From: Strix aluco | Taxonomy: Eukaryota; Chordata; Aves; Strigiformes; Strigidae | NCBI RefSeq assembly: GCF_031877795.1 | Contig: NC_133971.1 | Coordinates: 60,086,463 to 60,150,462 of the forward strand | Direction of reading: 5' to 3' | Length of the DNA stretch: 64,000 nucleotides | In this document: positions 1 to 64,000 of the stretch, piece by piece | Layout: each line of letters begins with the position of its first letter | How positions within the stretch are numbered: position 1 is the first letter of the stretch | Notes under the pieces: generated by a model | The model's database searches: none | What the model saw: only the letters and a program-made list of their open reading frames with translations | Told to the model about the DNA's origin: nothing | Made by a program: the position numbers and the translations under genes

Positions 1-3000
1 CCTGTGCCTGTCAGAGGAGTCTCTACAGTGCTACATCACCAGAGAGCAGGCCATCAGGGCTGCAGAGGATTGCAGGCTGGTCTTAGAAATGTTCCTGCTG
101 GTGAAGCAAAGTAGAGCAGAAATACGCAAAACAAGTTCTACTGCTGATTGTACCCTCTCATTTGTATGCTCAACACTCTTCCAGTAATGAATCATCAGCC
201 CAAGTTCTGCTCAGCTCATCATAGCTGCAAGTGCTGCAATAGCACTAAACTGGGGAGGACATGGATTCATCTCCAAATGACCAAGCTGGATGTCCATGAA
301 CCTGGCAAAAATTTTACGCTGCTGATCTGGAAAGTGGCATAGTACACAGCTATCCATAGCAGAGTTGAATAAAGGAGACAAGGTGTCTGCAGTGTAGTGT
401 GCATGAGTGGTAAAGAAAATTTTATTCCCCTTTAGTCAGAGTGCTCTAGAGAACAGCAAAATTACCCAGCTATGGTCATGCCTCCTTTAGTCAGGAAAAC
501 TCTTCATGTCAAGACAGGGGAAGCCAATGCATCCCATGGGGGAAGGGAGTGCTCCATTCCTTTCCAATCATCAGAACAATCTAGGGAAAAAATCACAACA
601 TTTTGGACAAAATGCCTCATACATTCCCCAAGCAGAAAGGCAAACTCAGTTCCAGGTGTCTGCAGCTCTTACCTGAACAAGATACCTGGAAGTTACACCT
701 GGTGAGCAACAGAAAGAAGCTACCAGTCACACAGACACCTGGGACCAGCTATGAACTCATTCCCAGCAATCCCATCTCTGGTAAAAGACACACCTGTGCC
801 TGCCAAGAACAGAGATTACATTTGGAGATAACAGTGCAACATGGTGTTTTTTAAAGACTTTATGAGGAAAGAATGAGGGCTTTTTTGTTAACAGCTCAGT
901 TTTGGTTACAGATTTTTATGTGCCCATCCAGCCAAGTGAAACAAAGCACAGTACTGAAAGAACTAGAGGGACACAACCAACACTCAGATACTGCCTTCAT
1001 CTGGAGTTGAACAAAGTGCACCTTGTCACAATGCCTTTCAGGGGAACTGCATCAGGTAAACAAACCCCAGATTCACAAGAAATTAAAGATGCACTGATGG
1101 CCTATATAATAAAGGGGAGATGTACATAAGCACAATTTCAGAATTAAAAATCTAAAGTCAAACTTGTAAGGTGACCTTTACACATGGAGCCATTTGTCTC
1201 CAGTGTCAATGGTCTTTCAGTTTCTAAAGGACCCTAGTACCTGCTTGTTGCAGAGAGCTGCATTTTGTTTTTGAAAGCTTTGCTGTCAAGGAAGTTGAGG
1301 ATCCTTTATAGAGCCAATCCTGAGGAAACAGAGCGGGTACAGTTTCCCATTTTTTCATAATGATCCATTCATAGCATAGCAGTAAGAGAAACAATGGCAA
1401 GATCAGTTATGCCGTCTTCAGAAACAAGGAAACATTACGTTTGGATGAAGGGATGATAAAATGGAGATAGAAAAGGAGCGAAGAAACTTGAAAAGATGAA
1501 TTTTTATGAGAGCAGGTGGAATGGGGAAGTCACAACAGCTCTGATCTAGAAGATATACAGGCTGGCCACGTATCTCAGCTAAGGACTGGGTAAGAATTTC
1601 CTCACGGAGCAACCACATGGTTCCTTAGACAACAACTGTTCTTTTCCCTCTTTCTCAGTTCCAGAAATTGCAGCCTTTGCCATTTTTGCTGCCTGGCACT
1701 ACTGTGGAAGGATGTAGCATCTCTCCATTCCATAACAACCAGGACAGATAGCACCCATGGGCCAACAGCCCTGCACAAACGCACTTGCTCCAGGAATTAA
1801 GACACTTACTTTTCCTGCTGCATTGTTGCTAGGGAGCTCTTGAGGTTCCCCTGGATACTGTGCAAGGGGTAATAAAACACTCGCGTCTGCCTGAACTGAA
1901 CAGTAACTGCTATCAGCAGTTCCTCTTGCCTGCTCTTCTTTTGGCTTTGTTTGCTCTACCCCTGATTTGTTGCAAAAACGAGGGTATTGCCAGGGGATGA
2001 CATAGGCAAGAGAGCGTAAAACCCATGCGCATTAAGTCTTGTTGAACTGAACCTGTTGTGCATGTCAGCAGCTCAGTCTGAGCCTGCTGGGAGAAGCAAG
2101 GATGTGTTCAAGGCTATGATCAAAAACTTAGATCAAGCCCAGGTCCTCCATGCTTACATAACATAACATTTCCAGGATGCATCCACAGCACATCCTTATC
2201 TCTTAGTCACTCTTCTTGCTTACCTGAGGTATCTGCTGCCATGCACCTCAAAATGTGCATAATCAATTAGTGTTTGAGACGAAGTCAAAGAGCTAAATGT
2301 CTTCTTGTGAACCGCGGTGACCCATGTGCTGCCTGTGAGGACTCAGGCTGAAATAGGCTCTAGGGAACAGCAGGTCTGAAGCAGAAGAAGAAAGGCCAAA
2401 TTGGCTGGAATTATGAAGTAATGACAGAAAAGGGAAAGTGATCCAGATACATCTCAATTCTTCTACCAGCAAAATTTGAAGATGGTTTCTTCCATTTGAT
2501 TTCCAAACAAGCCAACACTCAAACACACAGCATCGCTGAAGTCTTGTTCATGTACCTTTCAGCTTCCTGGATATCTCAGTGGTTTTCTGCACCCCCAATA
2601 CCTCATGTTCAAATCGCACCACAGATCTTAGCAGCAGAAACTGCACAATGGAAAAAGCTGCAAGACCAGAACAGCAGGTACAGACAGCCACTGTATCAGA
2701 TCTAGCTGAGATCAGGTACCAACAGTGATTCATCATGTCAGCTTAATAATAAAAAGATGTCTTCCCAAGGCTCTCAGTGCCCTAACACATCACAGGTATA
2801 CTAAAATCTCAGCAATATTAAAATAATTGTACCAGTCAGCTCCAGAAACTCCTTGATACTCTTCTATTGCTTCTGGGGCCACCCATAGCCCTTTCTTGAA
2901 GGCAGATAAGCACATCTCCAGCCATTCGATGGGAGGCATACCGCTTATACTCAAAGCCTGGCATCCCTGGTGAAAATTAGTTTCCTGGCTCCCTTACAGG

Positions 3001-6000
3001 AAAAGTGAACTTCCTTGAAGTCCCCAAGATCAGCCTGAGAGTGGATGGGGACCAAGGCGGTGTTACCTCTCACTCAATGCAACTAAACCAGGACAGAGAT
3101 GCTGAGTGACTGATACTTGAACATCTGTTTTCCCTTCAGTGAACACCTGTGACAGGAGTGCCTGTAGTTCTTCTTTTGCAGCAACTTACCATGCAAAAGA
3201 ATGACACCAGCCCCCACCTTGGGACCACACCAGAGCACAGAGCCCAGACCTTAGAGCAGAGGTGGCATGCCATATGCCGTGTGCCCAGCTTCTGCCTATT
3301 TATTAACTGTTGACCATAACACCCACTGAGCTCCTGCTGGCACTCCGGACAGAGCAGGCTGGTTTGCCCCTGTGCAGAAGGGGAACAACAGGTCACAGCT
3401 CCCAGCAGGTCCTGAGCTGTGAAGTACCACCTGAAGCCTGGTGGTGTCTCTCAGCGATAAAAGGCAGCTGCTACAGCAAGATCACACTTCAGTTAAGCTC
3501 AGCAGGGAGTGTGGGGTAGCTACCCTTCCTCCTCCAGGGCCAGCAGGCAGTCAGCAGCTCTGAGTTCAGCAGGAGCTATCTGCCCACTGCATTCAGGTCC
3601 ACTTCAGGCTCTGGTAGTGAAAGACCAGCTGAAAGACCCAGAGCAGCAACTGGACTAAACTGCCCAAATCCAACCCAACAGGGTTATTCAATACCCAAAG
3701 CTGCCTGAGCTGGCTTTTCCTGCAGCCCCTGTAAAGACTGGTCATATACACAGAAAGGCAATTTCTTTGCTTCCAAGCTTTCCTCCTTTCATAAATCCTT
3801 TTCTTCCAGATCAGCAGCCAGAGCAGTAACAGTGGCATAAAACGAGGTATAACTCACAGGCCTAGGTGTAAATGGGCTGGGAGAAACATACCAAGTAGCA
3901 CCCTGAAAACATGCCAGAATTTGCCCAGGTGTGACTCTACTCATTGCATCTTGCCTGCCTGACTTCTGACCTCACTCTCTGCTCAAACAACCCATAGCCC
4001 TGCCCTTAGCAAACTCAGAGAGAACTGTGCAGTGATTTTGCATGGGAGGAGAAGGTACCACCAGCAGCACCTCATCTTGCTGGTGTCTGCTGCAGGAGCT
4101 GGAGAAAGCATGTGGTGCTCACACATGCTCTGTCCTGAGACAAGGACATGAGTTGCTGAGGGAAACCGAAGGATGAGACCACACATGGAGCTTAATACAT
4201 GCTGGTGACAACATTCATCAGCCACCCCAGGCCAAGGTAATTAAAGGTGGCAAAGCACTGTGCCATCAATACCTTGCTTCTGCAAGTTATCTGGGGCAGG
4301 AAAGGATTCACCACAGTTAGCCAGACACATCATAGAAATTGCTGCCTCCTACATGTCAGAGAAAAACTAGCACTGAATGCTCCCACTGTCCCCAATTCCT
4401 CAACATGCTGATCTGAGACACTTAGACAAACTAATGACCTGAAGACTCTGGCACAGAATATCTTTAAAGTGCCTAAACCAATTTCAGAACAGACAGACTT
4501 AACACTAATCTTTGCCAGAGCTTCTCACTTTCCCACAGAAGTAGAAGGGAAGAAAGGTGCCCAGAGAATGGCTGCTGCTGCCTGTAACTCAGTGCCAGTT
4601 CATCCTCCTTCCCTCCAGCCAGATTCTTCCCAGAGAGTTTGTTCTCCTCACCATAAGCCATACATACCCACAAGTGTAAACTAAACAAGGACAGCAGATA
4701 CAGCAGGACAAAGTGGTTTATTTTGTGGCCACAGATGCCCTGTGATGCTGATAGGGCCCTTTTTTATTAGGCTCTGTCCCTTTAGGTTATGGTCACCATA
4801 TTCACGTCACTCTTAATCTATAGGGGATGAATCAGCTCTGCCTCTTCCTAGGGCACCCCAGCAACAGTGCAACAAGCCACGCTGTTGCGTGCATTTGGTA
4901 AACAACACAGCCCCATCAAAGCCCAGCTTTTCACCAGCCACAAGCTGAACTGCAAGGGATTATCTCAATGGAGAGACACAAGAACCCCATCCCTTGTAGC
5001 ACCCTTGGACCCACTCTTTGTGGATAGTATCTGAAAATTGCAAAACCAAAAAACTAAACCTGATGGCCATGTTCTGCATAAAAGATATGCTCCTGGAAGT
5101 GGTGAATTACCTGCTGCATTTCATCTCCTTTTCTATTCACAGACCCCTGGAAGACAAAAAGGTGATGTCAGTTCATTCATTTCTTCTTCATATTTCATCC
5201 TCAAGGTTGTGATGGCAGAAAAAAAGGTTACAGTAAAAATAAAAATGTTAATTAAAAAAAAAATCTGCACAATGAGCTGACTTTTTATGCTTCCCCACAG
5301 ACCACCACTGATGAAAATGGCTTCTGAGAATACATCACCAAAAATTCCCTGTAGAAAAGGAAAGCCAGGCAGGTCTTTGTAAATGTGATTAACACTCATG
5401 TCAGCACAGTCCGGATCCTTTCTCTTCCTTTATCACCCTCAGCCGTACACATCATCTCCTGTCCTATCTGCTCAGTTAGGCACACCCTTGGTCTCTATTT
5501 CTGAGACAATGCCTTCCTACAAGTCCAGGAATATGTGGTGTTAATTCCTGGACATGGACCAGGGGAAATCAGTAATATATATACAGCATCACCTAACTTA
5601 AGCATGTGCACTGGAAACATGTACTTTGCAGTCATTAGACAGAGATAAAGTCTCCTTTAAAGCACAAAGCAAGGCAGGAACCTAATTTAGCTGCACTGAA
5701 TTGTCCTCTGGAAAAGTACAAGATGCTTGCTCATAAATTAGGAAGATAATCTCCCTAGATAGCTGGGGGTTTACCAAAGATACTCAAAATGATGTGGCAT
5801 GTAAGCTCACAGGCACAGGGAACACATAAGTGTTGACATGAAGACAGGCTGCTCCACACACAATTGATGGGGAGTTCCTCTGCAGGATGGGACACACTTC
5901 TGACCAAGCATAGCCATGGTCTCCCAGCAGTCAAGAAGGGAGAGCCACTTCCAGCCCTCGATGCCCTCAGGTCCCCTGGGATGGCCAACAGCACGCACAT

Positions 6001-8157
6001 GCCCATCCATGGCTGGGGCCCTTAGCCCTTTCATTTTCCTGGACTTCAGCTCAGGTGAGGTCTGCACTGCAGCATGTGCCATCACGAAGTGCTCAGAAAT
6101 CAGCTGTACCTGCAGGCAAAGCACAGCCCTGCTCCTGCTCGTTGGCTGCTCAGAGGGTGGCTTCCATTACCTGACCCCCACAGGCAGGGAAGTGGAGCAA
6201 TTCAGCTGCTCAGCTAAAAATAGGAGGAGAGACTTCCCTCTCTCCCTTTGGCCTGTTCAGTGAAAGCTCTTCACACTGATTCAAGACACTTTAACAGCTG
6301 TCTGACTCTTTCTTTCCCCAGCCTCTCTCAGCTCTGACCTGGCATTCTTTGCCCTTACATTTCACCTCTGGCCACCTCACCTCTTCTCTGCCATGCTGCT
6401 TCAGCCTTTGCTGTCTTCCCTTGCTTCTGCAGCTGCATCCTTCCCCTGCAAGTTTCCTTTCCCCATCAGAGTTTGTACTGGCATGTTTAGGGCATCACAG
6501 ATGCAGGCAGAGGGTATATGAAAGTGTCCGTTTGAGTACAGCCTCATTGCTACCATGCCTTCTGACAGCTGGCAGGAACCTGTGTCTCATAGGCATCTGG
6601 ACCAGTAGCTCCCAAAATCTGCAAAGCCACAGAGCAAATGAGGCACCAAGGAGCATGAGCCCACACACAGCAACCAACTCCCTGTGGCCAGCACAATATT
6701 GGGCTAGCATGCTGCCTGAGCATTGGAGAGGAAGGCTGAAGGGGATGGATTGAGGCATGTGGAGCTTGCATCAAGCTCAGACTCAGTTTACAGTAGCTGT
6801 ACTAATTTTGCTTAAACTCTTGGATATTCTCCACATTAAAATTAATCCAAATGAGATCAGAATCTGGCTCTATTTTCAGTTTTTGCCCCGTGTGCTATTA
6901 CATCATACCTTCCAAAAGTCTTTAATTGCACTTATAAACACAGCATCTGTGATACTAGAAAACTCCAGTGGTGTATCCAGCTAAAATCCTTTGTCAAGAA
7001 TCAGCTGCTCCATGGAAAGACATGAAAGTCTTGGGCATTGGGTTAGTATGAAGTAACTCGCTCGTAGGTTGTTTCTTGCAAGCCTCCATTGAGGCTGAAG
7101 GTTGATCTATGACTGAAAGCATCCATACAGCACTAAATGTGCTGATTACTTTCTTATAACTCCTTTCCGTAATTTAAGGTGAATAGCCATTTTGGTCCTG
7201 TTTACAAAAGTTGTAGGCTAAATGCTAATGAACATTTGGGAATGCAGTCACCAGGTCAGTACATGCCCTGCTTGCCACGAGGCCTCATCGTGGCATTTTA
7301 CTGTTATTAGAGTTCCTAACAATAAAATCCATAAGTAGAAAGATACCTTCAGGAGCCATTTGTATTCTGGTCCCAAAGCTCCCACATCATGCTTATAACA
7401 TGTTTGTAACTCCATATCAGTGAAGTGCTGACCACTTTCATGGAAATTAATCCACTCTTCTAATGTTTTTCAAAACAATGTTGTCAGAACTGTGCTATAC
7501 AAAATAAAAATATTGACAAGTTTATTCTAGTAACATTGGCATAATGGAATTATTCTACTGAAAATATGGATCACTGCGTATTTATTCTAGATGAACATAT
7601 CAGAATCTGTCCCACTCCTCTGAAAAAATTGCAGTGAAAAACAGAATTTACACTAGCTGAAGCAAAGCATCCCTGGTGTAGGAGATGCATAATCGCATTG
7701 AAAATGTACCTCCCAAAGGGAAAAAAAATACTACAACTTCTCATTAGGTAATTGTAGATACTGTCATGAGACGTATGTTATCTACCCAGTGACCAAATGG
7801 CATTCACCCCTTCCGGAGGTGTGAGGGTAGAGTTGCATCTTAGAGTAGATTAATAGCTTACAATCTCTCAGGAGAAAATAAAAGGCTACCCCAGTGTGGG
7901 CTGTACAGTACTGACTCATTAAGGCAATTTTCTGGAGTCTCCCATACAAACTCTCCTTCATGCACAGCTTAAAGGCCGTACATAGACTGGTGCCAGGACT
8001 CATGCTACACATGTAACTATGCAACAGGTTTTTACAGATTTTAGAAGGAAGGGGGTTTTCTGACTGAGGGAGGAGTTGTCACCTGGCTTGCTTTTAGTTC
8101 TTGTGAGAATGAAGGTACATGAAAGTAGGAACTAAAAATTTGATATCCAAATTCTTT
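1..8157. other. Unassigned non-coding sequence
   Basis: I see no gene in this stretch. Open frames on both strands are short (at most about 134 codons), overlap each other, and match no family I know. There is no CR1 terminal repeat and no LTR terminus. Short A-rich and T-rich runs occur, for example an A run near 5250. It may hold introns, intergenic DNA or very old repeats that I cannot recognise by eye. Confidence 0.6.
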
Positions 8158-8162
8158 GTGTT
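8158..8162. repeat. Target-site duplication, left copy (GTGTT)
   Basis: Five bases, GTGTT, directly precede the solo LTR and recur directly after it at 8524-8528. A perfect 5-bp duplication is the usual footprint of integration for this type of avian ERV and fixes the LTR ends. Confidence 0.85.
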
Positions 8163-8523
8163 TGTAATGGTTTAGCCCCTGCCGGGGTCTGAGACCACGC
8201 GGCCGCTGCCCCTCCCCCACAAAGGGAGTGAAATACAAAGCCCCAAGACTGAAATAAGGAAAGGTTTAATACAACAGTGCAATAGCAACACAACAAACAA
8301 CAACAATAACAATAACAGTAATAGTGATAGCAATGAACAGAGCAAAATATCTACCAATACAGCAGTGAGAGGAGCAGATGTACAAAACCACGAGTGCACT
8401 GCGCTCCCGCGCCAGGAAATGTGACCTGCCAGGATGTGACGTCGGCATGGTATCTGAATAACCCGGCTAGAGCTCCCCCCCACTGCTGGGGAAACTTAAC
8501 CCTATCCTGGTTAAACCAGGACA
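8163..8523 (-). mobile_element. Solo LTR of ERVL-like endogenous retrovirus
   Basis: On the minus strand this reads from TGTCCTGGTTTAA to a terminus ending in CA, about 361 bp. It shares its whole length with the LTRs of the provirus at 27023-32967: the G-rich block near the U3 start, the TTATTG/TTGTTG simple-repeat stretch, an ATTAAA-type poly(A) signal, and a NotI-like GCGGCCGC near the U5 end. No internal viral sequence flanks it, so it is a solo LTR left by LTR-LTR recombination. It differs from the proviral LTRs at more places than they differ from each other, so it comes from another insertion. A TGACGTC motif (CRE-like) lies near 8436. Confidence 0.93.
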
Positions 8524-8528
8524 GTGTT
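8524..8528. repeat. Target-site duplication, right copy (GTGTT)
   Basis: Exact repeat of 8158-8162, flanking the solo LTR on its other side. Confidence 0.85.
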
Positions 8529-11500
8529 GTTGCAGAAAAAGTGCGGTGCTGAGAGCAGCAAATGCTGGTGTGATGCTCTCACAGGGATAGCAGTAGACAC
8601 AGTCCATACCCAGGCCCTGTTTTGTCCTTGTTTCGCTAATGCACTGCCTCATTTGCATTACGTAGGATAACCTGGGCACCACAGAAAACTAGGCAGGCAA
8701 AAAAAGGGTAATGTTCTCTTCTAACTGGAAAACCAGTAAAATCCAACCAAGGCTTCTCTTGAACAATCAGAGTTTTAGCAAGCAATCAGGTACCAGGTGT
8801 CCAGGGAGAGGATTCTCTTCAGCTAGGGAACTACTGCATTAGAAAGCAAAAGAAATAACAAGGAAATGACAGACAACCCCAACCAAGGCAAAGAAGAATG
8901 GAACATAGTGGTAATGGGACAAGCAGGTTTTCTCTCCCACTTTGGTCATGCCTTTGCTGCAACTCTGCAGTTGCAAGCTGATCATCTACTACCACCTCAC
9001 AGGCAGAACAACCTGCAAAATTTCAGGTCTTTGGCAGGTGAAAGCCAGAATTCTGCTTTGGGAAAGTTCTCAACATCACTCTCAAGCTCTTAGTTTAAAA
9101 ATGGGGAGCCTGGGTAAAAAATTAAATTAATGAAGGGTATGTAATTAACCTGAGGCTTTTTTAACTTCTTAGTTTAAACCAAACAAAATGTTTGGGGAAT
9201 TTGCAACATGATACCTACTGTGAAAAATAAGTGTTTTTACTGGCACCCCTATAAATCCTGGGATTTTGTCAAGTGATTGTTTCTTTTGATAGTTTAAAAT
9301 TCAGGAATCATACAGGTATGGCTTTTGATTTCAAAATTTCTAGCCCCTATGCTGTACATCAAAATTTAAAAAGCTTCATAAATCTCTTTCCCTGTCCTCT
9401 CCCTGTCCCCAACCTACCACACTCCAAGGAAGGGAAAAGGAAAAAAAAAGAAGCCTACTATGATTTTTACATTTCTGTTGCAATATTTTGGGCACCACTT
9501 TAACAATATTTCTAGATGGAAAATTTATAAAAATTTGTTGCTACCTCTAAACTTACATCCCTTGATAATAATCTAAGCTATTAAAAGAAATTTTTTGTTA
9601 CATGAAAAAGACTGGATCATTTAAATTAGCCTTAAAGTATTAGATTGAGATAATTTTCTCTAATTAAACATTTCAGTTTCTTCCTAAATGACTTCCCCTA
9701 GTAGTCAAAGATATTTCCCTTCTTAATTCTGCTACTACTGTGTCTAAAATAAGTCTATACTCAGTTTTATACTGCATTTTCTGATACAGTGGATCTAATA
9801 AAGCACCTGATTTACAGAACAGAATGCACAGCACTTTTGGGCTGCGAGAAGAGGTTGTCCAACCCATTGGATTCAGAGGGTAATTAAAATTCACTCTCTC
9901 ATGTCCAGCTCACAGCACATCAGGGACTTTTGCAATCTCACTTCCCAAAGGTCAGCAAAGAGACACACCACTGGAAGTAACAAGAAGATGCTTGAAGTGC
10001 CATGCCATGAGGATCAGAGATTAAGAGCTGGGAAAGCAAGTGGGAAATGGTTTGCACTCACAGGAGGCAACCTGCTGCCTAGTGCCGTAGTGGTTGCCAT
10101 AACAGGAAGAGGGACCAGAGGCAGACAGTGGGGCCAAGGAAAGGATAGGTCCCCTCCACGAGGACAGGTGACACAGATTTCAGCTGAGGAGGAACAGCTA
10201 GGGGAAGTGAGGACAGTCATGGAGCAACAATCAGGAAATCACTAATCAGAATGAGAGCCATCATTCAACTCCACAGCAGCCTGTCCCCAAAACAGGAAAA
10301 ACTTTTTTCCCCACATAACTTAGCTGTCAGAGGTGTCAAGGAAAGGATTTTAGGTGAATTGCCAAACTGTCACCAAACATTATCTCCCATATTATGCTTG
10401 TTCAGTAGAGAGTTTGTCACTGGTCATAGTCAGAGGCTGGATACCAGAGCTGGGTGGCTGTGGTCCCATCAAGCATTCCTCCACTTATGTTTATAGACTT
10501 CACCTGCAAAACTGGGGATCTTAGCCTCAGAGGGAAGATAATCTCACTCTCCTGTCAAGTAAGAGGTTTTCAACAGCCTGTTAACCATGACAGCACTTCA
10601 ATTATTCGGTCTCATACATCTTCCTCCCAAAAAGGGCTCCCATGTTTCTCATCATGGAGGACATTTCAGGGCAGAAATCATACACATGCATGTCCAGCTT
10701 GCGGCACAGCACACATCCCACCACAGACAAGCCTGTGCAATGTTTCCTGGCATTCTGAGCACACAACCCTCTCTGCATCGTGTACAAAAAGTTCAAAACA
10801 TTCATTTCAGTGTGTAGCAAATAGGGCACCTGCACAGGACACACCCATTCATCTGCGGTGCATGGACTCTATATTTCTGTATAACAACTCTGACCAGGCC
10901 ATTGAACATCTGGAATTACAGACAAACATCCAAAGACAACAGATTTCAGCCAAACACCATTTTCAGCAAAGATGGCATATCTGGAAGAGCTGGAAGTGTA
11001 ACAGTTTTATGAGCCCTAAGCCAGTCCATCCTGTCAGAATGGAAATCTCCTCCTTACTCATTATAAAATAAGTTTTCCTTATAACAGAAAACAAGTCTTT
11101 TTGGGTTTTATTACAGATTTTCATATGGAGGAGAAAAGAAGAGTGATCCTGTCTCTTTTTCCATTCAGTCTCTCCTGCTCAGGTACTAACTCTCTGCTTT
11201 TCCTCACTTTTACCACTGGCCTATATGCCCATGCCTCATTCAAAGCCAATGGAATAACTAAAAATTTTTCTGCTTCAAGCCCTGAGCACATACGTAATCT
11301 CCAGACAGTTTGTCAGGGAAGGATTTGCCTTTATCTAGTCCAAAGCCATTTAGACTGCAAACTCAAGAGAGGCCTCTGGAGTCAATAAAAGGAAGATGCA
11401 GGTGTTCCTCGAGGCCCACTTTGTACCACCACTTGCTGCCTCCTCCCTGCCTGGTGTGGAAGTACAGACACGAACAAGCCTGTGGGGAAAGCCAGCTTCC

Positions 11501-14500
11501 ACCATGGGAAACTCCAGGAATAAAGGAAAAGAAAGGAAATATCAACAGCTGCAGCCAGGCTCCCCACAGTCCAAATCTCAAGAGAAACCTGGAAAACAGG
11601 GAACATGTTTTCCTCCAAAATGTGAAATTGGCACACACAGCTGTGGCGACACTGGAGGTGCACATGCAGAAGGAATATCGCCCAGGTCTGCAGCTTCTAG
11701 TCTGAAAAGTTTATACAGAGGGAGAGCCAGTGTTAGACCTCTGGTTAGAAGAGCATTACAGCTTGGATAATAAATAGTCCATTCTTGTTATCTCAGTGGA
11801 ATGTGTTAAGAAAGGGAGCAAAATTGTGTATAAAAGCAACCCACATCATGAGCGCAGTACTCTTCTCACCTCCCTCCAGGGGAGGAAAGGTTGAATCCAA
11901 CTCATTTTTAAAGGTTTTCCCTTGCCAGCAGAAAATGTCCTCTTTAGAGGGCTTCAGTGTTATAGTACGTATTTCATCAAGAAGAGGAGAAAATTGTCTT
12001 CTAGGGTGAAAGGGTTTGCTATGAACCAATACCATGTGATACTAAGCAGTGGAGCAGAGCAGCTTTCAGAAAATCTCTGTTCCTTTTTTATTCAGGAAGT
12101 CATGCAGTCTTTGAGAGACAGTATCAGCTACTTTCATAGCTAGGAAAGAAAACTGTGTAGGTGTCTGAGCACTAGAGTTAATCCTTGGGATAATAATGAA
12201 AATTTGACCATTCAACTAGCAAGGAAAACCCTTCTGAGCTTTTATGCAAGGTCTTATAAAACATTAATATAGCCAGGCAACGCAATAGCAGTGAAGTAAT
12301 ACTTCAGTGCAGTAGTGGGCAAAGCCATGTCAATAGCCCAAGCCTAGGCTCTGTCCCTTTCACTCCCAGATCTGATCCCAGACTGGTAGCAATGATTTCA
12401 TGCAATCTAACTCCCCCTTGAAGGAAAACTGTGCATAGCTGACAGGATACATTTTTCAATACCCTCTGCAGACAGACAGACAAACACTCTTGGGTGCTTT
12501 ATGCCCGGGACAGCTCCCTGTGATCATCCTATAGACCTCCACTCCAAAAGGTTATCCTGTTTCAGGGACACAGACAGTGCATGGGATCCAGAGGATATGA
12601 GAGTCATCTGCCACAGAATGTGGATGTGCTAGTCCCAAGCGGGAGAGACAGAAGTTCACCCACCTCAGTTAGCTTGAGATGCTGGGTTTTTTCTGCAGAC
12701 CACCTAGAGTGGTGGCAACATAGACAGTCCAAATATACGTGCTACCAAACTAGGCTTTACTTTATGCTGGTAATCACATATACCTTGCCCATGCTTTTTG
12801 TGTCCTTGGCCTTCCTTGCCTAGGCTAAGGAGGTACTACCTGCATGGCCTCTCCCTTCTTGAAGTAGTGAAGAAGGGGGGACCTGTTATCCAGTTGTGGC
12901 CCCTTCCCCTCCCTTCCTCCCTCCCTCCCTCCCTTGCTGTTCTCAGCAGCATAAGTCAAAGCAGGACAGACTTGCCTTGCACTTAGATCAGTCGGGTTTG
13001 GGGTAGCAAAAGGTTATGCTGAGATAAAGGAGTGAAGGGGCATGGTGCTAGATCCCAGATCTGCAGGTAGTTCCTTCCCTAGTACCCAAGAGGCTGGGCA
13101 CCCTCGGGGCCTATTGGCAGAGACAGGCACCCTCACCTCCGATCCCTGGCTGAGCAACCCCTGCCGGCGTAGTGCTTCCTGCAGCATCAGTGCCACAGAA
13201 CAGGTTGCAGTGGCCTAGCCTGCTCCATGCCCCTGGAGAGCCGTAAAGCAAGCCCTGAGCTAAGCCAGTGGGGGAGAGGCATTGCTGCTGCATTCCTGTG
13301 CTATTTCTCCACTTTGGAGGATGCAACACCTGCAAGTCATTGTGGGGAAGAAGACTGAACCCCAGTGGGGCTGTCCACAGAGCTGCATGGCCCTGGGGAT
13401 TAAAGCAAGCCCACACCACCCTGCCAGCCTTCCCCTAGGTGAACTGCAAGGCAGGGATTGCTCCTCCACAAACTACCCCTTCCTGCTGGCAGGAGTGCTG
13501 AGGTTCAAGGGCAACCTCTGGAGCAAGACTGAGACCCCACCGCAGCCCTCAATTAACCCAGCTGGTAAAAGCTACCCTTCCCTTCTGCTTTGAATTTGTT
13601 TTGCTTTAACCTGCAGCAGCTGGGTATTGTTATCCATCTGCCTGCTTGACCAAAGAGCCTTCTGTCATCACTTCCCTGTTCCTAGCATGTACTTACAGAT
13701 GTGGATCAAGTCAGCCCCTGGCACCCTGGGTGATAATTCAAAAAATTGAACTCCCAACTCTTTCATTACAAACACAAGGTTTATGGTCTCCTAATTGTTC
13801 TCTGGCTCTTCTCAGAGCTTCCTCCAAATTACCAGTGTGTTTCTGAGCTGCAGGCTTAGGGCTGGACACAGCATTTCTGCTGAGTCATGCCAGTAGCAAG
13901 CACAGAGGTAACACCATAGTTCCACCTCCACCCCAATGCTGCAGTTTGTGTCCCAGCCTCGCTCTGGGGCATTCCTCCATGCAAAAGTCCAGGATAAGCT
14001 CTGTCACACTGAAAATGGACTGCATTCTTCAGTGCTAGCTGAAAGACCTTTGTTTGCCCAAATGTTTTGCCTGCAGCCAGCTCAAAAGGGCTCCAGGTTA
14101 TTTCACAGAGAAGTGAATGACCTATCTCAGTAATTATTTCTGTTTCCCATCTGTGTTTACCACAGTCTTTGTATTGTAACCTCTTTTATGCCCCCCTAAT
14201 GCCTCTATCCAATCCAGCAGCATGGCCCTCCAGTTATCTGGCTCCTTACAGTGGACAACAGGATTCTCTCTCTTCCTAACAACAATGGCAAATTTACCCA
14301 GCAATGGGTAATGTGGTGGCACACATCCCAGGCCATGTCAGCAAGCTTTGTCCCATTAACTGTCAGTCTGAGAGGGGCTTCTAGGTGGATGTCACCACCA
14401 AGCCTATGTCATGGTTGGCTGAAATATGCCAAACCAGACGGAAGAACCTCCTGGAGGACACAGGCTCTCCAGGGCAGACTGGGACTTCCGTCCCTAACTC

Positions 14501-15188
14501 TGTAACTTGTTTAGCAAAAGCCAAAAGCAAGAAAGATGGTCAGCATGCTGCGGCCATGGCTTCACTGTCAAGAGGAGCAGCACTGCAGGTAGGATCCATG
14601 CTCCTGTCCCCTTGACATGTCTGTTGTGCCATGCTGCAGACATTCACTGAGCAGTGACACAGCCCAGCAATTTCAAATCATTGTGTGAGTGCTGATGTCC
14701 ACACAAGGACACAGAGTTCCCCAGCTCACACCTCATGTTACTTCATCATGGTCAATGTACATTCCTGCTGTCAATTACCTGAGCACCTGAGGCAACCAGG
14801 ACAACACACAACCACAACAAACCTGTGCCATTCCTTTGCTCATCATCCATCTACAGCAACGCCACCAATCACTGCTGCAAAGTTCAGTGTGGTCCCTTGC
14901 GGAGTGGGAGGAGGAGAAGGTGGATTATCATTCCCTCTCTGTGCCCAGCTGCTGAAACAAACCTTGAAGGTGTTTCCAGCTGTTTGTGAGTTTAATTCAT
15001 GACGGGGTCTGTCCCAGCTCTGCCCCATACTGAGGATTTGCCCATAGTCACATCCCGTTGAGAAGAACAGGAGGGGTCCTCCATGTCAGTGAAGCAGTGC
15101 TTGGAAAGCTGGCCTGAGACAACAGGCCTGTCATCAGGGGGTGTTAAAGGACGACTCCATGACCCCAGCCAGGGCTAAAGCTCCCACT
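8529..15188. other. Unassigned non-coding sequence
   Basis: I recognise no gene. The longest open frame (10454-11071, 205 codons) has no family motif and no recognisable domain, and I treat it as chance. The stretch 12900-13600 is somewhat GC-rich but has few CpG, so it is not a clear CpG island. Confidence 0.55.
12906..12935. repeat. (CCCT)n microsatellite
   Basis: About 30 bases of CCCT units with small interruptions at the left end. Simple tandem repeat with no other sign of function. Confidence 0.85.
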
Positions 15189-15214
15189 CAGAATCACAGA
15201 ATCACAGAATCATC
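15189..15214 (-). repeat. CR1 3'-terminal octamer repeat
   Basis: Three near-identical 8-bp units (AGAATCAC on the plus strand). CR1 elements end in such short direct repeats instead of a poly(A) tail. They mark the true 3' end of this copy. Confidence 0.9.
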
Positions 15215-15256
15215 TAGGTTGGAAGGGACCTTGAAGATCATCTAGTCAGATCCCAA

Positions 15257-15601
15257 CTACACCATATCCCTAAGTGCTATGTCAACCTGCCTCTTGAACA
15301 CCTCCAGGGATGGGGACTCCACCACCTCCCTGGGCAGTCCATTCCAACGCCTAACAACCCGTTCTGTAAAGAAATACTTCCTAATATCCAGTCTAAACCT
15401 TCCCTGGTGCAACTTGAGGCCATTACCTCTTGTCCTATCACTTATTACTTGGTTAAAGAGACTCATCCCCAGCTCTCTGCAACCTCCTTTCAGGTAGTCG
15501 TAGAGGGCGATGAGGTCTCCCCTCAGCCTCCTCTTCTCCACACTAAACAACCCCAGTTCCCTCAGCAGCTCCTTGTACGACATGTGCTCCAGAACCTTCA
15601 C
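15257..15601 (-). pseudogene. CR1 ORF2 C-terminal fragment
   Basis: A 114-codon open frame encoding the conserved tail of CR1 ORF2, which lies after the RT domain. The Tyr-Lys-Glu/Leu-Arg-Glu-Leu-Gly block, the basic Arg-Arg-Leu-Arg-Gly-Asp-Leu block and the Thr-Arg-Gly-Asn-Gly block are all visible. It ends in a stop at 15257-15259, close to the 3' UTR, so this is probably the natural ORF2 end. Frameshifts and a stop separate it from the RT part at 16055-17056. It is not a separate gene. Confidence 0.85.
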
Positions 15602-16054
15602 CAGCTTCGTTGCCCTTCTCTGGACATGCTCAAGTCATTCAGTGTCCTTTTTGTAGTGAGGTGCCCAAAACTAAACACAGTAATCGAGGTGCGGCCTCAC
15701 CAGTGCTGAGTACAGGGGTAAGATCCCTTCCCTGTCCCTGCTGGCCACGCTATTTCTGATGCAAGCCAGGATGCCATTGGCCTTCTTGGCCACCTGGGCA
15801 CACTGCTGGCTCATGTTCAGCCAGCTGTCAATCAACACCCCCAGGTCCCTCTCTGACTGGCAGCTCTCCAGTCACTCCTCCCCAAGCCTATAGTGCTGCT
15901 GGGGGTTATTGTGGCCCAAGTGCAGCACCCGGCATTTGGCCTTATTGAAACTCCTCCAGTTGGCCTTAGCCCATGGCTCCAGCCTGTCCAGATCTCTCTG
16001 CAGAGCCTCCCTACCCTTGAGCAGATCAACACTCCCACCCAACTTGGTGTCATC

Positions 16055-17056
16055 TCAAAACTTACTAAGGGTGCACTCGATCCCCTCGTCTAGATCATCA
16101 ATAAAGATGTTAAACAGGAGTGGCCCCAAAACCGAGCCCTGGGGGACACCACTCGTGACCGGCTGCCAGCTGGATTTAACTCCGTTCACCACAACTCTTT
16201 GGGCCCGGCCACCCAGCCAGTTTTTTACCCAGCAAAGCGTGTGCCCATCCAAGCCACAAGCAGCCAGTTTCACCAGGAGAATGCTGTGGGAAACGGTGTC
16301 AAAGGCCTTACTAAAGTCAAGGTAAACAACATCCACAGCCTTGCTCTCATCCAATAAGCAGGTCACCCTGTCGTAGAAGGAGATCAGGTTTGTCAAGCAG
16401 GACCTGCCTTTCATAAACTCATTCTGAGTGGGCCTGATCATCTGGTTGTCCCGCATGTGTTGTGTGATGGTACTCAGGATGAGCTGCTCCATCAGCTTCC
16501 CGGGCACCGACGTCAAGCTGACAGGCCTGTAATTTCCCAGATCATCCTTCCAACCCTTCTTATATATGGACGTCACATTGGCCAACTTCCAATCTGTCGG
16601 GACCTCCCCGGTCAGCCAGGACTGCTGGTAAATGGTGGAAAGCGGCTTGGCGAGCACCCCAGCCAGCTCCTTCAGCACCCTCGGGTGTATCCCATCAGGT
16701 CCCATAGACTTGTGTGTGTCTATGTGATGCAGTAGGTCACTGACTGTCTCCTCCTGGATTGCGGGGGGATAGTTCTCCCAGTCTCTGTCCTCTGGCTGAG
16801 GAGGCTGGATTCCCTCAATACAACTAGTCTTGCCATTAAAGACTGAGGCAACGAAGGCATTAAGCACCTCAGCCTTCTCCTCATCACTTGTTACCACGTT
16901 TCCTCCTGCATCTAGCAGGGGATGGAGGCTCTCCCTGGTCTTTCTTTTGCTGGGGAAGTACTTATAGAAACATTTCTTGTTATCCTTGATTGCTGAAGAC
17001 AGATTCATTTCTAGCTGGGCTTTAGACCTCCTCATTTCTGCCCTGCATAGCCTCAC
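16055..17056 (-). pseudogene. CR1 ORF2 reverse transcriptase domain, broken
   Basis: A 333-codon open frame covering most of a CR1-clade reverse transcriptase, the enzyme that copies CR1 RNA at the nicked target. In order I see the Ser-Met-Gly-Pro-Asp-Gly-Ile block (about residue 117), the Asn-Tyr-Arg-Pro-Val-Ser-Leu block (about 175), the first catalytic Asp in YLDFSKAFD (about 245), and the [13 protein letters not shown] block (about 305). The frame stops at a TGA (16055-16057) that replaces the codon before the catalytic Asp-Asp pair of the FADD box; the two Asp codons follow at once. The annotated ATG is internal, and homology continues upstream of 17056. The copy cannot make an active enzyme. 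Confidence 0.9.
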
Positions 17057-17370
17057 AGCATCTTTGTAATCACTGTGAATGGCTAGTCCCTTGTTCCAAA
17101 GGCTCTAAACTTTCCTTTTCTCCTTGAGTTGCAGCCAAAGCTCCCTGTTCAGCCAGGGTGGTCTTCTCTGTCGCCAGCTTCTCTTACAGCACCTGGGGAC
17201 TGCCTGTTCCTGAGTCATTAACACTTCCTTCTTAAAGAGTGCCCAGCCTTCTTGGACCCCTATACCCTTCAGGATCATCTCCCAAGGGATACTGTGCAGA
17301 TGCAGACCCTAGATAACTTTCCCTGAAGGGCTTGAATCCAGTTACTGTCTTACTTTTCTTCCTCATTATG

Positions 17371-20300
17371 TGTTTTCTCCAGGGCACCCATTTGAACAGT
17401 TACTACAGATTGAAAGATTTTGCTTAGCAAAAGTGTGAGCCCAAAATACTCTGAGGCATTGGGGCAGGAAGCGCACTGGAAAGCATTTTTTAGACAAACA
17501 CTTGTTTAGCGTCTTTCATTTAGAAGATATTTTGATGAAAAATTCCACGGGGGTGTATTTAAACACCCTCTTGAGGTCCATTTAACATGGGCCAGGCAAG
17601 GCATGAACACAATGGGTTTCAATTTGATTTGAATTAATTTTACTGCCTTTGCAGCAGGTGCAAATAACCAGTGCTTTTGTCTGTTAACAAATGTCTGTTA
17701 TATGAACCTTTCAAACTAGAAAAATATTTTAACACCCACCAGAAGCTGTTTGGCTCCACTATTACTCAAGACACTCTGAAAAACCTAGCATTTCCTTTGA
17801 TAAACATGGAGGCACTATTGCAGGGCACTGAATACAACACAAAGGAGCTTGAAGGCTGAGGCACTTTTGTGTAAGGAGAAAACCCAAGTGCAGATATTAC
17901 CCTTCATTTCTAACAGCACAGTTGTTAGCACATTGCAGAAGGAAGAAAAATCATTAATTCAGTAGACTAGGGGTCATTTTTTGTAGTAAATGCAGACCAT
18001 ACATATTTTGTTTTGTTTTTTTGGATGAAGAGCCATGCAGAACTATCAAATGGTGTGTATGTGCATGTGCTCGCACATGTGTGTGATGTGTGTTGAATTC
18101 CTTGGCTAAGTAACAGCAACTTCAGTAATAAGGTAGACTTAGAAAGAGCTGCAGCAGCCCAAGAAGTGGACAGAAACCTCTGTCCTTCAGGACTGTACAG
18201 TTGACAGAGAGATACACCTAAACTGCTGGTTCTAAGCAGCAGGACAAGCAAAAAGAAAGAGCATGAAATTTTTACCATGCTGTGGCTTAAGTCAAACTTT
18301 TTGTCATGCACCATTTTCTGGTTTTTTGGGGGGGAATTATATCTTTATGAACACACATTACAGAAAAAGTGCCAGAACTGGGGATGTGCTCACATTAACA
18401 AAGGAAGGTCCATTCAGGATGTTGCAAGCAAAGCTGCAGGGGTGGACTTAGCAGGGAAAATGGGCACTAGTTTTATCATCCCTACAGTATCTCCCTACCC
18501 TGCAGTACTTCTTTCTTTTCAGAATAGCCCCCATAAGCTTGCAAAAACACACTTGCAAACTGCTGCTGCTCCAGCCTGTAAGACAATTACCCCTGCCTAC
18601 TACCCAACAACTGCTTCACCCTGCCTTACCACGCTGGTCTGAGGTGCGGGTCCCTCCTCCCCCCACCATCCTCTCTGCACCATGGCTTCACCCTGGGGGT
18701 GGGAGAGGCAGTTGGTTATCTGCTGCTTCAGCTGCTGGTCCCCCTCAGCATCACTGTTCTGCTTTCCACAGGGTCATGCAATTGTCACCTCCTCATGACT
18801 GCAGGCTGAAAAAGCATTTCAAAGCCTGAAGTTGTTATTGCAGTTGATGCCCAGAGCTCCTATCCCAGATCTGCTGGGGATCCTGAAGCTCCCTGGGGTT
18901 TCCAGAGAGAAGCAAATATTAATGCTCCCAAAATCATGAGGCTCCCAAGGGGCAGCAGGATGGCCAAAGCTGGACCTCACAGAAACTCACCCTTGTGCAT
19001 GCCAGTCTGGCATCACATGGCTTTCTCTGACGCATGCCTGTCCATCCAAAATGAAGATGTGAGCAAAAGGTTGTTCTCTCTGCTGTGACAGCAGTGGTTA
19101 TTTTCCTATTGAAAATAAAATTTCTTCCTATGTACAAAAAGGGAAACAATAAAACCAGCTGTACAATAACAAATAACATTATTTGCTTTAAACTGGCTGA
19201 GATTAGTAGCTCCATGTGAAGTTCTCAGATCACAGAAACTGATTCTTAGAGTGAATAGCTTTTAAATCAATTAGGTATGGATGGATATTAATAATGCTAT
19301 AGCAATGGGCTGAGCGAGTGCACACATGAACACTCAGAATACATACATGCTGCCAGCTCTCTCTATTTCCTACTCTATGTCTTTCAACTGCAGAAGTCAC
19401 ATTATGATCACTTCCAACTCTAGGTATCTTAATTTGGAAATAATCACTTCATATGTTCACACTTTAAGCATCCCACACAGAACTGATTGCTCTGAGATCT
19501 CCATTATTCTTTTTAGCATAGTGAATGCACTCTTAATATTTCCTAATAGGTACTAAGAAACTCAAGGCAGAAAAGGCTTCTAAAATAACTCATGCTATTT
19601 TAAGAGGATCCAGTTTAAACAAGTGCCAGCTAAAATATTTCTGGGTTGAAAAGTCTTCTATAGGAACTTGCAAATGCAAAACCAGTCACCAGGACAGTTC
19701 TAGCTGCCATCTCCTCTTGTCACAGACCTATACTTCTGTCCAGTTAAAAATAGGAAGATGGGGGCTGAGTGCTGATTTTTATCTAAACATTTAAAAAACA
19801 TATTCATGTTTTTAAACTACAGCTTACAAGTAAGGTCAAAGGATTGGTCTACCCAAGAGTTAGTACAAGGCTTGCTCCAGCAGCTACCAGGGGAAATGGA
19901 GCTATAGCTTCTAAACACAGGATTGCTGGTCAGGCTCCTGCTAAGGCAAGTTTGGGCCTCTTGTGGCCAAATACAGCCTTCTCCATGGATCTCACAGACC
20001 TTGTATCGAGTTGCAGCATCCCAGACAAGTGCATTTGCAAGATAAGACCAGAAGACCCAAGGAACTTACTGTCTTTTTCATCCTGGCTCCCTCTTTAAAT
20101 TCCCACTGCAAAGCATGCAAAAGCTTCTTTGTAGTAAAAAAAGAGGAAAATGTGGACCTGGACATAAAAAGAAGGTGAAAACTTGATGACAGGCACACAG
20201 ATGAAAAATCTGTTGTGTTGTTTTGTTTCCAAATGGTTCCTACTAAAACCTGTGGGAAATGTCATATTCTCTGCCCATTTGAAAGTTGGGCTGCAGATCT

Positions 20301-23300
20301 CAGGCTCTACATGAGTTTTTAAGCACCTGTGTTTCAGCAGATGGTTTTCAGACAGCAGACTCTTGCCACAGCCTTCTGTGAGTCCAGTTGCCCTCACTGT
20401 GTCCACCCAAGCCAAGAGTCTGTTAAGAAAAGGTATGGACATCCATGTATGAAATGTATGAATCATGCTTAAATGCTCAGGCAGGCAGGGAAGTGTGGCA
20501 CATCCTCTTTGGATGTGCTGCTGCTGGGCTGAGCCAGGGAGATAGCAGCCCCAGCACAGCGTGTCCAGGTCCCTGGTCACAGGCACTTGCTTCTGCTCTG
20601 AACAGCAGCACACCATGTCCCTTCACCATTCCCCAAACTCCTCTGCCCTTTTTTCATAGTTCATTCTTTCTATTTAGCTGCTTTACTCCCAGCACTGAAG
20701 ACTCATACCCCTGGGGCAGAGGATGAACACTGCAAGTGGAAGCAGCAGATTGAATTGCCTGTGTCAAGAAGCAAACAGGGAATAACAGCTGCTTTAGCCC
20801 CAAAGAAGCAGCTGTCAAGCAGTGACAGTCCCTTCCTGGAGAGGTCAAGGCTATTACAGGTCTCCAGTGCTGTCATAGAGCAGAGCCCAGCACACAGGAA
20901 GATTTGAAAGCCTACACCTTGATGCTAGAAACTCAGTGAGATCAATCACACCAGGGATGGAGGAGCCAAGACAGAGAAGCAGAGCACCAAATTGCAGGCT
21001 TACACCCATGCATCACTTCTTCCTCTAGCTCAGCTGGACAGAGCACAAGCCATCATGGAAGTTCATACATTGCTGCTTTAAATAGCATCTAATCCCCAAA
21101 GTCCACAAACTCAACAGAAAGCTGCCTGAGGAAAAACATTCAACAGCCTATAAATCCCAAATTCATTCATTCTGATTGCTGCTGTCAAATTATCTCAAGT
21201 GGAATAACAGCAGCAGACAACAAAACAGAAGGGCTGATTTTTGATTTGTTGTTCAGTTCACCAGAAGACACCTCAGCACAGGCTCCATGCAGGGAGCTCC
21301 AGTTGTTCAGACCCTGAAGCAGCTTTTGTAAGACAGGAGGCCAGGGGCTGGGGCCCCGATCCAGCAACGTGTGTGGACATGCACCTGCTTTCAAGGACAT
21401 GGTGAAAACCTCTGAAATCAGCCTGGGGAGAGACCTCACTGACCCAGAGCTGAATTTTACACTCTGCTTCAGCAGACACTGCAGCTGCTCACCCTCACAT
21501 AGTTGCAGTGCAGCTGCCTTGGCATAAGCACTGAAACCTGACCTCAGCTATCCACGTCTGTAGAGGCTGGCCTTCTCACCAAGGATCTCAGAAATTCCCA
21601 TGACCTGCCTGCCATGTTCAAGCAGAATTGCATAGCGCTATGTGAGGCCCCCAGTATAGATCATTGAGAGACAGAAGCAACAGTGACCTCCAGATAGTGC
21701 TGGTGCCCAGCGTCACAGATATGAAGTTTCTGTCTTCCCTTACAACCCACCTGTGACAAAACTTCACACTCTGAAAAATAAAATCTCCCAAACCAGCACT
21801 TACACAGCTGGGAAAACAGTGGTGGCTTTCTGTACAGCAGAAGCCAGTTGCAGAAATTAGGAGCTCCCCATGTGCCATTTCAGTTGGGAAGTGTCATCTT
21901 TTGACACTTCTGGGGTCCTCCAGACAATGTCCCTAGGGAGCTGTATGCTTGCCTGAAAGTACCTCACCAACTGACTTCTTGCTTTCATTGGCTGCACTCC
22001 AGAGAGCAGCATGCCCAGCAGCATCCTCCCTGCTAGATTAGACACCAGAGGTCTGTGCATACCTTCAGATAACTCTGTTGTTAACATGCCACAAGCATGT
22101 TGTAACTCTGTGTTGCTTTTCTTTCAGACTTTCCCTCTGGATCAGGCATAATCCTGCTCACTCCGCACAGAAAAATTTTTGCCTTTTCTTCGCAAATTCT
22201 GTTTGAGGTCATAAAAACACTTGGTCTTGAGGTCAGAAGTCTTCAGCAGTTGGAAGGAACCATTGAAATGTCACCTTTCACACACCAGAGGAGCAGACAC
22301 ACCAGACAAGTCACTTCTGCCTAGACACTTACATGAACATGGACATTCACAAGTCTGGAGGGGACAGCTGAGCCCTATCTGAAAGGACACCAATCAGAAG
22401 CTCCCCACAGACATGCACATGAAATGGAAGGGAGATGTTTCCAGGGCTTTGTCCAGCCCATCTGCAGTAAAGCAAGCTGGCTTCTACTACAAGCCTTTGC
22501 AGAAGGCCACACATCAGGAGACATCAGGAAGGTTTTTTGGAAGGTTGCACATGTTTTCCTTTGGCTTCTGCCCCTGCCTTTCATCACTGGTATTTCCCTC
22601 ACATGCATGTCTTTTGTGTACACATGCATACAGGAAAAACTTGTCTGATTTTTACCATAGCTAATAAAATTTGTTCTCTTCCCCTGCAAGCCTTGCCTTA
22701 TTTCTCTCAGCTGCAGTACAAGTCATTCCTTTTCCAGATCTAACCTGCAAAGACTGTCCTTGTGCACACAGATGTCTCACTTGGATCCCTGCAGGTCACA
22801 CTGTGAACTGTGCTGTGGGCAGCTCTCCTTGATTTCCTATGAAGCTCTTCAGCTTGCTTAAGACATGTACATATTCACAGCATTCAGAAGAAGACAGGTC
22901 ACTAACTGGTGGGGTGGGACCTGAGCTCCAATGACACTCAACTACTTCATACAAAAGAAAACAGAGTCAACAGAAGAGAGTAAAAATAGATACCAGTGAT
23001 ACTGAGGGAAGTGCACCTGACAACTCTCCCCTCATCTTCCCCATGTTGAGTGTTCTAATCAGAGGGCTCTGGAGAAAGAGCTGCCACTGCCACTTTTCAG
23101 CCCCATTTTGTGACTGGTCTCCAAGTTCTCCAGTTCCACCCAACCTTAAAATGTGGTGAATTCAGCCTGAACTGGGGAAGCTGAGCACAGCTAGAAGCTC
23201 ATTTTCCTGCAGATACATTACTCAACACAGTAGAAGAAAGGATAGGCTAACTCGTCCCTAGCTGTCCTCCTCATGCCTCCTCCTGCAGGACCATAACCTG

Positions 23301-24250
23301 GACCAGCTACAGTTGCCAGGCAGTAGCATGCCACCAGCCTCATCAGTTATCAGACTCAAATACTCAAGTTTTCATAAGTGTTGTCTCACACAACAGAGAG
23401 CAGTTATGAAGAAGCAGTAATGAAGAGGGCAGGAACACTGCCCTCACACCCCATGTGTGAACATACCAACAAGGCAGTAATTGCCCTGTGGAGGTAGAGG
23501 CACAAGACTACTATCTAAGAGTTTTTTCCTCACTTCAAATGTAGCTGGGTTTCTTTCAACATAGTTATGTGAATTGCAGATGGACAAACACATACACAGA
23601 AAGGCGTGGACAAAGTTGTGAGATGAGCTCACAACTCATCTGAGTTCTGAAGAAGGTACATGATAGGATAAAGTTGTGAGATGCACCCTGAAAGAGACTC
23701 ATGATAGTGGTGTTCCCGCAAGCTGGGTTGTGACTAGCTGAATAGAGCAAGGACTCAGCAGCTGCAGTAGATATAGCAAGAGAGAGTAGAAGTTGCCTGA
23801 GAAGTAGAAGGGATGTCAAAGAAATAGGCAAAACAAGCAAATACACACACTGTCTTCCACTTGCAGTGATCTTGCATGTTCCTGTAAGAGGGCATGTCCA
23901 GAAAAGAAGAGATTTCCCAGATATAATACCGCTTCACAGATTGCTGTGGTTTTTCCTTCACCAGCAAAACCCTCTCTCTTTAAAGCAAAGAAATTCCCAG
24001 CCACTTTCAAGATTTTGGCTTGGTCCTTCTTAAAACAATCTTCCCTCCTGCATTCACAAGCTGTAGGAGGCCTTTCCTCAGCTGTTACCTTCAGGGAGCA
24101 AGCAACTCAGTGAAGTAAGAGCCATCAATAAGTAAAACATTTATGCCTGAAAAAGGAAATTGTTCCGTACTATCAACTCTAGCATTGCTCAGGGTGTGAT
24201 ATCTATGAATATTGTACATTTACAGCTTTCCCAACCCCTTCCTGTTTTTC
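17371..24250. other. Unassigned non-coding sequence
   Basis: I recognise no gene or element. Open frames are short; the longest is about 173 codons on the minus strand at 20095-20616, with no known motif. A TG-rich stretch lies near 18055-18095. Old, decayed repeats may be present but cannot be named by eye. Confidence 0.55.
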
Positions 24251-24712
24251 ACTGAATCATAAAACCTTTAAAGATCACCTAGTTCAACCCCTCTGCAATG
24301 AGCAGAGACATCTTCAAGTAGATCAGGTTGCTCAGAGCCCCATCCAACTTGACCTTCAATGTTTCCAGGGATGGGGCATCTACCACCTCTGTGGGCAACT
24401 TGTTCCAGTGTTTCACCACCCTCAACATAAAAAATTTCTTTCTTATATCTCATCTGAATCTACTCTCCTTTAGTTTAAAATCACTGCCCCTTGTCCTATT
24501 GCTACAGGCCCTACTAAAAAGTTTGTCCACATCTTTCTTATAAGCTCCCTTTAAATATTGAAAGGCTGCAATAAGGTCTCCCTGTAGCTTTCTCTTCTCC
24601 AGGCAGAACAATTCCGAATCTTTCAGCCAGTCCTCATAAGGCAGGTGCTTCAGCCCCCTGATCATCTTTGTGGCCCTCCTCTGGACCCCATCCAACAGGT
24701 CCATGTCTTTCT
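24251..24712 (-). mobile_element. CR1 LINE 3' fragment, minus strand
   Basis: A short 5'-truncated CR1 of about 460 bp covering the ORF2 C-terminus and 3' UTR. A minus-strand open frame (24450-24704, 84 codons) carries the same landmarks as other CR1 tails here: the Gln-Arg-Arg-Ala block, the Glu-Lys-Arg-Lys-Leu-Gln-Gly-Asp-Leu block and the Asn-Arg-Thr-Arg-Gly block. The terminal octamer is degraded. It is more diverged than the copy at 15189-17370, so it is probably from an older subfamily. Confidence 0.88.
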
Positions 24713-27017
24713 TTTACTGTTTTCCTACCTCCACAAGTGGGTCAATACAGGCAAGACACTGTGCTTTGAACACATCTGTAGCTGAGAGAGTGACCACGAC
24801 AGGATCCCATTGAAGTGCTGGCTAGTTAGCAAACTAAGTGAAAGATTAATAGCCAACACAAAATGCTACAGATTATGAGATCTCACCACCCTAAGTTTGT
24901 AATGTGGGATGCTGCTCATGAGAAATCATAGAATGTAGAACAGAATAAACATTCCTCAAAATGGAGAGGAAAGGTGCTCAGTAAAAGCAGGCAATTTGAG
25001 ATGGCAACTCTCATAAATGCTACTGGTCTTCAAACTGCTCTAATTTTCCAGCACTGCTTATTTTGTCCAGCCTATCTTTCCAACACCCCCTTTATGATCT
25101 TGGTATTTCAATTCAGGAATACAGTAGAGTAAAGCTACTCACAACAAGCCCTCTACAAACATCTTGAAAAGAGATTTCAACCTAACTTTTTCATGTTACC
25201 ACCAGTAAGCTGAAGGATCGCTACCTGACCCTGGATCCACACATTTCCCAGTCTTCATTTCTTTTTCCTTTGTGCATTTGTCTTCCTGGTGTTTTCTATG
25301 CCCCATCTGGCTATTTCCATCTGATTCCAAACACTCCATCCACACTGCTTTTCTCCTACCTGCACCTGTCCTCACCAGTCCTTCTTCATTCCTGCCAAGC
25401 CTACCCCTCCAATGACTAGTACTGCTCAGGGATGAGATGCTGTGTGTTTCTGCTGGTTTCAGTCTGCTAAATGAGGACCCCAGCCTTGAACACAAGAGTA
25501 GCTGGATGTCTGTGTCATCCCTCAAGAGGGCTTTCTCCACATGCTTAAGTATTTGCAGGATTTGGATCTTTGATTCTCAGACCCTTGAGTCAGAGAATGC
25601 ATCATTCTCTTTGCATGATCAACAGCACTTAAGGCAATTACACTCAGAAAATAATACTCAATATGCATATGCCTACATAAAAGCAGCATGACACTGACAT
25701 TTCAAATGCAGAATTAAACTGATTTGGCCTTTATTTTGTAAGAGTACTTAAGACATTTTAAACAATACAGCATCAGGCAAGCAAAAGATTTCAATAATGG
25801 GAACTGGAAATTATTTGCAATTTAGGGCTTTCGTGGCAGTATGAGCAAAACTCCCCCAATATCAGTAGAAATGAAGCAAGGCCATTAAACATTAACAGTA
25901 CCTTTAGAGGTTCTGGGGGGGACGTCACATATAAGAATGTAAGAAAACCTAATTGATCTGATGAAAATAATCCAGCAATTTGAGTTAAGCATCCAAAAGC
26001 AGGTGAAACACTTTTGGAGAAGTTACACTTGCTCTGTATTCAGCTAAGACATTTTCGAACCATCACATACAAAAATACGAACTAATTATAATCTTTGCAT
26101 CAAAGAGAAAAACTGCCCAATCTCTGTGCTTTTGTTTCAGCTAATCTACGTTCACAGCACTCTTCATGCAAATGAGCACATTTGTTGCAAATGGAGTAAA
26201 ATTACTTTGCTAATCATCTAGTATTTTATCGTCAGAATTTCAGGCTTTAAATAGCTTTTTTTGTGCTATACCTGACTGCTAGCCATGGTGTAGCACATGG
26301 TATACTTTTGGTATCATCACGTTGGCTCTGCAAAATTCACCCTAGGGCAAGTGAGCAGGATCTACACAAGAGTTTTCTAGGGAATGCAGAAGGAAAGACT
26401 GCCCTTTCTTTAACTGTGTGTCTCTGCTGATCTGCAAGCTAGGAGAGTACTGAGTGTCTCTTCTGGCAGCATATAGCCCCCAGGCATGTCCCCGCAACAC
26501 CTTGTGAAGGGAAGGCTTTCATCTTCAACTCACAGTCCAAGTCCCTGGCAGGCTGTGTGGCACTTCTGGTTCCCCCTCCGTTGATGTGAGAGTCCAGTGC
26601 AGATGGTGCCTTACCTGACAGGTGTAGCAACGTGGGGAAGGATGGAAAGGGTGTCTCATTTCTACTCTGCACTTGTACTGAGGAGACAAAACAGGAAACA
26701 GCTGTCTGGACTCCAACAAAAGGATGTTAAGGAAGAGCTGTAGGTGTTGACCATGGTCTGAACTAAGAAGCCTACATCAAAAGCCAGGTAAAATTCTGCT
26801 AGCAGGGCACATTTGCTCAGTGACTGCAGCTACTACACTCTCTCTGGAGTGAGTAAGAAGGAATCTGTAGGAGCTTCTTCAGTATACATTTAAAGAAAGC
26901 GGTTCCAGAACCAGGGGAACTAGCAAAGCCTGGTTTCAACATCCATCCTTTGGCTAAGGTATATCTGCACAGACTGGTCAGACTATGTGGACTGGACACT
27001 AGCTAAGTCCTGACTGC
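24713..27017. other. Unassigned non-coding sequence
   Basis: Moderately AT-rich sequence with short chance open frames. I see no gene, repeat terminus or RNA gene between the CR1 fragment and the provirus. Confidence 0.55.
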
Positions 27018-27022
27018 CCAGT
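27018..27022. repeat. Provirus target-site duplication, left copy (CCAGT)
   Basis: Five bases, CCAGT, directly before the left LTR. The same five bases follow the right LTR at 32968-32972. This shows that the LTR-internal-LTR unit occupies a single integration site. Confidence 0.88.
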
Positions 27023-27374
27023 TGTCCTGGTTTAGTTAGGATAGGGTTAAGTTTCCCCAGCAGTGGGGGGGAAGCTCTAGCCGGGTTATTCAATACCATG
27101 CTGACATCACGTCCTGGCGCCATATAGTGTGGGAAGAATTGGTGAGCACGTGGGGTTTGTGCAGCCGTTCCTCTCACTGCTGTATCGGTACATATACTTG
27201 CTCTGTTCATTGTTATTACTGTTATTGTTATTGTTGTTGTTTGTTGTGTTGCTGTTGCACTGTTGTATTAAACCTCTCCTTATCTCAGCCCCAGGGCTTT
27301 GTATTTCACTCCCTTTGTGGGGGAGGGGCAGCGGCCGCGTGGTCTCAGACCCCGGCAGGGACTAAACCACCACA
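27023..27374 (+). repeat. Left (5') LTR of the provirus
   Basis: 352 bp starting TGTCCTGG and ending ACCACCACA. It is correctly oriented relative to the genes, because the primer-binding site follows its U5 end. It has a weak TATA-like CATATA near 27121, a long TTATTG/TTGTTG stretch (about 27212-27255), an ATTAAA poly(A) signal at 27267-27272 and a GCGGCCGC box near the U5 end. It would supply promoter and poly(A) functions. Confidence 0.95.
27267..27272 (+). promoter_or_regulatory. LTR poly(A) signal (ATTAAA)
   Basis: ATTAAA hexamer in the left LTR, followed within about 30 bases by a T/G-rich stretch. It is conserved in the inverted right LTR and as a close match in the solo LTR at 8163-8523. 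This would place the R/U5 border shortly downstream. Confidence 0.6.
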
Positions 27375-27379
27375 ACTTT

Positions 27380-27397
27380 TGGCACCCAACGTGGGGC
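27380..27397 (+). promoter_or_regulatory. Primer-binding site, tRNA-Lys1,2 type
   Basis: Eighteen bases, TGGCACCCAACGTGGGGC, five bases after the left LTR. From general knowledge, the complement of the tRNA-Lys1,2 3' end is the same except for G at position 5. Foamy viruses use this primer. The site would prime minus-strand DNA synthesis and confirms the orientation of the left LTR. Confidence 0.8.
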
Positions 27398-27504
27398 AGT
27401 GAGAGGGTTGAGATGAGGACAAAAGGAGAAGGGCAATAGAGCAATCTGTTAGGTGTAATTTTTTTTCTGTTTTTATTTGTATTGTTTGATAAGAAACGTT
27501 TGCA
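27398..27504 (+). other. Proviral 5' leader
   Basis: Untranslated leader between the primer-binding site and the first gag ATG. It is purine-rich at first and then has a T-rich stretch near 27460-27485. A packaging signal would be expected here, but nothing specific can be recognised. Confidence 0.6.
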
Positions 27505-28158
27505 ATGCTGGCCAATTTGCTTGCGTGGTGGGGCTGGATTAATCCTTATATCCACTGTGTGTTCCCAGTGCTGGTGTTTGTTCTCAGTGGAAAATGTGTC
27601 AAGGGTCTTGTTTTGCTATACTGGCTACTGACTGCTTTTAATGGGCTTGCATCACTGATTGTGGGGGTGAACCAGTACCTGTTTGCTGCCTGGGCTTTTG
27701 TTAGGGGTCTCACCCCCTCTATGGGTGAGCCAGGGGAAGAGATCCTCTCGGTTTTTGAGAGTTTCAGCTATCCCTGGAGCACCCAGGCCAGTGTGCTTGC
27801 GCCACTGTGCTTTCTAAATGACTGCCAGATCTTGTTTTGGGCCATGCGGTATTTCTCCAACAATAGCACCACCCGGAAACCTGCTCCGAGGGCAGATAGT
27901 TATAAATGGCAAGGTGTGTGGGAAAAGATGGGCAAGTGCCTGAGTCAGTGGTCACCCCCAATGCTTTGGGATTTCACTCCCGAACAAGTGCAGAGTCCTG
28001 ATAAACTGGTGGAGTGTTTGGAAAAGGTGTGCTGCCAACCTGACAAACCCCGGGAAACACAAACCCTTGCGATGTGCTGGGGGCTTGCCCATGCCTACCG
28101 TGTCATCTTTAACACTGTTCACTGCCCTCAAGGGGGGAGAAGGGGCTGCAGGATCTGA
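27505..28158 (+). pseudogene. gag, N-terminal part with hydrophobic segments
   Basis: A 217-codon open frame starting at the first good ATG after the leader. It would be the N-terminal region of Gag, the structural polyprotein. Residues about 12-28 and 32-55 are strongly hydrophobic, with a further hydrophobic stretch to about 65, suggesting membrane-associated segments close to the N-terminus. The rest is Trp- and Cys-containing and has no domain I can name. The true Gag frame appears to shift to the +1-relative frame between about 28067 and 28158, because the next Gag block continues in the other frame (28067-28465). I assign it to gag by position and continuity, not by recognised motif. 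Confidence 0.7.
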
Positions 28159-28465
28159 AAGTGAACTTACTGGTGCAGCAGCTGGGCCAGTGGGACAGGC
28201 AGTGCCAGTACCAGTCTCTTCCACCAGGAGAGCAGCTGGGCCAGAGGGACAAGCAGTACCAATATCAGTCGCTCCAATATGGAAAACCAAATATACCAAA
28301 ACATCCCCTCGCAGTGTACAGGGTGATGATGAACCAGGCCCATCACGAGAGCAGGAGGAAGAGCCGGAGGTAATCATCCGATCTCTATCCCTGAGTGAGT
28401 TGCGAGATATGCGGAAGGATTTCAGCCGCCTTCCAGGTGAGCAAATTTGCACCTGGCTGCTCTGA
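28067..28465 (+). pseudogene. gag, middle part
   Basis: An open frame in the same frame as the downstream gag block. Its first half overlaps the N-terminal frame and is rich in Gly, Ala, Pro, Val and Gln, like a linker. It then has an acidic stretch and the block RSLSLSELRDMRKDFSR, which resembles the start of a capsid-like domain. It ends at a TGA (28463-28465) after Thr-Trp-Leu-Leu. The same frame reopens at once, so the TGA is a nonsense mutation, probably from a CGA arginine codon. Confidence 0.7.
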
Positions 28466-28495
28466 TGCTGGGATAGTGGAGCTGCTGGTTTTGAA

Positions 28496-29344
28496 TTGGA
28501 GGGGAGAGAGGCCAAGCAGGTGGGACCTTTAGCCAAGCAGGCTGGTATTGACAAGGCAATAGGGAAACAGGCTCAAACCCTCAGCCTTTGGAGGCGACTC
28601 CTGCTTGGTGTGAGGGAGAGGTACCCCTACAAGAATGATGTTCTATGTCGGTTAGGCAAGTGGATCGACATGGAGAAAGGCATTCAAAACCTCAGGGAAT
28701 TGGCTGTGTTTGACATGGTCTATGGTGATCTGAACGATGAGTGGTCACCAATGGATCCAGATCAGGCCCCTTGCACACAGTTGATGTGGCGGAAGTTCCT
28801 GCAAAGTGGACCAGAGGCACATTCCAAAGCATTAGCAGTAGTGTCCTGGTGGCGAGACACCCAGACTCAGACAGTGGACAAAGTGATTATCCAGCTCTGG
28901 CAATATGGGGGAAATCTCCCTTCCTCCCAACATGCTTTGGTTTCAGCTGTAAAGGAACTGTCTCAGAGGCTCCAGCAAGTGGAAGAGGACATGTCCTACG
29001 TTCCACCTGCACGGGTCGATGTCTCAGCTATTAGAAGCAGGCGCTTCCCCACCCAAGAGAAGGGCAGTGGAAGGTACACACCACGGGGCACCCTATGGTT
29101 CTTCCTCTGCAACCATGGGGAAAACACGAGGAGGTGGCACGGACAGCCCACTTCTGCCCTAGCTGCACGAGTACAGCAGCTGAAAGGGAAGACCACCAAG
29201 AGAAACGCAGCTCCAGTGTCCAGTTGGAAATCCCCCAGACAGAATAGAATGGCCAACACTATGCTTGACCCTCTTGAGGGGACCAGGAAGTCATTCTTGC
29301 AGGAGTCACTCTTAGATCAAGCGAGTGATGGTGAGCAGGATTAG
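28496..29344 (+). pseudogene. gag, capsid-like C-terminal part
   Basis: A 282-codon open frame continuing gag in the same frame after the TGA at 28463. It is helix-rich, with many Trp and Leu, as in a retroviral capsid. Near residue 198 is the block GTLWFFL followed by Gly-Glu-Asn-Thr-Arg-Arg-Trp and a basic Ala-Ala-Arg-Val stretch, which I recognise as a hallmark of ERVL-type Gag. No Cys-His-Cys zinc knuckle is visible, as usual in this group. The frame ends at TAG 29342-29344, which may be the natural gag terminator, since the protease continues in the same frame beyond it. Confidence 0.82.
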
Positions 29345-29791
29345 ACGGGCCCTGCCTCCAGCCGGGTGGCGGAAAGGGATAATTGGATTTACTGTAAGGT
29401 GTGGATCTGATGGCCTGGCACATCAGACCCACAAGAATATAAGACCTTGGTAGACACTGGCACACAGTGCACCCTGATGCCATCAAGCCACAGTGGGGTC
29501 AAACCCATCTGCATCTCTGGAGTGATGGGGGGATCCCAACAGCTGACCCTATTAGAAGCTGAAGTAAGCTTAGCTGGGAAGGACTGGCATAAGCGCCCCA
29601 TTGTGACTGGCCCAGATGCCCCGTGCATCCTAGGTATAGACTATCTCAGGAGAGGGTACTTTAAAGACCCAAAAGGGTACCGGTGGGCCTTTGGTATAGC
29701 TGCCCTGGAGGAGCTTGAGCAATTGTCCACTTTACCCGGCCTCTCAGAGGACCCCTCGGTGGTGGGGTTGCTTAAGGTTGAAGAGCAGTGA
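29345..29791 (+). pseudogene. pro, retroviral aspartic protease
   Basis: Same reading frame as gag, beginning after the gag TAG and broken once by TGA 29408-29410. The retropepsin would cut the Gag and Pol polyproteins. The active-site triad Asp-Thr-Gly lies in LVDTGTQCTLMPS (about 29447-29485), and the conserved C-terminal Ile-Leu-Gly-Ile-Asp-Tyr-Leu lies near 29627-29647. Spacing between them is normal for a retroviral protease. In-frame placement behind gag suggests expression by stop readthrough when the virus was active. It ends at TGA 29789-29791. Confidence 0.85.
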
Positions 29792-30337
29792 GTGCCAATT
29801 GCTACCAAGACGGTGCACCAGCAGCAGTACTGCACTAACCGAGATTCCCTGGTCCCCATCCATCAGCTGATCCGTCGACTAGAAAGCCAGAAGGCGATCA
29901 GCAAGACTCATTCACCTTGCAACAGCCCTATATGGCCAGTGAGAAATCCTAATGGCGAATGGAGACTGACCGTGGACTACCGTGGCCTGAATGAAGTTAC
30001 GCCAGCGATGAGTGCTGCAGTGCCGGACATGCTAGAGCTCCAGTATGAGCTGGAGTCGAAGGCAGCCAAGTGGTACGCCACGATTGACATCGCTAACGCG
30101 TTTTTCTCCATCCCAATAGCACCAGAGTGCAGGCCACAGTTTGCATTCACTTGGAGGGGTATCCAGTACACCTGGAATCAATTGCCCCAGTGGTGGAAAC
30201 ACAGCTCCACCATTTGCCATAGACTGGTCCATACTGCACTGGAGAAAGGTGGGGCTCCAGAACACCTGCAGTTCATTGATGATATCATTGTATGGGGGGA
30301 CACAGCTGAGGAAGTCTTTGAGAAGGAAAGACAATAA
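29792..30337 (+). pseudogene. pol, reverse transcriptase fingers and palm
   Basis: Continues in the gag-pro frame after TGA 29789-29791. It holds the fingers and palm of reverse transcriptase, which copies viral RNA into DNA. Visible blocks are WRLTVDYRGLN (about 29959-29991), the first catalytic Asp in ATIDIANAF (about 30077), a degraded Leu-Pro-Gln block with Trp where Gly is expected, and the YxDD-type box as Phe-Ile-Asp-Asp at 30272-30283. Both catalytic Asp residues survive; Phe replaces the more usual Tyr. A one-base loss near 30328 shifts the frame and produces the stop at 30335-30337. Confidence 0.88.
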
Positions 30338-30783
30338 TTGAAATCTTCCTGAAGGCTGGTTTTGCCATCAAGAGACAGAAAGTTAAGGGGCCGGGAAGGG
30401 AGATTCAGTTCCTAGGAATAAAATGGCAAGATGGGCGTCGCCACATCCCAATGGAGGTGATAAACAAGATAACAGCCATGGCCCCACCAACCACCAAAAA
30501 GGAGACTCAGTCTTTCCTGGGCGCTGTGGGGTTCTGGAGGATGCACATCTCAAACTACAGCCTGATTGTGAGCCCTCTCTACCATGTAACCCGCAAGAAC
30601 GATTTTAAATGGGGCCCAGAGCAACAAGCCTTTGAACAAATTAAGCAGGAGATTACCCAGGCAGTGGCTCTCGGGCCAGTCCGGGCAGGGCAGGAGATTA
30701 AGAACGTGCTCTACACCACAGCTGGGGAGAATGGCCCTTCCTGGAGCCTTTGGCAGAAAGCACCTGGGGAATCCCGAGGCTGA
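30337..30783 (+). pseudogene. pol, reverse transcriptase thumb and connection
   Basis: Continuation of pol in a different frame after the deletion near 30328. It includes the Phe-Leu-Gly-Ile block (about 30410) and the Gln-Ser-Phe-Leu-Gly-Ala-Val-Gly-Phe-Trp-Arg block (about 30508-30540) that mark the thumb and connection region of many retroviral RTs. It ends at TGA 30781-30783. A further shift near 30800 returns pol to its original frame. Confidence 0.85.
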
Positions 30784-30806
30784 CCTCTAGGCTTTTGGAG
30801 CCGGAT

Positions 30807-31495
30807 ACAAAGGCTCTGAAGCTAACTATACACTGACTGAGAAGGAGATACTGGCAGCGTACGAAGGAATTCGAGCTGCCTCAGAAGTGGTCGGCACTGA
30901 GACACAGCTCCTCCTGGCACCCCGACTGCCGGTGCTGGGATGGATGTTCAAAGGAAAGGCTCCCTCTACACATCATGCAACAGATGCCACATGGAGTAAA
31001 TGGGTTGCGTTGATAACACAATGGGCTCAAATAGGGAACCTCGACCCCCCAGGATTAGTGGAAATGATCATAAACTGGACAGAGAGCAAAGATTCTGGGA
31101 TGTCACCAGAACAAGAGGTGAAACATGCTGAGGAGGCCCCACCATATAACGAGCTGCCAGAGGAGGAGAAGCGATATGCCCTGTTCACTGATGGGTCTTG
31201 CCGCATTGTGGGAAAACATCGACGATGGAAGGCTGCGGTGTGGTATCCCACATGACGAACCACTGAAGCTGTTGACGGACAAGATGAATCGAGCCAGTTC
31301 ACAGAGGTGAAAGCCACCCAATTGGCTTTGGAGATTGCTGAGCGAGAAAAGTGGCCGAGGCTCTATCTCTACACTGACTTGTGGGTGGTGGCAAGTGCCC
31401 TGTGGATGTGGTTGCAGCAATGGAAACAGAACAACTGGCAACACAAGGGCAGACCCATCTGGGCCGCTGAAGTATGACAGGATATTGCAGCCTGG
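30807..31495 (+). pseudogene. pol, connection end and RNase H
   Basis: Back in the gag-pro frame. The first part contains Glu-Lys-Glu-Ile-Leu-Ala-Ala-Tyr-Glu, typical of the RT connection. RNase H, which degrades the RNA strand of the hybrid, starts near 31175 with the catalytic Asp in FTDGS (31184-31198). The catalytic Glu is in Phe-Thr-Glu-Val-Lys-Ala (about 31300), and the next Asp in Leu-Tyr-Thr-Asp (about 31367-31378). Two TGA stops (31253-31255 and 31475-31477) interrupt it. The last RNase H residues run on into the integrase frame. Confidence 0.85.
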
Positions 31496-32515
31496 GTGGA
31501 GAACCTCGTTGTGAAGGTGCGCCATGTGGACACCCATATGCCCAAGAGTCGGGCCACTGATGAACATCAACATAACCAGCAGGCAGACCAGGCTGCTAAG
31601 ATCGAAGTGGCTCAGGTGGACTTGGACTGGCAGCATAAAGGTGAACTGTTCATAGCCCGGTGGGCCCATGAGACCTCGGGCCACCAAGGCAGAGATGCAA
31701 CATACAGGTGGTCTCGAGATCGAGGGGTGGACCTCACCATTGACACCATCACAGAGATCATCCACGGATGTGAGACGTGTGCTGCAATCAAACAAGCCAA
31801 ATGGGTGAAGCCCCAGCGGAATGAAGATTGATGGATGAAATATAAATATGGAGAGGCCTGGCAGATCGACTACATCACACTGCCACAGACCCGCCAAGGC
31901 AAGCGCCACGTGCTCACAATGGTGGAAGCAACCACTGGATGGCTCAAAACTTATCCAGTGTCCCACGCCACCGCCCAGAATACCATCCTGGGCCTTGAAG
32001 AGCGAGTCCTGTGGTGACACGGCACCCAGAGATGATTGAGTTGGACAATGGGACTCACTTCCGAAATAACCTCATAGATGCCTGGGCAGAAGAACACGGC
32101 ATCGAGTGGGTCTACCACATCCCCTACCATGCACCAGCCTCTGGGAAAATCGAGCGCTACAATGGACTGTTAAAAACTACATTGAGAGCAATGGGGGGGT
32201 GGAACCTTCAAACACTGGGACACACATCTGACAAAGGCCACTTGGTTAGTCAACACAAGAGGATCTGCCAATCGAGCTGGCCCGGCTCAGTCAAAACTTC
32301 CACGTGTTGTAGACGGGAATAAAGTCCCTGTGGTGTGCATGAGGGATGTGCTGGGAAAAATGGTCTGGGTTAGTCCTGCGCCGGGCAAAGGCAAACCCAT
32401 CCACGGGATTGTTTTTGCTCAAGGACCTGGGTGCACCTGGTGGGTGATGCAGAAGGATGGAGAGGTCCGATGCGTACCACAAGGGGACTTGATTTTGGGT
32501 GAAAACACACCGTGA
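31496..32515 (+). pseudogene. pol, integrase
   Basis: Integrase joins viral DNA ends to the host genome. The N-terminal zinc-binding His-His-Cys-Cys module is present (His pair at 31667-31684, Cys codons at 31769 and 31778). The core triad is complete: Asp at 31868-31870, Asp at 32044-32046 and Glu at 32152-32154, with 35 residues between the last two, the canonical spacing. A Trp-rich C-terminal block (about 32395-32510) follows. Damage: TGA 31829-31831, TGA 32015-32017, a one-base loss near 32027, and a frameshift in a seven-G run at 32191-32197. The final stop at 32513-32515 is probably natural. No dUTPase or env follows. Confidence 0.88.
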
Positions 32516-32594
32516 ATTATACTGTGCTTTTGTTAATTTTTCTTTGTTAATGCTAATTGCTAAATGGCAGCTGGATGTGATGCACATGGTATAG

Positions 32595-32608
32595 AATAAA
32601 GGGGTGGA
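32595..32608 (+). promoter_or_regulatory. Polypurine tract
   Basis: AATAAAGGGGTGGA lies near the right end of the internal region and resembles the purine primer for plus-strand DNA synthesis. A normal tract directly touches the U3 start of the 3' LTR. Here eight bases (TTAAAAGT) separate it from the LTR, and the LTR is inverted. Confidence 0.65.
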
Positions 32609-32616
32609 TTAAAAGT

Positions 32617-32967
32617 TGTGGTGGTTTAGTCCCTGCCACGGTCTGAGACCACGCGGCCGCTCCCCCTCCCCCACAAAGGGAGTGAAATACAAAGCTCTGG
32701 GGCTGAGATAAGGAGAGGTTTAATACAACAGTGCAACGATGACAAAACAAACAACAACAATAACAATAACAGTAATAACAATGAACAGAGCAAGGTATGT
32801 ACCGATACAGCAGTGAGAGGAACGGCTGCACAAACCCCACGCGCTCACCGATTCTTCCCGCACTATATGGCGCCAGGAGGTGATGTCAGCATGGTATTGA
32901 ATAACCCGGCTAGAGCTTCCCCCCCACTGCTGGGGAAACTTAACCCTATCCTAGCTAAACCAGGACA
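32617..32967 (-). repeat. Right LTR of the provirus, inverted
   Basis: 351 bp. On the plus strand it reads from TGTGGTGG to CCAGGACA, the reverse complement of the left LTR. By eye about 15 positions differ from the left LTR. They include a small cluster in the TTGTTG stretch, a 1-base indel in the CATATAC segment, and scattered CpG-type changes. It keeps the ATTAAA signal and the GCGGCCGC box. Both outer ends of the provirus are therefore U3 ends. Just inside it, AAAAGT (32611-32616) is the reverse complement of the six leader bases after the left LTR. Confidence 0.95.
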
Positions 32968-32972
32968 CCAGT
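32968..32972. repeat. Provirus target-site duplication, right copy (CCAGT)
   Basis: Exact copy of 27018-27022, directly after the inverted right LTR. Confidence 0.88.
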
Positions 32973-35900
32973 CTTTAGCAGGGGCATGCCCTGAGATCTT
33001 TGTCCATGACACATTGTTGATTCTTAGCGGAGAAATACAGGAACTCAGGATATCCTAAGACCTCTGCTTTGCGCTAGGTTTGGTTGTAACAGGTCAGCAG
33101 TATGAATAAGGTCACACACATTTCGATTCCTTATGTCCCCTTTCTCCCCCAGCAGTAAAACTGTTTCTCTGAGTGGGATGTTGAGATGAAAGCATACTTG
33201 AAGTCAGCTATCATGAGCTTATGTGTAGGTGAACTATTGCTCCTGGTCAGGCAACTGCTCTGATTTTGTGTTTTTTTTGTTGTTGTTTTTTTTTTTTTTT
33301 TCCCTGGGGTTTTCATAAAATTGCTTCATTTTGGCTCGCTCAGAGATGTTGCATGTGTTAAAAGGGCAGATGGGGTTTACTCTCCCCTGGCCCTGCCCAC
33401 CCTGCAGAAACTACCCCACAACAGGAAAATTCCTCCCAGTTGCCTCCACTAATTCCTGTTCTGTTTTGCCTCTGCACCTCCCACACCACAGCCCTACCTT
33501 CCCTGAAGTGCTCTTCCCATCCCATCTGGGGATCATTGCAGTCCTCTACTGAAAGCCTTGGGAATGAGCCCCAGTGCCCTCACAGGACTTTCCCAGACTC
33601 CCCACCCTATGCACCCAGACCTGAAGAGTGTGGAGCTCCTAACCACCCCACAGGGACCTGCTTCTAGGAGGCCAAATATGCAAGTGAGAGAAGAGTGGTT
33701 CTCCACATATTAATCTTTGACATGCTCCACACATCAGGCTATGCTTTGTAAACCAAAGCTGTGTCCCATGCTGCTGTTCACCGAAGAATTTATCACATGC
33801 AGGCATCTCAGTGCGAGTGCCTACACAAAGTGCTGTGCTGTAGTCTCCTTGGTGGTACGCACGTGTTTACCTCTCGTGGTGTATCTCCACAGGCTAACCC
33901 AGTAAGTTTATGGGAAAGCAGGAGGGAAGCCTAGGATTTCAGTGCTACAGCATACTGCCTAGCAAGATTAAACAGGCAACACTGAACACTTTCTAGCAAC
34001 ATCCACAGCAGAGAGGAGGTGTTCACATCCCCACAAACAGGTCACAGGCAAAGCTGCAGACAACAAAAAAACAGTCACAACAAAAAACCAGTCATAACTG
34101 CATCTCCAGCTGTGGCAGTTCTCTTGTCTTTTCTCAGCAGCTGTCTCCTGTGTTCCACTTGTGAAAGGGAACCTTCCTCCATTGACAAGGCACCTTCACC
34201 ATAGCTTTTCTGGAGGAACTAGGCTTTTTGTGCCACTGCCAAAAGTCATGAGCAGTGACATGCAGGGTGAATTCATGTGCAGCTAACATGCAAGAGGCTG
34301 CTCACCCACTCCTAAGCTGCTGCTCTGGGCTGTTGACTCCAGCCAAAAGAGCTGCACCAGTCATGTTAGTCTCTTTTTAAGCATATCTTGAAAACAAAAA
34401 GCCACCCACAATACGTGCAAATGTTGCCCCAGAACTTCCCTTCTGTCCCCATGACTTGCATTTCTCATCAGTCAAGTACTTCTAGGAGTCTACAGCCAAC
34501 TGTATGAAGTACTACACGGAGGGACCAAGGCAGAATTGGGGCCAACGGATCTGTTTGTCGCTTTCCCATTTAAAGTCTGCTTTTAGAAAATAAGATGGTG
34601 ATTTACATGGCCCTAGGTATGATTCATTGGCACATTTTCTTTAATTTCATCTTGTACCCAGCCACCCAAAGGATCCACAGACTAAATCTGCTCAGTAACT
34701 GCTGCACACAAATGGTGACACACTAACTTGTGCCAAACCAGCAAGCCTAAACTGCAGACACTACACTGCTCTCCAGTGCCATCTCTGGGACCACAGACAC
34801 AGCTTTGTCAGGAGACCCCCCCCCCATACAAAGAGCTTTTGCAGCTTGGCAAAAGCCTGGGAGCAGGTAAGGTGTTTTTGACCCACTGGGAAGTCCTACA
34901 GCCTCCAACAACAGTGCTGTTTGAGCAGCTTTCATTTTTTGTATGAGGAAAAGTTTAGCTCAAATCTTCCTATCTCACCAGATATAACCAACTGCAGGGG
35001 CTTTTGTTTTGGACCTCATGTCTTCTTGTTGGTGACCAACACACCAGCCATGCAGTACTGGGTGTGCATTTACTGTGTGAGCTGTGCTGTGTCATGTTCT
35101 GCATCACCAGTGGTCTTTGCAGTAGACATCTCCAAATATAACACACTGCAGTGGTAAAATCAGAGACATAAAAAAGGCATAGGTGATGAAAGTTTTACCA
35201 TGTATAGTCTATCTTGAGACTAAGTGTTACATTGAAGCCCATTGAAGCTAGCACCCTCATAAAGATAACAACATCAGCCATAAAGGGTGTGCTTCGAGCT
35301 ATGGATTGAACTTGAGTTACACCTTAAGCTAGTATCATGCTGAAAATGTGTCCTCAACACCCTGCCAGTGGGGAGGTTACACTGACTGGATGAGACAGCT
35401 GTGGGAGGAACAGGGCTACTCAACAAAGCAACCCAAGCTTTTTATCAAATGTTGGGAGATAACAGGTCCTTTGGGATGAACCTACATCCCCCATCAGGCA
35501 AAATGCAGGAATTAATGATCACAGACCTAGTTCTCAGTGTGAAGCCAGAAAAACAACTTCAGAAGCTACGTCACCTGTGCGTGTGTGTGTCTTACCAAAT
35601 GTACCTGACATGGGCCCACAGAGATCACAGCAAGGCCACAACACTCACTTCAGACCTGAAAGGCAAGCTGAACATTTTGGGGAATCATCTAATCATAACA
35701 GAAGCAATGTCATAATATGACCCTTTGTCATCAAATCTGGGAGTCCTCAAGCTATGGAGGCACTGAAGCTGGCATGACTAAGGGCAGATGGCATTAAAAC
35801 TTTACTTCCAGTGATGCTTACTTCTTGTATTTAACATATAAATACACTGCTATTTAAAATAAAACCAAAATTATCAACAGTTTTCAGCTACAATGTTTCT

Positions 35901-36061
35901 TAAAAAAAAACAGTGACACAAATGTTTTATTTCCTTTCAGTTAAATTTTTAAATTTTTGTTATGAAATCAATGACAAAAGCTCTTTGACTTCAGGAAATA
36001 GCCTGTGGAATGGCCAGTAAAAATTGCAGAGTCAACTTTAAACATAACAAAACCACAGAAT
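32973..36061. other. Unassigned non-coding sequence
   Basis: No gene recognised. Open frames are short chance frames. It includes the T-rich stretch at 33265-33302, a C10 run near 34807, and a short TG repeat near 35580. Confidence 0.55.
33265..33302. repeat. T-rich low-complexity tract
   Basis: About 38 bases made of T runs broken by GTTGTTG. It could be a degenerate simple repeat or the tail of an old retrocopy on the minus strand. I see no retrocopy body beside it. Confidence 0.7.
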
Positions 36062-36400
36062 CCTTTAAAAATGTTGGCTGGAAGTGACCTGTGGAGCTCA
36101 CCCAATACAACCTCCAGCCCACAGCAGGGCCAACTAAATGAGGTTGCTCCAAGGTGGGAAGATCTCCAAGGGTGGAGGCCTGGGACCCATCCCAGACAGT
36201 AAACACCCAAAAGAGAAAAGACTCTTCTGACCTCCTGGCAATGTCCTGTACTGCAACTTGTGCCTGTTGACTCTGGGTCTGTCCCTGTGCCCTCCTGAGA
36301 AGAATCTACCTCCATGATCTCCATGCCCTCCTTCCTGGGAGCTGACTGTAGCCAAAAGGGCTCCCCTATGCTTTCACATCCCCAGGCTGAAACAAGGCAC
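36062..36400 (-). mobile_element. Old CR1 3' fragment, minus strand
   Basis: A strongly diverged CR1 tail. On the plus strand the order of landmarks matches the better CR1 copies: a Gly-Gly-Ala-Ala-type GGAAGTGACCT start, GCAGGGCCAACT, AGGTTGCTCC, ATCTCCAAGGGTGGAG, CTGCAACTTGTGCC, and CCAGGCTGAA near the end. Many indels and substitutions separate these blocks, and no open frame survives. It is much older than the copies at 15189 and 59331. Confidence 0.75.
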
Positions 36401-36502
36401 TAATCTCTGTGAATTTAAGTGATTAAAAGACTATTTGTGGTTAACACAAAAGGTCTGGAGAGGGTCAGATGAACAAGGACATGCTGAGGATCTCTACTAA
36501 CC

Positions 36503-36569
36503 TAATTGCTTAATCAGTAATTTATAGTAATTTATTTAGATGATAATCTAATCACTCATTAAGCAATTA
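36503..36569. repeat. Inverted repeat (12-bp perfect arms)
   Basis: TAATTGCTTAAT at 36503-36514 and its reverse complement at 36558-36569, with a 43-base AT-rich loop. Pairing extends a few bases further inward with mismatches. It could form a hairpin. No mature small-RNA or terminator context is evident. Confidence 0.6.
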
Positions 36570-37219
36570 CAAAAAACAATTGTCCTTGGTGTGAAGCCCA
36601 CCAGGATTAGTCAACCGAAGAAACTCCCCTCCTCAAAGACCTTGCAGACTGAAGGAGCCTACTGTCTGAAGGAGCACAGGACTCATTATGGGATGCACAG
36701 GGAAAAGCACTTGGGTATTCTGTAAAACACAGGACATTTTTAAGGGGATTGACAGAACATGTAAGACATTATGTAATGCTTAGGGAAAGGACCAAAGGAG
36801 GGAAAAAAGAAGGATCAAGATGGCTTTGGAAACAACATACATGGGAAAGCAGAGGAAAACATGGCTTAAAAGGGTTGCTTGAGTATAAACAGGTTGCTAG
36901 TCAGTGTATTCCTCTGATGGAGCCCTTCACTTCATCACCACTGTGTGCCCCATCCTCTCATTAAATCCTACTTCTTCATTGTGAGTGCAGTCTCTACTCT
37001 TAGTACATATGGGTGAACACCAGTGAACTTCAAGCTGGACTCACCAATAAGAGATCTGGATACCAGCAACTGGAGCATGGCTGCAAACCTCTGGCGTTTC
37101 CCTGTCTGGGTGCCAGCAGCAGGGGAGGCCACTGGGATGGATAAACTACCTATGCAAACGTGTGTTTGTGTGTTTTTTCATTGATTACTGATCAGATGGG
37201 AAACAGGATCAGGCTGTTA

Positions 37220-38060
37220 GTTCTGCTTACAGTCCCCCTTGCTGCCCACTGGGGCTCCAGAGCTGTTCCCCAGCCCATGGACCCCATCCTGCACCACTAC
37301 CAGAGTCCTCCCAGCCAGGAGCAGAACTCGGCCTTTGCTCAAGCTGTACTCCTGGCAGTTCCTGGCAGCTCACTTCTCCAGCCTACCAAGGTCCCTCCAA
37401 AGGGTGATCCTCCCCTTCAGCATACACACTGCTCCCCCCAGTTTGGTACCATCTCCAGACATGTCCTGGTCTTGCTATCCCTTCATTCATCTTAAGAAAG
37501 ATCTTAAACTGTCTTGCCCTAGCATTGCTCCCAGGGACACCACTGCTCACCAACCATGAGACCTCACACCACTGAAGTTAACCCTCAGAGTCCAGTGATC
37601 CAGTTCACTTTCAAGACCACTGATCCATAGCTCATTCCTTGAACACCAAGTACACCATGCTAAGGGCCTTGCTAAAGTCAAGTTGTCCAACATCCAGTGC
37701 TCTTCCCTTCTCCAGAGTCTGTCATCTCTTCAGAAAAGGTAATCGGGCACCAATGGGCCAGGCACAAGTTGTCCTAGTAAATCCCTCTTGGTCATTTCCC
37801 CTCCAGTTCTTGGGAAATAGTCTCCCTCTCCATCATTTGCCTGGGGACTGAGGAGAGGCTGATGGCCAGTCATTTCCCAGACCCTTCTTACACTTCTGAA
37901 AGATGGTGCAATGCTAGCCTCGTGAACATCACCCAATCACAGCCTTTCACAGTACGTAAGATCAGCCAGCTCCCTCTCCTGCCCCACTCATCAGTGGGAC
38001 CATAGCTTCCTTCCCCTCCCTGTGCTGCTGAAGCATTCAGGGAAGCCTTGGTTTTTCAGA
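37220..38060 (-). mobile_element. Old CR1 ORF2 fragment, minus strand
   Basis: An ancient CR1 segment from the RT region. Aligned by eye with the copy at 15189-17370, three blocks match well: the CCCAGGGACACCACT block (about 37530), GGCCTTGCTAAAGTCAAG followed by AACATCCA (about 37668-37695), and the GTCATCTCTTCAGAA stretch (about 37720). Frame and catalytic residues are destroyed. The ends are uncertain by tens of bases. It may belong to the same old insertion as 36062-36400, with diverged sequence between them. Confidence 0.72.
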
Positions 38061-40969
38061 GGAAGCACTCCATGGCAACTTGCATCTCTGGCCCCTTGTT
38101 CTGTAACTGTGCAGTTGTGGAGATAAATCTTGTTTAATTTGGAAATGCTTTACATGAGGAATTCCAGAAATTGCCCTGACCTTTACAGACAGCACCACAG
38201 GAGCAGTGGCTTAGCACACACTCCACACCTGCTGCAAAGGCTGTTTGTGTGGATGTTCTGCTGGCTTACACAGAGCCAAGGAAAACTTGTTTTTTTTTCC
38301 TACAGAGCATATAGTATCTTAAATATGAATAGGTTTGTTGTTTTCTTCTTCAACCTGAATTTATTTACAAGAGTCTCTTAGCTCAAGATTCATCACACTC
38401 TGGATCTTTAGGACCATATTGGCCCTATATTACAACCTTTGAGTGGCAGTGAGCCACACTGACCAATGATGACCTAGTGAAACCTAGTAGAGGAAGCTAT
38501 AGACCACTGTAACTGGCTGAACCTGGCTCTGACCAGCAGCAAAGATGTTGAGTGGAAAAATTTACCATGTGTCAAAACTTTATCCAAACAGATGTACACA
38601 ACATTCCTGCTCAGAACATATTTAAGGAGTTTGTGTCTGTGCACAGGGTACCCCTGAGAAAGCTGCAGCCCAGGCTGTTACCATGTCACAGTAGGGATGA
38701 CACAGGACTTGGACAGAAGAAACCGGTATGCTCAGAACATCAGAAACCATCCCATGTACCGTTCCTGCTTCCCATGTTGCTTGTCTCCTTGTCTGAGTGT
38801 TTGGGACATGCTGAACACGAAGGGAGTTGGGATGAGGAAGAAAGGGGAGCAGCTAACTAGTGAGATGGGAATTTGAGTTCAGGCATTTGCTTTCTCTGTA
38901 CATTCAGATGAATTTCCAAAACTTTGTGTTGATTTAAAATAAAATTATTTTTACATAATTCCCCAGTTCAAGTTTGTTTGCCTGCAGCAAGAACCAACTC
39001 ATTTCTTCACTGCCTCAGCTTTGCATTTCCATAGCCCCAAAGCTGATAAAAGTTAAAATAGAATTTCATTCACCTACCTATACCCAAAGAGAAAAGGTGA
39101 AAAAGAATAAAATTGGAAATTCTGAAGTTGAAAGCACCATGTTTTCTTGAGGTATCACCCAAACTCATGTGTTAACTTGAGACAGAGATGCAGTCTTCCT
39201 TCTTCCTTTATTTCCTGGTCTTGAAGACCTAATAACAGAGTTTGTCCAAACAATTTATTTTCTCCTGGATTCAATCTGGATATCTTTCAACTTCAAAGGA
39301 GAAAGGGGACACTATGATTATTTAACTAAGTAATCTGAAGAAATGCAACTTTAATAGACACACAGTAGTTTAGAATCCACTATTTGACAAAATGTCCAAG
39401 AGAGACACCAGAAGCAAAAAATATCAGAAGGAAGGAATAAAATACCTTGTGAATGTCACCCCACACTTTTTTAGGATTCTGTAACCCAGAAGCAACTTCC
39501 CCTCCACCTTTTCCATCTCTTTATTAACACCCTTTCTCTCTGAGTCAAATCTCTTATATTCTGTATGAACATTAGGGAGGGTTGCTTACGAATTAACCAA
39601 GTAAGCAAACAGAGAAGATGTCGATAATCTCCATATGGTTGCTAGGTAACAGGTAACCAGAAAAATACAAGAATGATGAAAATGGTAAATGTGTACAACA
39701 TTCACAAATACAAACTGGTTTTAATATTACATAATTTGCAGTGAAAAAAAATTTATTAGAAGTATTTAATTTTCAAACTTCCAACAGGTCACAGTGAATG
39801 ACATTAAGATCCAGTAGACTCTTCTCCAGGTGAACAACAATATGTAGCCAGGGTAATGAAAATTTAGTTGTTTTACAGCTGAAAAAAATGTCATTATTAG
39901 TGATCAAAATGGCCTACTATTAATGTATAAAAACTAAAGGCCTACTTTTTGCAATTTGCTCTATCTGAAACATGAGATGAAAAGAGTATCAGTGATCCTA
40001 ACAAATGTGCTGTCAGCTACATAGCGCTTAAAAGCTTTTTATTTTCAGATTTATAACAAAAGTTAAAGTTCCCCGTATGCTTCTCTTCTGCTACATCTCT
40101 AACACATTTAGATTAAATCCTCTTGGCTGCTAACATCAACAAAAATATGAGGCAAACAATCCCACATAAAGAATACTGATACTCTGCATAGCCATCAATG
40201 TGTAACTTCTTGACAGAAGCAAGGAAAATAACATTGCTAGGAACTAATTATAGCACATTCAAGTGAGGTGGCTAGACAGGTCACTAGGGGAAAGGTGATG
40301 CAAACACAACTTTTATTCTGTGGATAACTTAGCCCATTAAACTATTTTCCTGCTCATGGCTCATAACTCTTTACCCTAGCGTGGAAAACATGATCAAATG
40401 TTCAGCGCAGCGGCCACCAACTTGATTTAACATTTATACATTAATAAAAAGAAACAACATTTCTGCAGTGAACAGACTCCATAGAAGATTCACTACTTTG
40501 TTAGCCCATTAGCATTTCTTATTCAGTGCCTGAAGTGCAGATCAAAATCCATTACAGATAATGATTGCGTTCATCTTACAAAGAAAATACTGCCTCTAAA
40601 TAGAAATGCTGCCTATGCAAAAGAAATTTAAAAAATCTCTTACCTGGGATATTTGTACAATAATTCAGTAATTTAACAATTTCAATGCATACACTAGAAA
40701 CAAATCAAACAAAAAAAACCCCAAACCAAGGCTAATGAATATAAGATCTTGTGAACAGCACCAAGAAATCATGCATATTTTTAGGATTCTGTCTAAGAAG
40801 GTTAAAAAATTGTATGTGCAAAAGATTTTTTCAGTGCCCACGAGGCACTGGTCTGTGTTTATAATAAGATGTAAATTTTTAAATTCAAATCACATAACAT
40901 TGCCATTCTGTTATTTGGAGAGTGCTATAATGACAGCTATAGAACAAAAGTTATCCATGAAAAAAACAG
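38061..40969. other. AT-rich unassigned sequence
   Basis: AT-rich, with few open frames. Lies 3' of the PIGG-like exon in its transcription direction. I see no gene. A 13-bp match to an RFX-type X-box occurs at 39638-39650. Confidence 0.5.
39638..39650. promoter_or_regulatory. Possible RFX-type X-box
   Basis: GTTGCTAGGTAAC fits the imperfect palindrome GTTRCYNNGYAAC bound by RFX factors. A single match in 64 kb can occur by chance, and no promoter is visible nearby. Confidence 0.25.
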
Positions 40970-40975
40970 TTTATT
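40970..40975 (-). terminator. Poly(A) signal for the PIGG-like transcript
   Basis: AATAAA on the minus strand, about 180 bases past the stop codon of the exon at 41154-41385. The distance suits a short 3' UTR. Other signals further along cannot be excluded. Confidence 0.45.
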
Positions 40976-41153
40976 TCAATTCAACATTTTTAAAGCAAAC
41001 TCAGTTTTTAAAACACGACAGGCCCTTCGAATCCTGATCTTGACTAAAAAAGGTTACTCTTCAAATGCTGCATAACAGTTTAAAGCTATTTTTTTCCTTC
41101 TTCCATTCCAGTGACACAGTGGCCATAGCAATGCAGAACTGCACACCACACAC

Positions 41154-41385
41154 TTATTTTCTATTTTGCACTTTATGAGAGTGGTTCTGATCCATGGCTG
41201 TGAAGAACAGGCAGATAGCAGCTGTGATGAACACATGGACACCCTCATAAAGTAGTTTTGGAGAGAAGACACTCCATATGAACAGGTGGTAACGCAGACC
41301 TGTTATCAAAACAATGTAGATGGCAACTGGAATTGAACGCATTAGAACGTAGCAGAAACAGCCATGACCCACTGCCGCTGAATTC
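41154..41385 (-). CDS. PIGG: 3'-terminal coding exon of a PIGG-like gene
   Basis: Encodes the last 76 residues of a membrane protein. Strong evidence is the block HLFIWSVFSPKLLYEG, which matches the C-terminal signature of GPI ethanolamine phosphate transferases; the paralogue PIGO has a recognisably similar block. PIGG, in the ER membrane, adds ethanolamine phosphate to the second mannose of GPI anchors. Two hydrophobic segments flank the block (about exon residues 12-32 and 47-65). On the minus strand a pyrimidine-rich tract and CAG precede the exon at 41386, giving a good splice acceptor. The exon starts with the last base of a codon. It stops at 41154-41156. Other exons are not recognised in this window. 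PIGG rather than PIGO is chosen from remembered sequence resemblance. Confidence 0.72.
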
Positions 41386-44300
41386 CTGGTGACAAAAACA
41401 GAGGATTTCATTCTCAGGCAAACTTAGTAAATACATCCAAGTTCCTCCATTCTAGCATTATTTCACAACACAAAGAATACTCACAGATCTCCACTTTGTG
41501 TTAGAAAACTGATTATTGATGCAACAATGTAACTAACAAAGCTTGTCCTTATCACCACTCTATATCCTGTAATGTGTAAGCATGTTAAGTGTAAGCATAG
41601 CAACTGTCACTGCAATAAAGGCAACCAGTGGTTCACCTCATACTTAGAAGGTTCTGTGCTTTCATATACTTTGTTCTAATTGTTAAAGTCTCCATTAAGC
41701 AGTTTCAAGACAGCTTCATCTCTTATTGGCCTTCCAGTGCCTTTCCACAGAATCTGGATGGTAAGAATGACTTCAATACGCTTCACAAAGCTGCCTAACC
41801 TGTACAATGGATAATCAGATGGAGTCTGCTCCCCTTGTAAAGTGCATAAAACTTGCCAGGGTTTACTGCTGCCCATAGCCAGTAACACTGTGCAAAGCAA
41901 CATAAAAATTGTGCTATTCGAAAACTTTGCAAAGCTAGCTAACGTAACATTCTCCAGAGAATAACATGTTCTCAGGCTTACAGGAGCAATACATTGCATT
42001 CCTGTCACAGCAGCTTAGCTCAGCTTGGCCCACTGCATTGGAAGAAATGTCTGCTCCATGTGGTCCCTACATGGTCCAAATTTGCCACACTGAGGTATTC
42101 TGGTAGGTGACAGGAGTCAGATGAAAACAGAAGTGAAAGGGTTTTCTGCAGTTTGATTGTTTTCCCTCTGCTGAGGTGCCAACTTGCAGCAATGATGCTG
42201 GGTTGGCACGGGTCCACTATCCCCAAACCTCATCTGCAGAGACTAATTCACACCAAATTCAGATGCTTACCTGTTCAGACAAAAGGAAGGAATAAAGCTA
42301 TTTCACTGGAATAATAAGCAGAACATTTTGCTCTCCCCATCAAAATATTTTACACATAGGCAAAAAGTGGAAATGAGTTACACTGAAATCCTGATCTGAG
42401 AATCTGTTCTGCTCCTCTCAGTTTTTCTGATCTTGTTCCAACTAATAAAAATTTAAGATGACTAGTGCTCTGTGAGATGTAAATTAGTCACTTATGACTA
42501 AATAAGCTGCAGAATGCAGTATTTTACATAAAACACTGAACTTATTATTCCTTAAATCAAAATAATTAGGATACAGTCCTGTTTTCCAGCAAAGTCGAGA
42601 GCAAAATTCCCAAGGCTTTCAGTGGAAGGAAGAACAGGCATGAAAATAGCGTTGAAAAATCAGCTAAGAACAGCAGGTGTGAATGATCGCAAAACATACA
42701 TTCAGTTCAGAGGAAACTATTTCCCTTGCTGCTTAGCCAAGGAAACTGTGACCTGGGAGTGAAATAGGCAGCTCCCTGCTTCTGCGTAACTATCTTCGTC
42801 TTCAGTGAGGTTGTGTAAATAACCAGCTTTATGTTTAATAACTGATCTTGTTGACAAGGATTAAACAAACTGCAGTTCACTCAGTCTTAGCTGTTTTCAC
42901 GCTGATATGACTAAAAACAGTATTTGTAGCAGTTAGATGATAAAACTGAATAAACAGAGGAAATTTTTTTTGAGTCAGATAGGCAAACAGGCAATTTTTA
43001 AACCATTTTCTAGAGTAAAAAAATGCACTTGATACACCAGCTAGATGAAGGCTATCAGTGGTTGCGGCTATCACATTTATTAAGCTCAGTGATGGGATTT
43101 TCAAGGGAATCCAAAGAGAGAATTGTCCTCAAACTAACACATCCAGGTCTTTCAAGAGCACCGCATTTTAAATTTAAATTTCAGTCCATATCTTTTTCCC
43201 TAGTTTGTGCTCACCTAACAACACATTTAGTACTCTCTTGTGAGAAAGCTCCTAACTGTAAATCAATGGTGTTAAAATTTTTTTAAATGGCTACATTTTA
43301 ATTATGAAGAAACTGGCTGGAAGATTATTTTGAATCTCTGTGTGTTCACGTCTTTGTTCAAAAATAGGTAGACATAGTATTTTAAATACTCACATTTTAT
43401 ACTGGAATGAGAGCACACAGTAATCTTTACTAGTAACATTTAAATTCTGCATGTTCACATTATGATTACTAGCAAAGAATCGCCAAGTCAACAAGTAAAT
43501 GGTACTATTCTTTCTGGATTCTGATATAGTAAAAATAATGAACTGTTTTCTGCTTACATAATACCTTTACTTTCAAAGGTCTCAGCACTCGCTTCATCTC
43601 TCAACAAAACATAGACACCTACCTGCAGAGGGAAATCTTGGACAGTTTCACAGTATAACGCAGTGGCACAGTTTACAGAAGGCAACAGAAGCACACTGCA
43701 TCCTCAAAGTTAAACTGTTGGTGGGGTTCAATAGCAGGATAATTCAGTTTATTTTGGAGCTGATATCAGAGTTCACACCTCTGTTGTTGCAGAAACAGTA
43801 CTGGAATGACTGAGCACAAGCAGTTAGACCTAGTCAGTTATTCTGACACTAAGGCAGCAACTTAGTTCTTTGAGCACAGCACCATTCTTTCTTCTTGACT
43901 CTGTCAGGCAACTAATTTGCTGAATAGCTAAGAATAATGACTTTGTGTGATCCTTCTGCTCATTTTATACACACAGAGTGACCACAGGGTACAGGACTTT
44001 GCCAGGCCACAAGGCACACGGTGGCCAGGGATCAGGCTACTGCTGATAACATGACCAACACAGTCCAGGTAGTGCCTGAGTTATTCCAAAAGAAGTCACA
44101 ATGAGAGCACAGAAAGCTGGCTGTGGCATGCCACTCATGTATTCTACCGTTTATGAGCTGGATGAGTCAGTAAGGAATAACCTTGCAACCTCTCAGTGCT
44201 GTTTCAGTGGAAACAACAGAAGATTACAGGACACATCTAAAGCATCAACCTGTAACTACTCCATACTAAACTGTCTCTTCAGCAGTTAATGCCTTTTCTT

Positions 44301-47300
44301 ATTTAAAGGAGTACAGAATAGAGGGATGTAAACCGTACACATTACCTCCATGTTCTAACAGAATCAGCCCAATATTAAGGCCTCTGCATAATGCAGGAGT
44401 AAAAAAATACGTAGCCAGTCTCTAATATTGAGGTCATTTAGCAAGTTAGCTTCTGGGGAGAAGAAATCCAAATGTGAATGAGAAATCCAAATGTGTTAAA
44501 GATGACAAAGCATATCCAAACTTCATACAAGATTGGTACTGAAGATTGCTAGATCCAGAAGAAACAATGCCTTCAGCGACTTCTGAAGCAAAGAACACTA
44601 AAGATTCACAGCACTTAACACACCATATTTAGACTGCAAACATTAAGTATAGTCTAGAGCACATACTGGCTTTCAACAAAAATAATCTCTTTTAATTGAA
44701 TATTTAATATGCAGAAAAATATGGCCAAGAAATTGTGCTATTGATAGATTTTCTGCTTCTTTGGTTGTCCTAAATCCTTATTGCCAATGTTTTGTCAACT
44801 TTTACCTTTCAATCTGTCTCTAAGGTGCTATTAAAATGCACAATACAAGGTTTATAAAACGAAAAAAATTATGATGCCAAAAACATGAAAGAAAAACAAC
44901 TCTTTTCTTGTGACAGCATGTCTCCCATTTATATAGAATATTTGGCAGATGGTGGCACAAATTTTGTAGTTTAAAAATCAAGCAAAAAACCTCCACAGAC
45001 AGCCCTACAAATGCTTCCACAAGGAATTTTAAAATAGAGTCTTACATTGTTCCAACCTTTGTTCTAAGCCACCAAACTAAATGAACACTTTAGAAATATG
45101 CAAGCATATGAGTGAGGAACACCCCAGGACTGTCATTTTTCTGGGACTGGGGATGGGGGGGGGTGTCAGTATGAAATGTGCTGAATCCTTTCAATGAAAG
45201 TTATCCTCCAGCATTTCTGCCCTTCCAGCTCCTCTTTTCCAGCTGAATATCACTGCCTGGATTACATCTTATTTGGGATATGGAATTTGCATATCTGAAG
45301 GCAATTTTTATGGTATTAACATTTTTTACTGTATTAGTGGCACTTTTCTTTCCAGGCTTTCTGCAGTTTCAAGTTCTCAAGATCTCCCTGTTTACTGCTC
45401 TCAGAAAAATAGTTGGCACTTTGTTAATCTGCCCTATATATATTAATAAAGGGTTGAAGTCAGAAACAAACCTGCGATAGAGTATCTGCAATCTATAAGA
45501 AATTCCTCTGACCTAAGTAAATATCAATTAGTTTAGCAGCCAGAACAAATGTCTTATGTCTCTTCCACATGCCATACTCTTACATAGCACACAATCCTGC
45601 ATTGTCATGGAAGAACACTTTATATATTTAGCAGATCCAAGGGAACCAAGAGTTCTTTGGAAATTTATATGATCAGCTCTGGTATAGACTATCAATCAGA
45701 ATAACATTAATTCTATAGAGTCATGTTTTTTTACACCAAACCCTATGAATGGACAGATGTCAAAAAGGGCAGTTGCCAGCAAGCTAAAAGGGTTGTCAAG
45801 TATATTCTACAACCACAGAAGTGAAGAAACTTGGGGATAACCATTGATATTCCTGTGCATCCTCCTTCCCGGTAAGAAAGGCAGAGAAGCTCAACTACCT
45901 CAGCAAGGCAAGTGTCTGTGGTAGTTAAGTTACAGTGGACTGTAGTATGTGTGGACTGTAGTATAGGGTTCAGCAGGTTCTCATGCAGACTTAGCTGTAA
46001 AAAGCTATTAAGATCTGAAACTTCAATTCTCTGCATTTCAGCATCAAGAGCAGGAAAAATAGGATCATATCAATGGTTTTGCCTGTTGCCATAATCAGTT
46101 GTGTTGGGAGCTTCCTGTCAGAAAGAGAAGTAGTCTCAGTCATCTAACATCTCATTGGCATCCACTGCTAGCTAACTTGCTTAGAACAGAGCTTTATATA
46201 AAACACACGGCATATATTGATTAAGTTTCAGATTCCTTCATCCCTTCTTCAGTCAGGCTTGGGCTCTGAAAATAGTTCCAGAGGAACTCCTTAAATTGGA
46301 TACCTAAATAAGATTTATATTAGATTGCAAGTAGGAGTCCAGTTATGCTGGCACTAGGCCAGAAGGTCTCAACAGCCACTTTGACCGGCTACTACCATCA
46401 TGTAACTGCTAGGGCAAGAAATCAGCTGTACCTTTAATAAAGGCTTCTAAAAATCTTGGCAACCTAACTGGAAAGATGTCCACTAGATGCAATTTGTCCT
46501 CTGCATGTGCTCATTTCCCCAAATACTAATTCTGTAGCAATCAACTTACAAAAGACTGGAAACTCTCTGCTTTTCAGCTTCACTTGATCAGTCCTCACCT
46601 TCCCTTATAGAAAGAGAAAACACTTCACAAGCTCAAACATCCGTGACTATTTCAGGATTGCATGCAAAAAGATAGCTAAACTGCACTGTAGGCAACATGG
46701 CCATGTAATCTCTAGATTTCTTCACCACAAAGAAGCTACTCCTTTTCAGTAGGTACCTTTGGCTCAGGAAACCTGCTTTCTCCATGCCGTGAGCTCCATG
46801 AGCTCAAGCCATTCTTCCAAGACAGGATTTGCATGAAATCCTGAGTGCTCTGCTTGATATGTTTTTCCTCACTATTTCTGTGGTGGGCCATACTGGTATA
46901 TATGCAGTGACTGTTCCTGCCTGTTATCACTGCCGCAAGCTTTCCCATAAGGATTTGTTCAGGTTAATCCTTAGCATGTGTTACTCTGTTCAGCTCCAAG
47001 AAAACCAAGTCTATTCCTGTTGACACTGGCTCAGACTTTAAAGGAAGAAGATATAACTAAATCATTAAAATTCCTAACCAGCAAAACAAAAATAATAATT
47101 ATTTCAAAGCCCAGCATTAGTCAGTATTCTACAAGTATTCTTCCAAAATCCACTTAGCACTTCTGAAGACTTCCAGTAGAAAAAAGCCTGAAGCATCTTA
47201 CAACAGCATCATACATGCAGGTAATAACAAGGAAACTTAGAGTTTAATTTCCTGTTAAGGTGCATCTATCTACAGGCTTTCCTGCCCACCTTTGTAAACA

Positions 47301-47559
47301 AACATCTCTTTTTCATCATCTTAGCTTAAGGTGTAAAGAAAAATTGCATTCAACAATTGTTCTGGACAGGCAGGCTGTGAAGAGACTTTATAGACTGTTA
47401 CCATGTTATTTAATGAAATACAAACTTACCAGTTTAGAATATACTAGTCTAACAGTATACATGAACAGTATCACAAAACATTTCTAGAGAGATGAAGCAC
47501 AAATTATTTAAGTAATATGTAGGAAATTATTTAAGTATGGGCAGGGAACTGCCCAACAA
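41386..47559. other. Unassigned sequence, probably intron of the PIGG-like gene
   Basis: AT-rich, starting at the splice acceptor of the terminal exon. I found no further PIGG exon on the minus strand, but short exons cannot be excluded by eye. A minus-strand frame at 41676-42008 (110 codons) has no motif I know. A near-direct duplication of AGAAATCCAAATGTG occurs at 44463-44496, and AAATTATTTAAGTA is duplicated near 47502 and 47526. Confidence 0.45.
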
Positions 47560-48575
47560 GACCATACTCAGGGTGGTGATCAATGTTTTTTACTCAGGCT
47601 GGCAGCCTGTGACAAGTAGGGTCCCCTAGGGATTGATCCTGAGCCCCAAGCTGTTCAACATCTTCATAGATGATCTGGATGATAGGATTGAAAGTACCTT
47701 CACCAAGTTTGCTGATGACACTAAACTGGATTGTTAAGGTGAACACATCAAAAGGGAACACCATCTTATAGAGAGACCTGGACAGGCTGGAAGAGTGGGC
47801 TAGCAAGAACTGTATGATGTTTAACAGACAAGTGCAAAGTCCCGCACCTGGAACAGAATAACCAAAGGGCCCAGTACAGGCCAGGATCTGTGTGGCTGGC
47901 AAACAGCCTTGCTGAAAGGGACCTGGGGGTGCTGGTGGACAACAAACTGAACATGAGTCAGTAGAGCACCACTGCAGCAACAAAGGTAAATCAGGTCCTG
48001 GGCTGCATCCATAGTGACATTGCTAGCAGAGATAGAGATGTGATCATCCCACTCTACTCAGTGCTTGTTAGGCCACACCTGGAGTGCTATGTTCAGTTCT
48101 GACCCCCACAATTCAAAAAAGACATGGACAGACTGGAGAGGGTCCAAAGGAGGGCCAGAGATGATCAAAGGGATGAAGAGCCTGCCCTACAAGGTAAGGC
48201 TGTAGGAGTTAGGTCTGTTCTCCCTGGAGAAGGCTCAGGGAGACCTCATCACAGTATTCCAGTACTTAAAGGGTGGTTACAAAGAGGATGGAGATGCTCT
48301 CTTCACCAGGTACCACAAGGAGAAGACAAGAGGCAATGGGTACAAGCTGCACTAAGATAGGTTTCATCTCAGTATAAGACATACTTTTTTTACAGTGAGA
48401 ACAATCAATCACTGAAACAATCTCCCCAGGTATGTGGTAGAGTCCCCATCACTGGAAGTTTTCAAGATGTGATTGGACAGGGTGCTAGATTATCTCATGT
48501 AGGCTCCCTTTCCCATGAAAGGTTGGACCAGATGATCTTTTAAGGTCCCTTCCAACCTGGGATGTTCTATGGTTC
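47560..48575 (+). mobile_element. CR1 LINE, 5'-truncated, plus strand
   Basis: A CR1 of about 1 kb beginning within the RT domain. The Lys-Phe-Ala-Asp-Asp-Thr-Lys catalytic box is intact at about 47707-47727, but everything upstream of the GDG/VPQG region is missing, so the copy is dead. ORF2 C-terminal landmarks follow (Arg-Val-Gln-Arg-Arg near 48140, several frameshifts, Arg-Gly-Asn-Gly near 48333), then the 3' UTR. The terminal repeat (TTCTATGGTTCTGTGA) is split by the LTR at 48576-49172 and resumes at 49178-49182. Confidence 0.9.
48571..48575. repeat. Target-site duplication, left copy (GGTTC)
   Basis: GGTTC, part of the CR1 terminal repeat, duplicated at 49173-49177 on the other side of the LTR. 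Confidence 0.85.
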
Positions 48576-49172
48576 TGTACTGGGTCTGGCTGAGCCGGAA
48601 TTGGTTTTCCCCTGTAGCAGCCCTCATGGTGCTGTGTTTTATGTTGAGAGCTGGCAGGGTGTTGATAGCACACTGGTGTTGTGGCTACTGCTGAGTAGTG
48701 CTTACACAGCACCAAGGCTCTTTCCAACATTTTACCCCCACAGTGGGATGGAGTGGGCAAGATCTTGGACACAACCAGGACAGCTGACCCGAACTGACCA
48801 AAGGGATATTCCATACCTTATGACGTCTGCTCAAGTATAAAGCTGGGAAAAAGGAGGAAGGGGGTGGGGTCACCCTTGGTCCTCCGAGGCAACCACTACA
48901 CGTATTGGAGCCCTGCTTCCTGAGAAGGCCTGACATTGCCTATTAATGGGAAGTAGAGAATAAATCTGTTTTCTTTTTGCTTCCACATAGGGACCTTTGC
49001 TTCACTTTGCTTATATTAAAACTGCTTTTGTTTTACCCACAAGGGTTGGGGTTTTTTTCCTATCTTATTTTCTTTCCCCTCTTTGCCCTGTTGAGAAAAA
49101 AGGGGGGAGGGGGGGGAAGTGATAGAGTGACTTGGTGGGTACCTGGCATTTAGCCAAGGTCAAACCACCACA
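48576..49172 (+). mobile_element. Solo LTR of a second avian ERV family
   Basis: About 597 bp, from TGTACTGGGTCTGG to a terminus CCACCACA, bounded by the GGTTC duplication. It is a different family from the LTRs at 8163 and 27023. Its start matches a common avian ERV LTR type that I recognise. It has a CRE-like TGACGTC at 48821-48827, a TATAAA box at 48836-48841, AATAAA at 48959-48964 and ATTAAA at 49015-49020. G-rich runs (about 49100-49120) lie near the U5 end. No internal viral sequence is present. Confidence 0.9.
48836..48841 (+). promoter_or_regulatory. TATA box in solo LTR
   Basis: TATAAA, 9 bases after a TGACGTC motif, placed as expected in the U3 promoter of an LTR. If still active it would drive transcription to the right, into the decayed CR1. 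Confidence 0.6.
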
Positions 49173-49177
49173 GGTTC
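49173..49177. repeat. Target-site duplication, right copy (GGTTC)
   Basis: Exact copy of 48571-48575. The bases that follow (TGTGA) complete the CR1 terminal repeat. Confidence 0.85.
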
Positions 49178-49182
49178 TGTGA

Positions 49183-49689
49183 AGCAATGCTTGCTCTGCT
49201 CCACTGAGGGCAGAGTCAGTTCTATCTTGTATTTTTCCATTACAGTAACTATTTTTACACTTGTGACTTAACTAAAGTAAGAGCTCTCTCCTCAAATTAC
49301 TCCTGCCACCCCAATAACACACATTTGAGAAGAACTTGCATGCCTCAAGAAAAGGTGTGAGAAAGAAAGACAGAAAAATCCTGGATAAATGCACAAGGAC
49401 AGTATTCTATCCACTGCAACCAGAAACAAGCAGTCAGTTATGTTGGCCACAGAACAGAGAAGGACAGAAAACAAATGGTGACAAAGAAAAAAACCTGCAA
49501 GTAAGAATAGGTGAGATTATTACCTACTTACCTGCAAGTAAGATAAGGTGAGGCTATTAACAGCAAAAAGTACAGGCTACATCTAGAAACATTTCTACAA
49601 CAAAGAATGTAAGCAAGTCTACAAATACGGTCCTCTCTTTCCAGAAGTGCCCCTCTGAATCCTCATCTCAATTCAGACTAGTCTAAACA
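49183..49689. other. Unassigned sequence between two CR1 copies
   Basis: About 500 bases with no gene. It contains the tandem duplication at 49493-49561. Confidence 0.55.
49493..49561. repeat. Two-copy tandem duplication, about 37-bp period
   Basis: ACCTGCAAGTAAGA followed by a GGTGAG-containing stretch occurs twice, about 37 bases apart, with a few differences. It looks like a local duplication. Confidence 0.7.
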
Positions 49690-49737
49690 TTCTCATGCAA
49701 TGGTAGTGATGCACCAGAGCACATTCTCCAGCAGCTC

Positions 49738-50200
49738 TTGGAACCGCTGTCCCAGACTGAGTTTTGGATAGCAGATGCAGGCCTGCAAGTCCCCAGCTGC
49801 AGTGACTGCACAGGGCCTCTCCCTAAGGCTTGCAGAGATGGTCTTCTTTCCTGCAGCCCATATGCTGTTGTTGAAAAGCTGTGTCACCCAGTGGAAGAGT
49901 TATGGGAGGAAGTGAACAGGCTTTGCAGCATCGGAGAGGATGAAAGACAGCCATGGTCTTCTCAGACACCCTATTGCTTAAAGGGCCTTGGACCCCAACT
50001 GCAGTGCAGACACAGGAAAAGTGTGTCCCTAGCAGAATTATAAGTGAAAACTCTGTGGAAGGCCAAGGTTGGAAGACGGTGACTTCTTCCATCAAGAGGA
50101 AGGCTCCTGCTCCACCTGAAGGCTTTCAACTACAGAAACTACAGACAGGTTCACTGTCTTCAAAGCTGAGGATTATCTGGTGGTGCTTTTGAGAGCACTT
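49738..50200 (+). pseudogene. CR1 ORF1 remnant
   Basis: An open frame of 101 codons (49738-50043) followed by a shifted continuation to about 50200. The VEELWEEVNRLCSIGEDE stretch (about 49882-49940) and a later Gly-Trp-Lys-Thr-Val-Thr-Ser block with Lys-Ala-Pro-Ala-Pro-Pro resemble the C-terminal half of CR1 ORF1, the RNA-binding partner of ORF2. It is rarely kept in CR1 copies because of 5' truncation. Confidence 0.65.
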
Positions 50201-50219
50201 ATAGGTAAGGATTGAAGAG

Positions 50220-50872
50220 CAGACCAGTACAAGTCACATTGTAATGGGTGTCTGCTGTAGGCTGTCTGACCAGGAAAAACAAGTAGCTGAGACCTTTTAC
50301 AGATAGCTAGATATAAGTGGCCTCATGTTTGCAGGCTGTGGTCCTCATGACGTACTTCAACCACACCAACATCTGCTGGAGGGACAACACAGCAAGGCAT
50401 AAGAATCCAGAAGGTTCCTGGAGAGTATCAATGACAACTTCCTGACCCAACTGATAAAGAAGCCTATGAGAAGAGGTGCTCTGCTGGACCTCATATTCAC
50501 AAACAGGGAAGAACTTGCTGAAATTCAAAGGCAACCCTGGCTTCAGTAACCATGACATGGGGACTCCAGAGAGGAGGGAAGAGGGTAAAAAAAATCACAA
50601 CCCTCGACTTCAGGAAAACAGATTTTGGCCTCTCCAGGGATCTGCATGAAAATGCTATGGGAAAGACCCTGGATGGAAGAGGGGTCCAAGAAAACTGGCT
50701 GATATTTGAGGATCACCTCCTCCAAGCTCAAGAGCAGTCCATCCCAGTGATCAAGAATTCAGGCACAAATGCCAGGAGGCCTGCATGGATGAACAAGGAG
50801 CACCTGGAAAAAGTTAAACATGAAAAGGAACCATACGGAAGGTGGAAGCAGGGACAGATAACTTGCAAGTAA
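50220..50872 (+). pseudogene. CR1 ORF2 endonuclease and linker, decayed
   Basis: The endonuclease nicks target DNA to prime reverse transcription. Recognisable pieces are the Met-Gly-Val-Cys-Tyr-Arg-type block (about 50240), the Phe-Asn-His-Thr-Asn-Ile-Cys-Trp block (about 50355) where Gly-Asp is replaced before Phe-Asn, and the Asn-His-Asp-Met block (about 50550). The linker 50552-50872 is still open for 106 codons and contains a Trp-rich stretch and Arg-Arg-Pro-Ala-Trp-Met. Several stops and frameshifts make it non-functional. Confidence 0.75.
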
Positions 50873-50999
50873 CACAGAGACACTGTCCAAGCATATAGAG
50901 ATGTAGTTAGAAAAGCCAAAACCCACCTGGAATTGAATCTGGCAAGAGTTGACAAATGCAACAAGAAGGGCTTCTATACAAGTACAGGAATGGGAAAAG

Positions 51000-52505
51000 A
51001 ATACTGGGGAAAATGTGTTCCCACTGCTAAAGGCAGCAGGGGACCTGGTGATACAAAACATGGAAAATGCTGAGGTACTGAATACCTTCTTCATCCCAGT
51101 CTTTGCTAGTAAGACTGTTGTTCAGAAATCTAAGCACTCACAAACCCAGAGAAAGTAGACAGCAAGGAGGACCCACCCCTGGTGGAAGAGGATCAGGTTA
51201 GAGAATACTTAAGCAAACTGGACATACGTTAAGTTCATGGGCCCTGATGGGATGCACCCATAAATACTGAGGTAGCTGCCTGATGTCATTGTAAGGGCAC
51301 ACTCAGTCTTTGAATGATCATGGGAATTAAGAAAGGTGTCTGAGGACTGCAAGAAAGCAACTGTCACTCCTATCTTCCAAAAGGAAGACCCAGGAAACAA
51401 CAGGTCAGTCAGCCTCACCTCGATCTGTGGGAAGGTGATGGAACAACTATTCCTGGAAACCACTTCCAGGCTCACGAAGGACAAGATGATCAGGAGTAGT
51501 CAGCATGGATTCACCAAAGGTAAGTCATGCTTGACCAACATGATAATCTTCTACAATGAAGTGGCTGGTCTAGTAGATGAGGGGACACCAGTGGATATAG
51601 CTTACCTAGACTGCAGTAAGGTTTTTTGACACTGTCCCCCATAAGATCCTCACAGAGAAGCTAATAAGTGTGGGCTGGAAAAGCAGATGGTGAGGGGGAT
51701 TGAAAACTATCTTAATGGTCAAGTCCAGAGGGTGTTGAACAGTGGTACAAAGTCTAGTTGGAGGCCAGTGACTAGTGCTGCAGGGATCAACACAGGGTCC
51801 AATACTGTTCAACATTTTTGTTAATGACCTGGATGATGCGGCAGAGTATGCCCTCAACAAGTTTGCTTATCATACAAAACAGAAGGAGAAGCTGATACAC
51901 CAGAAGACTGTGCTGCCATTCAGAGGGACCTCAACAGGCTATAGAAATGAGACAACAGGAATCTCAAGAAATTTAACAAAGGGAAGTGCAAAGGCCTGCA
52001 CCTGGGGAGGAACAACCCTATGCAGTAGTACACACTGGGGGCAACCCAGCCAGAAAGCAGCTTTGCAGAAAAGGACCTGGGGGTCCTGGTGGACACCAAG
52101 TTCTTATGAGCCAGTGATGTCCCTTTGCAGCAGAGGCCACTGGTATCCTGGGCTGAATTAGGAGGAGTGTTGCCAGCAAGTCGAGGGATCCTTGCCCTCT
52201 ATCCAGCACTGGTGAGGCCACACCTGGAGTACTGGGTCCAGTTCTGAGTTCTCCACTACAAGAGAGATATGGAGATACTGGAAAGAGTCGTGAAGGGCCA
52301 TAAGATGATGAAGGACCTGGAACATTTCTCCTATGAGGAAAGGCTGAGAGAGCTGGGATTGTTTAGCCTAGAGAAGAGAAGGCTCAGGGAAGATCTTATC
52401 AAAGTATATAAATACCTGCAAAGGGAGGCTGCCTCATGGTGCCCAGTGACAGTACAAGAGGCAACGGGCACAAACAAACATGGGACTCTGAACATCAGGA
52501 AATAG
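51000..52505 (+). pseudogene. CR1 ORF2 reverse transcriptase and C-terminus, decayed
   Basis: RT blocks are visible in pieces. The 51336-51629 frame holds Arg-Ser-Val-Ser-Leu-Thr-Ser, the Gly-Phe-Thr-Lys-Gly-Lys-Ser-Cys block and the first catalytic Asp as Tyr-Leu-Asp-Cys-Ser-Lys-Val-Phe. A six-T run near 51623 shifts the frame. In the 51775 frame the catalytic Asp-Asp pair is replaced by Tyr-His (about 51860-51875). The C-terminal piece (52269-52505) keeps the Arg-Glu-Leu-Gly-Leu-Phe-Ser-Leu-Glu-Lys block. The enzyme is dead. Confidence 0.82.
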
Positions 52506-53393
52506 ATCTTTACTGAAGAATGGCTGAGCACTGGCACAGGTTGCCCAGAGAGTCTGTGGAGTCTCCATCCTTGAAGATAATCAAAGCCATCTGAATATGG
52601 TCCTCAGCAAGAGGCTGCAGGTGGCCCTGCCAGAGCAGGGGGATCAGACAAGATGACTTTCAGAGGTCCCATCCAACCTCAACCATTCTCTGACTTTGTG
52701 AAGTAGGTATGAGAAGGAAAGGAAAGGAGCAAGAGGGAAAGAGGGGCACAGGGCATAAAAAGCAACTGAGAGAGAAAAAGGCAGAAGGAACGAGTAAGAG
52801 GGAAAGGAAGCGAGTGTCGAAAGGAGCAATCAAGATTGAAAGACAGGAATAGGAAAAGGTAGCTAGAGGGGGAAGGAGTGAACAAGAATGGAAGAGAGGC
52901 AGAGGAAGAAGAAAGCAAGAGAGGAAAAGTGATCAGGACAGGGAAGAAAAGAAGGATAGAAAGCGAAGAGACAGAGGGAAAGAGTGAGAGAGTGGAAGGA
53001 AGACAGCAATTGAGAGGGAAAGAGATAATAAGAGAAAGAGGCCAAGGAAGTGGGAAGGCAGAAATGGATGTAAAACAAAATCAGTGGGAAAGATGGTGGG
53101 AAAGTGAGATGCAAGAGGGAGTGAGTGGGAAAGAGAGGGACACAGAGGCAGAAGGAAAAAGACAAAGATCACAGCAGGGACAGGGAGTGAGAGGGAAATA
53201 TTGTGAGGGGGAGAGGAAGGTGGAAAGTGAGTGCAAGCAAAGAAAAGCATGAGACAAAGACAGCAAATAGGGAAAGAGAGAAAATAAAGGAAAGAGAGGG
53301 GAAAGCAAGCAAAAGATGGAAAGAAAGATGGAAAAGCAAGCAAGAGGGCAAGAGCAAGAACAAAAGGGAATGAGTGAGAGACAAGGAGAGAGA

Positions 53394-53514
53394 CCTTGTT
53401 TTCCCATGACTTTTCTCATGTTTGCCCTTCTGATTCTCTCCCCTATCCCACTGGGAGGGGAGCAAGCAAATGGCTGTGTGGTGCTTGACTGCAGACTGGG
53501 GTTAATCCACAACA
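53394..53514 (+). mobile_element. Truncated ERV LTR (3' end) inside the array
   Basis: About 120 bp of non-purine-biased sequence. It includes CTTTTCTCATGTTTGCCC, GATTCTCTCCCCTATCCC, ACTGGGAGGGGAGC and the terminus GGTTAATCCACAACA. I recognise it as the U5 end of a common avian ERV LTR family. The U3 and R parts are missing. Array units resume directly after the terminal CA. Confidence 0.75.
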
Positions 53515-56500
53515 GAGGGAAAGTGCATGAGATAGCAAAAGCCTATACACAAGAGACAGGAAAAGAAGGATTACAGAGACTGAAACATGCAAAAGAGAGA
53601 AAGTATAAGCAGTTAAGAAGGAAAGCACACAACAGATATGAAAATGGCATGCACAAGGGAGGAAAAACATGCACTGGAGGCACAGCATGTGAGAAAGGGA
53701 AAGAATGCAAGAAAAAGCATGAAAAAGTGTGACAGAGAGGGGGCGGGAAGAGAGCACAAGAAGGGAAATTGCACAGGAGAGACACAAAAAACCCAGCACA
53801 GCAAGAAACAGCATGCAAGAGAGAGAACATGCACAAGAGAGAGGGGAAGCTCTCACAGACAAGAAACAGGGAATAAGCATGACAGAAGGAGGAAAAGGGC
53901 ACAACAGAGAGGGAGCACAAGAAGGAGGGAAAGAAGTGCATGCAAGAGCAAGGGACAAGTGTGCATGTGAGACAGAGAGCAAATGCCTGAGATTAAAGGA
54001 AAGAGTGCACAAGAGAAGGAAGCTACACAGAAATTATAAGAAAAGCAGACACATGAGAGAGAGGTAAAGACAGAGCATGCATGAGAGAAGGGGAAAGCAT
54101 GCAAGACAGAAAATGTATGCAAGAGGTAAACATGAGATACAGGGAAAGCCTGAGGCAGAGGAAGTGTGTAAGACAGGAGGGGAAAGTGAGAGTGTAGCAA
54201 AAGAAAATGCAAGGCAGACAAAGCACAACTAAAAGAGAGAACAGCATATGTAAAACATGTGAAGTGCAGGGGAAAGTGCAGAGCAGGAAAGCAGGCAAGG
54301 GAGAAACGGAAAGTATGACAAGACAAACAGAAAGCACTTGTGAGGAAGCATGTGATGGAGAAAGGGTAAATGTGCCTAAGAAAGCAAGGAAGAAAGACAG
54401 GAAAAGTGCATCCATGAGGGAGGGATGGTGAAAGAGAGAGGACATATACCAGGGAAGAAAGGAAAGCACACACAATAAAGGCACAGTGCATGACAGAGAA
54501 GTAATGCAGAAGAGAGAACGGCACAGAGAAATCAGGAAGAATTGGAAAGTGTGAAGAGTGTCCCAGAGAGAGAGGAACAGATGCACGGGACAGTGGTAAA
54601 GCATTATAAAAGAGGGAAGGAAACCTTACACAATAGGGAGGAAGAGAAAGCATGTGAAAGGGAGTGAAAGAGCATGAGAGAGACAAGTTCAACCAAGAAG
54701 GGAAGTATTTGAGAGGGAAGGTAGGCACAAGAGGGAAACATTGTAAATGAGAGAGCTCAAGAGAGCATGAAAGTGAGAGACATTCACAGCAGGGGCAAGG
54801 AAAGCTTGGGTAAACAAGAGGGAAAATGCATACAAGAAAGTGAAAGGACATATGAAAGAGAGAGGGAACACGCATGATAGAGCAGTAAACTGTGACTGAG
54901 AGAAAGAGAGGAAAAGCATGCCAAAGACAGAAAAGAAAAGCAAAGGGGCAGGGGGGAAGTGCACATATGGGAAAGTGAGAGAGAGAGAGGGAGTATGCAC
55001 AAGAGGGGGGAAAGGTGCAACAGAAAGAGCAAGGGAAAGGTGCCAGAGAGGGAAAAGGCATGCTAAAAGAGATGAAAGATATGAGAGAGGGAATGGATAG
55101 ACAAAATAAGAGATGTTCATTAGAGACGACATTCGCACATGGAAGAGGGAAAGCATGTGACAGAACAGGAAAGTGCACAGGTGAGAGGGAAAGCATGCAA
55201 GACAGCATGAGGGAGGAAGGAAAAGGGTTGCATGAGGGAGGGAAAGTGCCCAAGAGAGGGAAAGGATAAACAAGAAAGACAGAGGGAAAGTACAACCAGT
55301 AGAGAGGGACAGTGCAAGACAGTGAGAGGGGGGAAACATGCGAGAGAGGAAAAGCACATGCTAAAGAGGGGAAACACAACAGAGAGAGTGAAGGAAAGCA
55401 TGCGAGGGAAAATTTGAGAGAGAAGGGAAAAACAACAGAGTGTGAGGGAAAGAGAAAGGGAAAGCATATTCACACACACAATAAAAGTGTACAAGAAAGA
55501 GCAAGGAAAACTGCAATAGACAAAAGAAAAAGCACATGCAAAAAAGTGAAAGCATGCATGAGAGGGAAAGCATGCTAGAAACTGAGAGCATGCACAAAGA
55601 GGAAAGTGTGAGAAAAGGAGAGGGACAGAAGGGTGAAAGAGGGACAGAAAACATGAGCAAGAGAGGAGAAGGGGGGAAGTGAAAGCAAGTGAAAGGGGGA
55701 GGAAAAGAGAGACAGTATGCATGAGAGAGGCAAAGTACAAGCAAGAGAGACTGGGAGACTGTTCAACAGAAACTACATGTGGTAAAGGAAGAGCATTAAA
55801 GGCAGTGAAGTATAGAAGAGAAACCAAATGTGTGAGGCAACCCCCAAGAAAAGGAAAAATTGAGAGAGAGAAAGGGCACATAAGAGAAGAAAAGGTGCAG
55901 TAGAGATAGGGAAGAACATATGCAGACAGGTAGGAGACAAGAAAAGCATGCTATAAAGGGAAGCCATGTGAGGAAAGCATGAGAAAGCATGCAGGAAAGC
56001 AAGAGAGGGAAGTGTGTGAGAGAAAGAGAGGGAAAGGGTGTGAGAGATAAAGGGGAGGCAAGAACAAGAGAGGCTAAGCACAAGCATTGGTGAGAGGAAA
56101 AGTGCCCAAGGTAGGGGGGAGGGACAAAAACTGCACAAGAGGGAGAGAGGGAATGTGTGAGAGATACGGAGGGAAAAGCATGTGCACAGAGAGAAGGAAT
56201 TGTTATGTGAGGAATGAGAAGTAAACCATACAAGTGAGTGAGAGAGAAAGCATATACAGTAGAGGTAAAGTGCACATAGGATGAGAAGCACATGCAAGAC
56301 AGGGAAACTGCATGCATTCAAGAGGGAAGGAACGCACACATACAGGAGTAGGAAAGTGTCAGAGAAAGATGCACTGGAGAGAAGGCAGAAGAAAGGGAAA
56401 GTGCATGAGATGGGATGCACAAATGAGAATAGTGTATGAGTGAAAGCACAGGAGACAGGGCAAATGTGACAGAGAGGCTGCAGAAGTAAGACAGAGAAAG

Positions 56501-57374
56501 TGTGAGAGAGGGCAAGTGTGCAAGCGAAATCAAGCATGCCAGGTTGCACATAACAGCATGCACAAGACAAGAAAAGCATAAGATGGAGAAACTGAGACAG
56601 AAAGGATGTAACAGCATGAATACGAGTCAAAAAGTTTGTAAGACAGAGAGGAAAAGCTTATTCTAGGGAGGCAAAAAGTGTGCAAGAGAAGCAAAAACCA
56701 TGCAGTAGAGGCAACAAGCATGCCAGAGACACTAAGTACGTGCAAGACAGGGGGAGTGCTTGTGAGAGAGGTCGTGTCCAAGAAAGGGAAATATGCAAAA
56801 GAGGGAACATGAGACAGACAGAGAAAGGGAGGGTGACAGATAAGAGAATAAAAGTGTAGTTATGTGGAAATTAATAGAAAGGGAGAGAGACAGTGAGCAT
56901 GAAAGAAATGTAGGGGCAGTGAGAGAAAGAGAAAGAGATAAGGAGATGTAGGAACAATGAGACAGAGAGAGGGGTGGGGAGCAAGATAGTGAGAATGAAA
57001 GGAACAGTGCAGCAGAGGGAGAGCAGTAGGGGCAGTGAGAGGGAAAGAGAGGAAGAAAAAGAACAGGAGGGACAGTGGGAGAGAAAGAGTTGAGTGGGAC
57101 AGACAGCAAGAGTGGGGTGGGATGGGAAGGGGGGAGAGGGAGAGGGAGAGAGGAAGAAGGGACAGCACACAAGAGGAAGGAACAGCAAGGGCAGAGAGAG
57201 AGGCAAGACAAAGGGACAGGGAAGGGGCAACAGCAAGAAAGATGGGGCCATAAGACAGAGACACAGAGGGACAGCAAGAGACACAGAGGAACAACTAGAG
57301 AGGCAGAAGGACAGTGTGGGAGGGAAAGGCAGTGAGTGAGATTGATGGGGACAGCGAGAGTGCGACAGAGTGAT

Positions 57375-57394
57375 GGGGGGGGGGGGGGGGGGGG
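57375..57394 (+). repeat. Poly(G) run, 20 bases
   Basis: Twenty consecutive G on the plus strand. It can fold as a G-quadruplex. Homopolymers this long are also typical places for sequencing length errors. Confidence 0.9.
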
Positions 57395-57612
57395 AAGAAA
57401 TGGGGACAGCAAGGGGGAGCAGTCCACAGGGGGACAGCCAAAGAGAGAGGGAAGGTCAGAACAGAAGCGGTGGGTGGGGACTGATGGGGGGACCCAGAGG
57501 GCCAGCCAAAGCAGGAGGAGAAGGGGGGGATAGCCAGAGAGAGAGGGAGAGAGGAACAAAGGGCAGGAAGAAGGCAGTGAGAGGGAAGAGTGAGGAGTGG
57601 AGGGACTACAAG

Positions 57613-57673
57613 AGGGAGGGAGGGAGGGAGGGAGGGAGGGAGGGAGGGAGGGAGGGAGGGAGGGAGGGAGGGA
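57613..57673 (+). repeat. (GGGA)n microsatellite, about 15 units
   Basis: About 61 bases of uninterrupted GGGA/AGGG tetranucleotides. Every four units can supply a G-quadruplex, and the polypurine tract could also form a triplex. Confidence 0.95.
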
Positions 57674-59318
57674 CCACATGAGAGACAGACAGATAGGGAG
57701 GACAGGCACTATGTGAGAATGACAGAAACTGTGTATGACAGACAGTGCAAAAGTGTGTGAGAAAGAGAGGGAAAGTTTGCCAGTGGGGGAGGAAAATGGG
57801 GGAAAACAAGGGTGGGAGACAGAAGGGAAGCAAGACAGAGAGAGTGTTGGGGAGAGAGGAAATGGGGGGGTGTTTGAGAGGGAAAGTGAGGGGGCAGCAA
57901 GACAAACAAAATGAGGGACTGAAAGACGGGGGTGGGGAGAGAGAGAGGACTAGCAAGTAAGACAGTGAGATAATGAGTGCTAGTGAGCAAGGGACACAGG
58001 AGAAGCACAAGTAAGAGACTGAAAGAATGTGCATGGTCAAGTGCAAGTGAGAGATAGGAAAGCATGCAAGAGAGGGATAAAACTGCAAAAGAGCAAAGCG
58101 AGGGAGAATGAGAGAGGAAAGAGCATGAAGAAGATGGGAGAAGAGAGTGGGGGAAGTATGTGAAAGAGGTCAGGAAAGCATGTTAGAGAGTGGGGAAAGT
58201 GCATTCCACGGCAGGGGAAAGCACCTTCTGAGATAGGGAAGTGAGGGGGAAAGTAAAAGCAAGAGAGGGAGATGGGGGTGGGGGGGTGGGGCGGCAAGGA
58301 GGCAGGGAAGAGAGGGCAGAAAAAGTCAGAGAGAGGACAAGAGAGAGAGACAAGGAGGGTATGAGGGAGGAACATCAAGAGGAATTGTTGGGGAGTAAGA
58401 ACACAGCAGGGGAGAGGGAATCTGAGACAAGGGACAGCAGCGGTGAGGAAACAGGACAGAGAGGTGTTGTGAGCAAGAGACTGAAAGTATGAGTAAAAGG
58501 GAAAGTGCAAGCATGAGAGGAAAAGCATGTGAGGGATGGAAAGCATGCAAGAAGTGGAAGGAAACCAAAAGAGGAAGGCAAGAGAGAATGACAGAGGGAA
58601 GAGCATGAGAAAGATGTGAGTGAGGGAAAGTGCATGAGAGAACTGTAAAACATACAAGAGAGCTGGAAAGCACAGAGGGTCGGAAGGCTCAGGGAGAGAC
58701 TGGAAGAGAGAGGGGGCAAAGGACCAAGGGGATGGTGTGAGAAAGCTCATTAGAGACAGGAAAAGTGCAAGGGGAGGGGGGGGCAGGGTTTGAGACAGTG
58801 GAGAAAACTTAGGGGATTAAGAGAAAGATGGATCAAGTGAGAAAAGGAAGTGCTAGAGGAACCACATTCAAGAGTGGCAAGGTGGGTGACAGATGGAGTT
58901 TGTGAGGGAAAGAGGAAAAGGGGACAGCAGAGAGAGGAAAAGCATGTGACTGAGGGGGGAAGTGTGTGAGAAAGGGAAAGCAACAGAGAATGTGTGTCTG
59001 AGACTGGGAAAGCAAGGGACAGGGAGAGAGAGGGGGAAACGAGGTAGAGACAGGGAGAGATGGGCATGAAGGGGAAGAGAAAGAGGAGCAGGAACAGGAA
59101 ACAAGAGGGAAAACAAAAGGAAGGGAAAGCAAGAGTGGGGATAAAGCAAGAGGGACAGCATGAGAGAGAGGGAGGAAAAGGGCACAAAAAACTGATCATG
59201 GGACTGAGAGAGAAAGTGCAAGCACAAGAGAGGAAAATTGTGTGCCTGGAAAAGTATGCAAGAGAGCAGGACAGCAGAAGAGCAAAGTGACACAGAGAGT
59301 ATGTACAAGAGAAAGAAG

Positions 59319-59336
59319 ACACACACACACACACAG
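59319..59336. repeat. (AC)n microsatellite next to CR1 tail
   Basis: About eight AC units directly before the CR1 AGAATCAC repeats. It probably arose from slippage at the CR1 3' end. Confidence 0.8.
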
Positions 59337-59758
59337 AATCACACACAGAATCATTCAGGTTGGAAAAGACCCTTGGGATCATCGAGTCCAACCATCAGCC
59401 CTACTCTACAAAGTTCTCCCCTACACCATATCCCCCAACATCTCATCTAAACCACCCTTAAACACATCCAGGGATGGTGACTCCACCACCTCCCTGGGCA
59501 GCCTATTCCACTGTCTGACCACTCTTTCTGTGAAAATTTTTTTTCCTAATGTCCAGTCTAAACCTCCCCTGTTGCAGTTTAAAGCCATTCCCTCTTGTTC
59601 TGTCGCTAATTACCTGTGAGAAGAGACCAGCACCAACCTCTCTACAATGTCCTTTCAGGCAGCTGTAGAGAGTGATGAGGTCTCCCCTCAGCCTTCTCTT
59701 CCTCAAACTAAACAGTCCCAGCTCCTTCAATCGCTCCTCATAGGATTTATTCTCCAGG
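59331..59758 (-). mobile_element. CR1 LINE 3' fragment inserted in the array
   Basis: A 5'-truncated CR1 of about 430 bp on the minus strand. The terminal AGAATCAC-type units are at its left end, followed on the plus strand by the GGTTGGAA 3' UTR start and the ORF2 C-terminus. A minus-strand frame includes the [15 protein letters not shown] block and Arg-Thr-Arg-Gly-Asn-Gly. It is well preserved and sits between array units on both sides, so it inserted after the array had formed. Confidence 0.92.
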
Positions 59759-62700
59759 TCAGTGAAGGCACACAAGAGATATATGGAAAGCAAGAGAAGG
59801 GAGCAAAGTGCATCCAGGAGAAAGGGCATATGACAGACTGAAACATACAAAGAGAGAGGGAAAGCTAAAGAAAGTGTGAAGGATAGCAAGTAGGAGGACA
59901 GAGAGCAAGAGAGAGGGAGGTAGCAAGCTAGAACGGGAAAGCATTAGCAAGAAACTGAAGGCCTAAGTGTGAAGGAAAGAGCATGCAAGACAGAGGAAAA
60001 GTGTGGGAAAGGTGGGAAAGCATGTGAAAGGAAGTTAGCAAGAGAGGAAGAGACAACATAAAAGAAAAAGGGAACCAGTAAAGTACAAGGGAAGGGAAGG
60101 ACGGCATATGTGAGAGAGTACAAATTGCATGTCTGACAAAAAACACATGACAGAGAGGCAAACTGCATGACAGAAGAGGGAAAATGTGTGTGAGAGAGGA
60201 AAAGTGCATGAGGCAGAGCTGTGGAAAGTGTGTGAGAAAGAGCAAGGAGGGGAAGCATGAGAGAGGCAAACCACGTGACAGGCAGGAGAAACACTAGACA
60301 GAGACAGGCATGGTAGGTGAGAGAGAGGCAAACCATATGACAATAAGTGAGAACATGTGTGAGGGAAAGAGTGGAAGTGACAGAGATGAGGGGGGGTGGG
60401 AGTTGAAAGAAGAGAGATGGAAAGGGAAACTGAGGACAGCAAGAAAGAGGGAATTAGCTGAGAGAGGGAAAGAAAGAAAAAAAGAGAGGAAGTGAGAGGA
60501 ATAGCAACAGAGCAGGAAAGAAAGGGAGGAACACTAGTGAAAGACAGAAAGCTTGAGTGAGATGGGAAGTGCAAACAAGAAGGGAAATTTTGAGAGAGAG
60601 AAAGCATGAAGAGAGGGAGAAAGACACAGTAAAGAGGGGTAATAAGACACAGGGAGGGGAGTGCAAGGTAGCTAAAACAGTGAGCAAGGAAAAGAACACG
60701 AGAGATAAGGAAAGCATGGAGAGGCAAAACTCCAGTGAGAGGAAAAGCACATGAGAGACAGAATGCCTGCGAGAGAGGCTGTTGAGAGAGACAGGCATAG
60801 GGTGTGCCAAAGGCAGAGGGCATGATGGAAAGAAGTAAAGGGCATGGGAAGTCTGTGAGAGGGAAAGTGTGTGAGAAAGCATCTGAGCACATAAGAGAAA
60901 AGGGAAGCATCCAAGACTGGAAGGGAATGCAAGGAGGAGGGAGAAAGTACATGAGAGGGGTAAACTGTGAGTGAGACTGAGGGAAAGTAGGTGACAGACA
61001 GAGGCAAGCCATGCGACAGAGACGCAAAGCAAGTAAAAGAGGCAAAGCAGGAGAAAGAGGAAAACCATGTGAGACATGGGAGTAGGAATGTGTGTGAGGG
61101 AGAGGAAAGCAATATGGAGCAAATATATGTCTGAGAGAGACAGAGAGAAAAAGTGTGAGAGAAGATAAGTAGGAGAGGTGGAGAAGAGGGAAAGACAAAG
61201 CAACACAAAGGCAAAGCAAGACACAGCAGGAGATGGAGGGAGGAAAAGCACAAGTAAAAGTGCAAGCAAGAGGAAAAGTACAATCAAAAAATGATAATTG
61301 TGTGAGAGAGGCAGGAAGCACAGAATGCAAGATAAAGACGTTGAAAGGAACAGACACAGAGAGGGAAGCACCTAAGAAAGAATAAACATGCAAGACAGCG
61401 AAAGCATGTAAGAGAGAGCAAACGAGATAGAAGCAAAGTGAATGTAAGAGGGAAAGCACTAAAAAGAGGGAGGTAAAGTGTGTCTGAGAAAGAGGAATAA
61501 CACGTGACAGAGATGCAAAGCAAAAGAGAGAGACATTGCAAATGAAATGACAGAAACGTGAAAGTGTGCAAGAGACAGCGAATATAAGGGTGGCAGCGAA
61601 GGGAGAGAAGCAGTGGGAAGACGGAGGGAGAGGGAGAGAGAAGGAGAGGAAGGCAGAGTGGCATGAGATACAGAGGGGAAGCATGAGAGAGAGAAGACAA
61701 GCACAACTTCAGACACAGAGGGGCGAGATGAGACGGCGGAAGGGTGGACAGAGTGAGGGGAAAGGGAGGGGAAGAGAAATGAGATTCAGAGGGAAAATGA
61801 GAAAAAGAAGGGAATTGAGAAAGAAGGATGGTGAGAGATAGGGATAGCACAAAAGGGGGAGGAAAAGCCCAAGAGAAAAAGCATGAGGAGGGAAAGTACA
61901 AGCAGAAGAGAAAGGGATTGTGTGACAGAGAGAAAGCATGCTACAGAGAGGGGAAGCAAGGGAGAAGCAAGTGCAAGAAGACTCATGCAAGACTGTGAAA
62001 CTACAGGGAGATGTAAAATGCATTTGACAGGGAAAGGGCACCTGAGAGAGAAGGAAGGCCAAGCGAGAAAAAAGCAGGTGACAGAGAAAGTATGCAAGAG
62101 AGGAAAGATTATACTGAGGAAAAGTGGTTCAGAGAGAGGGGGGGCAAATAAGGTGGGGGTAGTGAGAAGGAGAGGTGAAAACAAAAGGGATAGAGGGAAA
62201 ACAGAAGAAAACTAAATCACGAGGGAGAGAGAGAGAAAGGTGTGGGGAAACAGAGGGAGAGAGAGTAAGAGAGTGAAGAGGGGGAAGCAAGAGAAAGACA
62301 GATAGCAAGGGTTAGCAAGGGCTAGCACAAGAAAGGGAGGAAAATCAAGGTACAGAAAAGCATGAGCAAAAGGAAAACTGCGAGCAGGAGAGATGAAAAT
62401 TGTGCAACAGGGAGAAAGCATGCAAGATAAGGAGAGAGAGAATCAGAAAGCAAGATGAAGGGGGGAAGCAAAAGAGAGAGGGAAACAAGAGAAAGAAGTA
62501 ACACACAAGAGTCAAAGCACACAAGAGACAAAAGGAAAGCATGAGAGAGAGTCAAAGCGTGCGTGAGAGTGCAAAAATGCATCAGAGTGGCACAGGGATA
62601 GTGGGGAGCATGCTGAGAGAGAGAGAGAGAGATAATGAGCCACAAAGAGGAGAAAGCACAAGAAGGAGACTGAAAGCATAACTGAGGGAAAGTGCATGTA

Positions 62701-64000
62701 AGAAAGGAAATGTTTCAGAGATGGAAAAGCACGCAAGGGATGGGGAAAACAAAAGGCAGAGTGGCAAAATGAAAGAGGGAGAGGGAAAATGAGGCACGAC
62801 GAGAGAGAAGTGCAAAAGACAAGAAAAATGAGACGGGGGGGAGTATCCAAGAGAAAAGACAAGCAATGGGCAGGGGTGTGAGAAAAGGCAAGTGCATTGG
62901 AGAGAGAGGGAAAAACACTCTTACAGGGGCAAATCACGTAAGAGAGAGGCAAACCATGTGCAAGGAGAAGCAAAACGAAAAGTGTGTCAGAGAGACATAC
63001 AGCACAAGAGAGGGACAGGACAAGAAACAGGGAGGAAAAGCACAAGGATAAGTGAGTGAGGTGGAAAGTGTGCATGGAAAAGAAGAATGAAAGCACGCAA
63101 GACAGGGAGAAAGTGAGAGACCATGAGAAACATGCTAGAGGGTGTGCTAGTGAGTGTGAGCACACAAGGAAAGCAAGAGGGAGAAGTGAAGCACATGCAA
63201 CAGGGAAAGCTTACTTGAGAGTGGGAAAGCATGTCAAAGAAAAAGGTAAAACATGCCCAAAAGAGATGGAAAACATGTTTGAGACAAATGGAAAGGTCAG
63301 GAGAGGGAAAGCAAGAGAGGGAGGAAGTGAGCAATCAACAGTGAAATAGTGACAACAGAGTGATAGCACAAGCAAGAAACGCAAGCAGGAGAGGGAAGCT
63401 GCATGCAAGAAAGAGGAAAACTGTCAGAGATGGAATAGCATGTGAGACACAGGCAAAGACAGTAAAAGAGAGGGGAAATGGGGCAGGGGGAAGGGGAGTG
63501 AAGACAGAAAAGCAGGCAAACCAAGGTTGGTGGGAAGGGCATGGGACAGAGGAAGGGGAGAGAGAAGGGCAGGGAGGAAGGGAGCAAGAAAGGTTAGAGG
63601 AAGAGGGAAAGCAAAAGAAAAGGGAAACGTAGGAGAGGAACAGCTACAGATAGCAAGGAACAGCACCAGAGAGAGGGAAGAAAAGCACAAGAAGCATAAG
63701 TGGGAAAGTGCAAGCAAAATAGGAAAACTGCATAAGTAGGTACATGTTAGAGAAAGAGAGAAATCTGAGAGAGAAGGAAAGCACAACTGAGAAAGGAGGA
63801 CAATCTGGAGTAGGGCAGAAAGAGAAATACATAGGAGAAGTGAGAGCAAAAGAAAGAGAAACCAACAGGGAGACAAGGGGGAAGAAAAGCGAGAAAGAAA
63901 GAAAAAACAGAAAATAGAAAAAAAACATGCAAGAGCACGCATGCTCACAAGAATATGAGAGATACAGAAACCAAGAGGCGGGTAAAGCACGTCAGAGATA

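Follow-up and report, generated by a model that had tools for sequence, protein, structure and literature searches.

An ERV-L-Like Provirus with an Inverted Right LTR

What lies at this locus? The window—the whole 64,000-nucleotide stretch of Strix aluco DNA analyzed here—contains a class III (ERV-L-like) provirus at 27018–32972, in which the left LTR is direct and the right LTR is inverted, inside an exact 5-bp target-site duplication, CCAGT. Its parts are as follows.

27018–27022, no strand: left target-site duplication, CCAGT
27023–27374, + strand: left LTR, direct, TGTCCTGG...CCACCACA
27375–27379, + strand: spacer ACTTT (5 nt), from the U5 end to the primer-binding site
27380–27397, + strand: primer-binding-site-like 18-mer, with CACCC in the window copy where the common form has CGCCC
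29411–29788, + strand: aspartyl-protease-like piece, weak (E = 0.047, below cut-off)
29792–30334, + strand: reverse-transcriptase piece (PF00078, 4.5e-16, above cut-off; best solved structure Pr125Pol, 7o0h, 1.5e-21)
31256–31474, + strand: RNase H piece (PF00075, 2.7e-5, just under cut-off)
31478–32319, + strand: zinc-binding and core pieces of integrase, divided among three open frames and all below Pfam cut-offs (PF17921, 1.6e-4; PF00665, 1.9e-5; third piece, PF13358, 7.9e-5, and PF00665, 1.3e-4)
32598–32611, + strand: polypurine tract and end of the internal region, AAAGGGGTGGATTA, stopping exactly where direct copies begin U3
32612–32616, − strand: joint AAAGT, the unprocessed U5 end (spacer ACTTT in reverse complement)
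32617–32967, − strand: right LTR, inverted, U3 outermost
32968–32972, no strand: right target-site duplication, CCAGT

The window provirus does not have the canonical layout of direct LTRs with one U3 and one U5 tip. As the original prediction had read from the letters, the right LTR (32617–32967) is the reverse complement of the left (27023–27374), the two being 96% alike (336 identities, 15 mismatches, and 1 gap), and CCAGT stands at both outer ends (27018–27022 and 32968–32972). Likewise, the primer-binding-site-like 18-mer follows the left LTR after the 5-nt spacer, and a polypurine stretch precedes the right one; its last bases, GGATTA (to 32611), abut the joint. An inverted-repeat comparison gave arms of 184 and 172 nt within the provirus. 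That first reading had overlooked AAAGT (32612–32616) between GGATTA and the inverted LTR. A tRNA scan and an Rfam search over the window gave no matches, nor did Pfam on four open frames flanking the provirus.

The element has the TG...CA LTRs and 5-bp duplication of class III, and its Pol—judged from one reverse-transcriptase piece against solved structures only—is closest to foamy viruses: the top structure chains are named Pr125Pol and Peptidase A9/RT, both of which we take to be foamy virus Pol. ERV-L is named after its tRNA-Leu type primer-binding site; the 18-mer found here appears to differ from that of classical ERV-L and is presumably of the tRNA-Lys1,2 type. Class III elements are expected to lack env; no env family was found in the 18 pieces scanned. 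According to PMC6523648, a 5-bp target duplication is the rule for ERV3, and the ERV-L/spuma-related class III ERVs of the TguERVL type have in common with this family that duplication and a foamy-like reverse transcriptase.

Recurrence of the Inverted Junction

How widespread is the inverted form? When the junction was searched for in the same genome, 9 of the 40 scored places, the provirus of the window included, matched across it; in the remaining 31 the match stops at query position 210–229 of 260. The nine places, which are a lower bound (at least nine), are spread over three contigs and have different flanks, and so bear out the original guess that copies exist elsewhere, with eight besides the one in the window. 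Direct relatives have GGATTA followed immediately by TGTCCTGG at the same spot. Exact patterns gave 5 inverted against 231 direct junctions, so that the inverted form makes up ~2% of surviving exact 3′ junctions. The exact inverted pattern had 11 matches, 6 of them by chance: five are LTRs with a duplication of their own and no adjoining internal sequence, and one is a direct 3′ LTR. A direct LTR is carried by 29 of 32 3′ ends, the other three being those of the window provirus, L052, and L073. At the left end, 106 exact places in the genome have the common form of the primer-binding site after a directly oriented LTR end, against no exact place for a flipped left LTR. Internal length is 5237–5262 in five of eight inverted copies, against 5196–5317 in 11 of the 13 direct copies computed.

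The joint follows a rule. Internal DNA is succeeded by the reverse complement of the copy's own U5-to-primer-site spacer and then by the flipped LTR. The internal side stops at the polypurine-tract/U3 border, GGATTA or a one-base variant, in eight of nine inverted copies. In seven of eight copies the joint is exactly as long as that copy's spacer, 4 or 5 nt (spacer/joint 4/4 three times, 5/5 four times, and 5/6 once; permutation fraction 0.018), and the letters also agree in six of the seven length-matched copies. One copy, C41:19.87, has one extra base in the joint; in the ninth, C5:61.65, the joint is irregular and the left end was not found, which places it outside the spacer comparison. 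For a sister subfamily, the corresponding joint (AAAAGGC, the reverse complement of its spacer, after TTA) had no exact occurrence in the genome, where TTA may not be that subfamily's 3′ end.

Seven inverted copies have both outer ends readable, with an exact duplication in four (CCAGT, CCTGC, CTAGG, and GATAT), four of five bases in two, and two of five in one. Among 42 cross-pairings of outer ends between copies, none matched at five of five bases and one matched at four. The duplication of C40:38.11, with an internal span of 6523 bp, does not match. For 17 direct pairs, the duplication was exact in eight, exact after a one-base shift in two, four of five bases in one, and none in six.

Are the inverted copies a family within the family? 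Among 56 LTRs, the partner LTR was the closest one, ties included, for 12 of the 14 LTRs of seven inverted pairs; in C40:5.13 neither LTR is nearest to its partner. On a tree of 3′ ends, from which one direct row with a short 3′ piece (L048) was left out, the inverted label needs 8 changes against a shuffled mean of 8.2. In this poorly resolved tree (1 starred branch of 34), the inverted copies appear not to cluster and to be scattered among direct ones.

A Probable Error in cDNA Synthesis before Integration

How could such copies arise? We think it probable that they are a recurrent aberrant reverse-transcription product of an ERV-L-like retrovirus, formed before integration by one of two routes. 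We infer this timing of the flip, and a repeatable error, because related copies elsewhere in the genome have almost the same joint. The cDNA would have gained a reverse-oriented 3′ LTR, the unprocessed U5 end, set by the tRNA primer, being joined to the internal sequence precisely where the polypurine tract meets U3. The resulting molecule would have had U3 at both tips, and integrase would have inserted both with the usual 5-bp stagger. Of the two explanations in the original prediction, integration of a two-U3-ended reverse-transcription product has gained support from the recurrence, the mostly matching and separate 5-bp duplications, and the spacer-tracking joint, whereas replacement of the 3′ LTR after insertion has lost ground.

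The route that we favor, at roughly even odds, is a template jump by reverse transcriptase. With plus-strand strong-stop DNA completed at the U5 end, the enzyme may have jumped end to end onto a template ending at the polypurine-tract/U3 cut, from which the genome would then have been copied; the left U3 would have been copied later from the same LTR. If, as proposed for foamy viruses, the U3 end had no need of 3′ processing, U3+U3 integration might be easier, although this is speculative. For PFV, an asymmetric processing of the two ends has been put forward, but a paper that reports this scheme itself argues for a symmetrical one. In a less likely but still plausible route, also before integration, a break at the nick in the plus strand, where the polypurine tract borders U3, set the 3′ LTR free, and host end-joining re-attached it backwards. 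This route predicts the same joint (a blunt, unprocessed U5 end against GGATTA, with U3 outward), and two copies, with an extra C and an irregular joint, bear what resembles the traces of end-joining. However, the minus strand must then have been broken time and again precisely across from the nick, and seven of eight joints lack trimmed or added bases, which would be unusual for end-joining.

Explanations other than a single aberrant cDNA fare worse: recurrence, duplications, a stereotyped joint, and copies that do not cluster on the weak tree make assembly error, later inversion, and nesting unlikely. Two different cDNAs inserted by their U3 ends, with inner ends joined and trimmed, would account for U3 at both ends and for the duplications; we consider this very improbable, as in most of the nine copies trimming must have gone to identical base positions on the two sides and no further, and paired LTRs are mostly each other's nearest. 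It is also very unlikely that a normal provirus was altered after insertion, whether its 3′ LTR was inverted or replaced by conversion or a solo LTR inserted next to a truncated copy. Copies do rearrange with one another, as the exchanged duplications of two C40 copies show, but chance would have had to supply the correct U3 tip together with the correct duplication on several occasions, and the joint tracks the copy's own spacer. Moreover, LTRs whose fit to the junction pattern is a coincidence bear their duplication on the U5 side (exact in L093, L107, L108, and L109; four of five bases in L094). More doubtful still is an inverted-LTR lineage replicating in its own right: several copies share the same joint, but it follows each copy's own spacer, the copies lie scattered among direct ones on the weak tree, and a sense transcript would be without a 3′ R. 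Least credible of all is an assembly error or chimera. The loci are known from assembled sequence, yet they number nine, lie on three contigs, differ in their flanks, and for the most part have matching duplications.

Known Systems and Significance

DIRS retrotransposons also have inverted terminal repeats, with a tyrosine recombinase and no target duplication. A DIRS-type element is ruled out here by the 5-bp duplications; integrase zinc and core pieces, below cut-off, are present as well. Hughes and Coffin reportedly described in 2002 a HERV-K-related element that "resembles a DNA transposon," its LTRs forming terminal inverted repeats; this single human class II element contrasts with the nine or more copies of a class III-like family here. 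In PMC3625200, a mechanism of HERV-K LTR inversion is credited to Hughes and Coffin 2002 (Genomics 80:453), and "previously undescribed," the suggestion of the original prediction, is too strong. HERV-K124 (same source) resembles the present copies in that its 3′ and internal LTRs are inverted relative to the 5′ LTR, but there the inverted LTRs are truncated, and two internal regions are present. Aberrant HIV and RSV integrations (PMC5041404) also use viral DNA ends unusually, but with one end host-joined, host rearrangements, and large duplications or deletions, whereas a 5-bp duplication mostly flanks both ends here. Among the papers listed in literature searches for inverted LTRs, the relevant items recognized were HERV-K124 and a paper, relevant by its title, on a Dictyostelium retrotransposon; under the terms used, no inverted-LTR provirus came up in passages of PMC3228705, PMC8310711, and PMC5014426. 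Inverted LTRs as such reportedly have a HERV-K precedent; what is new is their recurrence and the spacer-tracking joint.

The repeated, base-exact joint can be read as the fossil of a reverse-transcription intermediate, marking the positions of the tRNA-defined U5 end and of the polypurine-tract/U3 cut. It also indicates that the integrase of this ERV-L-like family could use two U3 ends together, and the interchangeability of U3 and U5 ends in vivo becomes testable from genomes alone. Annotation tools that seek direct LTRs would be expected to miss this class. There is perhaps an even chance that U3+U3 integration of cDNA with a flipped 3′ LTR is a regular minor pathway of this family (~2% of surviving exact 3′ junctions), made possible by a spuma-like U3 end with no need of trimming. 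Inverted LTRs should recombine to invert rather than delete, and the copies should therefore persist as full proviruses; unable to collapse to solo LTRs, they would then be a provirus class of their own, long-lived and with two promoters that converge.

Structure of the Window Provirus

The window lies at C41:60086463-60150462 of the 1.41-Gb genome (202 contigs; loci are named by contig and Mb). The original prediction of a direct left LTR and an inverted right LTR was borne out by alignment of the two (336 of 351 aligned bases identical) and by CCAGT at both outer flanks.

LTRs of the window provirus
27023-27374: left LTR, direct, aligned to the right LTR
32617-32967: right LTR, inverted, aligned to the left LTR

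Between the LTRs are pol pieces, spread over several broken frames. Of these, RT passes the Pfam cut-off and has Pr125Pol, a foamy virus Pol, as its best match among solved structures; RNase H and integrase pieces fall under the cut-off, and no env family was found among 18 pieces scanned. Elsewhere in the window, 53256-63582 holds numerous short tandem repeats (units of 4-36 bp), mainly imperfect and purine-rich.

Recurrence of the Inverted Junction

How widespread is this arrangement? We searched the genome with the window's 3' junction (260 bases), a check proposed with the original prediction, and scored the best 40 of 2770 candidates. Nine of these places, including the window, align through the whole inverted junction, a lower bound for the genome; the other 31 end at query base 210-229 of 260. 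Exact patterns counted 5 inverted versus 231 direct junctions (GGATTA, the internal DNA end at the PPT/U3 border, then a direct 3' LTR), an inverted share of about 2 to 2.5% among exact junctions. A left LTR flipped in the same way, which would be the mirror event, had 0 exact matches versus 106 direct. Six more matches to the inverted pattern were rejected as chance: one is a direct 3' LTR, and the other five are LTRs each flanked by a duplication of its own.

Some junctions are repeated in arrays. Among the first 100 listed of the 231 direct junctions, 34 of the window's ERV family lie at C10:2750338-2914322 on one strand, spaced about 4.9 kb, and form a tandem array that includes an ERV end. 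A sister-subfamily LTR/leader junction is repeated about every 11-13 kb on C3 (10.03-10.12, 17.23-17.39, 19.46-19.55, 20.87-20.93 and 24.82-24.91 Mb) and less regularly on C2 (18.25-18.43 Mb), suggesting further tandem arrays carrying ERV ends.

In a relative 0.5 Mb from the window, AAAGGGGTGGATTA is followed by TGTCCTGG, a direct 3' LTR. The 3' LTR was direct in 28 and inverted in 2, and no 3' end was recognised in 10, of 40 stretches fetched at expected 3' ends of relatives (39 from 5' junction matches and one other); 2 of 30 is a biased rate, the relatives having been chosen by likeness to the window's 5' end. Five-bp duplications flank 8 of 17 direct pairs exactly as printed and 2 more after a one-base shift; one pair matches at 4 of 5 bases and six do not match. 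C40, a 49-Mb contig that we guess to be an ERV-rich W chromosome, carries 27 of the 40 5' junction matches listed.

The inverted-LTR form itself has precedent: PMC3625200 describes HERV-K124, which has inverted LTRs in truncated form, with Hughes and Coffin 2002 as its source for a mechanism. We recognised no description of recurrent inverted-LTR proviruses in the literature searched, in which subscription journals were thinly covered.

Independent Insertion of Inverted Copies

The inverted copies are independent insertions. Their outer flanks are not alike, and among 42 cross-pairings of targets between copies none matches at 5 of 5 bases and one at 4 of 5.

Target sites (left/right) and joints (bases between GGATTA and the inverted LTR) of inverted copies
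Window: CCAGT/CCAGT; joint AAAGT, spacer ACTTT
C40:5.13: CAGGA/CAGGG; joint AAAGT, spacer ACTTT
C40:38.11: GACGG/CACCA; joint AAAGT, spacer ACTTT
C40:16.91: right U3 tip missing; joint AAAAT, grouped with the AAAGT/ACTTT copies
C5:34.11: AATAC/AATAT; joint AAGT, spacer ACTT
C40:36.35: CTAGG/CTAGG; joint AAGT, spacer ACTT
C41:55.15: GATAT/GATAT; joint AAGT (read by eye, a mutated G having escaped the script's expression), spacer ACTT
C41:19.87: CCTGC/CCTGC; joint with one extra C
C5:61.65: left end not found in four stretches fetched; joint GGAGTATTAAGT

LTR pair identity is 93.0-98.0% in 7 inverted copies versus 86.4-97.5% in the 17 direct pairs. Compared across 56 LTRs, 12 of the 14 in these inverted copies have their own partner as the closest, outright or in a tie (for the left LTR of the window, a tie with two solo LTRs); the exceptions are both C40:5.13 LTRs. 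In a poorly resolved tree of 37 3'-end pieces (one of 34 branches starred), the nine inverted 3' ends give 8 label changes versus a shuffled mean of 8.2, and thus no clustering of inverted copies. Internal length is 5237-5262 in 5 of 8 inverted copies, matching 5196-5317 in 11 of 13 direct ones. The remaining three inverted copies exceed this range, at 5357, 5609 (a copy holding a nested LTR) and 6523.

Other features were seen in fetched stretches. Two opposite-oriented copies 14 kb apart (L021/L050 and L022/L051; C40:48.606 and 48.620 Mb) have swapped target duplications (CCAAT, CAGCA), the signature of inversion by recombination between both copies. Within an inverted-LTR copy, L052:2630-2973 is an additional direct LTR of the same family, lying some 150 bp upstream of the 3'-end region and apparently a nested solo LTR. 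At L073 1700-1930 the inverted LTR ends within U3, followed by other sequence beginning TGTACTGGGTCTGG, perhaps another LTR family.

Origin of the Joint

How did the inverted LTR become attached? In inverted copies GGATTA is followed by the spacer that separates U5 from the primer-binding site, in reverse complement, and joint length tracks the copy's own spacer length (7 of 8 agree; permutation fraction 0.018). Because the spacer's outer edge is the expected tRNA primer end, the joint would be the unprocessed U5 tip of cDNA, and we therefore put the event before integration.

At the joint, two natural single-strand ends come together, the plus-strand strong-stop DNA terminus at U5 and the cut at the PPT/U3 border. 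In the route we favor, reverse transcriptase would have jumped end to end between templates; an LTR detached, flipped and joined by host enzymes, which predicts the same joint, is less favored. For PFV, a foamy virus, an asymmetric scheme with U5 trimmed and U3 intact has been proposed, although PMC1180852 itself argues for a symmetrical one. Speculatively, if the asymmetric scheme held in this ERV, a U3 tip would be insertion-ready, which would help integration by two U3 ends.
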